Source of the DNA: Bacteroidia bacterium
GTDB taxonomy: Bacteria; Bacteroidota; Bacteroidia; B-17B0; Aurantibacillaceae
Direction of reading: 5' to 3'
Assembly (NCBI GenBank): GCA_016787785.1
Contig: JAEUTO010000006.1
Coordinates: forward strand, 372,001-436,000
Length of the DNA stretch: 64,000 bases
The position numbers were made by a program, and so were the translations under genes. The notes below the pieces were generated by a model that was not told where the DNA came from, ran no database searches, and saw only the letters and a program-made list of their open reading frames with translations. This document shows positions 1-64,000 of this stretch, piece after piece. The first letter of the stretch is position 1. Every line of letters begins with the position of its first letter.

Positions 1-94
1 CCCGTCGTAATGTTAAATGCTAAATGTTGAATGATAAATGATTTCATTCAAATTGATTTAACATTTATAATTTATAATTTAAAATTTCGAAACT
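1..94. repeat. AT-rich leader with word-like direct repeats upstream of accC
   Basis: The stretch is built from imperfect repeats of short words such as taaatg, ttgaatg and ttataatt. The 16-mer TAAATGTTGAATGATA at 21-36 occurs identically at 49863-49878, ahead of the S46 peptidase gene. No coding region is seen. It presumably also holds the accC leader, or the gap after an upstream gene outside the window. Confidence 0.5.
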
Positions 95-1438
95 GTGTTT
101 AAAAAAATATTAATAGCCAATCGTGGTGAAATTGCCCTAAGGGTAATTCGCACTTGTCGCGAAATGGGCATAAAAACGGTTGCTGTTTATTCAACCGCCG
201 ATAAAGATTCTTTGCACGTAAAGTTTGCCGATGAAGCTGTTTGTATTGGACCACCTCCAAGTAAAGACAGTTACCTGAACATGGCCAGCATTATTGCTGC
301 AGCCGAAATTACTAATGCAGATGCTATTCACCCGGGTTATGGTTTCTTAAGCGAGAATGCAAGATTTTCTGAGATCTGTCGCCAAAATAAAATAAAATTT
401 ATTGGTGCCAGTCCTGAGATGATCAATCAAATGGGCGATAAGAGTAATGCAAAAGCAACGATGATCGCTGCCGGCGTACCTTGTGTGCCGGGTTCTGTAG
501 GTTTATTAGAGAGTGCCGATCAGGGAAAAGAATTGGCAAAAGGAATTGGGTATCCTGTTATTATTAAGGCAACTGCCGGTGGTGGTGGAAAAGGGATGCG
601 TATTATCTGGAAGGAAGAAGATTTTCAAACTGCATGGGATAGTGCTACGCACGAGGCAACAGCTGCCTTTGGCAATGGGGCCATGTACATGGAAAAATAT
701 ATAGAAGAACCACGTCATATTGAAATTCAAATTGTAGGAGATCAACATGGCAAGGCTTGCCATTTAAGTGAGCGTGATTGTTCTATTCAACGCCGTCACC
801 AAAAGTTGGTTGAAGAAACACCGTCGCCATTTATGACACCTGAATTGCGCGAGGCTATGGGCGATGCAGCCGTTAAAGCTGCTTTATCCATCGCTTATGA
901 AGGAGTAGGTACAGTAGAATTTTTGGTTGACAAACACCGCAATTTTTATTTTATGGAAATGAACACCCGTATTCAGGTGGAACATCCCATAACAGAAGAA
1001 GTTATTAATTACGATCTTATACGCGAACAAATTTTAGTTGCAGCAGGTGTTCCTATTTCAGGAAAAAATTATTATCCGGTGTTGCATGCTATTGAGTGCC
1101 GTATCAACGCAGAAAATCCTTTCATGAATTTCGTTCCGTCTCCGGGGGTTATTACAACTTTACATACACCGGGTGGACATGGTATTCGTGTTGACTCGCA
1201 TGTTTACAGTGGTTACAGGATTCCGCCAAATTACGATAGTATGGTTGGAAAATTAATTACTGTTGCGCAAACGCGTGAAGAAGCAATTGCAAAAATGCAC
1301 CGCGCTTTAAGCGAATACGTAATTGAGGGTGTAAAAACAACAATTCCGTTCCACATCAAATTAATGCAGAACGAGGATTTTAAAGCAGGTAATTATACTA
1401 CCAAATTTATGGAGACCTGGGATTTTAAGAACGCCTAG
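95..1438 (+). CDS. accC: Acetyl-CoA carboxylase, biotin carboxylase subunit
   Basis: Biotin carboxylase carries out ATP- and bicarbonate-dependent carboxylation of biotin on the carrier protein AccB, the first half of malonyl-CoA synthesis in the cytoplasm. The 447-residue length matches the family. The N-terminus [15 protein letters not shown] is the classic start of the biotin carboxylase N domain. The ATP-grasp glycine-rich loop ([12 protein letters not shown]) and the signature [14 protein letters not shown] are present. The start is GTG, because the conserved N-terminus begins exactly there and no ATG lies upstream in the window. The accB gene that usually precedes accC would lie left of the window. 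A propionyl- or methylcrotonyl-CoA carboxylase biotin carboxylase subunit is possible, but the short length without a fused biotinyl domain favours AccC. Confidence 0.93.
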
Positions 1439-1443
1439 TATCT

Positions 1444-1818
1444 ATGAAAAATATACTTAAACTTTCTTTCTTAATTATTTTAGCATTGCCTGTTTTTGTA
1501 AAGGCTCAGGACAAAACTTTTTTAAAGAAGTATGCCGGAACCTACCATATGTTGGTTAACGAACAGAAGGAAACAGGCACGTCAGACAAGTATATTCTTA
1601 AACCGGATGGCAGCGCAACATGGACAATGTTTACGGCTGCAAATAAATCAACCACAAAACAAGGTAAATGGTTGGCCGAGGAAGGTGTGATCCATTTAAA
1701 ATTTAGTCTTGGCCAGGAAGAAGGCGGAGATCTTTTAAGTGATTTTAATTTAAAGGATGGTGTGTTTAGAGCTGAGAATGTTTTTTTAAAGAAGGTTGTT
1801 GCTAAAGCAAAGAAATAA
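1444..1818 (+). CDS. Small secreted protein of unknown function
   Basis: The 124-residue product has a signal peptide (K-rich start, hydrophobic LSFLIILALPVFV, cleavage near KAQ at about 21-22). The mature part has short beta-strand-like stretches (YAGTYHM, GSATWTM, GKWLAEEGVIHLKF) that recall small lipocalin-like domains of Bacteroidota, but I do not recognise a named family. It starts 5 bases after the accC stop, so it is probably co-transcribed, and it ends just before a good terminator hairpin. Function unknown. Confidence 0.75.
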   Translation: MKNILKLSFLIILALPVFVKAQDKTFLKKYAGTYHMLVNEQKETGTSDKYILKPDGSATWTMFTAANKSTTKQGKWLAEEGVIHLKFSLGQEEGGDLLSDFNLKDGVFRAENVFLKKVVAKAKK

Positions 1819-1839
1819 AACTTAAAATTAAGAATAGTT

Positions 1840-1870
1840 AAAACCTTCACACATAGTGGAGGTTTTTTTA
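1840..1870 (+). terminator. Rho-independent terminator after accC operon
   Basis: The arms AAAACCTtCAC and GTGgAGGTTTT form a hairpin around a short loop, followed by a T-run. It lies 22 bases after the stop of the small secreted protein. Confidence 0.8.
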
Positions 1871-1901
1871 TTTCGGGTCGAACAGGAGAATAGTAATAAA
1901 C

Positions 1902-2378
1902 TCATTTATTATTTAGTAAAAGAAGAAGCCCAACCGACAATCCAAGATACAGTAAAAAAGCAGCTACTATAACACCAACAACCTTTAAATATTTTAAAGG
2001 CTCTGATCCTTCTTCTCTAAAAATATTAAAATTTATCATGGTTGCCACCGCTCCGGTTCCGCCGCCAATAGCACCGCCAAAGAATAACATCGTTATTGGC
2101 AAAGCACCTAAAGTATATTGATACCATGCAAGTTTTTTAAAAATTTGATTTTTTACACCGTTTATTTCAAGGTCAGGCACAAAGTCAGGAAGTGATTTTT
2201 TTGGAAATGCTTTAATAATATTTCCTGTTTTGTCGGGTATAAGAAATGGTTTTCCACTTTCATTTGATTGCTCTATTAAGATAGTATCTTTTTTTAATTT
2301 TGATTTACCTGTCCAGATCGATGTTTCAATTTCGAAATGTGAGTCCGGGAAACTAGGTAAAGTAAATGTATGTTTCAT
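1902..2378 (-). CDS. Membrane protein with two transmembrane helices, unknown function
   Basis: The 158-residue protein has no signal peptide. Residues 1-85 are soluble and polar. Two hydrophobic spans follow: one near residues 90-118 that is glycine-rich (GGAIGGGTGAVATM), and one near 131-154 (VGVIVAAFLLYLGLSVGLLLLL). This looks like a cytoplasmic domain anchored by a helical hairpin. The neighbouring small gene on the same strand also encodes two membrane helices. I do not recognise the family. Confidence 0.7.
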   Translation of the reverse strand: MKHTFTLPSFPDSHFEIETSIWTGKSKLKKDTILIEQSNESGKPFLIPDKTGNIIKAFPKKSLPDFVPDLEINGVKNQIFKKLAWYQYTLGALPITMLFFGGAIGGGTGAVATMINFNIFREEGSEPLKYLKVVGVIVAAFLLYLGLSVGLLLLLNNK

Positions 2379-2475
2379 TTTTATTCTCTGATTTTTTTAT
2401 TTAAAACAAATGGCTCTGACTTAGATAAAAATAATTATTCCCGAGCGAGGCGGCAAAAAAACAGAAATACAAATT

Positions 2476-2652
2476 TTAGACATCTAAATTCCTTTTGTCT
2501 CCTGATAAGGCTTTTATAAAAAACAAAAAGCTTCCGATCAAAAAAATAATATTTACCACTCTTGCAAATGGCGGTACACCTTCAGGCCATATTTGTCCTA
2601 ATAATACAACTGCGTTTAAAATAAGGAGGATAATAAGTATCGTTTTTTTCAT
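2476..2652 (-). CDS. Small two-helix membrane protein (58 residues)
   Basis: The reading frame opens with ATG and encodes MKKTILIILLILNAVVLLGQ, then WPEGVPPFARVVN, then a second hydrophobic span (IIFLIGSFLFFIKAL), and ends in a charged SGDKRNLDV tail. Two helices joined by a short Pro-rich loop suggest an inner-membrane hairpin. It lies on the same strand as, and about 100 bases upstream of, the two-helix protein at 1902-2378, and divergent from the gene at 2706. The strong amphipathic and charge pattern argues that it is real despite its size. Confidence 0.6.
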   Translation of the reverse strand: MKKTILIILLILNAVVLLGQIWPEGVPPFARVVNIIFLIGSFLFFIKALSGDKRNLDV

Positions 2653-2705
2653 TTTGTTTCGTAATTTTAAATAAATATAGTAAATTTTAAAATTTATTGT
2701 AACTC

Positions 2706-3389
2706 ATGACATTTATATCAAATAGAACGGGTAAGCCGATGGGTTCATTGGGTAATAAAGATCTAAACAATGGCGAAATCCTTAAGAAGAAGAAAGACAG
2801 GAAAGCAACGTTAATGGCTATTCTGTTTTTTCTGGCTCTTTTTCCAATAATGTGGTTTGGCCTGGATTTTTTAGCAACGGAATATCCCATAACTCAAACC
2901 AATATTACAATTGATGGTAAAAACAGGGTTATTAAATTCTCTGAAAGAACCAGGGGTTATACTCAAAAAGATCAAACCACAGGCATTCGTGAATCCGGCA
3001 CATCGCACTATGGTTATTTTTTAGAGTTGGTTGATAGTATTGCCAAAAGATCATTGCACAAATTAAAATTCAAAGCACCAGTGCATAATATACAAGATAC
3101 CCCTAAAATGTATTTTTCTTCAAAAGGTATTATCTGGATCGTTTCAACTACTCGCAGTAACAGGGATGATGAACGTGGATTTATTCTAAAATTCTCAATA
3201 AGAAATGATAGTATAATAAATGATGAAAGGGAACAGGATGAAACCTACGGCATTCGTGATATAGATGGCAACAGAGTATTCCTTTCCAAAGGCAACGAGT
3301 TCTACACGCCGTATAGCACGTTTTTTGGAGGCATTTATTTAGATCTTGAAACGGAAAAAATTGTGGATGACAGGAAGGATCCTAAATGA
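2706..3389 (+). CDS. Single-pass membrane protein, unknown function
   Basis: The protein has 227 residues. A Lys/Arg-rich cytoplasmic N-terminus (about 1-36) precedes one hydrophobic helix (about 37-58, TLMAILFFLALFPIMWFGLDF) and a roughly 170-residue extracytoplasmic region rich in beta-strand-like segments. An internal ATG at residue 12 is a possible alternative start. The gene ends one base before the convergent DUF1801-type gene. No family recognised. Confidence 0.7.
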   Translation: MTFISNRTGKPMGSLGNKDLNNGEILKKKKDRKATLMAILFFLALFPIMWFGLDFLATEYPITQTNITIDGKNRVIKFSERTRGYTQKDQTTGIRESGTSHYGYFLELVDSIAKRSLHKLKFKAPVHNIQDTPKMYFSSKGIIWIVSTTRSNRDDERGFILKFSIRNDSIINDEREQDETYGIRDIDGNRVFLSKGNEFYTPYSTFFGGIYLDLETEKIVDDRKDPK

Positions 3390-3803
3390 TCATTTTAATC
3401 TCTCTAGAACACCTTTGCGTTTAACGATATTCTTATAATCCCACTGTATTGTTTTTGATTTTTTAAGCCAGCGTGCTAGATCTTTTGTGTTTATTTCATT
3501 GGCTGAGGTATAGGTAAAAGAAGCGTCTTTAAATTTCCCGCTTTTGCCCGGAATAAGTTTTTCTTCTTCAAAAGTTACACCACTCCAAAATAGTAACCGT
3601 ATACCATCTTTTAATTTATCGTAACCAACAATAGGGTTACCATCTAAGAACCAAACAGGATGTGCGTGCCAGATCTTATTCTCTGCATCAGGCAAAGCTT
3701 TGCTAATTTCTTTCTCAAGTACATTACAAATTTCTTTATCCTCTTTTAATTGAGAGTTGTTGTAGGCTTTAATGTCTTTGTTCATTGGATTCTTTTTACT
3801 CAT
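3390..3803 (-). CDS. DUF1801 domain protein
   Basis: The product is similar to the DUF1801 (YdhG-like) fold, small cytoplasmic proteins of unclear biochemical role. Visible features are the helical N-terminal section, KIWHAHPVWFLDGNPIVGYDKLKDGIR written in two blocks (IWHAHPVWFL and PIVGYDKLKDGIRLLFWSG), and the C-terminal helix DLARWLKKSKTIQWDYKNIVKRK. I start it at the ATG giving MSKKNPMNKDIKAY, because the longer frame runs into the upstream SRPBCC gene. It is the last of three same-strand genes. Family assignment is from memory of motif order. Confidence 0.75.
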   Translation of the reverse strand: MSKKNPMNKDIKAYNNSQLKEDKEICNVLEKEISKALPDAENKIWHAHPVWFLDGNPIVGYDKLKDGIRLLFWSGVTFEEEKLIPGKSGKFKDASFTYTSANEINTKDLARWLKKSKTIQWDYKNIVKRKGVLERLK

Positions 3804-3822
3804 TAAAAATAAGAAATATTTT

Positions 3823-4326
3823 TTATTCCTGTAAGTAGGGCGCGTTATTTGTTGCGAGCTGTCTAACATTTTCAAGACAATGTCTCATATAATTTCTCCA
3901 TACCAGCTTGGTAAATAAAAAGTGAAAGGGATAAAATATAAAACTATTCGAAAACAACGTGTAAATATAGTCTACCTGAATTTTACCATTTGGAAGTTGT
4001 GTAGTGATCCACTCGCCCTGAAATTTTTCAAAGCCAAACATCCAGGCGCTAAATTCAGAGATCTCAATTTTCCAGTAGCGGTTTTCTTCTCTTGCTAAAA
4101 CTTTGTCAAGTGATGACTCGCCCGCCTTAACTACCAAAGACTTTCCCAGATGTACTTTTCTGCTTCCGCCAACTTTTCCCCAGCTACTATCCTCAGTGCA
4201 ATGTGTAACTTTTGGTGTAACGCCATAGCCCGTATGCACTTTGGTAACATCGCAAAGCATGGGGCTTTTAAAGGCTCTTTCCAACGTGGTGTCAAATAGT
4301 GTAGAGATCTTGGTTTTCGTCTGCAT
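3823..4326 (-). CDS. SRPBCC-type (START-like) domain protein
   Basis: The 167-residue cytoplasmic protein opens with strand-helix TKISTLFDTTLERAFKSPML, typical of polyketide-cyclase/SRPBCC proteins in which a helix-grip cavity binds a hydrophobic ligand. Later strands such as YWKIEISEF and GKIQVDYIYTLF, and the long C-terminal helix (LVWRNYMRHCLENVRQL), fit the fold. The ligand cannot be deduced. It sits 5 bases after the upstream secreted-protein gene and 19 bases before the DUF1801 gene, so the three are probably one transcript. Confidence 0.75.
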   Translation of the reverse strand: MQTKTKISTLFDTTLERAFKSPMLCDVTKVHTGYGVTPKVTHCTEDSSWGKVGGSRKVHLGKSLVVKAGESSLDKVLAREENRYWKIEISEFSAWMFGFEKFQGEWITTQLPNGKIQVDYIYTLFSNSFIFYPFHFLFTKLVWRNYMRHCLENVRQLATNNAPYLQE

Positions 4327-4331
4327 TTATT

Positions 4332-4802
4332 TTATTTATCAAATGGTGGTCCTTTAAATTGTAATTTTTCCAGTTCAAATTCTTTAAGTTTAGTGTTGTA
4401 TTTGTAGTTAAGCGTATAATCGTATTGATGTGCGAAGCTTTTTGAAAATACTACAAAAATAAACTCTGCATTTTCTTTGTTTACCCAACCCATTAAATTA
4501 ATATAAATACGCGATTCACGTGCTTTTTGGGTGATCACAGCAAGTTCAGGTTTAATTAACAGTATTTCGGTATTCTGTATTTTTTTTGGAAGTTCTATTC
4601 CCGGAAAATCATCCGGCTGTCCCGTTTTACGCTTTGCAAAATACAATGTGTCAAAGTTGCTACCGTTTTTTTTGTTAGCAGCTTTTATAAAATCTCCAAT
4701 GGCTTGCGTATATACTTTTGTTAGATCTATTTTAGGGGGAAATTTAGTTTGCCCGAAAATAAAAAGCGGAAAAAGGAATATGAAAATTAGCAGTTTTTTC
4801 AT
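4332..4802 (-). CDS. Secreted protein, unknown function
   Basis: The 156-residue product has a clear signal peptide (MKKLLIFIFLFPLFIFGQ, cleavage around the Gln), so the mature protein is periplasmic or outer-membrane associated. The mature domain is mixed alpha/beta (AIGDFIKAANKKNG, then strands TEILLIKPELAVI and SRIYINLMGWV). No lipobox and no T9SS tail. It is the promoter-proximal gene of a three-gene set with the SRPBCC and DUF1801 genes. Family not recognised. Confidence 0.72.
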   Translation of the reverse strand: MKKLLIFIFLFPLFIFGQTKFPPKIDLTKVYTQAIGDFIKAANKKNGSNFDTLYFAKRKTGQPDDFPGIELPKKIQNTEILLIKPELAVITQKARESRIYINLMGWVNKENAEFIFVVFSKSFAHQYDYTLNYKYNTKLKEFELEKLQFKGPPFDK

Positions 4803-5196
4803 TTTTTACGTTGGCTTTTTTTATAATAATGTTTTGAAAGCAAGCGTTAATTTTTTGTAGGTCCAAATTAAACATTTGAACTTTAACCCACAAAAAACGG
4901 ATCAAGAACACTGTTAATAAACACTGCGATGCAAAAGATAGCTCCAAACAATGCGCGTCTGCCCAAAAATTTTCGACGGCACTATTTGTTTGGTCGAGAT
5001 TTACGTAAGCAATGCACTTATTCGTTTTTTTGGAATTTCTATCTTTTGAAATTTCTTCCCGCGGGCATTTTCCAAGCCGATTCGCATGGGATAAAAATGC
5101 GTGCCTGGCACTTTTTGGTTTGTAAAAATAGTTTGGTCAACTAACATGCACACATACATCAAATTGACTCCAGTTAGGGGTAAAAGTTGAGTTAGT
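4803..5196. other. Intergenic region, 394 bp, no supported gene
   Basis: Short open frames on both strands here show no signal peptide, motif or plausible composition and look like chance frames. The stretch should hold the minus-strand promoter for the gene at 4332-4802. No hairpin terminator or repeat stands out. Confidence 0.5.
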
Positions 5197-5595
5197 TTAT
5201 AAATTTTTAAGCATTTCTACCAAATGCTCTTTTGTTACCGGCTTTATAATGTAGTCAGTTACTTCGTTTATGTTTTTAGCCTTTTGAATATCATCAGGAG
5301 AAATGGATGAGCTAACAATATAGATCACTATTTTTTTTCCAATACGCGGTTTTAAAACAATATACTCTTCCAGAAACTGCCAACCATCCATTACAGGCAT
5401 TGAAAGGTCTAAGAGAATTACTTCTGGTAATTGGGTAGGATCATGTGAATTTTCATTAAGAAAATTAATGGCCTCTCTGCCGTTTCTAAAAACTTTTACC
5501 ATATCAACGATATTACTTTCTTCAATCGTCATTTTGGTTAAAAACACGAAGATCTCATCGTCGTCCACAAGTGCAAGATTTTTTATTTTATTCAT
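5197..5595 (-). CDS. Single-domain response regulator (CheY-like)
   Basis: The 132-residue receiver domain has no output domain. The acidic pocket is D11-D12-D13, the phosphoacceptor is D63 in LLDLSMPVMDG, the conserved Thr/Ser position lies in YIVSSS, and the conserved Lys is in DYIIKPVTK. It therefore probably passes phosphoryl signal by protein-protein contact, as CheY or Spo0F do. Its ATG overlaps the stop of the upstream histidine kinase (ATGA, 4 bases), so kinase and regulator are translationally coupled. Target unknown. Confidence 0.92.
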   Translation of the reverse strand: MNKIKNLALVDDDEIFVFLTKMTIEESNIVDMVKVFRNGREAINFLNENSHDPTQLPEVILLDLSMPVMDGWQFLEEYIVLKPRIGKKIVIYIVSSSISPDDIQKAKNINEVTDYIIKPVTKEHLVEMLKNL

Positions 5596-6716
5596 TCTAT
5601 ATTGTTTTTCGGATTAAATTCAATAGTAAACGTTGAGCCAAGATCTGGAATGCTCTCGACAAAAATTTCACCTTCCATCGCCTCTACTTGAGTTTTAGTC
5701 ATAAATAAACCATAACCTTTTGCTTCCGGATGATCATGAAATACTTTTCTCATTTTAAACATATGTTGTCCGTTTTTTTTGAGATCAATACCCGATCCAT
5801 TATCAATAACTTTTAAAACAATTTTATCGCCTTTCATTTCTGTTTTTACTTGAATGACTGGCTTTCTTGAATTGGCGCGGTATTTTAAAGCATTACTTAT
5901 TAAGTTTGACAATATGCTGTCGAGATATTTCTTAGGATAATTTATGCATTCAACAGCCTTAAAGTCAAACTGAATTGTAGCATTGTATAGTTCAATTTCA
6001 ATTCTGTGTTTTTCAATGATTTTATTTGCTAGTTCTTCAAAATTAACTTTTTCATATAAGAGGCCAACTTCTTCGCGTATCTGCAAAGATTCAACCAAAT
6101 TATTAAAAGTTTCATTCAAATTATTTACAACGGGCTTAATTTTACTAAACATCAATTCTCTTTTATCCGGGTCGTCACAGTCAGCAATAAAATCCGACAA
6201 AATAGAAAGGTTGATCAGTGGACCTCTTAAATTATGCGATATGATCCCACAAAAATCGTTTAGTTGCGTGTTTTGATTGGACAAAACTTTAATCATCTCA
6301 CTAATACTCTTGTTTGCATCATCCAGATTTTTTACCTTTACTTTTAATTCACCAACCGTTTGCTTGATAATAGTTTCCAGGTCTGTTATATTCTTTGATA
6401 CGATCCCTAATCCGTTTCCGAGTTTAAATGCCTTTATTCTAAAACATACTTCCTTATTGTTTGACCAGGCTTTTAATTCGTCTATTATGAGTGTTTTTCC
6501 GGTTTTAATAACATTCATATAAGCTTCATACCGACCGCTAGCAATAGAATCAGGTGAAACATCACGAATATTCCTACCTATCAGTTTATCACGTTCAAGA
6601 TTAAATAATTTTAAAGTAGCTTTATTAACATCAATGCAATTAAGGTCCTTATCATAGATAGAAAAAAGCACATCGGCTTCTTCAAAAAAAAGTAATCTTA
6701 ATTCGTCGTTGGTCAT
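5592..6716 (-). CDS. PAS-domain sensor histidine kinase
   Basis: The 374-residue kinase has no transmembrane segment, so it is cytoplasmic. An N-terminal PAS domain spans about 1-115. A coiled linker with a HisKA-like region follows, with phosphoacceptor H161 in IISHNLRGPL. The HATPase_c domain shows the N box (SNLISNALKYR, N275), the G1 box (DNGSGID near 305-311) and the G2 box (KGYGLFMTK near 333). It overlaps the downstream receiver gene by 4 bases, giving a complete two-component pair. The input signal sensed by the PAS domain cannot be read from sequence. Confidence 0.92.
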   Translation of the reverse strand: MTNDELRLLFFEEADVLFSIYDKDLNCIDVNKATLKLFNLERDKLIGRNIRDVSPDSIASGRYEAYMNVIKTGKTLIIDELKAWSNNKEVCFRIKAFKLGNGLGIVSKNITDLETIIKQTVGELKVKVKNLDDANKSISEMIKVLSNQNTQLNDFCGIISHNLRGPLINLSILSDFIADCDDPDKRELMFSKIKPVVNNLNETFNNLVESLQIREEVGLLYEKVNFEELANKIIEKHRIEIELYNATIQFDFKAVECINYPKKYLDSILSNLISNALKYRANSRKPVIQVKTEMKGDKIVLKVIDNGSGIDLKKNGQHMFKMRKVFHDHPEAKGYGLFMTKTQVEAMEGEIFVESIPDLGSTFTIEFNPKNNIE

Positions 6717-7102
6717 TTTAATAATAACTTAAATATAGTTTTTTTTAATGAAAGAAATTAATTATGTAATAGCAAAAACCCAAATTATATTTTGGATGTG
6801 AAATAAAACACGTACATGCGCATAATTTTTTTGAAGCTCTTTTGCCCACATAAAAATCAAAGAGAAATGTCCTTTTTTTTGTCCGCTGAACCTGTATTGG
6901 GGAAAATTTTCCGCACCTGCTGGTGATAAGTGACTAATAATCGACATAAAGTCGTCTTCAAACATTAGAAACGACTATAATGGCCTTCTACTTTCAAATT
7001 TAACAAAAACAGCCTTGGTAACCAGTTGGTTAGGCTTTTTCAAAAATTGTTGCTTTTTTATGGAATTATTCCTTTTAGAGCATCTAAATGTAAAACAGCC
7101 AT
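6717..7102. other. Divergent intergenic region, 386 bp, carrying the cassette promoter
   Basis: No convincing gene is present; a 67-codon frame near 6762-6965 on the minus strand lacks any recognisable feature. The right end carries the ECF-like promoter listed separately. The left end should hold the kinase promoter: a minus-strand TATATTTA resembles the Bacteroidota -7 box with one mismatch. Confidence 0.5.
7060..7094 (+). promoter_or_regulatory. Composite promoter element, ECF-sigma-like, ahead of the five-gene cassette
   Basis: ATGGAATTAT at 7060-7069 is followed after ten bases by GCATCTAAAT at 7080-7089 and then a TAAAA run, ending 14 bases before the first ATG. The same words with the same ten-base spacing precede the alpha-2-macroglobulin gene at 16581-16610. 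GGAATT plus TCTAA resembles the -35 GGAAC and -10 GTCTAA elements of ECF sigma promoters. The promoter role is inferred. Confidence 0.6.
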
Positions 7103-7618
7103 ATGAAACTCTCCATTAACGAACCGTGTCACGAAAATTGGGATAAAATGACACCCAATGATAAAGGCGCTTTTTGCCTCTCTTGTCAAAAAAATGTAGT
7201 TGATTTTAGTAGCAAAACCCTCACTCAAATAAAAGATTTTTTTAAGAAAAAAGCAGGTAACGAATCTGTTTGCGGCCGTTTTGAAGAAGGCCAGTTAGAG
7301 GCGTTGACCTTTGATGATTTCTTTCAAAAATTTTTGCAGTGGAAATATTTTCAAAAGGCAGCGTTGATCGTGTTTTTTGTTTTTGGTTTTAGTTTATTTG
7401 CCGGCGCGCAAACACATCCAAAAGATATTCCAAGAATAAGAATGGGTACAGTTGCTTACGTTCCTCACGATACTACCAAAGTAGTTTGTAAACAAGATAC
7501 AACCGAAAAGCCAATGATAAAAGGCAAAATAAAGGTTCAGCCTAATGGAGATCAAATAAAGCCAAAAAACAAAAGGCAAATGGACGAGCCTTTAACAGAA
7601 GACAAAAATGCCAAATAA
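7103..7618 (+). CDS. Cys/His-rich N-domain membrane protein, cassette copy 1
   Basis: First of five tandem paralogues; 171 residues. Residues 1-75 form the shared domain with C9-H10, W12, C25-x-x-C28, VVDF at 32-35 and C57 in VCGRF, a plausible zinc-ribbon-like site. A hydrophobic segment at about 85-100 ends in AGAQ (100-103), exactly like a type I signal-peptide cleavage site, though it lies deep inside the protein. The tail carries MGTVAYV, a DTT-rich stretch and a Lys-rich end. I know this N-terminal motif from Bacteroidota proteins, sometimes fused to TonB-like or regulatory domains; its function is not established to my knowledge. Likely topology is N-domain in the cytoplasm and tail in the periplasm. 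Confidence 0.8.
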   Translation: MKLSINEPCHENWDKMTPNDKGAFCLSCQKNVVDFSSKTLTQIKDFFKKKAGNESVCGRFEEGQLEALTFDDFFQKFLQWKYFQKAALIVFFVFGFSLFAGAQTHPKDIPRIRMGTVAYVPHDTTKVVCKQDTTEKPMIKGKIKVQPNGDQIKPKNKRQMDEPLTEDKNAK

Positions 7619-7652
7619 TTTTGTAAATTAGATACTATAAAATAATTGTTAT

Positions 7653-8171
7653 ATGAAAATTTCAATTAACGAACCTTGCCACGAGAACTGGGATAAAATG
7701 ACGCCAAACGATAAGGGCGCATTTTGTTTATCATGTCAAAAAAATGTTATTGACTTTAGCAGCAAGAGCATTGCGCAGATAAAAGATTTTTTCAGAAAGA
7801 AAACAAGTTCAGAGTCGGTTTGTGGTCGCTTCGAAGAACACCAGTTAGATGCACTCACCTTTGACGATTTTTTCGCACGTTTCCGATCCTGGAAATTTAT
7901 ACAAAAAGCTGCATTAGTTGTATTCTTTGTTTTTGGTTTAAGTTTATTTGGTTGCGCGCAAAGCCATCCGGATATACAAGAACCTGTTATGGGCAAAGTT
8001 GCTTACATTCCAAAAAAGGATACCACAAAAAAATGCGTGAAGGATACAACGCATAAAGCCCCGATCAAGGGTAGGGTATCAACAACTAAAACAAAACAAC
8101 CAAAAAAGAAAAAAGATCCGGAGCCTCCGAAGCTAATGGGAGAAATAATGACGGAGGATAAACAAAAATAA
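7653..8171 (+). CDS. Cys/His-rich N-domain membrane protein, cassette copy 2
   Basis: Second paralogue, 172 residues, 34 bases after copy 1. The N-domain retains C9, H10, W12, C25, C28 and C57. The membrane segment ends LFGCAQ (98-103), so it could read as a lipobox with Cys 101 or as a signal-peptidase I site before Gln. The tail has MGKVAYI, DTTKKCVKDTTHKAP and a Lys/Pro-rich run, then ends in GEIMTEDKQK. Tail and N-domain are closest to copy 3, suggesting the most recent duplication in the set. Function unknown. Confidence 0.8.
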   Translation: MKISINEPCHENWDKMTPNDKGAFCLSCQKNVIDFSSKSIAQIKDFFRKKTSSESVCGRFEEHQLDALTFDDFFARFRSWKFIQKAALVVFFVFGLSLFGCAQSHPDIQEPVMGKVAYIPKKDTTKKCVKDTTHKAPIKGRVSTTKTKQPKKKKDPEPPKLMGEIMTEDKQK

Positions 8172-8186
8172 TTTAAAAAGAGCATC

Positions 8187-8702
8187 ATGCAAATTTCAAT
8201 CAATAAACCCTGCCACGAGAACTGGGATAAAATGTCACCAAATGATAAAGGTGCATTTTGTCTGTCTTGCCAAAAGAATGTTGTTGACTTTAGCAACAAA
8301 ACTGTTTCGCAGATAAAAGATTTTTTCAGAAAGAAAACAGATACAGAATCTGTTTGTGGTCGTTTTGAAGAGGATCAATTAACCGAAATGAGCTTTGATC
8401 ATTTTTTTGAGCAATTCAGATCGTGGAAATATTTTCAGAAGTTTGCTTTAATTGCTTTTTTTGTTTTTGGTTTTAATTTATTTACAAGTGCGCAAACAGG
8501 TAGTAATACCAAACATATAAAAATGGGCAAAGTTGCGTATGTTGAAACCGATACGACAAAAAAATGTGTGAAAGATACAACGCACAAAGCGCCTGTTAAA
8601 GGCAAAACTTCTGGCACAAAAACAAAAGAACCAAAAAAGAAAAAGAAAGAACAAGGCCCCATCTTGATGGGTGATGTAATGGTTGAAGAAGATAAAAAAT
8701 AA
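8187..8702 (+). CDS. Cys/His-rich N-domain membrane protein, cassette copy 3
   Basis: Third paralogue, 171 residues, 15 bases after copy 2. The conserved Cys/His set (C9, H10, C25, C28, C57) is intact. The membrane segment ends TSAQ (100-103), a signal-peptidase I-like site without a lipobox Cys. The tail repeats MGKVAYVETDTTKKC and KDTTHKAPVKGK nearly as in copy 2 and ends GDVMVEEDKK. The repeated T/K-rich words suggest an extended, low-complexity extracytoplasmic tail rather than a folded enzyme. Function unknown. Confidence 0.8.
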   Translation: MQISINKPCHENWDKMSPNDKGAFCLSCQKNVVDFSNKTVSQIKDFFRKKTDTESVCGRFEEDQLTEMSFDHFFEQFRSWKYFQKFALIAFFVFGFNLFTSAQTGSNTKHIKMGKVAYVETDTTKKCVKDTTHKAPVKGKTSGTKTKEPKKKKKEQGPILMGDVMVEEDKK

Positions 8703-8719
8703 ATTTAAGACGCTTTAAT

Positions 8720-9265
8720 ATGAAAATTTCAATTAACGAACCCTGCCATGAAGATTGGGGTAAGATGACCCCCAATGAAAAAGGGGCATTTTGTTTAGCT
8801 TGTCAAAAAACAGTGGTTGATTTTAGCAAGAAGACCATTGACGAAATTAAAACGTTTTTTGTGCAAAAACCTGCTGCCGAAAGTGTTTGTGGAAGATTCA
8901 GGAATAAACAATTACGTGAATTGAGTTTTGACGAATTTATAAACGAGTTTATGAGTTGGAAATTCTTAAAGCGCGCTGCGGTAATTTGTTTTTTAGTGTT
9001 GGGTACTACGTTATTTAGCAGTTGTTCTAGTGAAGAGAAAGAGAAACAGAAACAGGGCGAGGAGGAGAATTACGAGCACACTGCAGGCGTTGTTGCAATT
9101 GATACAACATTTAAGACGCTTCCGACAGATACTTTTTCCAGCGATCCACCAAAAATGGTTAAGGATACTGTAAGGACGAAAAAGGCCGCAAAAGAAACAA
9201 AGAAACAAAAAGAAAAGTCGCAACAAGTAGAAATTCATACGAAAGGTGATGTTGCTGTTAATTAA
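8720..9265 (+). CDS. Cys/His-rich N-domain membrane protein, cassette copy 4 with lipobox-like site
   Basis: Fourth paralogue, 181 residues, 17 bases after copy 3. The N-domain keeps C9, H10, C25, C28 and C57. The hydrophobic segment (about 85-100) ends LFSSC (98-102) followed by SSEE, a textbook Bacteroidota lipobox but at residue 102 instead of about 20. The tail is Glu/Lys-rich with DTTF, DTF and DTVR words and ends in HTKGDVAVN. If signal peptidase II cleaves at C102, the tail would be released as a lipoprotein and the Cys/His domain left in the cytoplasm; that is inference. Confidence 0.8.
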   Translation: MKISINEPCHEDWGKMTPNEKGAFCLACQKTVVDFSKKTIDEIKTFFVQKPAAESVCGRFRNKQLRELSFDEFINEFMSWKFLKRAAVICFLVLGTTLFSSCSSEEKEKQKQGEEENYEHTAGVVAIDTTFKTLPTDTFSSDPPKMVKDTVRTKKAAKETKKQKEKSQQVEIHTKGDVAVN

Positions 9266-9276
9266 ATAAGATCACA

Positions 9277-9858
9277 ATGAAAATTACGATTAAAGAACCC
9301 TGTCACGAAAATTGGAATAACATGGCGCCAAATGATAAGGGCGCTTTTTGTTTATCCTGTAAAAAGAACGTAGTTGATTTTAGTAAAAAAACAATTGATG
9401 AAGTAAAAACATTTTTCACAGAATTACCTATAACCGAACGTGTTTGCGGACGTTTTAAAGAAGCTCAACTGAACGAAATGAACTTCGATCATTTTTTAAA
9501 TGAGTTCATGTCCTGGAAATTAGTACAAAAAGCAGCAATAATTTGTTTTTTTGTTTTTGGCGCTGCATTATTTAGCGGCTGTTCCAACTCCAATGATCAT
9601 GTTGTTGGAGAGATGATAGTTGTACCTGATACTTTAAAACAAAACCCACCTCCGCTGGATAGCATTAAGGATACAACAATGTTGTTAGGTGAACCGGCGA
9701 TGGAAAAGGATACAGTGTGCACAAGCGAAGTAAAAGAGACTGGAAAAATTGGTAATAACAGATCAAAGCATTTAATGGGCGGGTCAATGGTTTTAAGGGA
9801 TACAGCTGCTACGCATTTAAAGGGCAATATTAAGGTTGTCCCTGAAGAAAAAAAATAA
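9277..9858 (+). CDS. Cys/His-rich N-domain membrane protein, cassette copy 5 with lipobox-like site
   Basis: Last and longest paralogue, 193 residues, 11 bases after copy 4. C9, H10, W12, C25, C28 and C57 are conserved, with CKKNVVDF replacing CQKNVVDF. The hydrophobic segment ends LFSGC (98-102) then SNSND, again lipobox-like. The tail has several D-T words (VVPDTLK, KDTTML, KDTVC, RDTAAT) and ends GNIKVVPEEKK, echoing the ends of the other copies. The cassette finishes at a nested hairpin. Function unknown. Confidence 0.8.
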   Translation: MKITIKEPCHENWNNMAPNDKGAFCLSCKKNVVDFSKKTIDEVKTFFTELPITERVCGRFKEAQLNEMNFDHFLNEFMSWKLVQKAAIICFFVFGAALFSGCSNSNDHVVGEMIVVPDTLKQNPPPLDSIKDTTMLLGEPAMEKDTVCTSEVKETGKIGNNRSKHLMGGSMVLRDTAATHLKGNIKVVPEEKK

Positions 9859-10511
9859 TCTCGTAAATATATTTTTGGCGTCACTTTTTGCTTGATCAAA
9901 AAGTAACCAAAAAATCAAGGCTTTCTTAAAATTTTTCTAAAATCTAATTTTCCTCAGGCCGATGATTTAAGCGCTTCGCGAACAGCCAAAATCATCTAGT
10001 CGCACGCCAGCGCTTTTGAAGAAAAAAGATTTTTACAAAAAATTTTAAAAGGCCGCCTCACGTGGTGTGCTTACGCGTACAGATTTTGTTTAGTTTAATT
10101 CTGCGGTTAGGTTTTTGAGTTATCCGCGCGTGGGGCAGGCAAAACGCTTGGAGTGGGCTGGGTGAATTGATTTTTTTGTAGAAAGAGGGCTGAGCGTAAA
10201 TAAAATATGCAATGCATATTTTTAGCGAAGAGCCGGCTCGTGGGTTGAAAGGCGCTTGTCGTTTAAAATTCTGTTCTTCCCATAAAAAATCGAGGAACAG
10301 AATTTTTAACTTTATTAGCCTTTCAAAAAAAATCAAGAGTGGGTGGAAAGATCGTTTTGCCTTGTCTTTTGTTGGATTTTATCCTGAGCGAAGCCGAAGG
10401 GTTTCGACTAAGGAAAAGTAAAGAAGAAAAATTGTGCCGCCACGCAAAGCTCGCTCAGATGTGTACAACACATTTGTCCTGCGTCAAAAGCGGCAAAAAA
10501 TATCTTAGATT
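9859..10511. repeat. Non-coding, inverted-repeat-rich intergenic block (about 650 bp)
   Basis: The block has local GC-rich patches unlike the flanking coding DNA and contains several inverted repeats: AAAATATGCA/TGCATATTTT (10202-10222), outer TTGAAAGGC/GCCTTTCAA (10245-10253 and 10318-10326), and inner AAAATTCTGTTC/GAACAGAATTTT (10265-10276 and 10295-10306). It also has the words CCTGAGCGAAGCCGAAGG and TTTCGACTAAGG, similar to dispersed repeats I associate with Bacteroidota genomes. Open frames on both strands show no protein-like features. It is probably a dispersed repeat or a structured RNA relic. Confidence 0.6.
9872..9913. terminator. Nested hairpin closing the five-gene cassette
   Basis: Inner arms ACTTTTTG (9883-9890) and CAAAAAGT (9897-9904) enclose the loop CTTGAT. 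Outer arms TTTTTGG (9872-9878) and CCAAAAA (9907-9913) extend the stem. It could terminate transcription in either direction. The sequence also looks like the edge of a dispersed Bacteroidota intergenic repeat. Confidence 0.55.
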
Positions 10512-10934
10512 CTATTTAATAAAATTTCCATGTTGATCAAAGAGAAGGTCTTTATTATCAATTTCCGCCTCGTATTTGACATTTCCTTCAGCGTCAACAA
10601 TTTTTGCAGCTTCTTTTACTTTTTTACCGTTATAATTTTTCGCCAGGTAATCACTTGCTGCTTTTGGCAATTCGCTAATGGCAATTTCAGTCTCTGTTTC
10701 AATTAAAGTGCCATCGGCTTTAAATGTAGCTGAATTTTTTGTTTTGTTTAAGTCAAAATCAACTTCATAATTACCATCTTTTTCTTTTTCCCAACTTTTA
10801 GATTTAACGCCATTAAAGTTTGTATTAAAGGATGTTGTGACTGCTTTAGGAACTTCCGATTCTTTAATTTTTTGTGCGGTGACTGTGTTTACTGTAAATA
10901 GTATTGCCGCTGCAGTAAGAATAAGCGTTTTCAT
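10512..10934 (-). CDS. Secreted PepSY-like (beta-lactamase-inhibitor-like) protein
   Basis: The 140-residue periplasmic protein has a signal peptide ending near VTAQ (about residue 21). Two tandem PepSY-like units follow: VPKAVTTSFNTNFNGVKSKSW then YEVDFDLNKTKNSATF, and LPKAASDYLAKNYNGKKVKEAA then VKYEAEI. This helix-strand pattern matches the PepSY-like/DUF2874 family common in Bacteroidota. Proposed roles are protease inhibition or metal or ligand binding in the periplasm; no substrate can be deduced. It stands alone after the repeat block. Confidence 0.8.
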   Translation of the reverse strand: MKTLILTAAAILFTVNTVTAQKIKESEVPKAVTTSFNTNFNGVKSKSWEKEKDGNYEVDFDLNKTKNSATFKADGTLIETETEIAISELPKAASDYLAKNYNGKKVKEAAKIVDAEGNVKYEAEIDNKDLLFDQHGNFIK

Positions 10935-10986
10935 TTTTTTTTGATTTTAGTTAATAATTCAAATTATAAGTTAGACCTAAAGCCGT

Positions 10987-12231
10987 TCAATGAGATTTAA
11001 TTATTTTTTGTGTAAGAATTAACTGTTCCTGTAAAACTAATTTTAAAAAATACATTCCGGAGCTTAGTCCCTCCAGAGGAATCGAATTGTTATTTTCTTT
11101 CAAAATTTGTGTACTGACTAAACGGCCACTGAGATCGGTAATAACAGCACTACAGTCTAACAAATTATTTTCAATTGAAACAGTTAACTGATCAGAAACC
11201 GGGTTTGGGTACACTTTAATTTTCTCCAGAGTATTTTCATTGATACTAGTTGAAGTAGCAAGACCGCCAGCTAACCAAATAGTAATGTTCATTAACAAGC
11301 GTTGGTGATTGCCACCAGCATCAACAATGTAACCATTATATAAAACGTCGTTCGGATCCCCTGTTGCATCATCCGGCGGAGAGCTATCGCCAATAGCTGC
11401 AACTTTTCCGTTTCCAACACGCGAATAGGCGCATAATACATTTGTGTTTCCAAAACCCAAACCTGATTTATAAATTACACCTTTTACGCTTGGGTTTTGT
11501 AATGGATTTAACGACATGGTTGTACCACCCGACCATTTTACCTGGCTAACATTTCCCATTGGTCCATGCAATATAGAATCGTTTGGTGAATTCAGAACGG
11601 TTGAACTTGTTTGTGAAAAATTTGCAAGATCAAAGGTAAATCCGACAGCGTTATTTGAAACACCATTATTTGTAATAAGATCATTCCAAATATCTGGTGA
11701 ATCGTTTCCGTCAAAATTCCTGTCACTTACAGTGTGGTCGGCGATCATAAATAAACTACCGCCATTTTGCACAAAATTAATAATTGCGCTTTTTTCGGAG
11801 GCGGTAAAAATTATATTAGGCTCGCAAACAATGTAAACTTTATAGTTACTTAGATCTTGCGGATTAGATACGTTACCGTAGGTTATCTGACCATTATACG
11901 GCAAGGTTTCAACCTGATAACCTTTTTTTACGCAGTCAATTCCCCAGTAAGAAAGGGCGCCAGTCCAAAATGTTTCAGGGGTTGAAGCGGTAATTAAAGT
12001 TTGTGATGGGGTAGGGTAGCGCTGTGCATTGGCTTGATTATTTGAAGAGGATACAGTTGCATTTGGATTCCATTTTAAATTCCACTGATCTGCATCAATT
12101 ACCCAATCTGCATTTCCCGAAGTTTCCGCCTTTTTTGCATCAAACAAGATTTTAATAGTTGGCTGGCAGAATGAATTAAGTATGAATACAAGATTAAAAA
12201 TTATTAGAAAATTATATTTATTAAATTTCAT
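10987..12231 (-). CDS. T9SS-secreted protein with amidotransferase-like N-domain and type A sorting domain
   Basis: The 414-residue product has a signal peptide (FLIIFNLVFILNSFCQ). The central region (about 40-320) contains KVYIVCEPN, NFVQNGGSLFMIADH and RVGNGKVAAIGDSSPPDD, resembling the DUF4350 or ThuA class of glutamine-amidotransferase-like folds seen in extracellular proteins. The C-terminal about 75 residues form a type A T9SS sorting domain: KVYPNPVSDQLTVSI, ITDLSGRLVS, GLSSGMYFLKL and a basic end. It is therefore exported through the outer membrane and probably surface-attached. Enzymatic activity is uncertain. Confidence 0.85.
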   Translation of the reverse strand: MKFNKYNFLIIFNLVFILNSFCQPTIKILFDAKKAETSGNADWVIDADQWNLKWNPNATVSSSNNQANAQRYPTPSQTLITASTPETFWTGALSYWGIDCVKKGYQVETLPYNGQITYGNVSNPQDLSNYKVYIVCEPNIIFTASEKSAIINFVQNGGSLFMIADHTVSDRNFDGNDSPDIWNDLITNNGVSNNAVGFTFDLANFSQTSSTVLNSPNDSILHGPMGNVSQVKWSGGTTMSLNPLQNPSVKGVIYKSGLGFGNTNVLCAYSRVGNGKVAAIGDSSPPDDATGDPNDVLYNGYIVDAGGNHQRLLMNITIWLAGGLATSTSINENTLEKIKVYPNPVSDQLTVSIENNLLDCSAVITDLSGRLVSTQILKENNNSIPLEGLSSGMYFLKLVLQEQLILTQKIIKSH

Positions 12232-12304
12232 GTTAAATATTTAATGCAAAATACAAATTAAAATAAATACAACTGCACAATGAAGTAACGTTAACCAGCA
12301 CCTT

Positions 12305-12339
12305 ATTGGCCTCTATGCTGATGAGAACGGGTGGCCAAT
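12305..12339. repeat. Short inverted repeat between the mutase and T9SS genes
   Basis: ATTGGCC and GGCCAAT are separated by about 21 bases. It could form a weak stem-loop downstream of the mutase genes, but the minus-strand side has no T-run, so a terminator role is doubtful. Confidence 0.35.
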
Positions 12340-12365
12340 GAAAAAAAATGTTTATCTTCCAAAAA

Positions 12366-14492
12366 CTAGCTATAGTTTTTTATCATTTTCTCTAGGATAT
12401 CAATAGCACTTTTGCTGATAACGGTGCCAGGGCCAAAAATAAAAGAAACGCCTGCGTTAAATAAAAAATCGTAATCCTGCTGGGGAATAACACCACCTGC
12501 AACTACCATAATATCTTGGCGGCCGTATTTTTTAAGCTCGGCAATAACTTGTGGTACCAAGGTTTTGTGTCCTGCAGCTAAACTCGACACGCCTAAAATA
12601 TGTACATCATTTTCAACCGCTTGTTTTGCTGCTTCAGCCGGTGTTTGAAATAAAGGGCCAATGTCTACATCGAAGCCCATATCTGCAAAACTGGTAGCAA
12701 TAACTTTTGCGCCCCGGTCATGCCCATCTTGCCCCATTTTTGCAACCATAATACGTGGACGTCTTCCATCGATGGCGGCAAATTTATCTGCCAGTTCTTT
12801 TGCGGTAGAAAAATCTTTATCCATTTTTATTTCTTTACTGTAAACACCTGCAATTGATTTTATCTGCGCCTTGTATCTTCCAAAAACTTTTTCTAAAGCA
12901 GTAGAGATCTCTCCTAAAGTACACCTGCACTCAGCAGCATTGATCGCCAGTTCTAAAAGATTTCCTTCGCCACTTTGCGCAGCCTCTGTTAAAGCATCTA
13001 GCGCTTTTTGTACTTTAGCATTATCGCGTTCTGCTTTTAATTTTTTTAAACGTTCAATTTGTTGTGTGCGCACTTTTGTATTGTCCACATCTAAAACTTC
13101 AATGTGTGTGTCATCGTTTACTTTAAATCGATTAACCCCCACAATAATATCTTTTCCGCCGTCAATGCGCGCTTGCTTACGCGCGGCCGCCTCTTCAATT
13201 CGCATTTTAGGGATTCCCGTTTCTATGGCTTTTGCCATACCGCCTAATTTTTCAACTTCTTCAATTAAGGCCCAGGCTTTGTGAGCAATTTCGTGTGTTA
13301 ATTTTTCTACGTGATAACTACCACCCCAGGGATCAACAACTTTGCAAATATTTGTTTCATGTTGTAAAACCAACTGGGTGTTACGAGCAATGCGTGCACT
13401 AAAATCGGTCGGTAATGCAATGGCCTCGTCCAATGCATTGGTATGCAGACTCTGTGTGTGTCCCATGGCTGCTGCCAATGCTTCAACACAGGTGCGCGTA
13501 ACATTGTTATAAGGGTCTTGTTCTGTTAAACTCCAGCCACTTGTTTGGCAATGCGTTCTCAAAGCAAGCGATTTTTTATTTTTTGGGTTGAACTGTTTTA
13601 CAATTTTTGCCCATAACATTCTTGCGGCGCGCATTTTAGCAATTTCCATATAATGGTTCATGCCTATTGCCCAGAAAAAAGATAAACGTGGCGCAAAAGA
13701 ATCTATATCTAATCCTGAATTAATGCCTGTGCGCAAATATTCCAGTCCATCTGCTAAAGTGTATGCCAATTCTATATCCGCGGTGGCACCTGCTTCCTGC
13801 ATGTGGTAACCGCTAATGGAAATAGAATTAAATTTTGGCATATTCTTAGAAGTGAATTCAAAAATATCAGCAATAATTTTCATGCTTGGTCCTGGTGGAT
13901 AGATATATGTATTCCGCACCATGAACTCTTTTAAAATATCATTCTGTATTGTACCGGTTAGTTTATCCATACTAACGCCTTGCTCTTTGGCGGCAACAAT
14001 ATAAAACGCTAGAATTGGTAAAACAGCACCGTTCATGGTCATGGATACGCTCATTTCATCTAACGGAATACTGTCAAACAAAATTTTCATATCTAAGATA
14101 CTATCAATGGCAACACCAGCTTTTCCAACATCACCTTCCACGCGCTCGTTATCGCTATCGTAACCACGATGCGTAGCAAGGTCAAAAGCAACAGATAAAC
14201 CTTTTTGGCCCGCAGCTAAATTACGTTTGTAAAACGCATTACTGTCTTCAGCTGTACTAAACCCCGCATACTGTCGTATCGTCCATGGATTTTTAATGTA
14301 CATGGAAGAGTAAGGTCCGCGCAAAAAAGGCGGTAAGCCGGCTCCGTAACTTAAATGCTCAAGGTGCTTAAGATCGTTAGAAGTGTAATTCCCGTCAATC
14401 TCAATTTGTTCGGCAGTAAGAAATGTTTCTTCTTTCGGAAAATTAGTTTCTCCCTTTGAAGTATACGTAATATGATCGAGTGCTTTGCGCAT
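12366..14492 (-). CDS. mutB: Methylmalonyl-CoA mutase, large (B12-binding) subunit
   Basis: Adenosylcobalamin-dependent interconversion of (R)-methylmalonyl-CoA and succinyl-CoA. The 708-residue length is typical. The N-terminal TIM-barrel domain opens with the family signature [28 protein letters not shown]. The C-terminal cobalamin domain shows DGHDRGAKV with the cobalt-ligating His (H591), then [10 protein letters not shown] and [12 protein letters not shown]. Its ATG shares one base with the stop of the small-subunit gene (TAATG), so the two are translationally coupled. In Bacteroidota the enzyme serves propionate or succinate metabolism and odd-chain or branched-chain degradation. The gene is also called scpA or mcmA. 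Confidence 0.95.
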
Positions 14493-15790
14493 TAATTAAA
14501 AAAGTTTTCGAGTTCAAAATTTAGAACAGCATTGTTAATCGGTAAGCGTTTTAATTCTTCCAGTTTTTGTTTTGATAAAGTGACCTTCTCTTTTTCGTTT
14601 TTGAATTTATTTACACCAATTGCTAGTTGCTTAGATGTTTTAAACAAATCGTTACGCTGATCGGATTGCGTTTTTATTTCATTTGAAAAAATATTTTTCT
14701 CGACACATTTAAAATATCCACCTTCTTTCTCAAAACGTTTAAAAGCCTCTAAAGCCTTGGTAGCAATGGCATCGGTAATACTTTCAATGTAATAGGATCC
14801 GCACCCGATGTCGGCCATTTTATCCAAGTAACTTTCATCTTTTAAAATTAATTGCTGGTTAATGGCCATGCGCGATGAAAGTTTTTTGTTCTCAGTAAAT
14901 AACGTGTCAAATTCTGTAACTATAAGTTCATTGCAGCCACCGGCAACAGCAGCCATTGCTTCAACAGTAGTACGTAATAAATTGGTGTATTTATCCGATA
15001 CAGATTTGTTGGTTAAACTTGTTTCAACGATCAAATGCAGATCATTTTTTAAATTGTATTCTGTTCTTAAAACCGACCAGAGTCTTCGGATAGCGCGTAA
15101 TTTAGCGATCTGTAAAAAATAGTCAGAGTTAACGCCGGTCTTAATTACAAAATTGGATAAGGTTTTTTTTTCGGACTGAAGGTATTCGTTCAGTGCAGAT
15201 AAAATAATTGCAACTTCATAATAGGCCAAACAATTTTGGTTGTGAAAAGCCAGAGCATCCACACTTATTGTTTTTATATTTTTATGATCTTCAAAAAGAG
15301 AAATTACTTTTTGACAACTCTTAAGATCTACTTCGCTGCGAAAGGTTTCAGGTATCAACGAGCAGTTAAGATCATTTAAATTATAATACTCTTCTAAATA
15401 TTTTTTTAATTGAGCGGCATTATTTTCGTTTACAATAAATGTCGACTGAATATAATTAAGCTGAATGCCTTTTAAGGCAATTGATAAATCTACACCTTCG
15501 CAATTGATGGAAATAGAACTGGCGCCGCGATTAAGGTCGGCGGTTAGTTGTTCGTTTATTTCTTTTGCACTTAAATTTTCTTTGTGCACACAAATTTCCC
15601 AATTAGCATGCGTAAAAGCTGGTTCATAATTTTGTTTAAGATCTTCTTTGGTATAAAAGGGTTGTATACTAAAGCCGTTCTCGTTTTTCCAAACAAGGTC
15701 TTCGTAGGGCTCTCCTTTAAGATCTTTGGTTAATTGATCTTTCCAATCTTTAGCAGTGGTTGCGGGGAATTCCGGAAATAACTTTTGCAT
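14492..15790 (-). CDS. mutA: Methylmalonyl-CoA mutase, small subunit (short form)
   Basis: This is the non-catalytic partner of the large subunit in the heterodimeric mutase. The N-terminus ([35 protein letters not shown], read in pieces) and the barrel segments ([29 protein letters not shown]) are characteristic. At 432 residues it ends soon after the barrel and lacks the degenerate cobalamin-like domain found in the roughly 600-residue small subunits. It follows the DUF7935-type gene by 10 bases and overlaps the large subunit by one, so the three are one operon. Confidence 0.9.
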
Positions 15791-15800
15791 CTTGCTGTCT

Positions 15801-16325
15801 TTAAAAGATCTGGCTAACTTCTTTTTTTACGTAATCAAGTGCCACATCGCTAGGCATTTTTTTGTCAAGATTGGCGGTAATATTAAGCACCATCATGGCC
15901 AACTCGTTGCTGCTGGTATCGTGCGCCACTTTTGTAGCAGAAATATTAATAAGTTTAATAATTTCTTCTTTAGCCGTTTTCACTAATTCCCATGCATTGT
16001 GACTCACATAAATTTGTTGTGATAAATTATGTTCGTATTCGCTCTTGATGGTCTTTACTAATTCTACATGCAACTGTTGAGCGGTCATGCCATGTTTGTT
16101 TACCCTAACAACGAGCGTATTTGGATGTATCCTCTCCAAAAAAATAACGATACGTTCGTAAGCTTGTATTTTTACAGGGGTAATTAAAGACTGGGCGTTC
16201 TTTTTAAGCTCAGAATCTCTTCTTTTTTGTTCATTGTCTAAAAAACGATGAACTGTAAAAAAAGCAGCGGCAAAAACCGCAGCCGCTGGTAAAATTATCT
16301 TTAAAATTTCAATAAGTCCTTCCAT
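15801..16325 (-). CDS. Membrane-anchored DUF7935-type protein
   Basis: The 174-residue protein has an N-terminal membrane anchor (residues about 4-26, LIEILKIILPAAAVFAAAFFTV) followed by a helical cytoplasmic region with ITPVKIQAYERIVIFLERI and ELVKTIKSEYEHNLSQQIYVS. This is a Bacteroidota-restricted family of unknown function. It is the first gene of the mutase transcript, 10 bases before the small subunit. I recall the same neighbourhood with methylmalonyl-CoA mutase in other Bacteroidota, which would suggest a link, but no role is known. Confidence 0.7.
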   Translation of the reverse strand: MEGLIEILKIILPAAAVFAAAFFTVHRFLDNEQKRRDSELKKNAQSLITPVKIQAYERIVIFLERIHPNTLVVRVNKHGMTAQQLHVELVKTIKSEYEHNLSQQIYVSHNAWELVKTAKEEIIKLINISATKVAHDTSSNELAMMVLNITANLDKKMPSDVALDYVKKEVSQIF

Positions 16326-16625
16326 AGATCTGTGTTTGTTTGCTACTAATATCGGTTTTTTTGGCTAATTTCTTGATTATTTTATATAGCCTGTTTAAAA
16401 TTTATCTAAAAAATTGGTTACATGGTTTTTGGGCTGCAACTTCGTTAGGTTTTTCGCCATAATTTGTCCAATTATGTCTGCAAAATCTCGACCCTTTTGC
16501 TCAAAAATCCATTTTAAACAAAAAAATCATATAAATTTAAACAAGCTCTTACTTTTTTTAGGTTATTTTAGTACTTGCTTATGGAATTATAGCTTTATAA
16601 GCATCTAAATTTAAAAAGATACACT
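16326..16625. other. Divergent intergenic region with the A2M promoter
   Basis: This 300-base spacer separates the mutase operon from the alpha-2-macroglobulin gene. Its right end carries the composite promoter element listed separately. No small gene is convincing in the rest. Confidence 0.5.
16581..16615 (+). promoter_or_regulatory. Composite promoter element, ECF-sigma-like, ahead of the A2M gene
   Basis: ATGGAATTAT at 16581-16590, ten bases, then GCATCTAAAT at 16601-16610 and TTAAAA, ending 15 bases before the start codon. The element before the five-gene cassette has the same two ten-base words and the same spacing. The N10 spacers also share CTTT at the same position. A common sigma factor or activator is inferred. 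Confidence 0.6.
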
Positions 16626-19600
16626 ATGTTGTTTAAAAAATCGCTAAGTTTTGTAGTGCTTATGCTTGCTTCGGCAGCGTTAGGAATTGGTTTATTTTAC
16701 AAATTTTCACCAAAAAAAGACATGATCTTATTCAATAAAGGAGATTCTTACCTTAAATTATGGAAAAGGGTAGACAGTTGCCAAAATAAGGGCTTAACCG
16801 AGAGCGCTTTAAAAATTGTAGAGGCTATTTACGACAAAGCCAAAACCGAGAACAATTCAGCCCAATTTGTAAAGGCGGTGTTGCATCGCATGAAGTTTGA
16901 ATCGTATAAAGAAGAATTTTCGTTGGAAAAATCTATTTTTAAGTTAAGGGATGAAGCCAAGATTGCAAAATATCCTATAAAACCAGTTTTGCATAGTATT
17001 TTGGCAGATGCTTTCTGGCAATATTTTCAAAATAATCGGTGGAAATTTTACAACCGAACAACTACCGTGGGTTTTAAGAATGATGATATTGAAACCTGGG
17101 ATCTTAAAACAATTACCAATGCCGTTATAGTAAATTACAAAGCTTCTCTCGAAAATACCGACAGTTTAAGAAGAACAAAAATTGATATTTATGATGATGT
17201 TTTAAATAAAGGTACAGAAGAATGCCGACAATGGCGCCCAACGTTATATGATTTTTTAGCGCACCGCGCGCTTAATTTTTTTATGAGTACTGAGCCCGAT
17301 GTTTCAAGGCCGTCAGCTCAATTTAACGTTAACGGCGAGGATATGATAAAGCCATTTTCTGAATTTGTTGACGTAAAGATCACTAATCCTTCAGATTCTT
17401 TAGAGATCAAATATTACGCCTTAAAATTAATGCAGGACCTGACTCTCTTTCACCAGAAAGATACTGACCCCAATGCGTTAATTGATGTAGAGTTAATGCG
17501 TTTGGATTACGTGCACCGCAATTCGCAAAACCCTAAGAACGATACCTTATATTTTAACGCTTTAAAATCGATCCAGGATAAATTCTCTGGCAACCCACGT
17601 GTTACAGAGGTAGACTATAGAATGGCCATGTGGTATAATAGTAAAGCTGCAGAATACAAACCTTTAGAGAATGATAATTTTAAATGGTATAAAAAAACCG
17701 CTACAGAAATTTGTACTGGCGCTATCGCAAAATTCCCAAAATCCTATGGTGCTTTAGAGTGTAAAAATCTTATTTATACTATTAATGCGAAAGCATATAA
17801 TATGATCATTGAAGAAGTAACTGAACCAAAAAAACCATTCAGGGCTTTGGTAACTTCACAAAATGTAAATAAAGTATATTACAAGATCGTAAAAACAAGC
17901 AGCCAGGAATTAAGAACGTTATTCCGTAAAAAATATGGCAAAGAATTGTACGAGAAATTCCTTACTTATACCACTGTAAAAACATTTACAAGGGATATAG
18001 TTGATGATGGCGATTATCAGTCGCACAATACCGAAATAACCGTGCCTGAACTCGAAGCAGGTTATTATGTTATTTTAAGTTCGTTGAATGAGAATTTTAA
18101 ATACGAAAACAATTTGTCGGCTTACGCAACTTGTATTGTTTCTGATATTGCTTCAAAAGAGCGCCGCAGAGATGATGGTTCTTATGATTTTTATGCTTTA
18201 AACCGCCAAACGGGCGAACCATTGAAGGGCATTACTGCGCAACTTTGGTATGAGTATTATGATTATAAAGAGCGTGATTATGTCATCAAAAAAGGCGCTG
18301 CTTATAAAACAGATGATAAAGGTTTTTTAAATGTTAGCAATAATGCTGCAAACGAAAGACAATTCTATGTGGAGTTCATTAACGGAACAGATAATTATTA
18401 TAACACAAACAGTTATTATACTTATAAGCCTTACAAAGATAACGAAACACGTATCAGCTCATTTATATTTACCGATAGGGCAATTTATCGTCCGGGACAA
18501 ACAGTTTATTTTAAAGGAATACTTATAGAAAGTACTGCGGGAAAAAATCAGCATCTTAAAACAAAATATCCTGTTACAGTTACTTTTTACGATGTAAATT
18601 ATCAAAAGGTAGGTTCGGTAAATTTAACCACCAATGAGTTTGGAACCATGAATGGTTCATTTATTGCACCACAAGGCGGATTAAATGGACAAATGAGTAT
18701 TACAGACGGCTACAGCAGTACCTACATTTCTGTTGAAGACTACAAACGCCCTAAGTTTGAAACGCAGTTTAATCCCGTAAAAGGAAGTTACAGAATAAAT
18801 GATGAGGTAACGGTTAGCGGCTTTGCTAAAGCTTATGCAGGAAATGTTATTGATGGTGCGCAGGTTAAATACCGGGTTGTGCGTAGAGTTAATTATCCAT
18901 ATTGGTATTGGTGGTACCGTCCGTATTATGGTGGCAGAGGTGCTTCCGAAGTTGAAATCACAAACGGCGAAACTGTAACAAATGATACAGGTGCTTACAT
19001 TATTAAATTTAAAGCTCTGCCGGACGAATCGGTTAACAAAAAAAGCTATGCTACTTACAGTTATGAGATAAGTGCTGACGTTACAGATATTAACGGCGAA
19101 TCGCACAGCACAAGCTCTTATGTTACTGTTGGTTACCAGGCTTTACAATTAAGTGTATCGAGCGAAGAAGTTATCGAACAAAGCAGTATAAAACCAATTC
19201 GCATAAATACAAATAATTTAAATGGCGTTGCAGAGCCAACTAAAGGCGCGTTTGCGGTTTATAAATTAAAACAGCCTAACAGACCATTCCGCAGTAGGTT
19301 GTGGACGCAGCCCGATAGACATAGCCTGAGTAAGGAAGAATATTATAAAACCTTTCCATACGATCTTTACGCTGATGAAACAAATAAATATAAATGGGAA
19401 AAAGATACAAAAGTAATTGATAAGACTTTTGATACGGGTACAAAAACAGAATACGACCTTGCAGCAGAAATTAAAAATCTAAAAGCGGGAACCTATATTA
19501 TTGAAGCCAATTGTAAAGATAAGTTTGGCGAAGAGATAAAGGCGTTTTGTTATGTAACTGTGTTTAGTAAGGGTGGTAATGATATGCCGGACCTTTTACC

Positions 19601-22600
19601 GGAGTGGTATTACATAAATAAAACTTCGGCAGAGCCGGGCGAAACAATTTCTTTTATTTACAATTCAGCTTATCCAAATACAAATTTTATGTACGAGGTA
19701 GAGCGTCAGGGTCAATTGCTTTCATCTAAAGTATTGCCTTTAAGCATGAAGTCGAATGACATTAAAGTGGAAGAAGAGGACAGAGGTAATTTTGCAATTC
19801 ACTGTTCTTATATCAGGAACAACCGTTTTTATTCGAACGACCAGGTAATTTATGTGCCTTACACAAATAAAGAACTGGATATTCAATTTGAAACATTCAG
19901 AAATAAATTATTGCCGGGGCAGGCCGAAGAGTGGAAGTTAATTATTAAAGATAAAAAAGGTGAGAAGGCTGCTGCAGAAATGGTAGCAAGTATGTACGAT
20001 GCATCATTAGATGCTTTTAGACCGAACTACTGGTCTTTCAGCGTATTTCAAAGTTATTATACCAATTTGCAGTGGGCTGCAAATACAGACAAACAAACTA
20101 ACTCAATAGAGCTAAATAATTTGTATCGTCCATACGAAGGGTTACCTTATCGTTACTACGATAATTTAAACTATTACGGCCTTTCATTTTATTACAACCG
20201 TTACAGAGGCGGTTACGATTACGAAGGCGATTATGCTCAGGCAGAAACTACAGCAATGCCTTCGGTAGCTGCCGATGAAGATCGTAACGAGCCAAGAAAA
20301 TCTTTAGCTAAAAACAAGGCGTCGAAAAAAGATGCAAGTGATTCAAAAGAAGAGGCTGAAGAAAAAGCGGTTGGCGGTGCTAAAATTTCCGATGATGGTA
20401 TTACTACTACCAAAACACCTTCAAACGGAGAAGGGAAAGATAAAGATAAAAGAGGAGGAGAAGAATTGGGCAACGTAAAAGCGCGTTCAAATTTTAATGA
20501 GACCGCTTTCTTTTACCCTGAACTTCAAACCAACGAAAAAGGTGAGATCATTATTAAGTTCACGGTTCCTGAAAGTCTTACCAAATGGAAAGTAATGGGC
20601 CTGGCGCATACAAAGGACCTTAAGTCTGGTCAATTCCAAAAAGAAGTGATCACACAAAAAGAACTAATGATCCAGCCAAATGTACCGCGCTTTTTTAGAG
20701 AGGGCGATAAAATGACCTTTATTGCTAAGATCGCTAATTTATCAGATAAAGAATTGTCTGGAAATGCGGAGTTAAAATTATTTGATGCTTTAACAGAGCA
20801 AGAGATCTCTACTAAAATAATTGAAGCGGTATCAGGGCCATTTCCTACAATTGGTTCGCGCACCTTCTCAGTTAAAAAAGGCTTAAGTACTACTATCGAA
20901 TGGAATTTAAATATTCCTGAAGGTTACTCGGCTATTAAATATAAGATAGTTGCTAAGGCCGGTAATTTTGCCGATGGCGAAGAACAAGCGGTGCCTGTTT
21001 TAACGAACAGGATGTTGGTAACGGAAAGTATGCCAATGCCAATTCGTAGTAATCAAACCAAAGAGTTTAATTTTACGAAGTTCATTAACCAAAATAATAA
21101 TTCTACTACTTTAAAAAATCATGCTTACACTTTAGAGTTCACAGCAAACCCGGCCTGGTATGCCGTACAGGCCCTTCCATACTTGATGGAATATCCTTAC
21201 GAGTGTGCCGAGCAAACTTTTTCGCGTTACTACGCAAATAGTTTGGCAACATATGTTGTAAATTCTAAACCAAAGATTAAAACAATTTTTGAAGCCTGGA
21301 AAACTTCTAGTCCGGACGCCTTCTTATCTAATTTGGAGAAGAATCAGGAATTAAAAGCGGTTGTATTGGAAGAAACACCATGGGTGTTACAGTCGAAGAG
21401 CGAAACGGAGAATAAGAAACGTGTTGGTTTGTTATTTGATCTTAATAAAATGAGTAACGAAACGAACAGCGCACTTAAAAAACTAATGAAGAAACAAACG
21501 TCAAACGGTGGCTTTATGTGGTTTGATGGCATGCCTGACGATTGGTATATCACGCAACACATTGCCTGTGGCTTTGGTCACTTAAATAATTTGGGTGTGG
21601 TTAAAGTGCGCGAAAACTCTGAAGTGTGGAATATGTTATACAGAGCCGTTAAGTACTGCGATAACAGAATGCGCGAAGAATATGAATACATGAAAAAATA
21701 TAACCCAAAGTATAAAACAGAAAATCATTTGAGTTATAATGCTATTCAATATCTATACATGCGTAGTTTTTATAAGGATATTGATCGTGATAAACGCAAT
21801 GTTGAATATTTTGAATATTACAAAGCGCAGGAACAAAAATACTGGCTGGATAATGGTAGATTTATGCAAGGTATGATCGCTTTAAGTTTGAACAGGTATG
21901 GCGACGTTAAAACTCCAAAGGATATATTAAAGTCTTTAAAAGAAAATAGCATTAACAGCGAAGAAATGGGCATGTACTGGAAAGAGAATTACGGCTATTA
22001 CTGGTATGAGGCTCCAATTGAGATGCAGGCGTTAATGATAGAAGCTTTTGATGAAGTGAATAACGATACAAAAGCTGTAGATGACCTTAAGACCTGGTTA
22101 ATAAAAAGCAAACAAACGCAACACTGGGGCACAACGCGTGCAACAACGGAAGCTGTATACGCTTTATTATTAAAAGGAACAGATTGGTTAGCTACTGAGC
22201 CAAATGTAGAGATAACGGTTGGCGATATTAAGCTCGATCCAAAGAACGATAAATCGTTGAATGCGGAACCGGGAACCGGTTATTTCAAAAAAACCTGGAG
22301 TGGCAGTGATATTAAGCCAACCAGTATGGGTAAAGTAAAGGTAGAGAAGAAAGATGTTGGCGTGAGTTACGGCGCAGTTTACTGGCAGTATTTTGAACAG
22401 TTGGATAAAATAACGCCGCACGAAACACCGCTTAAACTGAAAAAACAATTGTTCCTGCAAAAAAATACAGCAAGCGGTATTGTTATTGAGCCAATAAGCA
22501 GTGCTACTAAACTAAAGCCGGGCGACAAAATAAAAGTGAGAATTGAATTACGTGTGGACAGGGATATGAACTATGTGCACATGAAAGATATGCGTGCTGC

Positions 22601-22850
22601 GGGCTTTGAACCAACAAACGTGTTTAGTGGTTACAGGTATCAGGATGGCTTGGGTTATTACGAAAGTACAAGAGACGCTGCCACAAATTTCTTTTTCTCT
22701 TATTTAAATAAAGGTACTTATGTATTTGAATATCCATTAGTAGTAAATCATTATGGTGATTTTAGCAACGGTGTAACAACCATACAATGTATGTATGCTC
22801 CGGAGTTTACAAGTCATAGTGAGGGTATAAGAGTGAAGGTTACAAAATAA
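16626..22850 (+). CDS. Alpha-2-macroglobulin family protein with thioester motif
   Basis: A large (2074-residue) periplasmic or surface protease-trap protein. An N-terminal hydrophobic segment (about 8-26) is a signal or anchor. The N-terminal third is helical. MG domains follow, including FTDRAIYRPGQTVYFKG (near 615-632). A highly charged, low-complexity stretch at about 1215-1285 sits where the bait region is expected. The A2M domain begins at NETAFFYPELQTNEKGE. The thioester domain carries YECAEQTF with C1527 and Q1530, the CxEQ motif that forms the covalent-trapping bond. No penicillin-binding protein gene (the common partner in Proteobacteria) is adjacent. It is monocistronic and ends at a strong terminator. 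Confidence 0.93.
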   Translation: MLFKKSLSFVVLMLASAALGIGLFYKFSPKKDMILFNKGDSYLKLWKRVDSCQNKGLTESALKIVEAIYDKAKTENNSAQFVKAVLHRMKFESYKEEFSLEKSIFKLRDEAKIAKYPIKPVLHSILADAFWQYFQNNRWKFYNRTTTVGFKNDDIETWDLKTITNAVIVNYKASLENTDSLRRTKIDIYDDVLNKGTEECRQWRPTLYDFLAHRALNFFMSTEPDVSRPSAQFNVNGEDMIKPFSEFVDVKITNPSDSLEIKYYALKLMQDLTLFHQKDTDPNALIDVELMRLDYVHRNSQNPKNDTLYFNALKSIQDKFSGNPRVTEVDYRMAMWYNSKAAEYKPLENDNFKWYKKTATEICTGAIAKFPKSYGALECKNLIYTINAKAYNMIIEEVTEPKKPFRALVTSQNVNKVYYKIVKTSSQELRTLFRKKYGKELYEKFLTYTTVKTFTRDIVDDGDYQSHNTEITVPELEAGYYVILSSLNENFKYENNLSAYATCIVSDIASKERRRDDGSYDFYALNRQTGEPLKGITAQLWYEYYDYKERDYVIKKGAAYKTDDKGFLNVSNNAANERQFYVEFINGTDNYYNTNSYYTYKPYKDNETRISSFIFTDRAIYRPGQTVYFKGILIESTAGKNQHLKTKYPVTVTFYDVNYQKVGSVNLTTNEFGTMNGSFIAPQGGLNGQMSITDGYSSTYISVEDYKRPKFETQFNPVKGSYRINDEVTVSGFAKAYAGNVIDGAQVKYRVVRRVNYPYWYWWYRPYYGGRGASEVEITNGETVTNDTGAYIIKFKALPDESVNKKSYATYSYEISADVTDINGESHSTSSYVTVGYQALQLSVSSEEVIEQSSIKPIRINTNNLNGVAEPTKGAFAVYKLKQPNRPFRSRLWTQPDRHSLSKEEYYKTFPYDLYADETNKYKWEKDTKVIDKTFDTGTKTEYDLAAEIKNLKAGTYIIEANCKDKFGEEIKAFCYVTVFSKGGNDMPDLLPEWYYINKTSAEPGETISFIYNSAYPNTNFMYEVERQGQLLSSKVLPLSMKSNDIKVEEEDRGNFAIHCSYIRNNRFYSNDQVIYVPYTNKELDIQFETFRNKLLPGQAEEWKLIIKDKKGEKAAAEMVASMYDASLDAFRPNYWSFSVFQSYYTNLQWAANTDKQTNSIELNNLYRPYEGLPYRYYDNLNYYGLSFYYNRYRGGYDYEGDYAQAETTAMPSVAADEDRNEPRKSLAKNKASKKDASDSKEEAEEKAVGGAKISDDGITTTKTPSNGEGKDKDKRGGEELGNVKARSNFNETAFFYPELQTNEKGEIIIKFTVPESLTKWKVMGLAHTKDLKSGQFQKEVITQKELMIQPNVPRFFREGDKMTFIAKIANLSDKELSGNAELKLFDALTEQEISTKIIEAVSGPFPTIGSRTFSVKKGLSTTIEWNLNIPEGYSAIKYKIVAKAGNFADGEEQAVPVLTNRMLVTESMPMPIRSNQTKEFNFTKFINQNNNSTTLKNHAYTLEFTANPAWYAVQALPYLMEYPYECAEQTFSRYYANSLATYVVNSKPKIKTIFEAWKTSSPDAFLSNLEKNQELKAVVLEETPWVLQSKSETENKKRVGLLFDLNKMSNETNSALKKLMKKQTSNGGFMWFDGMPDDWYITQHIACGFGHLNNLGVVKVRENSEVWNMLYRAVKYCDNRMREEYEYMKKYNPKYKTENHLSYNAIQYLYMRSFYKDIDRDKRNVEYFEYYKAQEQKYWLDNGRFMQGMIALSLNRYGDVKTPKDILKSLKENSINSEEMGMYWKENYGYYWYEAPIEMQALMIEAFDEVNNDTKAVDDLKTWLIKSKQTQHWGTTRATTEAVYALLLKGTDWLATEPNVEITVGDIKLDPKNDKSLNAEPGTGYFKKTWSGSDIKPTSMGKVKVEKKDVGVSYGAVYWQYFEQLDKITPHETPLKLKKQLFLQKNTASGIVIEPISSATKLKPGDKIKVRIELRVDRDMNYVHMKDMRAAGFEPTNVFSGYRYQDGLGYYESTRDAATNFFFSYLNKGTYVFEYPLVVNHYGDFSNGVTTIQCMYAPEFTSHSEGIRVKVTK

Positions 22851-22865
22851 GTGAACAGATAAAAC

Positions 22866-22904
22866 AAAAAAGCCCTGCTAAAATTTAGCGGGGCTTTTTG
22901 TTTT
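22866..22904 (+). terminator. Rho-independent terminator of the A2M gene
   Basis: AAAAAAGCCCTGCTAAA and TTTAGCGGGGCTTTTTG form a strong stem followed by T-rich sequence 16 bases after the stop. A near-copy lies at 24153-24185. Confidence 0.88.
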
Positions 22905-23028
22905 GGAATTTATGCGGATTAATTTCCCCCAATTTTAATGTGATTCCCCTTTTTGGTCAATTCGCAGAGTACAAATTTGTTTTTTATACAGGCATTTAGT
23001 TTGCTTCCTTATAGAAAAAACAAAAACT

Positions 23029-23406
23029 ATGAAAAAAAGTATTTTACCAATTTTAGCTGCTTTAGCTATTATGGCATCTTGTGGTCCTAGTCGCGAAGAT
23101 CTCGCAAAAAGACAAGAAGAAATGAAGGATTCAATTCAATCTATGAACGATCAAATCAAAGATGAACTGGATGCTAGAATGAAATCTATGCAGGACTCTA
23201 TTACCGAATCGGCAAAACAAACCAACGAAAATATGCAAAACCAGGTAGATCAGGTTAAAGATCAATTAGAGAAGAAATCCGATCAGGCAGAAAAAAATGC
23301 TGATGCAACTAAAAAGGAGCTGGATAAACTAAAAAAAGAACAAAAGAAAAAAGATGATGCCAAAAAACCGGAGAATGTTAAAGCAGGAACCGGTAAAGGT
23401 GGCTAG
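23029..23406 (+). CDS. Coiled-coil lipoprotein
   Basis: The 125-residue protein has a lipobox (IMASC, Cys18) after a short signal sequence. The mature part is almost entirely heptad-like and charged (repeats of KDSIQSMNDQIKDELDARM, MQNQVDQVKDQLEKK, KKELDKLKKEQKKK), predicting a long helical coiled coil, with a Lys/Gly-rich end. This composition resembles small Lpp-like or spacer lipoproteins, but no named family is recognised. It precedes the DUF5011 lipoprotein by 47 bases and probably shares its transcript. Confidence 0.8.
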   Translation: MKKSILPILAALAIMASCGPSREDLAKRQEEMKDSIQSMNDQIKDELDARMKSMQDSITESAKQTNENMQNQVDQVKDQLEKKSDQAEKNADATKKELDKLKKEQKKKDDAKKPENVKAGTGKGG

Positions 23407-23453
23407 TATAAAACCAATAAATATAAACGTATAATAAAAACTAAAAAAACAAA

Positions 23454-24131
23454 ATGAAAAATTCGAAAACTATTTTAATGGGTTTAGCTTTAACAGGCGC
23501 AATTTTTATTACTTCTTGTAAAAAAGATAAAATTGAGCCGGAAACAGATACAACAGCTCCAACAGTTACTGTTACAGGGGGTGATCAGTATGTTGATCTT
23601 CATGCATCGTATACAGAGCAAGGCGCTACTGCAACAGATAACAAAGATGGTAACTTAACAACTAACATTAGTTCAAGTGGTACGGTTGACCCTAATAAAG
23701 CAGGCGTATATATAATTTCTTACAGTGTTTATGATGCTGCCGGAAATTTAGGTCTTGCAACAAGAAATGTATATGTTAGACATACGGCCAATACTATTGC
23801 CGCGAGTTATGCGGTAAAAGATACGTGTCCGAATATGACACCAACTATTTATACCGATGTTTTAACCGCTTCATCAGCAACAAAGGTATTAACTACCAAA
23901 TTTGCGAATTACATCAACGGTAATGTAAATTTTGATATATCAGGAAATACAGGTTCTACCATTATTGTACCTTCTCAAACAGTTACCTGCGGCGTTCCTG
24001 CAGCTCCGCGCGCTTTTTCAGGCACTGGTAACATAACTGCAGATGGTAAAAAAATAAACATCACTTACACAGAAGTTAACACTGCAAATAGCACTTCAAT
24101 AACGTGCACAGGCATTTATACAAAACCTTAA
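23454..24131 (+). CDS. Lipoprotein with DUF5011/HYR-like Ig-fold domain
   Basis: The 225-residue protein has a lipobox (FITSC, Cys22). Residues about 35-110 match the DUF5011-type immunoglobulin-like domain: DTTAPTVTVTGGDQYVDLHA, YTEQGATATDNKDGNLT, KAGVYIISYSVYDAAGNLG. The C-terminal half (about 115-225) is a beta-rich domain with two Cys pairs (DTCPN, VTCGVP, ITCTGIY) of unknown type. Probably an outer-membrane surface or periplasmic lipoprotein. It ends before a terminator nearly identical to the one preceding the pair. Confidence 0.82.
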   Translation: MKNSKTILMGLALTGAIFITSCKKDKIEPETDTTAPTVTVTGGDQYVDLHASYTEQGATATDNKDGNLTTNISSSGTVDPNKAGVYIISYSVYDAAGNLGLATRNVYVRHTANTIAASYAVKDTCPNMTPTIYTDVLTASSATKVLTTKFANYINGNVNFDISGNTGSTIIVPSQTVTCGVPAAPRAFSGTGNITADGKKINITYTEVNTANSTSITCTGIYTKP

Positions 24132-24152
24132 TTATTAGATTTAATAATAATA

Positions 24153-24185
24153 AAAAAGCCCTGCTAAATTTTAGCGTGGCTTTTT
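24153..24185. terminator. Bidirectional terminator between convergent genes
   Basis: AAAAAGCC, TGCTAAA and TTTAGCG, GGCTTTTT form a stem with an A-run on one side and a T-run on the other, placed between the DUF5011 lipoprotein gene and the convergent T9SS gene. It matches the hairpin at 22866-22904 in all but a few bases. Confidence 0.82.
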
Positions 24186-24213
24186 GTTATTTGTTTTGCA
24201 GAAATAGGGATCT

Positions 24214-26367
24214 TTATTGAATAAGTAATTTTGCAGTTCTAATAGTTTTATCTTTTTCCTGCACTCTTACAATATACAATCCCTCATTCAATTCTTCAAT
24301 AGAGATTGTGCCCGAGTTTGTAATTTGCGATCTTACTAATTGTCCGCTCATGTTATAAATACTCACCTGCGCTTCTTCTTCTAAATTTAAGAGTGAAACT
24401 AAATTAGTATTTGCCGAGGGATTTGGAAATAAAACAAGCTTGTCTTTTTTATCTGAAAAATTTAATTCATGGATCCCCATCGGTGCTGAAATAACTCCCT
24501 GAGAATTTAGATATAGGCCTTTTGGATCAAATGTATCTCCCGTTGAGGCTATATAGCTATTTGATGTAAAAAAGTGCATGCGATAAATTTTATTTCCAAA
24601 AGTTGGATTACCGGGAACGAATGGTGGTGTAATTGTATTCCATGTTGTACCTCCATCGTAAGAAGCATGGTAATAATTATTAAAGTTGGCAGTTATGATA
24701 ATCGTATCTACACCAAAACATGTAATTAAAGGAATGCCCGATACAAACGGTGTGTTGATATAAGCTGATGATCCCGGAACAACCTGTCCGATATCTGTTT
24801 TTGGACTGAATGTCGTTCCACCATCGGTTGTTTTATATATCTTATTTATTTTATTGGTGTTATCTCTTGTCATAACATAACCAACATTATCGGTGGCCAT
24901 ATAAAACCCTGCAAGGCTTTCAGAACCCGTGCTTGTATACGTGTAAATAACGTTGGTGTTGCCTAGCTGATCAAACGTGCGCATTTCAAATCCGTTTACA
25001 TCTCTGGCGTCCATCAATTGTCCGTTTGGTTTAATGGCACTTGCATGTGTGCCACCATTTATTGCATAAGTTACCATTGAAAATGTAGCACCAGCATCGG
25101 TTGATACCATTGGTAGGCCGGATCTCGTTAAAACTATTGTATTTTCATTAGCCGACATTAAAAATCTAACGCTGTTAAGATTTATGCCAGATGTGTTTTT
25201 ATTTACCCAGGTTTGACCATTATCAGTACTCATATATATTTGCCCTTTTCTATCACCTGCCAAAAAATTGCCATTGCTTAAAACTTTTGCTGCCATAATA
25301 TCCTCGTTGCTACTTATCGTATTTGTAAAGTGTTTAAAAGAACGACCTTTATCTAATGAATAGGAATACTTACCGCTCTTTAACCCCAGTAAACCTTTGT
25401 TGCCGTTAAAGTCTACGCTATAAGCGGTTCCGGCCATGTTTGGAAAAAAATGATCCCATGTTGCACCCAGGTCATTGGTTCTATACCATGGGTAGATGTA
25501 ATAATAATTATTCAAATACAACAGGTTTCCCACTCCTAAAACAGGAGGTTGGTTAATATTTGCCTGCCATGTTATGCCACCATCGGTTGTATATGAAAAT
25601 GTTTGAGGGCTGCTTGTTTGAATTGCAAACTCATTTTTGTTTTTAAAGGCAACACGCGAAACCGATCCTCCTGGTATGGGTGTATTCGTCCATGTAGCAC
25701 CGGAGTTATAACTTTTACAAATTTTGTTGTCCATAAAAACAAGAAACGTATCGGCGCTTGCCATGTAAAAATCAACAAAAGTGCCGGTAAAAGTAGTTGT
25801 ATTAGGTGCAGTAGTGTATGTGTGGCCGCCATCTGTAGAAATGTAGATAAGGGATGATACAGTTCCGGGAAGCGCCACAATTTTATTACCGTAATTACGT
25901 GCCGCTAAAATTGTAAGAAATCCGGGCATAGTAGCATTTGTCCAATTTGATCCGTTAGTGGAGTATACCAACTTGGTATTTGAACCAACATTATAATGAC
26001 CATAATAGTTGGCCGGGCATTTATTCACGTACGCGAGGCTTGCAGTAGATGTAGTCACGGTTTGCCAACCATCGGATGTAACCTGTATTGAACCACTTCC
26101 TGCAATGTGAAGAAGTCCATTATTCTTATCCTTTATAATAGGAGTGCCATAATTAGGCAAATAATTGGTGTTTAAACGCTGCCATTCTTTCGTATTTGGA
26201 TTAGCGAACATTACCGTAGCGCTATCGGTTACACCGCTAGAAATGTATATAGAATCATTATTTAGAACACCCATCGTGCCGCTCGCTAACTGAATGTGGT
26301 AGCCAACCTGAGCCCTTAAATTAACAGTAAGGATAAAAGCGATAATAAATAGTATGTTTTTTTTCAT
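24214..26367 (-). CDS. T9SS-secreted BNR/YCF48-like repeat protein
   Basis: The protein has 717 residues when started at the ATG giving MKKNILFIIAFILTVNLRAQ, a clean signal peptide; a start nine codons upstream would add PLPLIKKT in front of it and is less likely. Many repeats of the BNR/Asp-box type are visible (STDGGHTY, SYNSGATWTN, TTDGGITWQ, STDNGQTWVN, TTDGGTTFS, SYDGGTTWN), forming a beta-propeller like sialidase or YCF48 proteins. The end (KLVLFPNPSANTNLVSL, SIYNMSGQLVRSQ, LNEGLYIVRVQ) is a type A T9SS sorting domain. It is cell-surface or secreted; ligand unknown. Confidence 0.88.
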   Translation of the reverse strand: MKKNILFIIAFILTVNLRAQVGYHIQLASGTMGVLNNDSIYISSGVTDSATVMFANPNTKEWQRLNTNYLPNYGTPIIKDKNNGLLHIAGSGSIQVTSDGWQTVTTSTASLAYVNKCPANYYGHYNVGSNTKLVYSTNGSNWTNATMPGFLTILAARNYGNKIVALPGTVSSLIYISTDGGHTYTTAPNTTTFTGTFVDFYMASADTFLVFMDNKICKSYNSGATWTNTPIPGGSVSRVAFKNKNEFAIQTSSPQTFSYTTDGGITWQANINQPPVLGVGNLLYLNNYYYIYPWYRTNDLGATWDHFFPNMAGTAYSVDFNGNKGLLGLKSGKYSYSLDKGRSFKHFTNTISSNEDIMAAKVLSNGNFLAGDRKGQIYMSTDNGQTWVNKNTSGINLNSVRFLMSANENTIVLTRSGLPMVSTDAGATFSMVTYAINGGTHASAIKPNGQLMDARDVNGFEMRTFDQLGNTNVIYTYTSTGSESLAGFYMATDNVGYVMTRDNTNKINKIYKTTDGGTTFSPKTDIGQVVPGSSAYINTPFVSGIPLITCFGVDTIIITANFNNYYHASYDGGTTWNTITPPFVPGNPTFGNKIYRMHFFTSNSYIASTGDTFDPKGLYLNSQGVISAPMGIHELNFSDKKDKLVLFPNPSANTNLVSLLNLEEEAQVSIYNMSGQLVRSQITNSGTISIEELNEGLYIVRVQEKDKTIRTAKLLIQ

Positions 26368-26410
26368 GGTTTTTTTTATCAAAGGTAATGGCATCTAAAA
26401 AAATTAGAAA

Positions 26411-26426
26411 TACGCAGTTCTACGTA
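26411..26426. promoter_or_regulatory. Palindromic operator-like site in a divergent intergenic region
   Basis: TACGCAG, TT, CTACGTA is an inverted repeat with one mismatch and a two-base centre. It lies about 45 bases upstream of the T9SS BNR gene (minus strand) and about 75 bases upstream of the secreted-protein gene (plus strand). Such a symmetric site would suit a dimeric regulator; which one is unknown. Confidence 0.45.
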
Positions 26427-26502
26427 TATTTTTAACAAAGAAGTAAAAAAAACGACTCTTTTTTTTACTATCTTTAATCGTTTTCGCTCAAAAAAAATTA
26501 AA

Positions 26503-27522
26503 ATGAATAAAGTTTTATATAGTATATTTTTTCTTGCATTTGTTTGCCTTGCTGAGGCGCAAGACAAAACAAAACCTTTTGTGCTGGATTTTACAGGTAA
26601 AAAGATCGATAACGGCTTATACAACAGCATAAAGTATTTAGATTCACGCGAGGACACTTCTAACATGGGTATTGTTAGGATAGGTTCTTTAAACAAAGAA
26701 GCCCTTGTTACAACACAGGGCAATTTTTCTGTTCAGTTGAACGACCTTTTAAAAAAGATCAATGGCGAAGGGGCGCAGCAAAACGAAGTACTGTTTCAAC
26801 TGCGTCGCCTAAAGTTTGTTGAGAAAGAAGAAGAGCAGGGTAGCAAAGAACATGGCTACTGTTTTTTTAGAGCAAGTTTATATAGCAATAAAGATAACGC
26901 TTACCAGTTGGTTTCATCTATTGATACATTTATAGTTGTAGTTGAATCGGGCGATATTACTAATTTGATTCTTGAAGAAGCAAATAACGCCATTGTTTAT
27001 TTTTTATCAAACGCTTTAAAAAAACAATCTACCATTGGTTCTGTTTTAACTTGGAATGAAATAATGAAAATTGATAGCGTTGAAAAAAATAAAATTAAAT
27101 TGTACAATGTTGAGAAGTATACGGATGGTGTTTACAAGACCTTTATGGCTTTTAAAGCACAGATACCCGATTACAGCTTATTTTCAATAACTTTTGAAGA
27201 TGGTGAGATCACAGAAATAAAGGCCAAGAACAGAAAAGGAAAGGTTAGCAGGATAAAAAAAGATAACGTTTACGCCATAGTTAATAATGGCAAACCTTTT
27301 ATCTCTGCACAATTTGGTTATTACCCACTCGTAAAAAATAATAATGATTTTTATTTTATTGGAGACGATAAATTACATTTTATAAAAGGTCAATTAGCAA
27401 AAAGTACTTCTATTTTTGATACAACCGATTATTTGTATACTCCCATACCAATTACTTCTTACGAGATCAAGATCGATCACGTAAATGGTAAATTTATGCG
27501 CATGAGGGAATTAAAAAAATAA
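26503..27522 (+). CDS. Secreted protein, unknown function
   Basis: The 339-residue protein has a signal peptide (MNKVLYSIFFLAFVCLAEAQ, cleavage before Gln). The mature protein alternates helices and strands (YNSIKYLDSRE, FQLRRLKFVEKEEEQ, ITNLILEEANNAIVYFLSNALKK) and ends in a beta-rich part with HFIKGQLAKSTSIFD. No T9SS sorting domain or lipobox, so a periplasmic location is likely. The family is not recognised. It converges with rsmH three bases after its stop. Confidence 0.72.
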   Translation: MNKVLYSIFFLAFVCLAEAQDKTKPFVLDFTGKKIDNGLYNSIKYLDSREDTSNMGIVRIGSLNKEALVTTQGNFSVQLNDLLKKINGEGAQQNEVLFQLRRLKFVEKEEEQGSKEHGYCFFRASLYSNKDNAYQLVSSIDTFIVVVESGDITNLILEEANNAIVYFLSNALKKQSTIGSVLTWNEIMKIDSVEKNKIKLYNVEKYTDGVYKTFMAFKAQIPDYSLFSITFEDGEITEIKAKNRKGKVSRIKKDNVYAIVNNGKPFISAQFGYYPLVKNNNDFYFIGDDKLHFIKGQLAKSTSIFDTTDYLYTPIPITSYEIKIDHVNGKFMRMRELKK

Positions 27523-27525
27523 TTC

Positions 27526-28569
27526 TTAAGCTTTTATTGCCCAACGGAGTTTAGCTGATTTAGCGCGCGGATTAGAATTGCATTCTTCTGCCGAAGCACG
27601 AATAGGATCAGGTGCGATCTCAGCAAAAATGCCTTCACGAAATAAACTTTGAAAGGCTTTTTTCACACGCCTGTCCTCACCAGAATGAAAAGATAATATA
27701 GCCACGCGCCCGCCTTCGGCAAGGGCATCCGGTAGTTTCTCCAAAAATTTATCCAGTACACCAAACTCGTCGTTCACTTCAATACGCAATGCTTGAAAAG
27801 AACGCTGACAGGATTTTTTAATAAGTTCTTTGCTTGTATTTGGTGGCAGGAAGTCTAATGCCTCTGCAATTATTTTTTGCAACTGTGTAGTGGTTTCAAT
27901 TACTCTTCCTTTTTCAATTCCTGAAACAATAGCTTCTGCAATTTCTTCAGCATAAATTTCATCTGAGTTTACCATTAGTATTTCTTCCAGTTCTTCGCGC
28001 GAAATGTTCTTCAACAATTGCGCTGCCGATTTTCCGCTTTTAGGATTAAGTCTTAGGTCTAGGGGACCTTCAACCTTAAATGAAAAGCCTCTTTCAGGAT
28101 TGTCTATCTGCATAGATGAAACACCAAGATCGGCCAATACAAAATTTAACGGACCTGCCTCCAGAGCAATTTGATCTATTCCAGAAAAATTCATTTTTTT
28201 GATCGTTAAAACTTCGGGGCCATAACCTAAAGCGGTTAAACGCTCTTTTGTGCGTGGCAATTCAAAAGGATCTACATCCGTGGCGTATAAATGTCCGCCA
28301 GGCGATAAACATTTTAAGATCTCTAAGCTATGGCCGCCATATCCTAAAGTAGCATCCAGGCCAATTTGGCCCGGCGTAATTTTTAAGAACTCCATTATTT
28401 CGGTAACACAAATAGAACGGTGCATGCCTGCAGGTGTGCGGCCCTGTTGCATTACCTTTTCAATATCATTGGCATACTTTTCTGGTGTAAGTTCTTTGTA
28501 TTTTTCCTTAAACGATTTTGGGTGCGTGCCTTTGTATCTTATGCGCCGTTTCGGCTTTTCATCGTCCAT
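27526..28569 (-). CDS. rsmH: 16S rRNA (cytosine(1402)-N(4))-methyltransferase
   Basis: RsmH methylates N4 of C1402 in the ribosomal P site using S-adenosylmethionine. The conserved start of the fold (MHRSICVTEIMEFL), the SAM motif DATLGYGGHS, DLGVSSMQID followed by RGFSF, PLDLRLNP and the C-terminal HSGEDRRVKKAF are all present. About 48 extra basic residues precede the core (KPKRRIRYKGTHPKSFKEKY), as in other Bacteroidota versions. It lies apart from any division (dcw) gene and follows a lipoprotein gene by 23 bases, so it seems to be transcribed with the TPR-lipoprotein pair. The assignment is firm. Confidence 0.95.
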   Translation of the reverse strand: MDDEKPKRRIRYKGTHPKSFKEKYKELTPEKYANDIEKVMQQGRTPAGMHRSICVTEIMEFLKITPGQIGLDATLGYGGHSLEILKCLSPGGHLYATDVDPFELPRTKERLTALGYGPEVLTIKKMNFSGIDQIALEAGPLNFVLADLGVSSMQIDNPERGFSFKVEGPLDLRLNPKSGKSAAQLLKNISREELEEILMVNSDEIYAEEIAEAIVSGIEKGRVIETTTQLQKIIAEALDFLPPNTSKELIKKSCQRSFQALRIEVNDEFGVLDKFLEKLPDALAEGGRVAILSFHSGEDRRVKKAFQSLFREGIFAEIAPDPIRASAEECNSNPRAKSAKLRWAIKA

Positions 28570-28592
28570 TGTGTAAAGCTAACAATTAGTAT

Positions 28593-29093
28593 CTATTTAA
28601 AATCAATAAAACTCTGCAACAGATCTTTTGTGCTTTTGGAGTTGACATCTTCGCCTTTAAAAACAACATTGTCAATTTTCCAGCCTTTATCGTTTACCAG
28701 TATTACTTCGTCTTTCCAGCTATGTTTGTATTGTTTGTTAGTGAATTCAATTAGCGCAGTTGCTTTATTCTCTTCCGCACTAATATTAAGAATGTTAAGC
28801 GAATCTTGCCCCTCGTATAAGCTTGTAAAAACATCGCCTTCAATACACAACGGTTTATCGGTAGGGAATCTACTGTTTTTTATTTTCTCAACCTCAAGTT
28901 CTTCTCTTTTAACAGCTTTTTCAATCAAGCCCGAAAGCTCTTGTGACATAAGGTTTTTATCAACGTCCCTAAAATCTTTTGGGATCTTAAAAAAAGTTAC
29001 TACCGCTTTTTTTACTTCCTCATCAGAAGTGTTTTTACAATTATTAAATAAAAAAATAAAGGCTGCGGCAATTAGTATTATGAATTTTTTCAT
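28593..29093 (-). CDS. Lipoprotein, unknown function (DUF4878/DUF3828-like)
   Basis: The 166-residue protein has a lipobox LFNNC (Cys19). The mature domain (VKKAVVTFFKIPKDFRDVDKN, then LIEKAVKREELE, then strands ATALIEFTNKQ, WKDEVILVNDKGWKIDNVVF) has the cystatin/NTF2-like pattern of small Bacteroidota lipoproteins. The exact family is not certain. It lies between the TPR protein (4 bases upstream) and rsmH, on the same strand. Confidence 0.75.
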   Translation of the reverse strand: MKKFIILIAAAFIFLFNNCKNTSDEEVKKAVVTFFKIPKDFRDVDKNLMSQELSGLIEKAVKREELEVEKIKNSRFPTDKPLCIEGDVFTSLYEGQDSLNILNISAEENKATALIEFTNKQYKHSWKDEVILVNDKGWKIDNVVFKGEDVNSKSTKDLLQSFIDFK

Positions 29094-29097
29094 GAGC

Positions 29098-30585
29098 TTA
29101 CTTATTTCTTTTTAATCGGGTTAAACTTTTTGCTACATAACTTTCCGTTGGCATTAACGCGCTTTGTATCCTTTTGGCGTACTGTATACTTTCTAAAATT
29201 TCTTTTTGTTTACGTTCTATGGTTGCTTTTTGCGAACGGGTAGTACGTAATGTGCGGAGAATAAACGCTGCAAAAATAATTACAAATACAAAACCAATTA
29301 CAACAGAAATAATAACGATCTTTTGAAAGCGATTCTTTTCTTCGGCAACTGCACGTTCTTTTTCCTGTTGTTCTTTAATAACAGCTTCTTTTTTTTCATA
29401 CTCATATTTTAACTGACTTTTTACACTGGCTTTGCGGGTTTCGTCGTTATTAAGACTGTCTCTATAAACGATATATTTTTTATAGTGTTCAAATGCAAGT
29501 TCATACTTTCCCGTTTTAGAATATATGGCTGAGAGATTTGCTTCAGCATTGCGGATCTGTTCAGGGAAACCAAGCTCTTTAGAAATTACTAATGAGCTAT
29601 CGGAATATAAAAGCGCTAACTTGTAATTTTTTTGCAGCGCCGAGGCGTTTTTCTCATTCTTGGCTTGAACAATATATAAACTTCCGAGTTGGTGAAATTG
29701 CGCGGCTATTCCAAACTTGTCACCTATTTCTTTATACATTTCTAAACTCCTTTTGTAATTTTCAAGGGCTTTTATGTAATCGCCTTTTTCTTGGTAAACT
29801 CTTCCAATATTAAAGATTGCCCTTGTAACGCCCACTTTATATCCTATTTCTTCCTGGATCTTTAAACTTTGCTCATAATACTTAAGGGCGTTTTGAAGGT
29901 CATTTATAGTAACACAAATTACGCCAAGGTTGTTAAGTGAAACGGCGATGCCCTTTTTGTCATTTAACTCGGTATTTAATTTTAATGCCCGCTTAAAATT
30001 TTCTAATGCTTGTTTGCCATCACCTTGGTGTACATATATACCTCCAATATTATTGAGAGTAAGCGCCATTCCACTCTTGTCTCCTATTTTCTCGGAGATC
30101 TTTAAACTTCTTCCAAAGTTCTCTAACGCATTGGGAATCTCACCTCGGTTCTTGTAAACAAAACCAATGCTTCTAAGCGAAGCAGCTATAGCTAAGCGGT
30201 CGCCGGTTTCTTCCTGAAGTAATAAGGCTTTTTCATAATACTCTTTAGCAATATTAACATTTCCCTGCTTATCATGCATGAAGCCTAGATTTGTATATGC
30301 AGACGCTTTATTGTTAAGAAGAGTTGGTCTCAAATTTTCAAAGGAGTTATCTCGCAGCAATTTATCGGCAATTGTGATCGCTGGTTCGCAGTAGTTAGAA
30401 ATATCTTTAGTTTCGCAGTTTTCACTTAATTCAATAAGCAAACGAAGTTTTGTAGTATCGTGTCTAGCATTTTTAAGTTTGATCTGAAGTAGGTTAATAA
30501 CATCTTGCTGAGAAACGCAAGTAAAGTTGCAACAGCAAAATATAAATGCAAAGAGATAATATTTTAAAGTATTTAGCAGAACCAA
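29098..30585 (-). CDS. TPR-repeat membrane protein with truncated signalling linker
   Basis: The 495-residue protein has a TTG start directly after an in-frame TAA, because no ATG precedes the signal-like segment YLFAFIFCCCNF. Residues about 80-390 hold at least seven tetratricopeptide repeats (ALENFGRSLKISEKIGDK, ALKYYEQSLKIQEEIGYK and similar). One transmembrane helix follows (about 421-442, IVIISVVIGFVFVIIFAAFIL). The end, RKQKEILESIQYAKRIQSALMP, is the linker that in related Bacteroidota proteins leads into a SpoIIE/PP2C phosphatase domain, but here the protein stops about 18 residues later. It is probably a periplasmic TPR sensor with no enzymatic output of its own. Confidence 0.85.
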   Translation of the reverse strand: MVLLNTLKYYLFAFIFCCCNFTCVSQQDVINLLQIKLKNARHDTTKLRLLIELSENCETKDISNYCEPAITIADKLLRDNSFENLRPTLLNNKASAYTNLGFMHDKQGNVNIAKEYYEKALLLQEETGDRLAIAASLRSIGFVYKNRGEIPNALENFGRSLKISEKIGDKSGMALTLNNIGGIYVHQGDGKQALENFKRALKLNTELNDKKGIAVSLNNLGVICVTINDLQNALKYYEQSLKIQEEIGYKVGVTRAIFNIGRVYQEKGDYIKALENYKRSLEMYKEIGDKFGIAAQFHQLGSLYIVQAKNEKNASALQKNYKLALLYSDSSLVISKELGFPEQIRNAEANLSAIYSKTGKYELAFEHYKKYIVYRDSLNNDETRKASVKSQLKYEYEKKEAVIKEQQEKERAVAEEKNRFQKIVIISVVIGFVFVIIFAAFILRTLRTTRSQKATIERKQKEILESIQYAKRIQSALMPTESYVAKSLTRLKRNK

Positions 30586-30635
30586 TTAATTATAAAACAG
30601 GTATACCTCTAAAAATAAGCAATTATTAAGAAAGG

Positions 30636-30653
30636 CGCAAATGACCATTTGCG
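30636..30653. promoter_or_regulatory. 18-bp palindrome in the divergent TPR/small-protein spacer
   Basis: CGCAAATG, AC, CATTTGCG is a perfect inverted repeat with 8-base arms, 51 bases upstream of the TPR gene start and 125 bases from the divergent small-protein gene. It could be an operator for a dimeric regulator. Confidence 0.4.
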
Positions 30654-30742
30654 GACCGAACTTTTAAGCCAGATTTAACACATTTGATCGTGAAAAAGTA
30701 CAGAATGATTATAAATAACTAGTGTTTGAATTAGGGTTTTTT

Positions 30743-30750
30743 TATATTTG
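30743..30750 (+). promoter_or_regulatory. Bacteroidota-type -7 promoter box
   Basis: TATATTTG matches the TAnnTTTG consensus, 27 bases before the start codon of the small exported protein. A TTTG at 30725-30728 could be the upstream element, though its 14-base spacing is short. Confidence 0.55.
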
Positions 30751-30777
30751 TTTAATATAAACTAAAAACATAAACCT

Positions 30778-31056
30778 ATGAAACTAAAAACATTATTATC
30801 GGCGGCTCTTTTGTTAGTTACAACAATTGCAAGTGCATTTACAATTGACTATTACAATAAAGATTCGCAAAAGTACACCATGGAGGTTAAATCTAATGGA
30901 TCAACGCAAAAAGTTGAATTTTCTGCATCTACAACGGGTGCTACTTCAATTCAAACAAGTGCATCAGAAGTTGAAATTAAAACTGCTTGTGGCTGGGTAA
31001 AAGTAAAAAATGGTGCAAAAATCACTATAAAGGACGGATGCATTAAGATCGAATAA
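30778..31056 (+). CDS. Small exported protein, unknown function
   Basis: The 92-residue product has a signal peptide (MKLKTLLSAALLLVTTIASAFT, cleavage near ASA). The mature 70 residues are beta-strand rich (KYTMEVKSNGSTQKVEFSAS, GWVKVKNGAKITIKDGCIKIE) with two Cys residues (in TACGW and DGCIK) that could form a disulfide. It has its own promoter box and a very long terminator. No family recognised. Confidence 0.75.
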   Translation: MKLKTLLSAALLLVTTIASAFTIDYYNKDSQKYTMEVKSNGSTQKVEFSASTTGATSIQTSASEVEIKTACGWVKVKNGAKITIKDGCIKIE

Positions 31057-31060
31057 TTTT

Positions 31061-31118
31061 AAATTAGTGAATAAAAAAAGGCCCTGTGAGAACAGTGCCT
31101 TTTTTTATTCACTAATTT
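31061..31118. terminator. Long bidirectional terminator between small exported protein and trxA
   Basis: Arms of about 27 bases (starting AAATTAGTGAATAAAAAAAG and mirrored by CTTTTTTTATTCACTAATTT) enclose the loop GAGA, with one or two mismatches. It serves both convergent genes. Confidence 0.88.
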
Positions 31119-31125
31119 TTTGATC

Positions 31126-31443
31126 TTACATCTGTGCATCTAACTTAGTAGCTAATGCAGATTTTGGTACTACACCAACTTGCTTATCTACAACCTCACC
31201 ATTTTTAAAATATAAAAGGGTAGGTATATTTCTAATACCGTATTTTGAGCTAATGCCCGAATTTAAATCAACATTTACTTTTCCTACAACGGCTTTGCCT
31301 TCGTATTCTTTTGCTAACTCTTCAACAACCGGACCAACCATGCGGCAAGGGCCACACCATTCTGCCCAAAAATCAATTAATACCGGCTTGTTACTTTTTA
31401 ATACCAGTTCTTCAAAGTTTGCGTCTGTAATTTCTAATGCCAT
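31126..31443 (-). CDS. trxA: Thioredoxin
   Basis: The 105-residue cytoplasmic thioredoxin reduces protein disulfides with electrons from thioredoxin reductase. The active site is W29-C30-G31-P32-C33 in DFWAEWCGPCRM. The cis-Pro lies in GIRNIPTLLYFKNG. There is no signal peptide. It stands alone, convergent to the small exported protein, with the YfhO-type gene upstream on the same strand about 90 bases away. Confidence 0.95.
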   Translation of the reverse strand: MALEITDANFEELVLKSNKPVLIDFWAEWCGPCRMVGPVVEELAKEYEGKAVVGKVNVDLNSGISSKYGIRNIPTLLYFKNGEVVDKQVGVVPKSALATKLDAQM

Positions 31444-31490
31444 AATTTTATTTTTTAATGATTAATTTTCTAAATCTAAGTTACAAGTTT

Positions 31491-31528
31491 GTCTTTGATC
31501 TTTTGTCATTGGTCTTTGATCTTTTTTC
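31491..31528. repeat. Tandem word repeat GTCTTTGATCTTTT
   Basis: Two copies of GTCTTTGATCTTTT are separated by GTCATTG in the spacer between trxA and the YfhO-type gene. Spacers elsewhere in the window show comparable word repeats. Confidence 0.5.
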
Positions 31529-31532
31529 CAAA

Positions 31533-34178
31533 TTAACTAACAATAACATTGTTCTTTTTGTGCAAATAAAATCCTGCACCAACAGTAATTAACAATAGTA
31601 TGGAACCTACCATGGCAATGGTATTGCCGGTTGTATAGGTTTTTGGCTCAAATTTAAATTCAATTTTGTGCTTCCCTGCAGGAATAACCATACCTCTTAA
31701 AACATAATTTACGCCGGCATGCGGTTTTAATTGCCCGTCAATATATGCATTCCATCCTTTTGGGTAGTATATTTCTGAGAATACTGCAAATTCCTCGGCT
31801 TTAGTATCGGTTTCGTATTCAAGATCGTTTGGTTGGTACGATAGTAATTTAATTGAACCTTCGCCATCATAGCTGTCTTTTAAACCCAGTTCTTTCTTGA
31901 AGTTTTCTTGTGTAATGGTTTGTGTTTTTGTGTCAATTTTTCCAAGTCCAACAATTTCATCATCTGCATTTGGAACTGTAAATACTGTTTTTACAAACCA
32001 GGCGTTACCATTAGCGGCCGGGTTTTTTAAAGGAATCTCGCCTTGTTCTTTACCACCTGGTATAATAAAGTACTTAGTGTTAAGCATATTAATAACCTTC
32101 ATTTTACTGAAAAGAACCATCATAGCGCTATCGCTTGAAAACGCTTTACCTGCTTCTTCGTAAAACTCTTTTACTTCTCTGTCTAAATGAAATTCAATTA
32201 GCTCTGCATACTTTTTTAACTTCGCGCCATGGTAACCACCAATTGATTTGTGGTAGTAGGATGTAGCCGCATCGTTATAGGTGCTTGTAGTTAAATTTAA
32301 AACGCGGTAATCTAACGCGGGATCTTTTAAGATCTCTTCATCTGCTGCAGTTTTTGCAACTAAACTTTGTTGGTTCTGTTCTTTTGTAATAAAAGATTTA
32401 TCATTTAAGTAGCGCGCAGCGACCGTCCAAAGGTCTATTGCTATAAAAATACCCATTGCTGCAAAAAATAATTCTTTTTTTAGTTTGTTGGTGAAGTATA
32501 GGAACAAAGCACCAAAAGCCAGTAAAATAAAGATCAGGGAACGCAATGCATCTGCTTTAAAAATTGCTTTACGCGCAATTTCCAGCTGCGGCATAAACTC
32601 AGCAATGTAAGGTCTCATCTGACTTTCAGGGTTACCGCTGCGTATAGCCTGCTGTAAGATCTGGTTTTCTTCTCCTTCCGCTTGGAAAGTATTAAAAGCA
32701 TCAGGCATTAAATAACATAAAGCGCAAAAACCTCCAACAACAGAAACAGAAATAATAATTATTTTTTTAAGCGAGATCTCTTTCTTCAAAAGATTCAATT
32801 TAATTTTTTCATCCCAGTTCTTAACCTTTATAATTTCGTTAATGGCTAAAATAGCGAGCAGTGGTAAGGTCAATTCTGCAATTACCATGATCATACTAAC
32901 GGCGCGAAACTTATTATAACCCGGCACGTTGTGCATAAAAAAATCGGTAAGGCCCATAAAATTACTTCCCCAACCTAAAGCAACAGTTAACACAGTTGCT
33001 AAAAATATCGGCCATTTAATTGTGTTCTTCACCACAAACATGCCCAGCATTGCAAGAAAAATAATAATAGCACCAATGTAAACCGGTCCGCTGGTAAAAG
33101 GTTGGTCGCCAAAATAAGCACTGCTATTGGCAACCTGTTCTCTATAATCGGCATTTACTTTTTTAAGGGCATCATTATTTGCGCTTCTAATAACTTCACT
33201 TGCACCGCCTTTAAAATCCGGAATTAGAAAAGTGAAGGTCTCTCCAATCCCATAACTCCATTGTGTTGCATAATTTTCATCCAGACCTGTTGTTTCGTTT
33301 TTTCCTTTTTTTACAATGGACTTATCTTCTTTATTTAGTGTAGAATTTTGGGCACCATCAGGGTTACTTGGTGTTGCGGTATTTACTTTGGTTATCGTTA
33401 ATTCCGATTTGCCGCGGGTACTGTATTTACCATATTCATTAGTGGTTGAAAGACTACCGTAATTTGGCAACAGACCAATTAACGTGGCAATTAAAAATAA
33501 TGCAAGTCCTTTAAAGAAAGCGCCTAGCTGTTTTTGTTTTAAGTGTGTGACAAAAAAACCGGCAATTACAAAACCAATTAAAATATAACCGTAATACGAT
33601 ATCTGAACGTGGTTTGCATTTAGTTCCATCGCTGTAAATAGTGCTGTAACTGACAATCCCAGCCAGGGTTTCCCTCTAAAGAGCAAAATAACGCCTCCTA
33701 ATAAGGCCGGTAAATAACCTAAAGCATTGGCTTTTGAGTTGTGCCCCGCTTCGAGAATAATTAAAAAATAAGAACTTAAGCCATAAGCAACTCCCCCTAT
33801 GATGGCGAGCCAGGGGTTAACATCAAGACATAACAATAAAATAAAAAATCCTATGCAGTACAAAAACAAATAACCCGCTGGTAAGGCAATAAATAATTTA
33901 AAAGCATTATCCAGGTTGGCTATCCAGTTGCCGGGATATTTTGTGGAGATCTGGTACGCAGGCATACCTCCAAACATAGAGTTGGTCCAAAGCGGCTCAG
34001 TATCATTATGAGCTTTACGGTAATCTACAATTTCCTTGCTCATGCCTTTGTGACGGGCAATATCATCTTGTCTTAACTCTTTACCGCTAAATAATGGCTT
34101 AAAATAAAGTATGGTAAGTATTGCGAAAATTACAATGGCAGCGCCATGCGGGAGATAGTTTTTGTAGTTAAATTTCAT
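31533..34178 (-). CDS. YfhO-family integral membrane protein
   Basis: The 881-residue inner-membrane protein has about 12 hydrophobic helices in residues 10-600 (for example AAIVIFAILTILYF, AGYLFLYCIGFFILLLCL, LAIIGGVAYGLSSYFLIIL) and a final one near the C-terminus (MVGSILLLITVGAGFYL). A roughly 270-residue soluble domain lies between, with YPKGWNAYIDGQLKPHAGVNY, typical of bacterial YfhO-like proteins. YfhO members are implicated in glycosylation of lipoteichoic acid or related polymers in Firmicutes; in Bacteroidota the role is unproven. It is divergent from the nucleotide-sugar operon, which fits a cell-surface glycan role. Confidence 0.9.
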   Translation of the reverse strand: MKFNYKNYLPHGAAIVIFAILTILYFKPLFSGKELRQDDIARHKGMSKEIVDYRKAHNDTEPLWTNSMFGGMPAYQISTKYPGNWIANLDNAFKLFIALPAGYLFLYCIGFFILLLCLDVNPWLAIIGGVAYGLSSYFLIILEAGHNSKANALGYLPALLGGVILLFRGKPWLGLSVTALFTAMELNANHVQISYYGYILIGFVIAGFFVTHLKQKQLGAFFKGLALFLIATLIGLLPNYGSLSTTNEYGKYSTRGKSELTITKVNTATPSNPDGAQNSTLNKEDKSIVKKGKNETTGLDENYATQWSYGIGETFTFLIPDFKGGASEVIRSANNDALKKVNADYREQVANSSAYFGDQPFTSGPVYIGAIIIFLAMLGMFVVKNTIKWPIFLATVLTVALGWGSNFMGLTDFFMHNVPGYNKFRAVSMIMVIAELTLPLLAILAINEIIKVKNWDEKIKLNLLKKEISLKKIIIISVSVVGGFCALCYLMPDAFNTFQAEGEENQILQQAIRSGNPESQMRPYIAEFMPQLEIARKAIFKADALRSLIFILLAFGALFLYFTNKLKKELFFAAMGIFIAIDLWTVAARYLNDKSFITKEQNQQSLVAKTAADEEILKDPALDYRVLNLTTSTYNDAATSYYHKSIGGYHGAKLKKYAELIEFHLDREVKEFYEEAGKAFSSDSAMMVLFSKMKVINMLNTKYFIIPGGKEQGEIPLKNPAANGNAWFVKTVFTVPNADDEIVGLGKIDTKTQTITQENFKKELGLKDSYDGEGSIKLLSYQPNDLEYETDTKAEEFAVFSEIYYPKGWNAYIDGQLKPHAGVNYVLRGMVIPAGKHKIEFKFEPKTYTTGNTIAMVGSILLLITVGAGFYLHKKNNVIVS

Positions 34179-34206
34179 AGGTGAACAATAATGTTTATTG
34201 CAACGA

Positions 34207-34214
34207 CAAATATA
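34207..34214 (-). promoter_or_regulatory. Bacteroidota-type -7 promoter box for the YfhO-type gene
   Basis: On the minus strand the sequence reads TATATTTG, matching TAnnTTTG, 29 bases before the start codon. No good -33 partner is evident. Confidence 0.5.
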
Positions 34215-34293
34215 TTAAAATATTGCCCTTTTACCTTTATTTATGAGGGTTAAATTAAATTGAAATTATATTTTTCTATCACCCTAATTTTAT

Positions 34294-34301
34294 TATTTTT
34301 G
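34294..34301 (+). promoter_or_regulatory. Bacteroidota-type -7 promoter box for the nucleotide-sugar operon
   Basis: TATTTTTG matches TAnnTTTG. It lies only 11 bases before the first ATG, implying a very short or almost absent leader. Confidence 0.5.
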
Positions 34302-34312
34302 TAGTCCTTTTT

Positions 34313-34897
34313 ATGATGGAAACTAAGAACTATTACGCCCACCCAACTGCGGTTATTGATGAAGGTTGTGAGATAGGTGAAGGCACCAAGATCTGGCATT
34401 TTTCGCATATAATGTCTAATTGCAAATTAGGCAAAAACTGTAACCTTGGCCAGAACGTTGTTATATCACCGGATGTAGTGCTAGGCAGCAATGTAAAAGC
34501 CCAGAATAATATTTCTATTTATACCGGCGTTACCTGCGATGACGATGTTTTTTTGGGCCCCAGCATGGTGTTTACAAATGTAACCAATCCACGCAGTGCT
34601 GTTAATCGTAAATCACAGTATGCAAAGACACATGTGGGCAAAGGCGCTTCTATTGGGGCCAATGCTACCATTGTTTGTGGCCATGATATTGGCAAATTTG
34701 CCTTTATTGGCGCTGGTGCAGTTGTTACCAAACATGTGCCTGATTATGCTTTGGTGGTTGGTAATCCCTCACGCCAGATCGGCTGGATGAGCGAATACGG
34801 ACACAGATTGGAATTTGATAAGGACGGTATTGCTTCGTGCAAAGAAAGTGGGCAAAGCTATAAGTTGGAAAATAATGTAGTTAAAAGAATAAGTTAA
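34313..34897 (+). CDS. Left-handed beta-helix N-acetyltransferase (WbpD-like)
   Basis: The 194-residue hexapeptide-repeat acyltransferase is built of repeated I-G-x-x-x-x turns (GCEIGEGTKIWHFSHI, CKLGKNCNLGQNVVI, GKGASIGANATIVCGHDIG, AFIGAGAVVTKHVPDYALVVG). The pattern matches UDP-2-acetamido-3-amino-2,3-dideoxyglucuronate N-acetyltransferases (WbpD/WlbB). It shares one base with the next gene, a WbpB-like dehydrogenase, supporting the pathway assignment. A second ATG directly follows the first. Substrate inferred from context. Confidence 0.88.
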   Translation: MMETKNYYAHPTAVIDEGCEIGEGTKIWHFSHIMSNCKLGKNCNLGQNVVISPDVVLGSNVKAQNNISIYTGVTCDDDVFLGPSMVFTNVTNPRSAVNRKSQYAKTHVGKGASIGANATIVCGHDIGKFAFIGAGAVVTKHVPDYALVVGNPSRQIGWMSEYGHRLEFDKDGIASCKESGQSYKLENNVVKRIS

Positions 34898-35943
34898 TGA
34901 GTAAAATAAAATTTGCTGTAATTGGGCAAGGACATATTGGTAAACGTCACGCAGAAATGGTTCGCAGAAATCCTGACTGTGAGTTGATAGCGGTGTGCGA
35001 TGAATTGCCAAAAGAAAAATTAGGCATCGAGAATATAAAAGAAAAATTCTATTCTAATATTGATGATCTTTTAGCAGCGCATCCTGAAGTGGAAGTTGTG
35101 AATGTTTGTACACCCAACGGTTTGCACGCTACACACGCTTTAAAAGCGTTGGATGCCAACAAACATGTTGTTGTAGAAAAACCCATGGCGTTAACCAAAG
35201 CCGATTGCGAAAAAATAATCTTCAACGCTTTACATCACGACAAAATTGTTTTTTGTGTAATGCAAAATCGCTACTCGCCGCCAAGCGTTTGGTTAAAAGA
35301 AGTGGTTGAGAAAAAGATCATTGGTGATATTTATATGGTGCAATTAAATTGTTACTGGAACCGAGATGAGCGTTACTATAAACCGGGCAACTGGAAAGGT
35401 ACACAGGATCTTGACGGAGGAACCTTATTTACACAGTTCAGTCACTGGATCGACATTATGTACTGGGTATTTGGTGATATTACAAACATACAAGCAAAAT
35501 TTGCCGATTTTAATCATAAAGAAACAACTGCTTTTGAAGATAGTGGTTTTGTAAGTTTTGATTTTGTGAATGGGGGAATGGGTTGTGTAAATTACTCAAC
35601 TTCTGTTTGGGAAAAAAACCTTGAATCGTCTTTAACAATAGTTGGAAGTAACGGAAGTGTTAAAGTTGGCGGACAATATATGGATCAGATCGAGGTTTGT
35701 AACATAAAAGATTATACAATGCCTAAATTACAAGATACAAATCCAGCTAATGATTATGGTGCTTACAAGGGCTCTGCAAACAATCATCATAATGTTATAG
35801 AAAATGTTGTAGATACCTTAAGAGGAAAAAATAAGATATCTACAAATGCATTGGAAGGATTAAAAGTGGTTGATATTATCGAGCGTATTTATGCTCTTAG
35901 ACCCGCAAACGTTATTAAATCAGCTAAAGAAATTACAGTTTAA
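34897..35943 (+). CDS. Gfo/Idh/MocA-family oxidoreductase (WbpB-like)
   Basis: The 348-residue NAD(P)-dependent dehydrogenase has a Rossmann start IKFAVIGQGHIGKRHAEMV, and the active-site Lys in VVEKPMALTKADC. The family member WbpB/WlbA oxidises the 3-hydroxyl of UDP-N-acetylglucosaminuronate, and it is usually encoded next to WbpD as here. The WbpE-like aminotransferase that would follow it is not in this operon. Overlaps the acetyltransferase stop by one base and precedes the UDP-sugar dehydrogenase by 9 bases. Confidence 0.88.
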   Translation: MSKIKFAVIGQGHIGKRHAEMVRRNPDCELIAVCDELPKEKLGIENIKEKFYSNIDDLLAAHPEVEVVNVCTPNGLHATHALKALDANKHVVVEKPMALTKADCEKIIFNALHHDKIVFCVMQNRYSPPSVWLKEVVEKKIIGDIYMVQLNCYWNRDERYYKPGNWKGTQDLDGGTLFTQFSHWIDIMYWVFGDITNIQAKFADFNHKETTAFEDSGFVSFDFVNGGMGCVNYSTSVWEKNLESSLTIVGSNGSVKVGGQYMDQIEVCNIKDYTMPKLQDTNPANDYGAYKGSANNHHNVIENVVDTLRGKNKISTNALEGLKVVDIIERIYALRPANVIKSAKEITV

Positions 35944-35952
35944 AAATAATAT

Positions 35953-37245
35953 ATGAGTATTTACAAAAAGATCTTAGAAAAGAACGCTACAGTTGCAGTG
36001 ATTGGACTGGGTTATGTTGGTTTACCAATTGCTTTGGCCTTTGCTAAAAAAATAAAAGTAATTGGTTTTGATATTAACGAAAAGCGCGTTAATATGATGA
36101 AGAAAGGTATAGACCCGAGCCAGGAATTGGATAAGAAAGAGTTCGCAAATTCGGATATTACCTTTACTCATAAATTAGAAGATCTTAAAAAAGCTAACTT
36201 TTTTATAATTGCTGTACCAACACCAATTGATGAGCATAATTTACCCGATCTAAAACCGTTGATAGGTGCATCAACTACGGTTGGTAAAGTGCTTAAAAAA
36301 GGAGATTACGTGGTTTATGAATCTACCGTTTATCCCGGTTGTACCGAAGAAGATTGCATTCCAGTTTTGGAGGCGCATTCAGGTTTAAAATTTGTAAAGG
36401 ACTTTAAGGTTGGTTATTCGCCGGAGCGCATTAATCCGGGAGATAAAGAACATACCATTACAAAAATTTTAAAAATAGTTTCGGGTTGCGATAAAGAAAG
36501 TTTAGACAATATTGCAAAGGTTTATGAAATAATTGTAGAGCCCGGAACGCACCGCGCATCAAGCATTAAAGTGGCAGAGGCTGCAAAAATTATTGAGAAC
36601 ACGCAACGTGATGTAAATATTGCTTTGATGAATGAGTTATCTATTATTTTTTCACGTATTGGAATAAATACTTATGACGTTTTAGAAGCTGCAGGTACAA
36701 AATGGAATTTTTTAAAGTTTTCGCCGGGTTTAGTTGGTGGACACTGTATTGGTGTCGATCCATATTACTTAACTTACAAGGCAGAAGAAATGGGATACCA
36801 TGCGCGTGTTATTAATAGCGGACGTTATGTGAACGATAGCATGGGTTTTTACGTTGCCAAGACTTGCGTTAAACGCATTATTGCTGCGGGAAAAAACCTT
36901 TCCAAATCAAAAGTATTAGTTATGGGTGCAACCTTTAAGGAAGATGTAAGTGATATTCGTAACTCTAAAGTAGCAGATATAGTAAAAGAATTAAAATCGT
37001 TTGGCGTAAAGGTAGATATTATCGATCCGCATGCTGATAGCGATGAATTAAAACACGAATATGGTTTTGGTTTAAATAAATTAAGCAAAGGGTATGATGG
37101 CGTTATTGTTGCAGTAAATCATAAAGAATATAAAGCGCTCGACGAGAAATATTTCAAAAAAATACTTTCAGCTAAAGGTATTTTGGTGGATGTAAAAGGA
37201 ATGTACAAGGATAAAATTAAAGGCTTAACATATTGGAGTCTTTAG
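35953..37245 (+). CDS. UDP-N-acetylhexosamine 6-dehydrogenase (WbpA/WbpO/TviB type)
   Basis: The enzyme oxidises a UDP-N-acetyl sugar to its uronic acid with two NAD+. The 430-residue length is typical. It has a Rossmann motif (VAVIGLGYVGLPIALAF), YESTVYPGCTEED, YSPERINPGD, and the catalytic C265 in LVGGHCIGVDPYYLTYKAE. The phrase YKAEEMGYHARVINSGR is characteristic of the WbpO/TviB/WbpA group rather than UDP-glucose dehydrogenase. It supplies the uronic acid used by the two preceding genes. Confidence 0.9.
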   Translation: MSIYKKILEKNATVAVIGLGYVGLPIALAFAKKIKVIGFDINEKRVNMMKKGIDPSQELDKKEFANSDITFTHKLEDLKKANFFIIAVPTPIDEHNLPDLKPLIGASTTVGKVLKKGDYVVYESTVYPGCTEEDCIPVLEAHSGLKFVKDFKVGYSPERINPGDKEHTITKILKIVSGCDKESLDNIAKVYEIIVEPGTHRASSIKVAEAAKIIENTQRDVNIALMNELSIIFSRIGINTYDVLEAAGTKWNFLKFSPGLVGGHCIGVDPYYLTYKAEEMGYHARVINSGRYVNDSMGFYVAKTCVKRIIAAGKNLSKSKVLVMGATFKEDVSDIRNSKVADIVKELKSFGVKVDIIDPHADSDELKHEYGFGLNKLSKGYDGVIVAVNHKEYKALDEKYFKKILSAKGILVDVKGMYKDKIKGLTYWSL

Positions 37246-37270
37246 AATTTTAAATTAAAAACTATTTCGG

Positions 37271-38323
37271 ATGAAAATTCTTATAACAGGTGGCGCAGGT
37301 TTTATTGGTTCGCATGTAGTACGATTATTTGTAAACAAGTACCCAAATTACACTATCCATAATTTAGATAAACTAACGTATGCCGGTAACCTGGCAAACC
37401 TTACGGATATTGAGAAAAAGCCCAATTATAAATTTATAAAGGGAGACATTGTTGACGCGAAATTTATTAACGAATTATTTAATAAAGAAGAATACAATGC
37501 AGTTATTCATTTAGCGGCCGAAAGTCATGTTGATAGAAGCATTACCAATCCATTAGAGTTTGTGATGACAAACGTAATTGGCACGGTTAATTTATTAAAT
37601 GCTGCTAAAGAATTGTATAAGAAGGATAATACAAAGTTTACAAAATTCTATCATGTTAGTACCGATGAGGTGTATGGTGCTTTGGGAGAAACAGGTATGT
37701 TCACCGAAGAAACCTCTTACGACCCACACAGCCCTTACTCAGCCTCAAAAGCAAGCAGCGATCATTTTGTACGTGCTTATCATGATACTTACGGATTACC
37801 GGTTGTTATTTCTAATTGCAGTAATAATTACGGACCAAATCATTTCCCTGAAAAATTAATTCCACTTTGTATTTACAATATTAAGAACAACAGACCTTTG
37901 CCAATTTACGGCAAAGGCGAGAACGTTAGAGATTGGTTATTTGTTGAAGATCATGCAGTAGCAATTGATACAATTTTTAATAAAGCAAAACTAGGAAGCA
38001 CTTATAATATTGGTGGTCATAACGAGTGGACCAACATAGATGTTATTCGTTTACTTTGCAAAATAATGGATAAGAAGTTAGATCGTCCTGAAGGAACCAA
38101 CGAAAAGTTGATCACATTTGTGAAAGACCGTGCCGGTCACGATCTGCGCTACGCCATTGATGCCAGTAAGTTAAAGAATGATCTTGGTTGGGTGCCATCG
38201 GTTACTTTTGAGCAAGGGTTAGATCGTACGGTAGATTGGTATTTAAATAACCAGGAATGGTTAAACAATGTTACCTCGGGTAATTACGCTAAGTATTACG
38301 AAGAGCAGTACGTGAAACGTTAA
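37271..38323 (+). CDS. rfbB: dTDP-glucose 4,6-dehydratase
   Basis: The short-chain dehydrogenase converts dTDP-glucose to dTDP-4-keto-6-deoxyglucose, the entry to rhamnose and other deoxysugars. It is 350 residues long. Motifs are GGAGFIGSHV at the NAD site, STDEVYGALG, the catalytic YSASKASSDH, and NCSNNYGPNHFPEKLIPL. It is the last gene of the nucleotide-sugar operon, and its stop overlaps the convergent secreted-protein gene by 4 bases. The other rhamnose genes (rfbA, rfbC, rfbD) are not in the window. Confidence 0.93.
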   Translation: MKILITGGAGFIGSHVVRLFVNKYPNYTIHNLDKLTYAGNLANLTDIEKKPNYKFIKGDIVDAKFINELFNKEEYNAVIHLAAESHVDRSITNPLEFVMTNVIGTVNLLNAAKELYKKDNTKFTKFYHVSTDEVYGALGETGMFTEETSYDPHSPYSASKASSDHFVRAYHDTYGLPVVISNCSNNYGPNHFPEKLIPLCIYNIKNNRPLPIYGKGENVRDWLFVEDHAVAIDTIFNKAKLGSTYNIGGHNEWTNIDVIRLLCKIMDKKLDRPEGTNEKLITFVKDRAGHDLRYAIDASKLKNDLGWVPSVTFEQGLDRTVDWYLNNQEWLNNVTSGNYAKYYEEQYVKR

Positions 38324-39069
38324 TCCATTTTCACCTCGTTAAATTTTTTCGGATCAAAAAGATCGGCGCTTAATGTTTTTGGAAATTTTATGTCGAAATA
38401 ATTTTCTTTCATTACTAAAATGCCGTCTTGTTTGAACGAAACAGTTTTAGCAACCCAATAATTTTTTATTTTTTCGTAGTTACTAAACACACAATCGTTA
38501 ACACCTTTACCTTGTTTGTAAATAATACGATGCAGATACATGCGCTCGGCATCTATCCAAAATTGATTGCTGGTGCTATCATTCTTATCGGCGCCTACCA
38601 CGTAAACTTTTCTTCCATCAAAAATATCTTCGCGTGTTTTGGTTAAATTGTAGCCTAAGGAGTCAAATAAATGCGCAGTCACTTCAGGTTTTAAAAAGTA
38701 AACATCAAAGGCTGCAATTAAAAGATCGTGAATTCTTGGTTTCGCAACAGGTTCTTTACCCTCTGCAAAGCCATACACCATATGGTTTGTAAACAACGCA
38801 CCATCTTTAGAATCTTTGGTTTTAAACTTAATTAATAACTTTCCCGGAAAGGTGGCGGCCTCGTGCCACACCTCCATTTTTTCTTCTTTACCATCTTTGT
38901 AAAAATGCGATTCCTGGCTAAATGTAAAATATTTATACCATTTGCCGCCCGCGTAAGCCTTATGCATAGCGGTAACTACATCATTGCCGTTTTTAAAAGT
39001 GGTTTTTGTTTGCGATTGGATAGTTAATCCAATGCTCAAAAATAGTAGTGAGGTAAAAAAGAATTTCAT
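38320..39069 (-). CDS. Secreted LolA-like/DUF6503-type protein
   Basis: The 249-residue periplasmic protein has a signal peptide MKFFFTSLLFLSIGLTIQSQ. The domain has the half-barrel pattern of LolA/outer-membrane-lipoprotein-sorting-like proteins: WYKYFTFSQESHFYKDG, WHEAATFPGKLLIKF, FDGRKVYVVGA, SNQFWIDAERMYLHRIIY, and KNYWVAKTVSFKQDG. Whether it handles lipid or lipoprotein is unknown. It follows the lipoprotein gene at 39091 by 21 bases on the same strand. Confidence 0.78.
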   Translation of the reverse strand: MKFFFTSLLFLSIGLTIQSQTKTTFKNGNDVVTAMHKAYAGGKWYKYFTFSQESHFYKDGKEEKMEVWHEAATFPGKLLIKFKTKDSKDGALFTNHMVYGFAEGKEPVAKPRIHDLLIAAFDVYFLKPEVTAHLFDSLGYNLTKTREDIFDGRKVYVVGADKNDSTSNQFWIDAERMYLHRIIYKQGKGVNDCVFSNYEKIKNYWVAKTVSFKQDGILVMKENYFDIKFPKTLSADLFDPKKFNEVKMD

Positions 39070-39090
39070 AACAAGAAGTTAAAGAATTAT

Positions 39091-39582
39091 TTACTCTAAC
39101 TCTAATTGCAAATCACAGGTTATTTCGCTTTTACCTTTCTTATCCCACACTTTTGATTTCCAGGTAAAGATCTCGCCTTTCTCGTAGCCACCGGCAGGGG
39201 CAGTAAAATCGATCGATAAGGCTTGTTTTACCAAAGCAACATCAACACCTGTTGAATCGTATGAGGTGAAAAGATCTGCCATATCCAAAACAGTTTTTCC
39301 CTTAGAGTCGGTAACTAAAATAGAAGCTCCCGGGTAGGCTTTGCCCTCTAGTTCTGTAAATCCGCCAATATCGGCAAATACTAAAGAAATGACTTTTCCT
39401 GGCTGTATTTTAACATCTGTGGTTTTTTTGCTGTCTTTTACCAGATAAGCGTCGCCTACAGTAAAGCCATTGTATTTGGTGGTTAAACCCGACATCAGAT
39501 CTTTTTTAACGCCTACCGAACAGGCAAAAACCAGCATTAATGCAGTTATTGCAAGGATTGCTTTAATTTTAGTTCTTTTCAT
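39091..39582 (-). CDS. Lipoprotein, unknown function
   Basis: The 163-residue protein has a lipobox LVFAC (Cys21). The mature part is beta-rich with strands GKVISLVFADIGGF, SILVTDSKGKTVLDMAD and KSEITCDLQLELE, resembling a small Ig-like or C2-like fold, but I do not recognise the family. It is probably the first gene of a two-gene transcript with the LolA-like protein. Confidence 0.75.
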   Translation of the reverse strand: MKRTKIKAILAITALMLVFACSVGVKKDLMSGLTTKYNGFTVGDAYLVKDSKKTTDVKIQPGKVISLVFADIGGFTELEGKAYPGASILVTDSKGKTVLDMADLFTSYDSTGVDVALVKQALSIDFTAPAGGYEKGEIFTWKSKVWDKKGKSEITCDLQLELE

Positions 39583-39679
39583 TTTATTAAGTTTTAAATT
39601 AATATTAGAGGTAAGATAATACTAGTGTAAGGTAAACAATATTTTTTATTATCTGTGCGCAATATTTCCCTAAAATATT

Positions 39680-39709
39680 TTTGCCATTCCAGCCAATCTA
39701 TTATATTTG
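39680..39709 (+). promoter_or_regulatory. Bacteroidota housekeeping promoter for the fused E1 gene
   Basis: TTTG (39680-39683), an 18-base spacer and TATATTTG (39702-39709) match the TTTG/TAnnTTTG consensus closely. The predicted transcription start lies about 10-12 bases before the ATG. Confidence 0.78.
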
Positions 39710-39726
39710 TGTATTAAGGATTTATA

Positions 39727-42135
39727 ATGGGAAAAGAAGATAGCGCGGTAACTGCGGGTAATTTGAGTTTTGAGGATTTCAAGAAAATTGTTCTTGCGGA
39801 TTTTAAATTAGCTAACGAAAGTAGGCAGGCAAGTTTATTAGGAAGAAAAGAAGTTCTTACGGGAAAGGCAAAATTCGGAATATTTGGAGACGGAAAAGAA
39901 GTGGCACAAATTGCCATGAGCAAAGTATTTCAAAACGGAGATTTCAGAAGTGGTTATTACCGCGATCAAACTTTTATGTTAAGCATTAATGCCATTACGC
40001 TGCAACAATGGTTTGCAGGCTTGTACGGGCATACGGATCTTACGTTGGAGCCGATGAGTGCTGGCCGTCAAATGGGCGGGCACTTTGCCACACATAGTTT
40101 AAATGAAGATGGTTCTTTTAAAGCACTTAAAGATCAAAAAAATTCAAGCAGCGATATTTCTCCTACAGGCTCGCAAATGCCGCGTTTGTTAGGCTTGGCT
40201 TATGCATCACATTTTTATAAAATAAATAAAGACCTTCACAAAGCGCCATTTGATACGTACAGCAACAAAGGTAACGAAGTTGCTTTTGGCACCATTGGTG
40301 ACGCTTCTACAAGTGAAGGCTTGTTTTGGGAAACCATCAACGCAGCAGGCGTACTCCAAGTACCAATGTTAATGAGCGTTTGGGATGACGGGCACGGTAT
40401 CTCGGTACCAAAAAAATATCAAACTACCAAAGAGAGTATCAGCGAAGTACTGAAAGGCTTTCAACGCGATAACAACGGGAAGGGCTTTGAAATATTTAAA
40501 ACAAAAGGCTGGGATTATGCGCATTTATGCGAAACTTATGCAAAAGCCATTAAGGTTTGTCGTGAAGAACATGTGCCTGTTTTAGTGCACGTTGAAGAAG
40601 TAACACAGCCGCAAGGCCATAGCACCAGCGGATCGCATGAGCGTTACAAAAGTAAGGAACGTTTGCAATGGGAAACTGATTTTGACTGCATTAAACAAAT
40701 GCGTGAGTGGATACTTAGTAATGCTTTAGCAAACGAAGCAGAATTAACTAAAATAGAGGAAGATGCAAAAGAGGCTGTTAAGCTTGCAAAAACAGCAGCA
40801 TGGAATGATTATTTAACGCCAATAAAAAATGAAGTTGCAGAAGTAAGTGCTTTGTTCGAAGAAATTGGCGGCGATGATATTCAGGCAATAAAAAGAGAAT
40901 TACAAAGTATTAAAGAACCTATAAGACGAGAAGTTCATGTAGCTGTAAAAAGTGTTTTACGTTTAACCGTAAACAACCCTTCTGGCGCAAGAGAAAATTT
41001 AATTAAGTGGTTACAAAATTCCAGAGAAATAAATAACGATCGCTTTAGCTCGCATTTGTACTCCCAATCGCCAATACAAATAAAAAATATTTTAGCAAAA
41101 GCGGTAGAGTACGCCGAAGATAAACAAATGGATGGACGCGAAATTTTGCGCGACAATTTTGATGCTATACTTTCAAAATATCCTGAGGTAATGATCTTTG
41201 GAGAAGACTCGGGAAAAATTGGCGGCGTAAACCAAGGCCTTGAAGGATTACAATTAAAATTTGGCGAACACCGTGTATTTGATACCGGTATTCGTGAAGC
41301 AACTATTATGGGTCAGGCTATAGGCCTTGCTATGAGAGGTTTGCGTCCAATAGCCGAAATTCAATATCTTGACTACTTGTTATATGCTTTACAGTTAATG
41401 AGCGATGATCTTGCTACCGTGCAATGGCGTACCAAGGGCAAACAAAAAGCCCCGGTAATTATTCGCACACGTGGCCATCGTTTAGAGGGTGTTTGGCATA
41501 GTGGTTCGCCAATGGGTATGATCGTTCATGCCTGCCGTGGAATTAATATTTGTGTGCCACGTAACATGACCATTGCTTCAAGTTTTTATAATACATTATT
41601 AGAATCTGACGAACCTGCTTTGGTTATTGAACCATTAAACGCCTATCGTTTAAAAGAAAAATCGCCATCTAATTTTGGCGCTTATAAAACAGCTTTGGGT
41701 ATACCGGAGGTGTTAACTACAGGATCTGATATTACTTTAGTTTCTTACGGCAGCAGTATTCGCGTTGCGCAAGATGCGATCAAAAATTTAGAAAAACATG
41801 GAATCTCTGTTGAATTAATAGATCTTCAAACTTTAATTCCGTTCGATATTCATCATTCGATTGTTGAATCGGTTAAAAAAACAAACCGCTTATTGGTATT
41901 GGATGAGGACGTTTCGGGTGGCGCAAGTTCGTACATCCTTCAAAAAATTGTAGAAGAGCAGGGAGCCTATAAATTCCTCGATTCTGCACCCTTAACACTT
42001 GCTTCTAAAGACCACAGGCCGGCCTATGGCAGTGATGGTGACTACTTTAGTAAGCCAAATTCGGACGACGTTTTTGATACTATTTATAATTTAATGTCAG
42101 AAGTTAATCCAAATCAATATCCAAAAATTTATTAA
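39727..42135 (+). CDS. 2-oxoacid dehydrogenase E1, fused alpha and beta subunits
   Basis: The thiamine-diphosphate-dependent E1 component decarboxylates branched-chain 2-oxoacids (or another 2-oxoacid) for transfer to E2 lipoyl groups. At 802 residues it fuses E1alpha (about 1-380, with DFRSGYYRDQTFML, MSAGRQMGGHF, GDASTSEGLFWETINAAGV at 191 onward) and E1beta (about 465-802, with MIFGEDSGKIGGVNQGLEG, FDTGIREATIMGQAIG, YLDYLLYALQ, DEDVSGGASS). The canonical GDG of the cofactor motif reads GDA. E2 and E3 genes are not in the window. This fused form is common in Bacteroidota, where branched-chain fatty acid precursors are needed. Confidence 0.9.
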   Translation: MGKEDSAVTAGNLSFEDFKKIVLADFKLANESRQASLLGRKEVLTGKAKFGIFGDGKEVAQIAMSKVFQNGDFRSGYYRDQTFMLSINAITLQQWFAGLYGHTDLTLEPMSAGRQMGGHFATHSLNEDGSFKALKDQKNSSSDISPTGSQMPRLLGLAYASHFYKINKDLHKAPFDTYSNKGNEVAFGTIGDASTSEGLFWETINAAGVLQVPMLMSVWDDGHGISVPKKYQTTKESISEVLKGFQRDNNGKGFEIFKTKGWDYAHLCETYAKAIKVCREEHVPVLVHVEEVTQPQGHSTSGSHERYKSKERLQWETDFDCIKQMREWILSNALANEAELTKIEEDAKEAVKLAKTAAWNDYLTPIKNEVAEVSALFEEIGGDDIQAIKRELQSIKEPIRREVHVAVKSVLRLTVNNPSGARENLIKWLQNSREINNDRFSSHLYSQSPIQIKNILAKAVEYAEDKQMDGREILRDNFDAILSKYPEVMIFGEDSGKIGGVNQGLEGLQLKFGEHRVFDTGIREATIMGQAIGLAMRGLRPIAEIQYLDYLLYALQLMSDDLATVQWRTKGKQKAPVIIRTRGHRLEGVWHSGSPMGMIVHACRGINICVPRNMTIASSFYNTLLESDEPALVIEPLNAYRLKEKSPSNFGAYKTALGIPEVLTTGSDITLVSYGSSIRVAQDAIKNLEKHGISVELIDLQTLIPFDIHHSIVESVKKTNRLLVLDEDVSGGASSYILQKIVEEQGAYKFLDSAPLTLASKDHRPAYGSDGDYFSKPNSDDVFDTIYNLMSEVNPNQYPKIY

Positions 42136-42197
42136 AAAATTGTAATTTTATCATCTCGGCACGGAAATAGGAGTAAGAGGATAAGTAAAAAAGACAC

Positions 42198-42764
42198 ATG
42201 AAAAAATATATACACACATTGCTACTTTGTTCTTTAATCGCTTTTGGATCTAAAGGTTTTTCACAAACGAAAACGGAAGACGATGCACCTAAAAAGAAAA
42301 ATGAGACCAAGATAACCGAGGTGGTTAATACCGACTCATTGCCCGCCAGCGAATTATTGCAGCGTGCTGTTAATTGGGTAAAACTGGAAAATAACCATTA
42401 TGGCAAAACCTCTGGCGTTACTACCGGGTCAAAAGCAGAGTGCACAGCTACCTTTCCGGTTAAACCAAAAGAACTAAATCCCGAAGTTGATTATACAGGC
42501 AAAATAAGTATGAAAATTGCTATTGAGTGTAAGGATAACAGATACAAATACACCGTTTCAATGATAAAACATATTAGCACGAGTGGCAAAACTTCTGCCG
42601 GCAGTATAGATAATAAAGTGCCTGAGTGCGGCAGTATGGCCATGGGCGATATTGTTTGGAAGAAATTAAAGGGTGAAGCGCTTAAAGATGCAGCTAAAGT
42701 TATTGAAGATCTTAAAGAGGGTATGAAAGTAGGATCAGCCGATGCTGGAAAAGAAGAGTGGTAA
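42198..42764 (+). CDS. Secreted DUF4468-like protein
   Basis: The 188-residue periplasmic protein has a signal peptide ending near GFSQ. A Lys/Glu-rich linker follows, then SLPASELLQRAVNWVKLENNHYGKTSG, a segment typical of the TBP-like DUF4468 fold, and strands KISMKIAIECKDNRYKYTVSMI (read in two parts). No enzymatic motif is present. It converges with the ABC ATPase gene, one base apart. Confidence 0.7.
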   Translation: MKKYIHTLLLCSLIAFGSKGFSQTKTEDDAPKKKNETKITEVVNTDSLPASELLQRAVNWVKLENNHYGKTSGVTTGSKAECTATFPVKPKELNPEVDYTGKISMKIAIECKDNRYKYTVSMIKHISTSGKTSAGSIDNKVPECGSMAMGDIVWKKLKGEALKDAAKVIEDLKEGMKVGSADAGKEEW

Positions 42765-42765
42765 A

Positions 42766-43734
42766 TTAACTTTCAAGTGTAAAATAATATAATTTTTCCT
42801 GTTCTAGTTCTTTATTACCATAAACAATAACAGGGTTCCCGTTTTTTGTTTCTCCTAAAATTTCGAAACACTTTCCGTTAAATGTACAGTTTAAAACCAT
42901 TAGCTGTAATTGCGCGTTACTTTTTTGCGTGCTTAATTTTATCTTATCGGGCCTTACAAAAAGCTTAGAACGTTTTTTTGTTTTCTTCTCAAGATCTTCA
43001 GATTTTATAGCGTTAAACGGACCCAAAAGCCCTGCTAGCTTAGTGTTATTTGGTTTGTAATAGATCTGCCATTTTTCGCCCATTTGCAGAATTCTGCCAT
43101 TATCGAGTACTGCAAGTGTATCAGCATATTTTAATGCTTCCTCAGCTAAGTGAGTAATTAAAATAACCGAGGTGTTATTTTTCTTAACCTCGTTCATAAT
43201 GAACGAAAATAATTCTTCACTTAAAATAGTATCCAGGTTACTAAAAGGTTCATCCAGTAATAATACTTTAGGCATAACAGCTAAGGCTCTGGCAATTGCT
43301 ACCCGCTGCTTTTGACCACTCGATAAAAATCTTGCTTTCGAATTTTTTAAAGCAACAAGATCTAATAATTTTAAAAGTTTAGCCGCTCTTTTTTGTTTTG
43401 AATCGTTCGTGTAACCAATTAATTTGTCAAATATATTTTCTTCAACACTGTGGTTATCCAAAACATAAAAATCCTGGCTTACGAGTTTCATTTCCTCATA
43501 ACCTGGTATTAAATTGTATGAAGGACCAAGCACTTTTTTGCCTTCAAATAACACTTCTCCATCGTGCAGATCTTCCAGGCCATAGATACACTTCATGAGC
43601 GTAGTTTTGCCGCTTCCGCTTTTACCAACCAACGCAAGTATCTCTCCTTCTTTTAATTGAAGTGAAACATTTCTTATCCCCTTAAAATAATTTTGATTGT
43701 TGTAGTTGAACGATATGTTTTTAACCTCTAAGAT
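42766..43734 (-). CDS. ABC transporter ATP-binding protein with TOBE-like domain, no canonical start
   Basis: Cytoplasmic ATPase subunit. Walker A is GKSGSGKTT, the signature FLSSGQKQRVAIARAL, Walker B VLLLDEPFSNLD and the H-loop ILITHLAEEAL. A C-terminal region (FVRPDKIKLSTQ and NCTFNGKCFEILGE) resembles the TOBE domain of PotA/FbpC-type importers. The frame continues upstream of Walker A as LEVKNISFNYNNQNYFKGI and VSLQLKEGEILALVG, clearly family sequence, back to the in-frame TAA of the preceding gene. This part contains no ATG, GTG or TTG except a TTG at 43632, which would delete the first strand and the A-loop aromatic. I place the start at the near-cognate ATC. No permease gene adjoins. 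Confidence 0.75.
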   Translation of the reverse strand: MLEVKNISFNYNNQNYFKGIRNVSLQLKEGEILALVGKSGSGKTTLMKCIYGLEDLHDGEVLFEGKKVLGPSYNLIPGYEEMKLVSQDFYVLDNHSVEENIFDKLIGYTNDSKQKRAAKLLKLLDLVALKNSKARFLSSGQKQRVAIARALAVMPKVLLLDEPFSNLDTILSEELFSFIMNEVKKNNTSVILITHLAEEALKYADTLAVLDNGRILQMGEKWQIYYKPNNTKLAGLLGPFNAIKSEDLEKKTKKRSKLFVRPDKIKLSTQKSNAQLQLMVLNCTFNGKCFEILGETKNGNPVIVYGNKELEQEKLYYFTLES

Positions 43735-43737
43735 AAC

Positions 43738-44580
43738 TTATCTTACTAAAGTTAAACTGTGTTTTAATTTGTATGACTTGCCGTCAAAGCCTGACGCCTC
43801 AACTATTACAAAATAAACACCAGCTTCGCATCTTTCACCACTTGTGGTATGACCATCCCATGATCCATTTACACGATCCCACTTAATAATGATGGTGCCA
43901 TAACGGTTATAGATCCAAACGTTCATGCTCGAAATACCTTTTGCTATTGGTTTAAATATCTCATTAATATCATCGCCGTTAGGGGAAAATACGGTTGGTA
44001 ATGTAATACCAGATGAGTCTACGATTCGTAAAGCATAACTTGCCGTATCATTACAGCCAGAATTGCCATAAGCAATAAGTGTAACCGAATAACTGCCGCT
44101 TATAGTGTAATCTTTTACGGCATTAAGAGACGTTGTATTTACAGATGGGTCATCATTAAAAAGCCATTGATTGGAAATACTTCCTGTAGAATAATTGGTC
44201 AATACTAATTGATTTGGAAACCCTACTCCCGTTAAGCTGGCGTTAAAAGCAGCGTCGGCCGATCTTGTAACAAAAACTGTGCTGGTTGTAATAGACGTAC
44301 CGGTTGCATTAGAGACCATTAAACTAATAACATAAGAACCACCCGCCGGAAATGTAAACGTGATAGAAGAGGAGCTAAGGTCTGGAAAAATGGTAACCGA
44401 TTTTGATGGCGAAATAGACCAGGAAAAGGCTGTTGGTGCGTTGGATGTTTGGGTTGTAAAGGTTAACGATGTGCCCGAACATAAGGTGGCAGAAGGGCTG
44501 ACAATAGTTGCTGTAGGCACTTGTGCCACAGCGCTGATAAAAATAAATGATAAAAATAATGTTTGTAAGAACCTATTCAT
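43738..44580 (-). CDS. T9SS protein with PKD-like repeats and gliding-motility type B C-terminal domain
   Basis: The 280-residue protein has a signal peptide MNRFLQTLFLSFIFISAVAQ; a GTG two codons upstream is less likely. Two PKD/Ig-like units follow (ATLCSGTSLTFTTQTS, GGSYVISLMVSNATG; NQWLFNDDPSVNT, SGSYSVTLIAYGNSGC). The C-terminal about 90 residues (LPTVFSPNGDDINEIFKPI, VWIYNRYGTIIIKWD, WDGHTTSGERCEAGVYF) are the type B sorting domain. The product is surface-exposed. It lies between the acyl-CoA reductase and the ABC ATPase on one strand. Confidence 0.9.
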   Translation of the reverse strand: MNRFLQTLFLSFIFISAVAQVPTATIVSPSATLCSGTSLTFTTQTSNAPTAFSWSISPSKSVTIFPDLSSSSITFTFPAGGSYVISLMVSNATGTSITTSTVFVTRSADAAFNASLTGVGFPNQLVLTNYSTGSISNQWLFNDDPSVNTTSLNAVKDYTISGSYSVTLIAYGNSGCNDTASYALRIVDSSGITLPTVFSPNGDDINEIFKPIAKGISSMNVWIYNRYGTIIIKWDRVNGSWDGHTTSGERCEAGVYFVIVEASGFDGKSYKLKHSLTLVR

Positions 44581-44586
44581 AAACAC

Positions 44587-45609
44587 CTATAAATTTACTA
44601 AAAATTCCAATGTATTTACATTGTCGGCAAAATCAGTAATAACAGGCTGTTGTGAATAACCAAAAGGGATGTTTTTTGCACCTACAACGCACTGCAGATC
44701 GTCTTTTATTGAATCTAAATAAGCGTTTAGTTCTTTTTCGTTCTCGTAATATTGGTAATATAAAACCCCTACAGGCGAGTGCAGGTCCGCATTTTCTTTA
44801 ATCATTAAAAAATTATTGTCCAAAAAGGTCATTGATTCCAATAAATAAATGGCGCGGTGGTAATCATAATTGTTTCCGTATTTTTTGTTGTTTACTACAA
44901 AACCAAAATCTACAATAGATTCAAAAAAAGTATCGAACGAATAACCTTTTGGCACCAGTAATTTGCTCACATTGCGGCAGCCAAGGCCAAAATAAAGAAA
45001 AATATCCTTGCCTAAATTTTTAAGGTCCTGTGTGCTTTCTTTACCCGTTAAAACAGCAATTGAACTGCGGTTTTTACGGATAATATGCGGGTATTTATCA
45101 AAATAATATTTAAAGTGTCCGGCTGTGTTATTACTGCCAGTGGCTATTACAGCGTCAAAGGCCCCTAATTTACCTTCGGCGAATAAAATTTGGGCTTCAA
45201 ATGCCGGTTCGTAATGCGTGAGTAATTTTAAAAAAAAGGGCATTAAAAGATTATCATCGCTTGACAGTTTTATAAGGGCAATATTGCCACTCAATAACAC
45301 ACATAAAATATCGTGAAAACAAACCATGGGCACGTTGCCGGCGCAAATAACGGCAATGGTCTTAGGCTCTTTTTCTTTAATGGGAGCCGAGAATTTTATC
45401 AGATCTTCTTCCTTTAAAAGGATACTAACGTTAATTAAAGATTCTTTAACAAACTCAGGAATGAACCAATTGTTGTAAATATGGGCCATTTCAATAAGTT
45501 TATCAAGACCTTGTTGTAATTGCGTTTCAGAAGGTTGTTGCTCGTTAAAATGCCTGTTTATAAACAAACCTACCTGTACAAAACCCTGTATTCTTTGTTT
45601 TAAAGTCAT
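44587..45609 (-). CDS. LuxC-like acyl-CoA reductase
   Basis: The 340-residue aldehyde-dehydrogenase-superfamily member reduces fatty acyl-CoA or acyl-thioester to aldehyde. It contains AVICAGNVPMVCFHDILCVLLSGN and the probable catalytic C211 in YFGLGCRNVSKLLVPKGY, both characteristic of LuxC. There is no luxD, luxE or luciferase gene nearby. It faces a ferredoxin gene divergently across 53 bases. This luxC-ferredoxin pair recurs in Bacteroidota and suggests a reductive aldehyde or alcohol step, but the substrate is unknown. Confidence 0.85.
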   Translation of the reverse strand: MTLKQRIQGFVQVGLFINRHFNEQQPSETQLQQGLDKLIEMAHIYNNWFIPEFVKESLINVSILLKEEDLIKFSAPIKEKEPKTIAVICAGNVPMVCFHDILCVLLSGNIALIKLSSDDNLLMPFFLKLLTHYEPAFEAQILFAEGKLGAFDAVIATGSNNTAGHFKYYFDKYPHIIRKNRSSIAVLTGKESTQDLKNLGKDIFLYFGLGCRNVSKLLVPKGYSFDTFFESIVDFGFVVNNKKYGNNYDYHRAIYLLESMTFLDNNFLMIKENADLHSPVGVLYYQYYENEKELNAYLDSIKDDLQCVVGAKNIPFGYSQQPVITDFADNVNTLEFLVNL

Positions 45610-45619
45610 TTTTTGATTG

Positions 45620-45627
45620 TATATTTG
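45620..45627 (+). promoter_or_regulatory. Bacteroidota-type -7 promoter box for the ferredoxin gene
   Basis: TATATTTG matches TAnnTTTG, 35 bases before the ferredoxin start. A TTTG at 45594-45597 could be the upstream element at a slightly long spacing. Confidence 0.55.
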
Positions 45628-45662
45628 TACCCGATTTTAAAGGAACAAAACTAAGTAAAAAA

Positions 45663-46013
45663 ATGGCAATTAAAATAACAGACGAATGTATTAATTGTGG
45701 TGCCTGTGAGCCTGAATGTCCAAACAATGCTATATATGAAGGTGGCGCCGAGTGGCGTTTTGCCGATGGTACGGGTGTTAAAGGAGATTATAAGGGCAGA
45801 AACAGTGGCGAAACTGTTGATGCAGATTCACCTCAGGTACCAAAAAATATGGATGTTTATTTTATTGTAAGCGATAAATGTACCGAGTGTAAAGGTTTTC
45901 ACGACGAGCCCCAATGCGCGGCTGTTTGCCCGGTAGATTGCTGCGTTCCTGATGAGGACAATGTAGAGACTGAAGAGCATCTTTTAGAGAAAAAGGCGTC
46001 ACTTCATTTATAG
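45663..46013 (+). CDS. 4Fe-4S dicluster ferredoxin
   Basis: The 116-residue electron carrier has two cluster-binding motifs: CINCGACEPECP near residues 10-22, and CTECKGFHDEPQCAAVCP in the C-terminal half with an insertion between the second and third Cys, followed by VDCC. It is cytoplasmic with no signal peptide. The divergent LuxC-like reductase suggests it could supply or accept electrons for that reaction, but it may be a general ferredoxin. Confidence 0.93.
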   Translation: MAIKITDECINCGACEPECPNNAIYEGGAEWRFADGTGVKGDYKGRNSGETVDADSPQVPKNMDVYFIVSDKCTECKGFHDEPQCAAVCPVDCCVPDEDNVETEEHLLEKKASLHL

Positions 46014-46084
46014 TTTCTTGTTTTCAGTTCCTGGTTTCTTGTTTCTCGTTTTTTCTTTGTAAATTGTATTACAATAATTTACGC

Positions 46085-47026
46085 ATGAAAAAATTATTAC
46101 CCTTTATTTTTATTTTATTTTTTGGTTTACAGATAAAAGCGCAAATGTGGTGTGCTCCAGGTGCAACTTGGCATTATAGGGTTTATGCAAATATGTTTCC
46201 TTACTATGACGGGCATATAAAGCTTTCTGTTACAAATACGGTTACACTAAATAATATTACCTGCCAAAATATGGTAGGAAATTTTTATGGCAAAACAATG
46301 ACTCCTAACTCTCCAACAACTACTTTAAGTAGTTATGTAAATGTTCAAACTTATGAGAGTAATAAGGTTATTTATATTTATAACTCAGTTGATTCAATTT
46401 TTGACACCATTGCTAATTTTAATGCTAATATTGGTGACAAATGGCTTGGTATAAAGTATCCCAATACCAGTTGTTCATGGCCAAATACAAACTATGTTAG
46501 ACCTACTATTATGGTCGTAGACACTGCGCATGTAACTATAAATAATGTTTGGCTTCGAAAATTGAAATTATCAAGTTCGTATTATTCTCCGTCACCAACA
46601 TTCACTTTCACAGTAATAGAAAAAATTTCGGGGGTAGATAATTTCTTGTTTCATTATACACATTGTATTATAGATGGTCCATATTACGGAACGTTTGTTT
46701 GTTATAGTGATAATAATTTTCCGCTTTACAACCCAAGTTCTGCTATTTGCGATTATATTCCAACAGGTGTTGGTGTATACGAAAGCTCCCGCTATAATTC
46801 CATTTTTAAACTTTATCCGAATCCAACAAACGGTGTTTTTAATTTGGAATTAAATGAACCTGCCAACTTAAAAATATACTCTGTTACAGGCGCTTTGGTT
46901 TACGAAAGAAGCTACAGCGAATCGGGAAATTTTCAACTTGATATCTCCCAGGTTCCTACTGGTATTTATAACCTAAGAACCGAAAGTAGTAGGGGAGCCT
47001 CCAATGCAAAACTTATAAAAAATTAA
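46085..47026 (+). CDS. T9SS-secreted protein, type A sorting domain
   Basis: The 313-residue protein starts at the ATG giving MKKLLPFIFILFFGLQIKAQ; an upstream TTG seven codons earlier is unlikely. The middle (about 22-230) is beta-rich and Tyr/Asn-rich without a recognised domain. The end (FKLYPNPTNGVFNLELNEP, IYSVTGALVYERSY, VPTGIYNLRTESS) is a type A T9SS domain. It is surface or secreted; function unknown. Confidence 0.82.
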   Translation: MKKLLPFIFILFFGLQIKAQMWCAPGATWHYRVYANMFPYYDGHIKLSVTNTVTLNNITCQNMVGNFYGKTMTPNSPTTTLSSYVNVQTYESNKVIYIYNSVDSIFDTIANFNANIGDKWLGIKYPNTSCSWPNTNYVRPTIMVVDTAHVTINNVWLRKLKLSSSYYSPSPTFTFTVIEKISGVDNFLFHYTHCIIDGPYYGTFVCYSDNNFPLYNPSSAICDYIPTGVGVYESSRYNSIFKLYPNPTNGVFNLELNEPANLKIYSVTGALVYERSYSESGNFQLDISQVPTGIYNLRTESSRGASNAKLIKN

Positions 47027-47059
47027 GGTAAAATCCCCCTAAAAGGGTGCAAAACCTGC

Positions 47060-47089
47060 CTTGTAGCATCCGCAAAAAATCTTATTTTT
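47060..47089 (+). promoter_or_regulatory. Bacteroidota housekeeping promoter for the MBOAT operon
   Basis: TTG (47060-47062) and TATTTTTG (47082-47089) are spaced 19 bases apart, close to the family consensus. The ATG follows 17 bases after the -7 box, implying a short leader. Confidence 0.6.
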
Positions 47090-47106
47090 GTAAGCCTTAA
47101 CGCAAT

Positions 47107-48519
47107 ATGGTTTTTAGCAGCATAACGTATTTAGTTTATTTTCTCCCAATATTTTTATTGCTGTACCATTTAGCGCCGCATAAATTCAAAAATGCGGTAA
47201 TTTTAATTGCAAGTATTTATTTTTATAGCTGGGGCGGACCAAAATTTATTTTCATTATTCTTGGCACCACCTTTTTAGATTATTTTTTGGTAAATGCCAT
47301 GCACAACCAAAAAACGCAAAAGGCAAAAACAAAATTCTTAATTATTTCTTTGTGCTTAAATCTTGGTCTGCTGTTTTATTTTAAATACTGCAATTTTTTT
47401 ATCGAGAATGTTAATGCCCTTTTAGGAACAGAGATCTCATGGATAAAAGTGGTGTTACCAATTGGCATCTCGTTTTATACCTTTGAAAGTTTAACCTATG
47501 TGATTGATGTGTACAGAGGTATTCACAAGCCATTAAAGAATTTCTGGCACTACCAAACCTACATTTTATTATTCCCAAAATTAATTGCCGGCCCCATCGT
47601 TCGTTACCACGATATTGCTGATCAAATTACCAATCGCGAAAAAAATTATACACCCAACGTAAAACTCAGTGGCTTTTTAATTTTTTGTTTGGGTCTTGCA
47701 AAAAAAACAATTATTGCCAATACACTCGGTATGCAAGCTGATGCGGTATTTAAATTAGCACCGGAGCAACTAGATACAGCTGCGGCTTGGGTTGGAGCGC
47801 TGGCTTATACGTTCCAGATCTATTTTGATTTTAGCGGTTACAGTGATATGGCTATTGGTTTGGGAAAAATGATGGGTTTTAGATTTCCTGAGAATTTTAA
47901 TAATCCGTATACGTCTGGAAGCATTACAGAGTTCTGGCGTCGCTGGCATATTACTTTAGGAACCTGGATGAAAAACTATTTGTACATTCCATTAGGAGGC
48001 AATAAAGGACCCAACTCTAAACTGTATCGCAACTTAATAATTGTGTTTTTACTTTCAGGTTTATGGCATGGTGCCAGTTGGAATTTTGTATTGTGGGGCG
48101 CTTATCATGGTTTATTTTTAGTGCTTGAACGTTTGTTCTTAGGAAAAGTATTCGAAAAGCTTGGAAAATTTATTGCGGTACCAATTACATTTATTATTGT
48201 AATAACAGGTTGGGTTCTGTTCAGAAATGAAGATCTACATTATGGATTAAATGTCATTAAACAAATGTTCTCATTCAATTTCTTCGACGGCAAATTTGCA
48301 ATGAACAACGATTTTATTTTCATGGCCATTGTGGCGTTGGCTTTCTCATTCTTTGCCATCACTAAAAAAACAAAACAGATCCAGGAAAATATTTATGGCG
48401 AGAATTTTTCTAACTCGGGAAAATGGTTAGCGGTAGTAACAGGTATTGCATTGTTTTATATTTCGTTAAGTTATGTATCGGCACTTGATTTTAACCCTTT
48501 TATTTATTTCAGGTTTTAA
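47107..48519 (+). CDS. MBOAT-family O-acyltransferase (AlgI-like)
   Basis: The 470-residue inner-membrane protein has about 10-12 hydrophobic helices. The hallmarks are FSGYSDMAIGLGKMMGF, PENFNNPYTSGSITEFWRRWHITL and GLWHGASWNF, which contains the catalytic His of the MBOAT family. AlgI members pass acetyl groups across the membrane for O-acetylation of extracellular glycans. The next gene, overlapping by one base, is AlgJ-like and would complete the transfer. Confidence 0.93.
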   Translation: MVFSSITYLVYFLPIFLLLYHLAPHKFKNAVILIASIYFYSWGGPKFIFIILGTTFLDYFLVNAMHNQKTQKAKTKFLIISLCLNLGLLFYFKYCNFFIENVNALLGTEISWIKVVLPIGISFYTFESLTYVIDVYRGIHKPLKNFWHYQTYILLFPKLIAGPIVRYHDIADQITNREKNYTPNVKLSGFLIFCLGLAKKTIIANTLGMQADAVFKLAPEQLDTAAAWVGALAYTFQIYFDFSGYSDMAIGLGKMMGFRFPENFNNPYTSGSITEFWRRWHITLGTWMKNYLYIPLGGNKGPNSKLYRNLIIVFLLSGLWHGASWNFVLWGAYHGLFLVLERLFLGKVFEKLGKFIAVPITFIIVITGWVLFRNEDLHYGLNVIKQMFSFNFFDGKFAMNNDFIFMAIVALAFSFFAITKKTKQIQENIYGENFSNSGKWLAVVTGIALFYISLSYVSALDFNPFIYFRF

Positions 48520-49862
48520 TGGCGGTTAAACAAAAAACATATTCGTTCCATCATATAGTTATTCTTTTAGCTATTGCCTGGCCTATGATCTATTCGATCA
48601 TCAAATACCAGGGACGCGATGGCGCAGATGATATTACTTACAACAAACCCAACTTAATTGGATTAGTTATTAGCGATGAGAAACCAAAATTTTCAACCGC
48701 AGGATGGTTGGATGGTTCTTACCAGGCAGCAACAGAAGATTACAATAACGATCATTGGGCTTATAAGGAAACCATGGTGCGCCTTAACAACCAGTTCTAT
48801 TACACAGCTTTTAACCAGATCCGAGTAAATGGTTTTGTAATTGGTAAGAATGATTACGTATTTAGCGAGAGTTATATTTTTTCTGCCTTTGGCGACGATC
48901 TGATGCCGGAATTAAAAGTGAAAACACTTTTACAAAAAGCAAAGGTTGTGCAAGACAGTTTAAAGAAAAAAGGAATTGATCTTTTATTGGTGTATGCTCC
49001 CGGTAAAGGCGCATCGTGTAAAGAATTTATTGAAGATAAATATGTGCATCCGGTAAAGAATACCAATCATAATTTATTTGCTTCAAATAGTAAAGATCTT
49101 GGTTTAAATTATTTGGATCTGTACGCTTATTTCGAGAAATTAAAACCAACTTCTCCTCACGCGTTGTTTCCTAAATTCGGTCATCATTGGAGTTATTACG
49201 GCGAATGTTTGGCAGTAGATACCATTATTAAACATATCGAGAAATTACACCATTGCGATCTTCCATTTATATTCTGGCCAAAGATAGAAGTGGTTGATAC
49301 GGCAAGGAGCCGTGATGCCGATGTTTTAAAAAGCATGAACTTGTATTCTAACCCTGAGCAAAACATGCAATTGGCTTATCCTCTCATTCAATTTGAAAAT
49401 GATAGTTTAAAAAATACAACGCGTGTACTTACCATATCTGATAGTTATTGGTATGGCCCCGTATATATGGGAGTAGGGCAGGCTTGTTTTGCCGGAGGAC
49501 AATTCTGGTACTATGCAAACAAGGTAGTGCCGTCACCAAGACCGGGAGAAAAAGTTGAAGTTTGGGAACTGGATCTTAAAAAAGAAATAGAAAGCAACCA
49601 GGTGATCATGCTTTTATATTCGGATGGTAACTTGCCTATTTTTGGAAATACTTTTATTGACGATGCTTACGAGTTATACACTTCGCCAAAAACATATTAC
49701 CCACGTGCCGAAAGAAATAAACAGATACAGGTGTATGCAAAACAGATAAGAGAAACACCAGCTCTGTTAAAAAAGTCAACTCAAAAAAGCAGTGATCTGC
49801 AAATACCATTGGATAGCGCTATTAGAGCAGATGCTATGAAGATGGCGGGGTTAATAAAATAA
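48519..49862 (+). CDS. AlgJ/AlgX-like SGNH O-acetyltransferase partner
   Basis: The 447-residue protein has an N-terminal membrane anchor (about 10-26, HIVILLAIAWPMIYSIIK). The extracytoplasmic SGNH-type domain contains GKNDYVFSESY, LLVYAPGKGASCKEF, FGHHWSYYGE (the catalytic His/Asp block position of AlgJ/X) and TISDSYWYG, the putative nucleophile Ser block. It is likely to complete O-acetylation of a surface polysaccharide with the MBOAT protein. Shares the TAATG overlap with the MBOAT stop codon. Confidence 0.85.
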   Translation: MAVKQKTYSFHHIVILLAIAWPMIYSIIKYQGRDGADDITYNKPNLIGLVISDEKPKFSTAGWLDGSYQAATEDYNNDHWAYKETMVRLNNQFYYTAFNQIRVNGFVIGKNDYVFSESYIFSAFGDDLMPELKVKTLLQKAKVVQDSLKKKGIDLLLVYAPGKGASCKEFIEDKYVHPVKNTNHNLFASNSKDLGLNYLDLYAYFEKLKPTSPHALFPKFGHHWSYYGECLAVDTIIKHIEKLHHCDLPFIFWPKIEVVDTARSRDADVLKSMNLYSNPEQNMQLAYPLIQFENDSLKNTTRVLTISDSYWYGPVYMGVGQACFAGGQFWYYANKVVPSPRPGEKVEVWELDLKKEIESNQVIMLLYSDGNLPIFGNTFIDDAYELYTSPKTYYPRAERNKQIQVYAKQIRETPALLKKSTQKSSDLQIPLDSAIRADAMKMAGLIK

Positions 49863-49878
49863 TAAATGTTGAATGATA
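49863..49878. repeat. 16-mer word repeat shared with the window start
   Basis: TAAATGTTGAATGATA is identical to the copy at 21-36, in the spacer before the S46 peptidase gene. Probably a dispersed simple repeat rather than a regulatory site. Confidence 0.5.
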
Positions 49879-49896
49879 GATTTTAAATAAAAGAAA

Positions 49897-52047
49897 ATGA
49901 AAAATAAAATAGTAATACTTTTTACGCTGGTATCTTTTTTTGCAAAGGCAGATGAAGGAATGTGGATGCCACAATTGATAGAGGCTTTAAATATTAAAGA
50001 CATGAAAAAAAATGGCTTTAAGTTAACGGCAGAGCAAATTTACAGTATTAACAAAGCAAGTATGAAAGATGCTGTCGCAATCTTCGGCGGTGGTTGCACC
50101 GCTGAGGTAATTTCAACAAAAGGATTGATATTAACGAACCACCACTGCGGGTTTTCTTCTATTGCAGGCTTAAGTACCTTGCAGAATGATTATTTGAAGA
50201 ACGGTTACTGGGCCATGAAAGCTGAAGAAGAATTGCCCTGCCCTGGTTTAACCGTAACATTTATAAAAAGGATAGAGGATGTAACAACAAAGGTTTTTGA
50301 AAACATTAAACCAACTTTTTCTGAGATCCAAAAAGATTCAACTATTCAATCGAATATTAAAAAACTGGAAGCCATAGCAAAAAAAGACACACAGTTTGAG
50401 GCTTTTATTCGCCCTTTTTATTACGGCAACGAATATTATTTATTTGTGATTGAAACCTTTAAGGATATACGTTTGGTTGGTACGCCGCCGGAGAGCATTG
50501 GTAAGTTTGGTGGAGAGACCGACAACTGGGTTTGGCCACGCCACAATGCAGATTTTAGCATGTTTAGGATCTACAGCAACGCAGATAATAAACCAGCCGA
50601 TTATAATACGGCAAACGTTGCTTATAAACCAATTCATTCTTTTCCGATCTCGTTAAAAGGAATTGAAAAAGGAGATTTTACAATGGTATATGGTTTTCCC
50701 GGAAGAACGCAAGAGTACTTAACGTCTTATGCAGTTGATCTTTTAATAAATCAGCAAGACCCCATCCGTGTTGGCTTGCGCGAAAAGCGTTTAAATATTT
50801 TAGATGCTGATATGAAAAAGAACGATACTATTCGTTTAATGTACACAGCTAAATATGCCGGTGTTGCCAATTATTATAAAAAGTGGAGTGGTGAAAAGAT
50901 CGGTCTTGAAAAATCGGATGCGATAAATAAAAAGAAAAAGCAAGAAGCAGAATTTCTTACATTGGTTTCTTCCGATCCAAAAAAAGCCGAACAATACAAA
51001 AATTTGTTTGCTGAATTTAAAAGAACGTATTCAGAGTATGCGCCATTAAGCAAACAATATGATTATTTTACCGAGTGTTTGTGGGGTGTCGAGGCCTTTA
51101 AATTCTCTTCGGGTTTTATGAATGTGTTTTACGAATTAAAACGAAAGCAACAAGGTAAAGAAAATAAATTTGACGCTGTTTACAAAGAAGCAAAACCTGC
51201 AATACCTTTTAAAAATTTTAATAAAGAAACCGATCGCAAGATTTGTAAGGCTATGTTAGAAAGCTATGTTGCAAATACCGATCGCGAATTCATGCCACGT
51301 TTTTTAGATTCGCTGTTAACTGTGCATAAGGGAGACGTAAATGCTTTAACCGATTTCTTATACAACAATTCAAGTTTTGTAGACAATGAAAAAGCTAAAG
51401 TAATGTTTAGCGATTTTGAAAAGAGTGCCTCGCTGTATGAGCGCGATCCTATGTATCTTCTGGCCTCGAGCATATTAGTGCATTACCAAAAAACAGTTAT
51501 ACCACAAATTGGTTATTACGATCGCCAGATAAACGAATTGCAAAAAGTGTATATGAAAGGCCTGATGGAGAATGTAAAAACAAAAAAATTCTATCCGGAT
51601 GCTAATAGTACACTACGCGTTTCTTTTGGAAAGGTAGCAGATTACCAACCACGGGATGGTGTTGCTTATTTGCATTACACAACTATTGATGGTATGATAG
51701 ATAAAAATAAAACGGGGTTAGAAGATTTTTATGTAAAACCGCGCTTAATAGAATTGTTCGAGAAAAAAGATTACGGTCAGTATGCCGATAAGAATGGTAA
51801 ACTGAGGATTGCTTTTACAGGCAGTAATCATACAACCGGCGGTAACAGCGGTAGCCCGGTAATTAATGCCAATGGCGAGTTAATAGGCACTAATTTCGAC
51901 AGGAACTGGGAAGGTACCATGAGTGATGTAATGTACAATGGCGATTTTTGTCGCAACATTGTGCTGGATGTAAGATTTACGTTGTGGATGGTAGATAAAT
52001 ATGCGGGCGCGGGTTATTTATTGAATGAAATGAAACTCATTAAATAA
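49897..52047 (+). CDS. S46-family dipeptidyl-peptidase (DPP11-like)
   Basis: The 716-residue serine peptidase removes dipeptides from the N-terminus of peptides in the periplasm. It has a signal peptide (VILFTLVSFFAKADEGM), with the mature N-terminus DEGMW typical of the family. Catalytic residues are H83 in TNHHCGF, D209 in GGETDNWVWPRH and S651 in GGNSGSPV. R669 in NFDRNWEG occupies the S1-determining position that is Arg in acidic-specific DPP11 and Gly in DPP7, so Asp/Glu specificity is predicted. It supports peptide catabolism. Single gene. Confidence 0.93.
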   Translation: MKNKIVILFTLVSFFAKADEGMWMPQLIEALNIKDMKKNGFKLTAEQIYSINKASMKDAVAIFGGGCTAEVISTKGLILTNHHCGFSSIAGLSTLQNDYLKNGYWAMKAEEELPCPGLTVTFIKRIEDVTTKVFENIKPTFSEIQKDSTIQSNIKKLEAIAKKDTQFEAFIRPFYYGNEYYLFVIETFKDIRLVGTPPESIGKFGGETDNWVWPRHNADFSMFRIYSNADNKPADYNTANVAYKPIHSFPISLKGIEKGDFTMVYGFPGRTQEYLTSYAVDLLINQQDPIRVGLREKRLNILDADMKKNDTIRLMYTAKYAGVANYYKKWSGEKIGLEKSDAINKKKKQEAEFLTLVSSDPKKAEQYKNLFAEFKRTYSEYAPLSKQYDYFTECLWGVEAFKFSSGFMNVFYELKRKQQGKENKFDAVYKEAKPAIPFKNFNKETDRKICKAMLESYVANTDREFMPRFLDSLLTVHKGDVNALTDFLYNNSSFVDNEKAKVMFSDFEKSASLYERDPMYLLASSILVHYQKTVIPQIGYYDRQINELQKVYMKGLMENVKTKKFYPDANSTLRVSFGKVADYQPRDGVAYLHYTTIDGMIDKNKTGLEDFYVKPRLIELFEKKDYGQYADKNGKLRIAFTGSNHTTGGNSGSPVINANGELIGTNFDRNWEGTMSDVMYNGDFCRNIVLDVRFTLWMVDKYAGAGYLLNEMKLIK

Positions 52048-52052
52048 ATTTA

Positions 52053-52529
52053 CTATACAACTTTTACTATGTAATTTGCCTGGTGTTTAACCGGGAAGTT
52101 ACATGAATTAGCAATAAAACATTTTTTGTTTGCTACAGCGTGTAAAGCGTTGGCCTTTTCAATGTGATCAGCATTCGTAATAGTTACCGTAGGATATAAA
52201 GTTACTTCTTTAAATTGTCCACCACCACCTTCATTTTCTTCCATTGTTCCTTCAGCATTATCTACGTATTCAACCACGGTAATGCCATTATCTGCGCAAA
52301 TGTGTAAATACCAAAGCATGTGGCATTGCGATAAAGCAGATAGTAAAAAATCTTCCGGATTGTGCCTGGTGCCATCTCCACGAAAAGGCGTATCGGACGA
52401 GCCCAGAATATCTACTTTATTTTTGATAGACACAGTATGATTGCGGCTGTAATATCTGGCGTCTACAGTGCCTTGTCCTAAATTGCCCGTCCATGTAACA
52501 GTTGTTTTGTAGTGATGTTCTTTTTTCAT
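52053..52529 (-). CDS. OsmC-family peroxiredoxin-like protein
   Basis: The 158-residue cytoplasmic OsmC/Ohr-fold protein reduces organic hydroperoxides through two cysteines. These are seen in LLSALSQCHMLWYL and in CFIANSCNFPV, at the family spacing. It converges with the S46 peptidase gene five bases after its stop and follows the metzincin gene by 6 bases on the same strand. Whether it prefers the Ohr or OsmC class is not decidable by eye. Confidence 0.9.
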   Translation of the reverse strand: MKKEHHYKTTVTWTGNLGQGTVDARYYSRNHTVSIKNKVDILGSSDTPFRGDGTRHNPEDFLLSALSQCHMLWYLHICADNGITVVEYVDNAEGTMEENEGGGGQFKEVTLYPTVTITNADHIEKANALHAVANKKCFIANSCNFPVKHQANYIVKVV

Positions 52530-52535
52530 AGTAAA

Positions 52536-53882
52536 TTAATTTAGTGGCATTTGCATTTTGGCTTTATTGATTGTGCCGCCTTTAAGTAATTTTATGTAAA
52601 CAGCTGTCGCAGATTTATCTCCGGGTTTTTTCTTTTTTACAGCCGGTGTTTGCACGCCCTGCCAGTTGCCACTTTTGCACCAGCTTGTAATTTCACCACC
52701 GTCAACAATTAATTTTGCTCCCGGTTCTAATTTAATGATGCCATCAATAGCCATTGCCACCTTACATTTAATGGTAAGTGTAGCGCCTGCTTTTACAACA
52801 ATATCCTTATACAATTGAATATCAAAATCCCAATCTTCATTTTTTGAGATGGTCCACACATTTTTGTGGTCGCTTTCCATGTCTTTTGCAAACTGTCTTA
52901 AGTTGCGACCCGCATTTGAATTAAGGTGCATATTCCTTAACCTTCTTCCCATTTGTAAAGGCGACATCCATAAATTATAACGTTGCCCACCCATTACATT
53001 ATTACTTGTATCCGGCGAAGATTCGTAGCAAGACATGCAGGGCGCATTTGTGGGCTTGAAAGTTGCCTGGCCTTCGTTCTGGCAGGCAGGATTATTATTT
53101 GGAAAAACATCACTCAGGTAATCATCAGAACCACAGGCGCCACCAAAATTTTGCCAATCCGATCCGCCACCCGAGGTATTAACATAAGTGTGCCCTAATC
53201 CAAAAGCGTGTCCTATCTCGTGTAACAAATGTGAGCGGGCGAAGATAGGATCGCCGTTACCAATTGTTGTTACAATTGCGGCATTGCCTTTGTAACTGGA
53301 TAAATGCCCCGGCCCATTGCTTCCATTAAATACCAGCGGCATGCCTTCTTCAATACGTTTTGGATCTACTTTTTCGATATATTCAAAAAGTGCCTGATCG
53401 TTATACATGGTGTACAAATTTGGTTCAGGATAAAAATACACGTTGGTTATTTCAAACCTGATCTTTGAATCGCGAATGTGGGGCGAATTAAAATCTTTAG
53501 CATAGGTAGCTCTTCTTTTTGCAGCATACCTTTCCTGATGACCATTTGTTATTGAATCCAACATGGAACGCAATGCCTCTGTGCCATTTATTTTATTGTT
53601 ATCCATTTGCCATCTTCCGGAATCGGCAATGGGCTTAAAAATGTGAAGTGTGATCTTTAATGTAATAACCGGATCGCCTTGTTTTGGAATATAAAACGAT
53701 TGTTGACTGTATTTTTTTTTATAAACAGATGATTCGTTAATGCAGGAAGGTGTTGGCGTAATTGCTGTCTTGTTGTTTAGTGTGATCTCTGAAGCCACCT
53801 GGCGCTGAGCATAAATTGTTTTTGAAAGCAATAAGCTCATCAAAAAAATGATTGTAAATTTTAAGCGAGCGTATTTATACAT
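52536..53882 (-). CDS. Secreted metzincin-type zinc metallopeptidase
   Basis: The 448-residue protein has a signal peptide (TIIFLMSLLLSKTIYAQ). The zinc motif HEIGHAFGLGH lies at 221-231, with a Met-turn candidate in NNVMGGQRYNLW. The C-terminal about 100 residues (VWTISKNEDWDFDIQLYKDIVVKAGATLTIKC, read in parts) form a beta-rich domain with LEPGAKLIVDGGEIT, resembling a G8/right-handed beta-solenoid module. It is likely a periplasmic or surface endopeptidase. No T9SS tail is recognised, so the export route is uncertain. Confidence 0.87.
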   Translation of the reverse strand: MYKYARLKFTIIFLMSLLLSKTIYAQRQVASEITLNNKTAITPTPSCINESSVYKKKYSQQSFYIPKQGDPVITLKITLHIFKPIADSGRWQMDNNKINGTEALRSMLDSITNGHQERYAAKRRATYAKDFNSPHIRDSKIRFEITNVYFYPEPNLYTMYNDQALFEYIEKVDPKRIEEGMPLVFNGSNGPGHLSSYKGNAAIVTTIGNGDPIFARSHLLHEIGHAFGLGHTYVNTSGGGSDWQNFGGACGSDDYLSDVFPNNNPACQNEGQATFKPTNAPCMSCYESSPDTSNNVMGGQRYNLWMSPLQMGRRLRNMHLNSNAGRNLRQFAKDMESDHKNVWTISKNEDWDFDIQLYKDIVVKAGATLTIKCKVAMAIDGIIKLEPGAKLIVDGGEITSWCKSGNWQGVQTPAVKKKKPGDKSATAVYIKLLKGGTINKAKMQMPLN

Positions 53883-53892
53883 ATGATCTTAA

Positions 53893-54234
53893 TTAATGTT
53901 GTTTATATTTTTGGGCGAGTTTTTTTGGAGCTACGTTGCAATATGAAACCGTGAGCGCATCTTTCAGCATATCTTTTCTTATTTTTTTCAGGTCAATATA
54001 GGTGTAACCTTTTTTGCCCCATGCACCGGGTACAGGGTAGATGGTGCTTTTATCAAAGTCGCAAAAAACAGATTGCTCAATCTCGGTAAATTTTAAAGCA
54101 ATTTTTTGAGCTGCAATATCAAGTGTAGCAAATATTTTTTTGTTTACACGAAAGGAAGTTTTTTCAAAATGAGGTTGTTCGCTGGCTTCATCAAACGAAA
54201 GAGCAAGTTTTTTTAAATCTGCAACGCTAACCAT
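53893..54234 (-). CDS. MmcQ/YjbR-family protein
   Basis: The 113-residue cytoplasmic protein of the MmcQ/YjbR fold has a CyaY-like architecture with a helix-strand-sheet order: PHFEKTSFRVNKKIFATL, IALKFTEIEQSVFCDFD, KGYTYIDLKKIRKDML and a C-terminal helix. Members are implicated in DNA-binding or unknown roles. It overlaps the end of the GNAT gene by 8 bases, so the two are translationally coupled. Confidence 0.85.
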   Translation of the reverse strand: MVSVADLKKLALSFDEASEQPHFEKTSFRVNKKIFATLDIAAQKIALKFTEIEQSVFCDFDKSTIYPVPGAWGKKGYTYIDLKKIRKDMLKDALTVSYCNVAPKKLAQKYKQH

Positions 54235-54667
54235 TTTGTATCCAACTTTTATAGGTCATTTCGTATTTTATCTCACCTTTATTTACCTCTCCAACTTTTA
54301 TCCAGCCTAATTTTTCGTAAAATGTTTCAGCGCGAGTATTTGGCGATGTGCCAAGCCAAATAGGAGTACGTGTTTGGTCAAAATACCAATCCATCATACG
54401 TGTGTATAATTCTTTTGCAATTCCCTTCGATTCAAATTCAGGTTTTACAAATAAGGCCCAAACATTTTTGCCTTTAAGATCAACAATTGCAAAGCCAACA
54501 ACAGCGCTGTCAACTTCGCATACCCAGCCTTTTCCGCGTTCAGTTAAAAATTCTTCACAATCTTTATCACTTATTAATGCAGGATTTGATAAAGTATTTT
54601 CTTTTACAGAATTTCTTACAATTTGTATTTGTTCAATATCTTTAATTTTTGCCTCTCTGAAGATCAT
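54227..54667 (-). CDS. GNAT-family N-acetyltransferase
   Basis: The 146-residue acetyl-CoA-dependent transferase starts at MIFREAKIKDIEQIQIV, the family N-terminus; an in-frame ATG 18 codons upstream would add a Lys-rich extension. GNAT motifs are VGFAIVDLKGKNVWALFVKPEFESKG (strand and A motif, IAKELYTRMM) and TRAETFYEKLGWIKVGEV. The substrate is unknown. It overlaps the downstream MmcQ gene. Confidence 0.88.
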   Translation of the reverse strand: MIFREAKIKDIEQIQIVRNSVKENTLSNPALISDKDCEEFLTERGKGWVCEVDSAVVGFAIVDLKGKNVWALFVKPEFESKGIAKELYTRMMDWYFDQTRTPIWLGTSPNTRAETFYEKLGWIKVGEVNKGEIKYEMTYKSWIQNG

Positions 54668-54743
54668 TCGTTTCAATTTAACTTTATGAAGATACAAATG
54701 TTTTTTTTTAAGGCAAAACAAAGAATTGTTAAGCTAAAAAGGA

Positions 54744-55400
54744 CTAAAACTTAAGGCTAAGGCCGGCTGTAATGTAAGAAACGCCGTAGCCCAGCTCGCA
54801 AAAAGCACCAAAATTTTTAGCAAAATAATATCTTCCACCAATGAATAATGAAGCTGTTGGGTAAACGCTGCTACTATGTAATTCATACAGATCTTTATTT
54901 GGATCTAAGCTATTTGTCTCATAGGAATAGGCCGAATATCTTATTCCAACAATGCCACCAAAATAAAGCTCTCCTTTATCAAAGTTTAAAGCGTCAAGAT
55001 GGTAAGCAGCCCTGGCAGCTATTAAAAAATATCTCCAGTTATGACGGTAATAGTACTTATTGTTGTTATAATAATAGTTATCATACATTACATAAGCGCT
55101 TTTGTATCCCAAATAAGCACCAACGCCAAGGTAACCGGGGCCAATTTTATTTGGAATGGCTTGCTCATAGGATAAGCTAAAAGCGGGACTTGCATGATAT
55201 GAATAACCAAAGCCAGAGTAGCGATAGTAACTTCTGCTTCCAAATCCAATACCAATATTAATGATCTTGCTGCTTTGATTAAAGCAGCCACTACCTCCAT
55301 TGTCTGCGGAAGACCCAATTCCTTTCGATTTATTGTTTTGGCCTAATGCATTGGCGGTAGTTAAAAAAAATGCTGTCACTACTAATATTAGCTGCTTCAT
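54744..55400 (-). CDS. Outer-membrane beta-barrel protein, Tyr-rich
   Basis: The 218-residue protein has a signal peptide ending NALGQ. The remainder is a series of amphipathic strands (IINIGIGFGSRSYY, ASPAFSLSYEQAI, GYLGVGAYLGYKSAYVMY, WRYFLIAARAAYHL, GELYFGGIVGIRYS, VYPTASLFIGGRYYF) ending with a Phe (LSLKF), the typical C-terminus of outer-membrane barrels. About eight strands are predicted. Function unknown. Confidence 0.82.
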   Translation of the reverse strand: MKQLILVVTAFFLTTANALGQNNKSKGIGSSADNGGSGCFNQSSKIINIGIGFGSRSYYRYSGFGYSYHASPAFSLSYEQAIPNKIGPGYLGVGAYLGYKSAYVMYDNYYYNNNKYYYRHNWRYFLIAARAAYHLDALNFDKGELYFGGIVGIRYSAYSYETNSLDPNKDLYELHSSSVYPTASLFIGGRYYFAKNFGAFCELGYGVSYITAGLSLKF

Positions 55401-55449
55401 AAATCTTAAATTAAGTGGTTGTTTGTAATAATGTAAATTTATTTATTTT

Positions 55450-55680
55450 TTATTGTTTTTTTTTGTCAAGTTTTGATAATTCTATTAACTCTTCCATGGC
55501 AGCTTGAACAATTTCGTTCGATTTAGATTTAATATTATCGTTTAGAAACTGACTATTTTTTAATAAAAATGTTTGAGTAGAATTTATGAGGCTATTACAA
55601 TAATCTATCCTTTCCGCAATTGTCATATTTTTAAATACGTTAGCATAAATTGAATCCAGTTCTGTAATGTGTTTGGTCAT
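55450..55680 (-). CDS. Small helical protein, unknown function
   Basis: The 76-residue cytoplasmic protein without signal or membrane segments is mostly helical (LDSIYANVFKNMTIAERIDYC, EIVQAAMEELIELSKLDKKK). It is a standalone gene between a barrel protein and a GNAT. No family recognised. Confidence 0.5.
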   Translation of the reverse strand: MTKHITELDSIYANVFKNMTIAERIDYCNSLINSTQTFLLKNSQFLNDNIKSKSNEIVQAAMEELIELSKLDKKKQ

Positions 55681-55813
55681 CTTTAATTTATAAGGCTTAA
55701 AAGATTAATTTCCAGCTCAAATATACAACCCTTAGAGGCAGCATTTTTAAAGAAAAATTAAATTAACTTTTGAGAAATTAATTCCTCACCAACCTGTTTA
55801 CACTTGTCTTGGA

Positions 55814-55830
55814 AAGTATTGTAAATACTT
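55814..55830. promoter_or_regulatory. Palindrome AAGTATT-GTA-AATACTT
   Basis: A perfect inverted repeat with 7-base arms and a 3-base centre. It sits 134 bases upstream of the small helical gene (minus strand) and near the end of the GNAT gene at 55869. An operator role is possible but untested. Confidence 0.3.
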
Positions 55831-55868
55831 CAATATACTATTGGCACAAGATTTGAAAGTGATTTTTT

Positions 55869-56384
55869 TTAGGTCTTATTTTGTTTTTCGCGTCTGATAG
55901 CGTAAACCAATTCGTCTAAATATTCACCGTTTTTATATAGGGCTTTTTCGAAACGCGCTTCTAATTTAAAGCCCGCTTTTTCTAATACTTTTTGAGATGC
56001 CGCATTTGTTCCAAAAGGCCTGGCAAAGATCCTGTCTATTTCAAAATTTTTAAAACCATGATCCACTATTTGAATAATGGCTTTTGTAATTATTCCATGT
56101 CCCCAAAACGGTTCGCCTAACCAATAACCCAATTCTGCATTCCGGCAATGAATATCGTCTTGTGGATGAAGCCCGATGCCACCTGCAGCTTTACCTTCAA
56201 TATCAATTGCAAACATACGAATAGGAACATGTTGTGTAGCGAATGCTATGAACGATTCTCCTTTTTCTTTTGTGTAAGGATGCGGAAATTTATCGGTCAT
56301 AAATTTGGCAATAGCCTTATTGTTTCCGAATTTAATTAAACTATCCAGGTCATTGCCGTTCCAGGGCCTTAAAGAAAAAGTCAT
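55869..56384 (-). CDS. GNAT-family N-acetyltransferase (RimJ/RimL-like)
   Basis: The 171-residue acetyltransferase has the RimJ/RimL arrangement: FSLRPWNGNDLDSLIKFGN at the N-terminus, GGIGLHPQDDIHCRNAELGYWLGEPFWGHG (strands and pre-A region), IDRIFARPFGTNAASQKVLEKAGF and a Lys/Arg-rich end. Such enzymes acetylate ribosomal-protein N-termini or small molecules. It follows the DUF6089-like barrel gene on the same strand after 27 bases. Confidence 0.88.
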   Translation of the reverse strand: MTFSLRPWNGNDLDSLIKFGNNKAIAKFMTDKFPHPYTKEKGESFIAFATQHVPIRMFAIDIEGKAAGGIGLHPQDDIHCRNAELGYWLGEPFWGHGIITKAIIQIVDHGFKNFEIDRIFARPFGTNAASQKVLEKAGFKLEARFEKALYKNGEYLDELVYAIRREKQNKT

Positions 56385-56411
56385 AAAATAAAAATGAGAT
56401 AAAGGAAAAAA

Positions 56412-57353
56412 CTAGAACTTACTTCTTAATCTTGCGCGTTTACGTTTTTGTTTGATAATATAACCAACAGTTATTTCAAGTGAAACGTAAGAATCTTTTT
56501 GCCTGTCGCCACGTTGTGCGGCAACTCCGGAAGCGTCAGGCGATGTTGCACCGTAAATAAGTCCTTTGCTTGGATCGGCCATGATCGCAGATAACGGCCC
56601 ATAATTAGTGGCTAATGCGGTTGAATCGTAATAACTTGTACCAACGTCATCAATGTAATCGGTAAATGTTTTGCGCCATGAAACTTCAAGGCCAACACTC
56701 CATTGTTTGTTGATCGTGCATTTGTAAAATGCGCCTAGGGGAATACAGACACTATAATTGGTATATTTTTTTGGTCCGCCCTCTAATCCCTGTCCTTCAG
56801 TATGTAAATTAATTAACTTAACATATTTACCTTTTGGGTCGCGGCCTTTTGGATTGTAATAAAACCCACCAACACCAGCAAATAAAAAGAAGGCATGACT
56901 GTTAGCCTTGTGCCTGCGATTTAAAGTTCTTTTAATACCATAACGGTTTCCGGACTTACTGCTTTGATAACCGATCTCAACTCTGCCTGCAAGTTCAAAA
57001 ATATTCGATTTAAAATTTAAATTCCTGTTGTTTCTAAATGGCTCTTGTGTTAGCGCATCATCACCTTTTACGATGAGGTAATTAAATTTTCCGGTCACAT
57101 TTATCCAGGTATCAAGCTTATATCTATAACCAATACCAAATGCAGTTTTTGTTTGTGAGAGTTCAAGATCTACAGGACTGTAATCTTTTCCGATCTGGTC
57201 GCGACCTCCAAGATCTCCTAAAAAGTTAGAGGTGCCGCCGGTAATGAAAATTTCCTTTCTATACTTTTTCCAATCACCCGGGCGCGTAAAATTCTGAGCC
57301 TCAGCAATTAGGACAAAAAAAGAGGGGATAAGTAAAAGTAGTACTTTTCTCAT
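56412..57353 (-). CDS. Outer-membrane beta-barrel protein, DUF6089-like
   Basis: The 313-residue protein has a signal peptide (VLLLLIPSFFVLIAEAQ). The barrel-type sequence opens with KEIFITGGTSNFLGDLGGRD, which I associate with Bacteroidota DUF6089 barrels, and proceeds through strands IGYRYKLDTWINVTGKFNYL, SNIFELAGRVEIGYQ, AFFLFAGVGGFYYNP, CIPLGAFYKCTI and SVGLEVSWRKTFTDYIDDVG, ending in a basic LRSKF. It probably forms an integral outer-membrane barrel of unknown transport or structural role. Confidence 0.85.
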   Translation of the reverse strand: MRKVLLLLIPSFFVLIAEAQNFTRPGDWKKYRKEIFITGGTSNFLGDLGGRDQIGKDYSPVDLELSQTKTAFGIGYRYKLDTWINVTGKFNYLIVKGDDALTQEPFRNNRNLNFKSNIFELAGRVEIGYQSSKSGNRYGIKRTLNRRHKANSHAFFLFAGVGGFYYNPKGRDPKGKYVKLINLHTEGQGLEGGPKKYTNYSVCIPLGAFYKCTINKQWSVGLEVSWRKTFTDYIDDVGTSYYDSTALATNYGPLSAIMADPSKGLIYGATSPDASGVAAQRGDRQKDSYVSLEITVGYIIKQKRKRARLRSKF

Positions 57354-57446
57354 TTACATTTAATCCAATAAAAATAAGGAAAAAAACGCAAAAGACCGCG
57401 TAGTTATTAATAAATTTTTGAAAAGCTAATGTTAAGGACTTTCTAA

Positions 57447-58871
57447 CTAATTAAAAAACAATGCGTTAAAGTTAAGTAAATACACTTTTTCGGTGGCGCG
57501 CGTAATTGCAGTGTACAACCAGCGCATAAAATTCTCGTCAATATTCTCTTCTTTTAAAAAACCCTGATCTATGAAAACCACCGGCCACTGGCCGCCTTGC
57601 GACTTGTGGCAGGTTATGGCATAACTAAATTTTACCTGTAACGCGTTGTAATAGGGGCTGTTTTTTAAGTAGGCCATACGAATTCCTTTCGCTGGTTCGT
57701 GGCTTACATCGGCCATCACAGCTTCAAATAAATGTTTTTGCTCTTCCTGGCTTAATGCCGGATTATCAGTAAAAAGCGAGTCGGTAATTATTTTTACCTG
57801 TTGTTCTGCCAGGTTTGGGTAATCAATAAAACGCACCTGGCATTCACAAAAATTTAGTCCGTATAAACTTTCGCGATTAACCATTCGTGTAATTTCAGCC
57901 ATATCGCCGTTAGCAATAAAGCCAGCTTCGCCATTGTTTTCGGGTAACCAGAAATAGTTATTTTTTACGATCATTATTTTATCGCCGGTGCAAAGATCTT
58001 CTTCATAAAGTTTTATCATGTTGCGAAAACTTTGATTGAATAAGTTGGCCCTTTTATTGCTACGTGTAATTATCACTACGTTTTCTTCACCATATTTAGA
58101 GATGGCGCTATTGATGCAGTCTTCAAGCTCATCGCCAGGTAAATTAATAAAATCTTTTCCGCAAATAAACTTCGGGAATTCAAAAACATCCCGTCCAATG
58201 CTATTGCGAATGTTTGTTGCATTCAATAATATTCCGCTTTCTAAGCGTTGTCTGGCAACTTCCTTTAATTCAAAAAAATTAATATTTAAATGAAAAGCAG
58301 TTCGCAAATAATTTTCGTTCAATGCAGGGCTTTCGTTACTGCCAACCGGCGGAAGCTGCGCTGTATCACCAATAAGAATGAGTTTGCAATTATCGCCGCT
58401 ATAAACGTATTCAAATAAATTTTCAAGTAAACTGTTCATCAAACTTTCTCCTCCCGAATCGGCACTTATCATCGATGCTTCATCAACAATAAATAGTGTA
58501 TTCTTATGTAAATTTTCGGAAAGCGAAAAATAAAAAGCGCCATCTGCTCCAATTTGTTTTCTAAATATTTTTTTATGAATGGTTTGCGCTACTTTTTGCG
58601 AATACATGCCCAGCACTTTAGCTGCGCGCCCTGTTGGGGCTAATAATACACTGCGCCATTTTATTGTGGGCAGTGCTTTGGTAAATGCAGAAATTAGATT
58701 TGTTTTGCCTGTGCCGGCATAACCTCTTAAAATAAAAACAGAGCGCTCATCGGTATTTAAAATAAAATCTGAAATTTTTTCTATCGCAATCTTTTGGTCC
58801 TCGTTAGCTGTAAAAGGCAAGTAACCCTTAACTATTTTTGCAAGATCGTAAGAAGAATTTATTTTCGACAT
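57447..58871 (-). CDS. RecD/PIF1-like ATP-dependent DNA helicase (SF1)
   Basis: The 474-residue SF1 helicase has Walker A in FILRGYAGTGKTNLISAF, motif II/Walker B in LFIVDEASMISAD, motif III in LILIGDTAQLPPVG, and the C-terminal SF1 motifs YAITCHKSQGGQWPVVFID with VYLLNFNALF. This is the RecD-like single-polypeptide class with a UvrD-type C-terminal domain. The start at MSKINSS is preferred, because the longer GTG-start version would overlap the terminator hairpin of the upstream lipoprotein gene. Likely role is DNA repair or replication fork handling. Confidence 0.88.
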   Translation of the reverse strand: MSKINSSYDLAKIVKGYLPFTANEDQKIAIEKISDFILNTDERSVFILRGYAGTGKTNLISAFTKALPTIKWRSVLLAPTGRAAKVLGMYSQKVAQTIHKKIFRKQIGADGAFYFSLSENLHKNTLFIVDEASMISADSGGESLMNSLLENLFEYVYSGDNCKLILIGDTAQLPPVGSNESPALNENYLRTAFHLNINFFELKEVARQRLESGILLNATNIRNSIGRDVFEFPKFICGKDFINLPGDELEDCINSAISKYGEENVVIITRSNKRANLFNQSFRNMIKLYEEDLCTGDKIMIVKNNYFWLPENNGEAGFIANGDMAEITRMVNRESLYGLNFCECQVRFIDYPNLAEQQVKIITDSLFTDNPALSQEEQKHLFEAVMADVSHEPAKGIRMAYLKNSPYYNALQVKFSYAITCHKSQGGQWPVVFIDQGFLKEENIDENFMRWLYTAITRATEKVYLLNFNALFFN

Positions 58872-58897
58872 TATAAAGCGCTTGCTTAAATGTAAAT

Positions 58898-58927
58898 AAA
58901 AAGCCACCCTTATTAAGGATGGCTTTT
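58898..58927 (-). terminator. Terminator downstream of the first duplicated lipoprotein
   Basis: AAAAGCCATCCTT and AAGGGTGGCTTTT on the minus strand form a stem with a T-rich flank, 21 bases after the lipoprotein stop. A related hairpin follows its paralogue at 60031-60060. Confidence 0.8.
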
Positions 58928-58947
58928 AAATTTTTATGAGCGTTTTT

Positions 58948-59874
58948 TTATGGCAAAGTAAACGTCCAGGTTTGGCCGTTAATAGTACAGGTACCATTAA
59001 AATCACAGCCACCGGTACCAAAATCAATTTCGCGTAAAGGCCGTGAAGCCGGTGTGTATTCTATTTTACCGCTAATGAATGGGTGACGGTGCGGCTTGCT
59101 CACATCCGGAGCGCAATTAAAATCTCTTAAGAGGTTAATGGCTTTTACTGTAAATGTTTCGCCTTTTGTATTTGTTCCGGTTGCAGTTCCATTAACTCTC
59201 ACTTTTGCTTTTGTCCAATCAATGGCAACTGTTTGTGAATAATAGCAGGGCCAGTATGACGAGGTAAGTTCTTTCGTACGGTCACAAGCCCAGGTAATAC
59301 TGCCGCCATTGTTTGCTTTTACAATTGAAATGTTGGCGGAAATAGCCCAAGTAAGGTTTGTGCCCGTTGGCGCACCTGCCGGAGTAGTATTGGTTACGGT
59401 TTTACTATTAATAGTTACTGCGTTACCATCCACAACATAGTTAGAACTTGTAACAACCATTTTAAAACCAGGGTTACGATAATAAATTGCGGTTGCCGGT
59501 GTAGATCCTGAAAAATTGAAAAATAATTTACCGGTGCGCGTGCGGCCATCAAAACCAACACAGCCGGTTGTTCCAAAATCTACAGTATAGGTTTTAGTTA
59601 CAGTATTACTCGTAACCGATGCGCAGGGCGACATGGCTAAAATACCGTTTCCATTGGTCTTATAAATTGTTAGCGTAGAACTTTCAGCTACCTGGCTACC
59701 CACAGCTTCTATATCAGTAGAAATAATTTCCGCAAGATTATTGTCCGTAGCGGTTGACTGCTCGGTGTCAGGTGTTGATTCAGTGCTTTTTTCTTTTTTG
59801 CGACATGAGCTAAATGTAATAGAACAAGCAAGTATAGTAACTGCAAATCCTAAGTAAATTTTTTTATTTTTCAT
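58948..59874 (-). CDS. Duplicated lipoprotein, copy A
   Basis: The 308-residue protein starts at MKNKKIYLGFAVTILACSI with lipobox TFSSC (Cys24), followed by RKKEKSTES. The mature protein has a Cys/Thr/Asn-rich beta-strand repertoire, including AMSPCASVTSN (here LAMSPCASV), TYTVDFGTTGCVGFDGRTR, SGKIEYTPASRPLREID and GGCDFNGTCTINGQTW. It is probably an outer-membrane or periplasmic lipoprotein. It is a close paralogue of the next gene, with the same lipobox and the same length. Family not recognised. Confidence 0.82.
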   Translation of the reverse strand: MKNKKIYLGFAVTILACSITFSSCRKKEKSTESTPDTEQSTATDNNLAEIISTDIEAVGSQVAESSTLTIYKTNGNGILAMSPCASVTSNTVTKTYTVDFGTTGCVGFDGRTRTGKLFFNFSGSTPATAIYYRNPGFKMVVTSSNYVVDGNAVTINSKTVTNTTPAGAPTGTNLTWAISANISIVKANNGGSITWACDRTKELTSSYWPCYYSQTVAIDWTKAKVRVNGTATGTNTKGETFTVKAINLLRDFNCAPDVSKPHRHPFISGKIEYTPASRPLREIDFGTGGCDFNGTCTINGQTWTFTLP

Positions 59875-60006
59875 GTTATTGGTTTTTATATTCATCTCAG
59901 TTAATAAATATACAAAAATGTTTAATCGCTTTTTAAAAAAGTTTTTTATTTTTAAAAATACGAGTGTCTTTTGATCAAATGTTAGGTAAAAAATTCAATT
60001 AAAAAT

Positions 60007-60020
60007 CAGTTTTTAAACTG
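60007..60020. repeat. Short perfect inverted repeat CAGTTT-TT-AAACTG
   Basis: A 14-base palindrome lies in the 206-base spacer between the two duplicated lipoproteins. It may be a regulatory site or incidental. Confidence 0.3.
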
Positions 60021-60030
60021 GAAAAAGCAA

Positions 60031-60060
60031 AAAAACCATCCTGATATCAAGATGGCTTTT
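60031..60060 (-). terminator. Terminator downstream of the second duplicated lipoprotein
   Basis: On the minus strand AAAAGCCATCTTGA, TATC and TCAGGATGGTTTTT form the stem, 21 bases after the stop. The hairpin resembles the one after copy A in sequence and position, indicating that the terminator was duplicated with the gene. Confidence 0.8.
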
Positions 60061-60080
60061 AAATTTTTAAGAGTGGTTAT

Positions 60081-61016
60081 CTATTGTAAAGTAAATGACC
60101 AGGTTTGACCATTAATGGTAATTGTTCCGTTAAAATCACAGGCGCCGTTTCCAAAATCTATTAAACGCACCGGACGAGAACCTGGAGTATATGAAATAGT
60201 ACCGCTAATAAATGGGTGACGGTGCGGTTTAGTAACATCGGGAGCGCAGGTAAAATCTCTTACAAGGTTAGTAGCAGTTGCAGAAAAACTTTCGCCTTTT
60301 GCATTAGTGCCACTTGTGGTGCCGTTGATTTTTACTTTTGCTTTGGTCCAATCTATTGCTGTTGTTTGACCCGCATAACATAAAGGGTCGCTGGTATTAG
60401 TCAATTCTTTTGTACGGTTACACGACCATGAAACAGTACCACCATTGTTTGCTTTTGCAATTGATATGTTTGCAGAAACTGCCCAGGTAAGGTTTGTTCC
60501 TGCGGGTGCACCGGCGGGCGTTGTATTGGTTATAGTTTTGTTATTAATTGTAACTGCATTGCCATCTACAACATAATTAGCACTTGTAACAACCAGCTTA
60601 AAGCCCGGATTACGGTAATAAATTGCTGTTGCAGGTGTTGAACCTGAAAAATCGAAGAATAATTTACCGGTACGAACGCGTCCGTCTGTACCAACACAAC
60701 CGGTTGTTCCAAAATCTACGGTATAGGTTTTAGCCACAGTATTGCTTAAAACAGAGGCGCATGGCGCCATACTTAAAATATTATTTCCGTAGGTTGATTT
60801 ATAAGTTGTTATGGTGTAGCTTTCTGCTACCTGGCTTCCCATTGCTTCTATATCACTTGAAGTGCCTTCTGCAAGGTTATTATCGGTGGCTGTTGATTGT
60901 TCAGTATCTGGCTCTTCTTTAGGGTCTTTATCTCTGTTTTTGCGACAAGAGCTAAAAGTAATTGAACAGGCTAGCAAAGCTATGGCTAATCCTGAATAAA
61001 ATTTTTGATTTTTCAT
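60081..61016 (-). CDS. Duplicated lipoprotein, copy B
   Basis: The 311-residue protein opens MKNQKFYSGLAIALLACSI and has lipobox TFSSC (Cys24), then RKNRDKDPKEE. It is a paralogue of copy A along its whole length: shared blocks include TDGRVRTGKLFFDFSGST, STPATAIYYRNPGFKLVVTS, TTPAGAPAGTNLTWAVSANI and KPHRHPFISGTISYTPGSRP. Cys positions of copy A (CASV, GCVG, CDFNG) are kept. The variable part is the acidic linker after the lipobox. No family recognised. Confidence 0.83.
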   Translation of the reverse strand: MKNQKFYSGLAIALLACSITFSSCRKNRDKDPKEEPDTEQSTATDNNLAEGTSSDIEAMGSQVAESYTITTYKSTYGNNILSMAPCASVLSNTVAKTYTVDFGTTGCVGTDGRVRTGKLFFDFSGSTPATAIYYRNPGFKLVVTSANYVVDGNAVTINNKTITNTTPAGAPAGTNLTWAVSANISIAKANNGGTVSWSCNRTKELTNTSDPLCYAGQTTAIDWTKAKVKINGTTSGTNAKGESFSATATNLVRDFTCAPDVTKPHRHPFISGTISYTPGSRPVRLIDFGNGACDFNGTITINGQTWSFTLQ

Positions 61017-61109
61017 ATTATAGGTTTTTAATATTTTTATCTATGACAATAAATATGCCAAAGGGTTTAATTGGTTTAAAAAAAAAGTTTTTTATTTTTA
61101 AGAATACCT

Positions 61110-61117
61110 TAGATTTG
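61110..61117 (+). promoter_or_regulatory. Bacteroidota-type -7 promoter box for DUF3822-rsmD
   Basis: TAGATTTG matches TAnnTTTG. It lies only 7 bases ahead of the first ATG, so either the transcript is leaderless or translation begins at a downstream ATG near 61173. Confidence 0.45.
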
Positions 61118-61124
61118 TTACCTG

Positions 61125-61982
61125 ATGTTGGGCGAAAATTATAAAGAAAGGCTGATTTTAAGGGATAAAGCCATGGAAAATGAGGCTGGAGCCCTATCTC
61201 TTTTTATAAGCCACAATTCTCTAATTTTTTCGGTTTCAGACAAAAACTTTAAAAATATCTCCCAATTAGTACATGTTGAGATCTTAAACGCCACCGGCGT
61301 TGGTCAAAGTTTTAGTGAAAAGGTGGCTTTTTTGTTAAATAATTATCGTTTGCCTCAAAAAAAATTCGATAAAGTAATTATCTCTATTTTAAATAAAGAT
61401 TTTACGATTGTTCCCGAGGCGTTTTCAAGCTCGGGACATGTTAAAGAATTTCTTGCTTTTTCTTCTGGCCTTACCGAAATTAAAAATCCTCATATTCATA
61501 CTATAAAGAATGTAAAGTTCTGTTACGTATTTGAGCAGGAACTAATTCAATATTTAGAAAGAACGTTTACCCAGGCCATAATAAAACATGCAGGTGCTAT
61601 AAATACAGATCTCTTTTTTAGCAACCATTCTTTAATGAACTGCAATTTGTTTTTAGACATTAATGATGGTTTAATTGAAATAGCAGCTAAAGAAAAGAAC
61701 GACCTTTTGTTTTATAATGTGTTTAATTATGAGAATAACGAAGACATATTATATTACCTGCTTTTTATGATGGAGCAATTTCACTTAAATCCATTACAGA
61801 TAAAGTTAGTAATTAGTGGGCAAGTACAAACAACAGATGACTTAATTCTTAGTATAAAAAAATATATTAAGCAGGTAAGTTTTGTTGTACATAATTCTGA
61901 GATTAAATTAGACGGAGAACTGGCTAAACTGCCGCAACATTATTATTTTACTTTACTAAATCAGCACCTGTGCGCATCATAA
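61125..61982 (+). CDS. DUF3822 family protein
   Basis: The 285-residue cytoplasmic protein of the DUF3822 family is restricted to Bacteroidota. Visible are GALSLFISHNSLIFSVSD at the N-terminus, LFLDINDGLIEIAAKEKNDLLFYNVFNYENNEDILYYL (read in two parts) and KLVISGQVQTTDDLILSIKKYI, an actin-like/ASKHA-type arrangement. Its partner rsmD is encoded directly downstream with a 13-base overlap, an arrangement I recall as conserved across the phylum. A role in ribosome maturation has been speculated; none is shown here. Confidence 0.85.
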   Translation: MLGENYKERLILRDKAMENEAGALSLFISHNSLIFSVSDKNFKNISQLVHVEILNATGVGQSFSEKVAFLLNNYRLPQKKFDKVIISILNKDFTIVPEAFSSSGHVKEFLAFSSGLTEIKNPHIHTIKNVKFCYVFEQELIQYLERTFTQAIIKHAGAINTDLFFSNHSLMNCNLFLDINDGLIEIAAKEKNDLLFYNVFNYENNEDILYYLLFMMEQFHLNPLQIKLVISGQVQTTDDLILSIKKYIKQVSFVVHNSEIKLDGELAKLPQHYYFTLLNQHLCAS

Positions 61983-62521
61983 ACGGAACACACAAAGGCA
62001 GGGTAATTAAAGTGCCTAAAGATCTGCCGGTACGACCAACTACAGATTTTGCTAAAGAAGGCCTCTTTAATATTTTAAATAACAAGATCAATTACGACGA
62101 AACAAAAGTGCTTGACCTCTTTAGTGGAACAGGACATATTTCTTTAGAGTTTGCATCAAGAGGAAGCACGGATATTTTAAGTGTGGATATGAATTCTAAA
62201 TGCGTTGGGTTTTTGAAAGCAACGAGTAAAGAATTTAAATTTAATATTGACGCGGTTAAAAGCGACGTTTTTGCTTTTTTAAAGAATTGCAATCAAAAAT
62301 TCGATCTGATCTTTGCTGATCCGCCATATGAACTAGAGAATATTCCAACTATTCATCAATTAGTATTTGATAAACAATTATTAAACGATGATGGTATTTT
62401 AATAATTGAACATGGCCCGAGAACAAATCTTGAAAGCCTATTGGGCTTCATGCAAAAAAGAAGTTATGGAAATGTGAATTTTAGTTTTTTCGAAAATCCG
62501 AAAAATAATATAACTATATAA
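61970..62521 (+). CDS. rsmD: 16S rRNA (guanine(966)-N(2))-methyltransferase
   Basis: RsmD methylates G966 in helix 31 with S-adenosylmethionine. The 183-residue protein has the typical start RIINGTHKGRVIKVP and VRPTTDFAKEGLFNIL, SAM motif DLFSGTGHISLEFASRGS, and catalytic LIFADPPYEL. The start codon is GTG, overlapping the end of the DUF3822 gene by 13 bases. Assignment firm. Confidence 0.94.
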   Translation: MRIINGTHKGRVIKVPKDLPVRPTTDFAKEGLFNILNNKINYDETKVLDLFSGTGHISLEFASRGSTDILSVDMNSKCVGFLKATSKEFKFNIDAVKSDVFAFLKNCNQKFDLIFADPPYELENIPTIHQLVFDKQLLNDDGILIIEHGPRTNLESLLGFMQKRSYGNVNFSFFENPKNNITI

Positions 62522-62529
62522 AAAAAGAA

Positions 62530-62583
62530 TCCTCCTCCGGTTTCCTGAACTCCATTTTGCTTCGCAAAACCTCCAAAGGAGGA
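62530..62583. terminator. Nested inverted repeat between rsmD and gldC
   Basis: Inner arms TTTTGC and GCAAAA (62555-62569) with a TTC loop, and outer arms TCCTCC and GGAGGA (62530-62535 and 62578-62583), lie between the convergent genes. It may be a weak bidirectional terminator or a dispersed repeat. Confidence 0.45.
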
Positions 62584-62609
62584 CACCGTGCGACTATGTG
62601 GTTAGGTTT

Positions 62610-62933
62610 TTATTTCAAAACCCCGATATTCTTACCTATTTCATTAAAAACAGTTTTAACGCTGTCGGCAGTTTTAGTATCACCTGTTGCACGTAAATAA
62701 GTATCAGTTAAAGTCATTATATTTTGGTGATAGAATTTTTTCATCTCATCTACCATCATATCTTTTGTCCACAGATCTATGCGCAAAGTATTATTTTCTT
62801 TCTCATCCCAAAGCGCTATCATCACACTTTTGCATTTACTTGTTTCTCCTGCATCGGGCGCGTCCCATTCAATACTTATGGGTAAATTATTTTCGTCTAC
62901 GGTAACTTTAAATTTTATTTCAGAGGTCTTCAT
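62610..62933 (-). CDS. gldC: Gliding motility protein GldC
   Basis: The 107-residue soluble cytoplasmic protein matches GldC in length and sequence pattern: SEIKFKVTVDENNLPISIEWDA, SKCKSVMIALWDEKENNTLRIDLWTKDMMVDEM (read in parts) and the C-terminal helix DSVKTVFNEIGKNIGVLK. GldC supports gliding efficiency in Flavobacterium johnsoniae but is not essential for T9SS function; many non-gliding Bacteroidota keep it. It is separated from the OmpA-like gene by only four bases and probably transcribed with it. Confidence 0.92.
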   Translation of the reverse strand: MKTSEIKFKVTVDENNLPISIEWDAPDAGETSKCKSVMIALWDEKENNTLRIDLWTKDMMVDEMKKFYHQNIMTLTDTYLRATGDTKTADSVKTVFNEIGKNIGVLK

Positions 62934-62937
62934 GTTC

Positions 62938-64000
62938 TTAATTTTCTAATATTTTAAATTCCACGCGCCGGTTTTGGGCATGTTCTATCTCGCTGCACGG
63001 CGTATTATCTTTACACTTATTTAATAATTTTCCTTCGCCATAACCGATAGAAATAATTCTATCTGCGTCAATACCGGCAGCTGTAATATAATTTAAAGCT
63101 GTTTTGGCCCTAAGCTGGCTTAATTTTAAATTGTCTGCGTCAGTGCCTTTACTATCGGTATGTGCACTTATCTCGATCTTAATGGTTTTATTTGTATTCA
63201 ATACTAAAATCACCTTATTCAACACTTCTTGCGCCTGTGGTAAAAGATCGGTTTTGTTTGTTTCAAATAAAATATTTTCAATAATTGTGTTGTTCTTACT
63301 ATTTGGTTTGTTGCTCATCAGGTTCAACCAAGGATCATCTAATTCAATATCTTTTATTTGATTTATTTCTGCATCAATGGGCTTATAAATAAAACGTTTT
63401 CCTTTTTCGTTGGTGATGATCTTCACTAACTTATCATCCATAGTATAAATTAAAATGTTTTTAAACGCATCCAGCAGATTATCTGAATTGTTTGCACTTA
63501 AATAAAAACGTTTTAAGAAGGGTAAGTATTTAAATTTAAAAGCACCAAAATCATCGGTAAGCACCGAATCTATCACTAAATAATTTTCGTTCAATAAAAT
63601 AATTTTTACTTTACCTAAAGGATTAGAGTTTTGATCGCCGTAAACTTTTGCGTTCACATTCATTTTCATCTCATCTTCGCTAATGGAAATAGAATTAAAT
63701 AGTTGGTTGTAATTAGAGTTTATTTTTAACGACCTTCTTGTTCCGGCAATGGTATCAAAGAACTTTACGTAGTTATCATCTTTATTTAAAAGGTCCAGCT
63801 TTTCGCCATTGCCAACCTCCTTAACATCTACACCAATAAAATAACTGGTTTCGGGTTTTATATCTTCAAACACAAAAGCACCTAAAACATTTGTGGTTGT
63901 TTTTTTAATGATGGTATTGTTTTTATTACACAAGTAAATTGTTTTATTGGCAAAAAATTTCTTTTGCTGAGCAGATGATAATAATAATTTACCGCCAATG
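62938..64000 (-). CDS. OmpA-family protein, 5' end beyond the window
   Basis: The reading frame stays open to the window edge; the visible part codes for about 354 residues, and the true start is not seen. Near the left, IYLCNKNNTIIKKTTTNVLGAFVFEDI and VKIILLNENYLVIDSVLTDDFGAF are two copies of a carboxypeptidase-regulatory-like or CNA-B-type repeat. The C-terminal OmpA domain binds peptidoglycan: VLNTNKTIKIEISAHTDSKGT, LSQLRAKTALNYITAAGI, and GYGEGKLLNK with AQNRRVEFKIL. It is likely an outer-membrane protein tethered to peptidoglycan. Confidence 0.87.
   Translation of the reverse strand, partial: IGGKLLLSSAQQKKFFANKTIYLCNKNNTIIKKTTTNVLGAFVFEDIKPETSYFIGVDVKEVGNGEKLDLLNKDDNYVKFFDTIAGTRRSLKINSNYNQLFNSISISEDEMKMNVNAKVYGDQNSNPLGKVKIILLNENYLVIDSVLTDDFGAFKFKYLPFLKRFYLSANNSDNLLDAFKNILIYTMDDKLVKIITNEKGKRFIYKPIDAEINQIKDIELDDPWLNLMSNKPNSKNNTIIENILFETNKTDLLPQAQEVLNKVILVLNTNKTIKIEISAHTDSKGTDADNLKLSQLRAKTALNYITAAGIDADRIISIGYGEGKLLNKCKDNTPCSEIEHAQNRRVEFKILEN

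Follow-up and report, generated by a model that had tools for sequence, protein, structure and literature searches.

Organization of the locus and its four-cysteine domain

The window, the whole 64,000-nucleotide stretch of DNA analysed here, from an uncultured Bacteroidota bacterium, carries at positions 7103-9858 five tandem open reading frames on the + strand, as reported in a preliminary description of this DNA. The encoded proteins are 46-65% identical to the gene 1 product (alignment of the five). The spacers between the genes measure 34, 15, 17 and 11 bases, and do not shrink steadily as had been claimed. The genes and the parts discussed below are as follows.

7103-7618, + strand: array gene 1, 171 aa, ATG start; Cys4 domain, hydrophobic segment, signal peptidase I (SPase I)-like site GAQ and charged tail
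7653-8171, + strand: array gene 2, 172 aa, ATG start; site LFGCAQ, lipobox-like and A-Q at once
8187-8702, + strand: array gene 3, 171 aa, ATG start; SPase I-like site TSAQ
8720-9265, + strand: array gene 4, 181 aa, ATG start; lipobox-like FSSC
9277-9858, + strand: array gene 5, 193 aa, ATG start; lipobox-like FSGC
7103-7306, + strand: Cys4 N-domain of gene 1, residues 1-68, with C9, C25, C28 and C57 (alignment, AF2 secondary structure)
7653-7856, + strand: Cys4 N-domain of gene 2, residues 1-68 (alignment)
8187-8390, + strand: Cys4 N-domain of gene 3, residues 1-68 (alignment)
8720-8923, + strand: Cys4 N-domain of gene 4, residues 1-68 (alignment)
9277-9480, + strand: Cys4 N-domain of gene 5, residues 1-68 (alignment)
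7358-7402, + strand: hydrophobic core (signal-like) of gene 1, residues 86-100
7908-7952, + strand: hydrophobic core of gene 2, equivalent to residues 86-100 by alignment
8442-8486, + strand: hydrophobic core of gene 3, equivalent to residues 86-100 by alignment
8975-9019, + strand: hydrophobic core of gene 4, equivalent to residues 86-100 by alignment
9532-9576, + strand: hydrophobic core of gene 5, equivalent to residues 86-100 by alignment
7409-7411, + strand: Gln103 of gene 1, predicted mature N-terminus following cleavage by SPase I (Q-rule, PMC5837995)
8493-8495, + strand: Gln103 of gene 3, predicted new N-terminus, read from sequence
7953-7955, + strand: Cys101 of gene 2, possible lipidated Cys, with Gln103 two residues on
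9023-9025, + strand: Cys102 of gene 4, predicted lipidated Cys, read from sequence
9580-9582, + strand: Cys102 of gene 5, predicted lipidated Cys, read from sequence

The alignment revealed that C9, H10, W13, C25, C28, D34, F35 and C57, among others, are invariant in all five proteins. The near-invariance previously described for the N-domain holds for the five copies, except that the conserved tryptophan is W13, not W12, and that VVDF reads VIDF in gene 2. All four cysteines are present in 259/259 members of the family, which were pre-selected for CxxC; the outer two cysteines, which were not part of the selection, were sought in windows of 11 and 26 residues. The proposal that His10 is a ligand or a family feature failed in the wider family, where the residue after the first cysteine is His in 22/68 representatives. 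Because the search patterns that yielded the 78 named loci included CHE-W, His10 seems conserved among them; single-protein and profile searches, which are free of this bias, supplied the loci of the divergent set.

None of the libraries searched has a curated family for the N-domain. We found no Pfam match for any of the five array proteins, and 22 N-domains gave only sub-threshold Pfam matches, including single zinc-type ones to zf-C3HC4_3 (E 0.035), DZR_2 (E 0.075) and Zn_ribbon_11 (E 0.13); no known zinc-ribbon family in Pfam or NCBIfam matched the domain clearly. NCBIfam yielded nothing significant for it (weak matches for genes 2 and 4, E 0.003-0.34), and the best PHROGs match was sub-threshold (E 0.014). 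The best PDB match by sequence was not significant (E 0.059), and the best by fold had E 5.2 and 2.8, with none of 37 chains at Z 2; the AF2 models had mean pLDDT of 68 and 74, a low to moderate confidence. No description of the domain was found in the openly accessible scope of PubMed Central. In the cytoplasm, a CxxC with two distant cysteines is most often a zinc site. The Cys domain is conserved and shared across Bacteroidota, as had been suggested, and metal binding is therefore plausible; judged by its residues, the domain probably binds zinc.

None of the eight ORFs neighbouring the array is a sigma factor by Pfam, and we rejected an anti-sigma partner of the array on this ground; no partner gene for the Cys4 domain was recognised beside the window array. 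A scan for promoters and terminators gave promoter-like sites at chance level (10 vs 9.1), and an RNA element was rejected since Rfam had no match in the window.

A signal-like segment behind the domain

The hydrophobic segment noted earlier is followed by a motif that, when compared with controls, fits a cleavable signal sequence better than a plain membrane anchor. After the hydrophobic core, genes 4 and 5 and 128/199 members have a lipobox ending in Cys, and genes 1 and 3 have a small-x-small then Gln arrangement. Counted together, a lipobox or [small]-x-[AGS]-Q follows the segment in 191/199 unique members (250 matches reduced to 248 and then to 203 unique, of which 199 were kept after proteins <118 aa were dropped) and in 54/60 representatives at 60% identity. 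In the more divergent set, which the CHE-W pattern had not picked up, the motif was seen in 54/68 representatives, after exclusion of 9 short ORFs and of 2 fragments lacking CxxC, and pooled over both sets in 234/259; the 199-member and 68-representative sets share loci L001-L067 and are thus not independent.

Among other genes of the same loci, the motif occurred at 9/132 internal membrane segments and at 64/132 N-terminal hydrophobic segments. It was present in 1/17 FecR single-pass N-in anti-sigma factors and in 0/4 of another anti-sigma-like group. Of 30 TonB_C control hosts, at least two of which (L167, L173) had been translated in an incorrect, overlong frame, seven carried it, six of them at N-terminal signal peptides. 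The 12 residues before the segment carried a mean net charge of +1.95, compared with +0.73 on its far side. In 259 members, the end of the hydrophobic window falls at residues 87-156 (median 101), so that the putative signal does not lie at the extreme N-terminus. The 14/68 divergent representatives without the strict motif count against cleaved export; several of them have A-x-A and then a residue other than Gln. One segment in this group, that of L237, resembles a plain membrane helix.

It has been previously reported that Gln at +1 marks Bacteroidetes SPase I substrates, at a mean of 71% across species (PMC5837995). Genes 1 and 3 and many relatives, with a core and then A-Q, resemble such Q-rule substrates (PMC5837995, PMC10653852), although the array signal starts ~80 residues in, behind a conserved Cys domain, and its cleavage here is predicted. 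Bacterial lipoproteins, cut by signal peptidase II (SPase II), share the lipobox with genes 4 and 5 and with 65/67 relatives that have TonB_C-like ends (by motif), but in the array the lipobox lies near residue 100, with Cys102 of genes 4 and 5 outside the first ~40 residues. The lipobox Cys is normally found at about residue 15-40, and a folded region of ~80 residues ahead of a signal peptide is unusual. The extended signal peptide region (ESPR) of type V secreted proteins, a short extension before the signal core, is likewise an extra conserved stretch in that position, whereas the array has a Cys4 domain of ~70 residues instead.

Relatives, tails and evolutionary rates

The N-domain was found in 54/395 sampled Bacteroidota genomes, in at least 488 stretches of a bacterial and archaeal genome collection, and in seven copies in the genome that the window comes from. 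Two or more tandem copies, in runs of 2-5, occur at 39/78 named loci among the matches listed, and a five-copy array is also present in Flavobacterium reichenbachii L100; these arrays speak against the earlier view of multi-copy arrays as exceptional. In a tree of 114 N-domains, resolution was poor (3 starred branches of 111), and we place little weight on the minimum of 12 switches between the SPase I-like and lipobox types that it requires. We rejected a mobile origin (plasmid occurrence came to 3 plasmid records), a phage origin (no match in the phage collection, also with the L237 variant, and none confirmed among viral contigs) and a defence system (genes 1, 4, 5 and L006 matched nothing in PADLOC).

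The tails of 140 relatives included TonB_C (45/140), CarboxypepD_reg (23/140) and T9SS sorting domains (14/140), all of which are extracytoplasmic types; in the motif-based tail sorting the CarboxypepD_reg tails were counted as 'other', as the motif used there caught none. Comparison of close orthologues gave, in 5/8 pairs, dN/dS of about 0.02-0.07 for the N-domain, 0-0.11 for the hydrophobic part and 0.15-0.46 for the tail. The other 3/8 pairs, all with L069, had dS saturated in at least one part and were dropped; the L069 pair with a finite N-domain dS gave about 0.18. The domain and signal-like segment evolve slowly and the putatively exported tail fast. These ratios rule out chance or decayed ORFs, and by sequence comparison the array genes are real and constrained.

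Some relatives lack one of the parts. At five Flavobacterium loci, an adjoining paralogue without the Cys domain keeps the lipobox; the match of these paralogues to a family member starts at residue 73-87 (best E 4e-73 to 2e-81), and their lipobox lies in a seemingly ordinary N-terminal lipoprotein signal, with the Cys within the first ~40 residues. The protein BAY66975.1 of Calothrix brevissima NIES-22 has the same Cys pattern (profile E 2e-11; best of 200 shuffles 0.58), but neither the hydrophobic segment nor an exported tail, which implies that the domain can stand alone. In L123, an in-frame TAG follows the domain and an ATG three codons later opens a lipoprotein signal of normal length. 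L193 and L194 have a stop directly after the domain, L194 also being without the fourth Cys, and L195 has an in-frame stop at the predicted mature start. These four are probably decayed genes.

Proposed export of the tails and alternative readings

Taken together, we consider it rather probable, on the sequence evidence above, that the five genes encode precursors of exported proteins or lipoproteins with a cytoplasmic Cys4 domain, probably a zinc one, ahead of the signal peptide. In the cytoplasm, the first ~70 residues would form the folded four-cysteine domain, most likely with bound zinc, and residues ~80-103 would serve as a Sec signal sequence inserted N-in/C-out, as suggested by the sequence statistics and the natural domain-less paralogues. 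Signal peptidase I is predicted to cut before Gln in genes 1 and 3 and signal peptidase II at the lipobox Cys in genes 4 and 5, with gene 2 apparently carrying both site types. The fast-evolving tail would end up free in the periplasm or tethered as a lipoprotein, and a Cys4-plus-hydrophobic remnant of ~100 residues would remain in the inner membrane. Against this reading stand the unusual placing of a folded region ahead of a signal, the weak AF2 models with no matching PDB fold, and the lack of a recognised partner gene for the domain next to the array.

Signal peptides usually stand at the very start of a protein, a rule with which this layout is at odds. If cleavage is true, Bacteroidota put a conserved folded domain ahead of an export signal, and the question of metal or redox control of secretion arises. 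We tentatively suggest, as a possibility and not as the expected outcome, that the Cys4 domain controls or reports the export of its own tail, for example through metal- or thiol-dependent folding that gates Sec entry or recruits a partner. A more doubtful extension is that an undescribed Cys4 (zinc or thiol) domain is a controllable pilot before a cleavable signal, which would gate the export of unrelated tails by metal or redox state, leave a membrane-held signalling remnant and represent an export-control device spread through Bacteroidota.

A competing explanation, which we regard as rather unlikely, is that these are uncleaved single-pass membrane proteins, similar to anti-sigma factors or TonB transducers, in which the Cys4 domain serves as a sensor or binds a partner on the cytoplasmic side, the hydrophobic segment is a permanent anchor and the tail lies in the periplasm. 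The order of parts is the same as in FecR and YHKG anti-sigma-like proteins: in FecR-type factors, too, an N-domain in the cytoplasm is followed by a single hydrophobic segment, which starts near residues 73-97, and by a periplasmic part. Furthermore, a sigma-like gene lies near 12 loci among the matches listed, many titled Chitinophagaceae (assigned by eye). However, the five array proteins have no FecR domain in Pfam, the array's eight neighbours include no sigma gene, and the single-pass anti-sigma controls are, with the one FecR exception, without the cleavage motif. Canonical TonB requires an inner-membrane anchor; the TonB_C tails of relatives are a likeness to energy transducers that counts against cleaved export, and an Aureibacter plasmid member is annotated 'energy transducer TonB'. 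The five array proteins, unlike TonB-type transducers, have no TonB_C. Proteins secreted by the T9SS must exit the inner membrane, and the members with T9SS tails should need to do so, which argues for cleavage.

A redox (disulfide) or iron-sulphur role for the N-domain, in place of a zinc site, is in our view improbable, the rest of the export reading being unchanged. Four conserved cysteines fit any of these options and 1/22 N-domains gave a weak Fer2 match (E 0.008), but that match is single and weak, single weak zinc-type matches exist too (E 0.035 to 0.13), and such a cysteine spacing in the cytoplasm mostly points to zinc.

Methionines bear on the possibility that each gene yields two products, the Cys4 domain as a separate cytosolic protein and the tail as a normal exported protein that arises from a split gene or by internal initiation. 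In genes 4 and 5, Met78 lies eight residues ahead of the hydrophobic core, but genes 1-3 have no Met from residue 69 to the segment. Within the 16 residues up to the core, Met was found in 8/60 and 7/68 representatives, at frequencies of 0.8% and 0.6%, rarer than in the N-domain (2.3% and 2.4%), so that internal start codons were ruled out as a family feature. Two products per gene are very unlikely, although Met78 would open a lipoprotein signal of normal length, L123, L193 and L194 have a stop after the domain and the Calothrix relative is domain-only, given that Met is so rare before the core and that the rare in-frame stops may mark pseudogenes, L194 having lost a cysteine. With regard to the export reading, the layout is common to many unnamed Bacteroidota relatives, and a signal-like segment after a Cys4 domain makes such proteins easy to misannotate as membrane anchors or TonB transducers.

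A tandem gene array with a conserved four-cysteine domain

The array products are best read as exported proteins in which a cytoplasmic Cys4 domain, one that probably binds zinc, lies ahead of a signal peptide. The five open reading frames are:

7103-7618, + strand: array gene 1
7653-8171, + strand: array gene 2
8187-8702, + strand: array gene 3
8720-9265, + strand: array gene 4
9277-9858, + strand: array gene 5

The preliminary description of five consecutive same-strand genes with a conserved N-domain and a variable charged tail was borne out by the reading frames and their alignment, apart from small slips. The first ~75 residues are highly conserved, with C9, H10, W13, C25, C28, D34, F35, C57 and G58-R59-F60 among the invariant positions, and the tails are charged and variable. 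The tryptophan is therefore at residue 13 rather than 12, VVDF holds except in gene 2, which reads VIDF, and the spacers, said to shrink from 34 to 11 bases, run unsteadily (34, 15, 17 and 11).

Profile searches, which had been proposed for the N-domain, gave no Pfam match for the five proteins and weak single matches at most for 22 diverse N-domains from the family. Nothing convincing was found in NCBIfam, PHROGs or PADLOC, the best sequence match in the PDB had an E-value of 0.059, and open-text literature searches showed no description of the domain. An AF2 model of moderate quality (pLDDT 74, pTM 0.56) has helices at 18-27, 40-49 and 62-69 and strands at 32-34 and 57-59; it matched no PDB structure. 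The four cysteines are invariant in an alignment of 22 sequences, and every one of the 259 members with 105 or more residues has them, 247 of these with no further cysteine in the domain; members for this count were selected in part by CxxC, not by the outer two cysteines. His10 had also been listed among the near-invariant residues; 22 of 68 representatives have His directly after the first cysteine and the others have Ser, Thr, Asn or another residue, and so it is not a ligand in general.

The hydrophobic segment and relatives that lack the domain

The hydrophobic segment is followed by GAQ in gene 1, GCAQ in gene 2, SAQ in gene 3, SSC in gene 4 and SGC in gene 5. Gln is the new N-terminus of most Bacteroidetes SPase I substrates (PMC5837995, PMC10653852), with a per-species average of 71% (PMC5837995). 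The main rival reading is that the array products are uncleaved membrane sensors or transducers; the same order of parts is found in FecR proteins, which are anchored anti-sigma factors. We scored a cleavage motif as a lipobox core (the PROSITE PS51257 pattern) or [AVSTGLI]-x-[AGS]-Q directly after the most hydrophobic 15-residue window. This motif was present in 191/199 unique family proteins and in 54/60 representatives at 60% identity, compared, among the other genes of these loci, with 9/132 internal membrane segments and 64/132 N-terminal hydrophobic segments. It occurred in 1/17 FecR proteins, in 0/4 other anti-sigma-like proteins and in 7/30 TonB_C hosts, six of these seven at N-terminal signal peptides and at least two of the 30 (at loci L167 and L173) having been translated in a wrong frame that was too long. 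A more divergent set, collected without the CHE-W search pattern, had the motif in 54/68; several of the other 14 have A-x-A followed by a different residue, and in one, at locus L237, the segment resembles a plain membrane helix. Pooled, the sets gave 234/259. Judged by its sequence, the segment of the Cys4 family is signal-like, and the signal is presumably cleaved.

Five Flavobacterium loci (L110, L115, L124, L128 and L143) have, after an array member, a gene that lacks the Cys domain. Their alignment to a full-length family member starts at residue 73-87 of the latter (best E-values 4e-73 to 2e-81), and they open with a lipoprotein-like signal of normal length in which the lipobox is kept. 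Absence of the domain with retention of the signal fits what is expected if the segment works by itself as an export signal. At three further loci a single in-frame stop separates the Cys domain from the signal segment and the remaining frame is open, reflecting either decayed genes or a natural split of the two parts:

L123, 5757-6602: TAG after the Cys domain, with an ATG three codons on opening a lipoprotein-like signal
L193, 1985-2275 and downstream: in-frame stop in the linker
L194, 1982-2227 and downstream: in-frame stop in the linker

Genes 4 and 5 have Met78 just before the hydrophobic core, from which a second, shorter product could possibly start. Genes 1-3 have no Met in that stretch, as is the case for all but 8/60 and 7/68 representatives; an internal start codon is not a feature of the family.

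Tail domains in 140 full-length relatives were TonB_C (45), CarboxypepD_reg (23) and the T9SS sorting domain (14, likewise by NCBIfam); the five window tails matched no Pfam family. By simple motifs, TonB_C-like tails follow a lipobox in 65/67 cases, and T9SS-like tails follow A-Q in 10/17, with 2 more having both A-Q and a lipobox. Close orthologues gave a dN/dS of ~0.02-0.07 in the N-domain, 0-0.11 over residues 69-103 and 0.15-0.46 in the tail (5 of 8 pairs; the other 3 were saturated). The conserved part is domain plus signal, and the variable part is cargo. The Cys4 domain may conceivably control export.

Distribution and genomic setting

The window's own 4.6-Mb genome holds seven family copies: the five in the array, a sixth on contig C15 with a T9SS-like end and a small seventh on contig C2. 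The count was unchanged in a profile search at E 0.1. Matches were found in 23 of 40 genomes of the genus (own genome included) and, by profile, in 54 of 395 phylum-sample genomes, confirming that the N-domain occurs outside this strain. Scanning bacterial and archaeal genomes turned up at least 488 relatives, from which 78 loci were retained, mainly from Flavobacterium, Chitinophagaceae and uncultured Bacteroidetes. Among the matches listed, the nearest named one belongs to the MAG of an uncultured Bacteroidetes, with 97% identity in the N-domain. Three plasmid records matched; no relative was confirmed in the viral contigs scanned or found in the phage records searched. On Aureibacter tunicatorum plasmid pAT1 (locus L065, 4381-6693), three tandem genes are annotated 'energy transducer TonB', the last two with the Cys4 domain; this family may have been over-annotated there.

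The largest tandem run was one copy at 39 of the 78 loci, two at 28, three at 4, four at 6 and five at 1, sizes that are minima because some loci stop at contig ends. An identical pair of neighbouring genes, by eye a tadA-like deaminase and dxs, is shared by 34 loci, and many Flavobacterium arrays thus sit at one place. The five-copy array, previously called unusual, is therefore the upper end of an ordinary family habit.

Two more distant relatives are:

L237, 1971-2420: divergent Cys4 variant, Bacteroidota
L260, 2447-2770: domain-only relative, Calothrix

In the first, the domain variant is followed by a CVRFYRRADGT..DCPVG stretch, and a search with the domain hit 12 of 99 phylum-sample genomes. 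A tblastn search from it led to the second, on a Calothrix plasmid, which scored E 2e-11 against the family profile (best of 200 shuffles, 0.58). Proteins resembling either presumably occur in other phyla too.

The array is flanked by a kinase/regulator pair directly upstream and, downstream, by genes for a PepSY-like and a T9SS-tail protein:

5200-5595, divergent from the array: response regulator
5595-6716, divergent from the array: PAS histidine kinase
10990-12231: T9SS sorting-domain (Por_Secre_tail) protein, function unassigned

By eye, related arrays at loci L068, L069 and L071 have different upstream genes; the pair is therefore not a fixed partner. Just 3' of the array, at 9883-9907, lies the palindromic 25-mer ACTTTTTGCTTGATCAAAAAGTAAC, present once in the window; with nine genome copies at ≤3 mismatches (reversed control, 0), it looks like a dispersed intergenic repeat.
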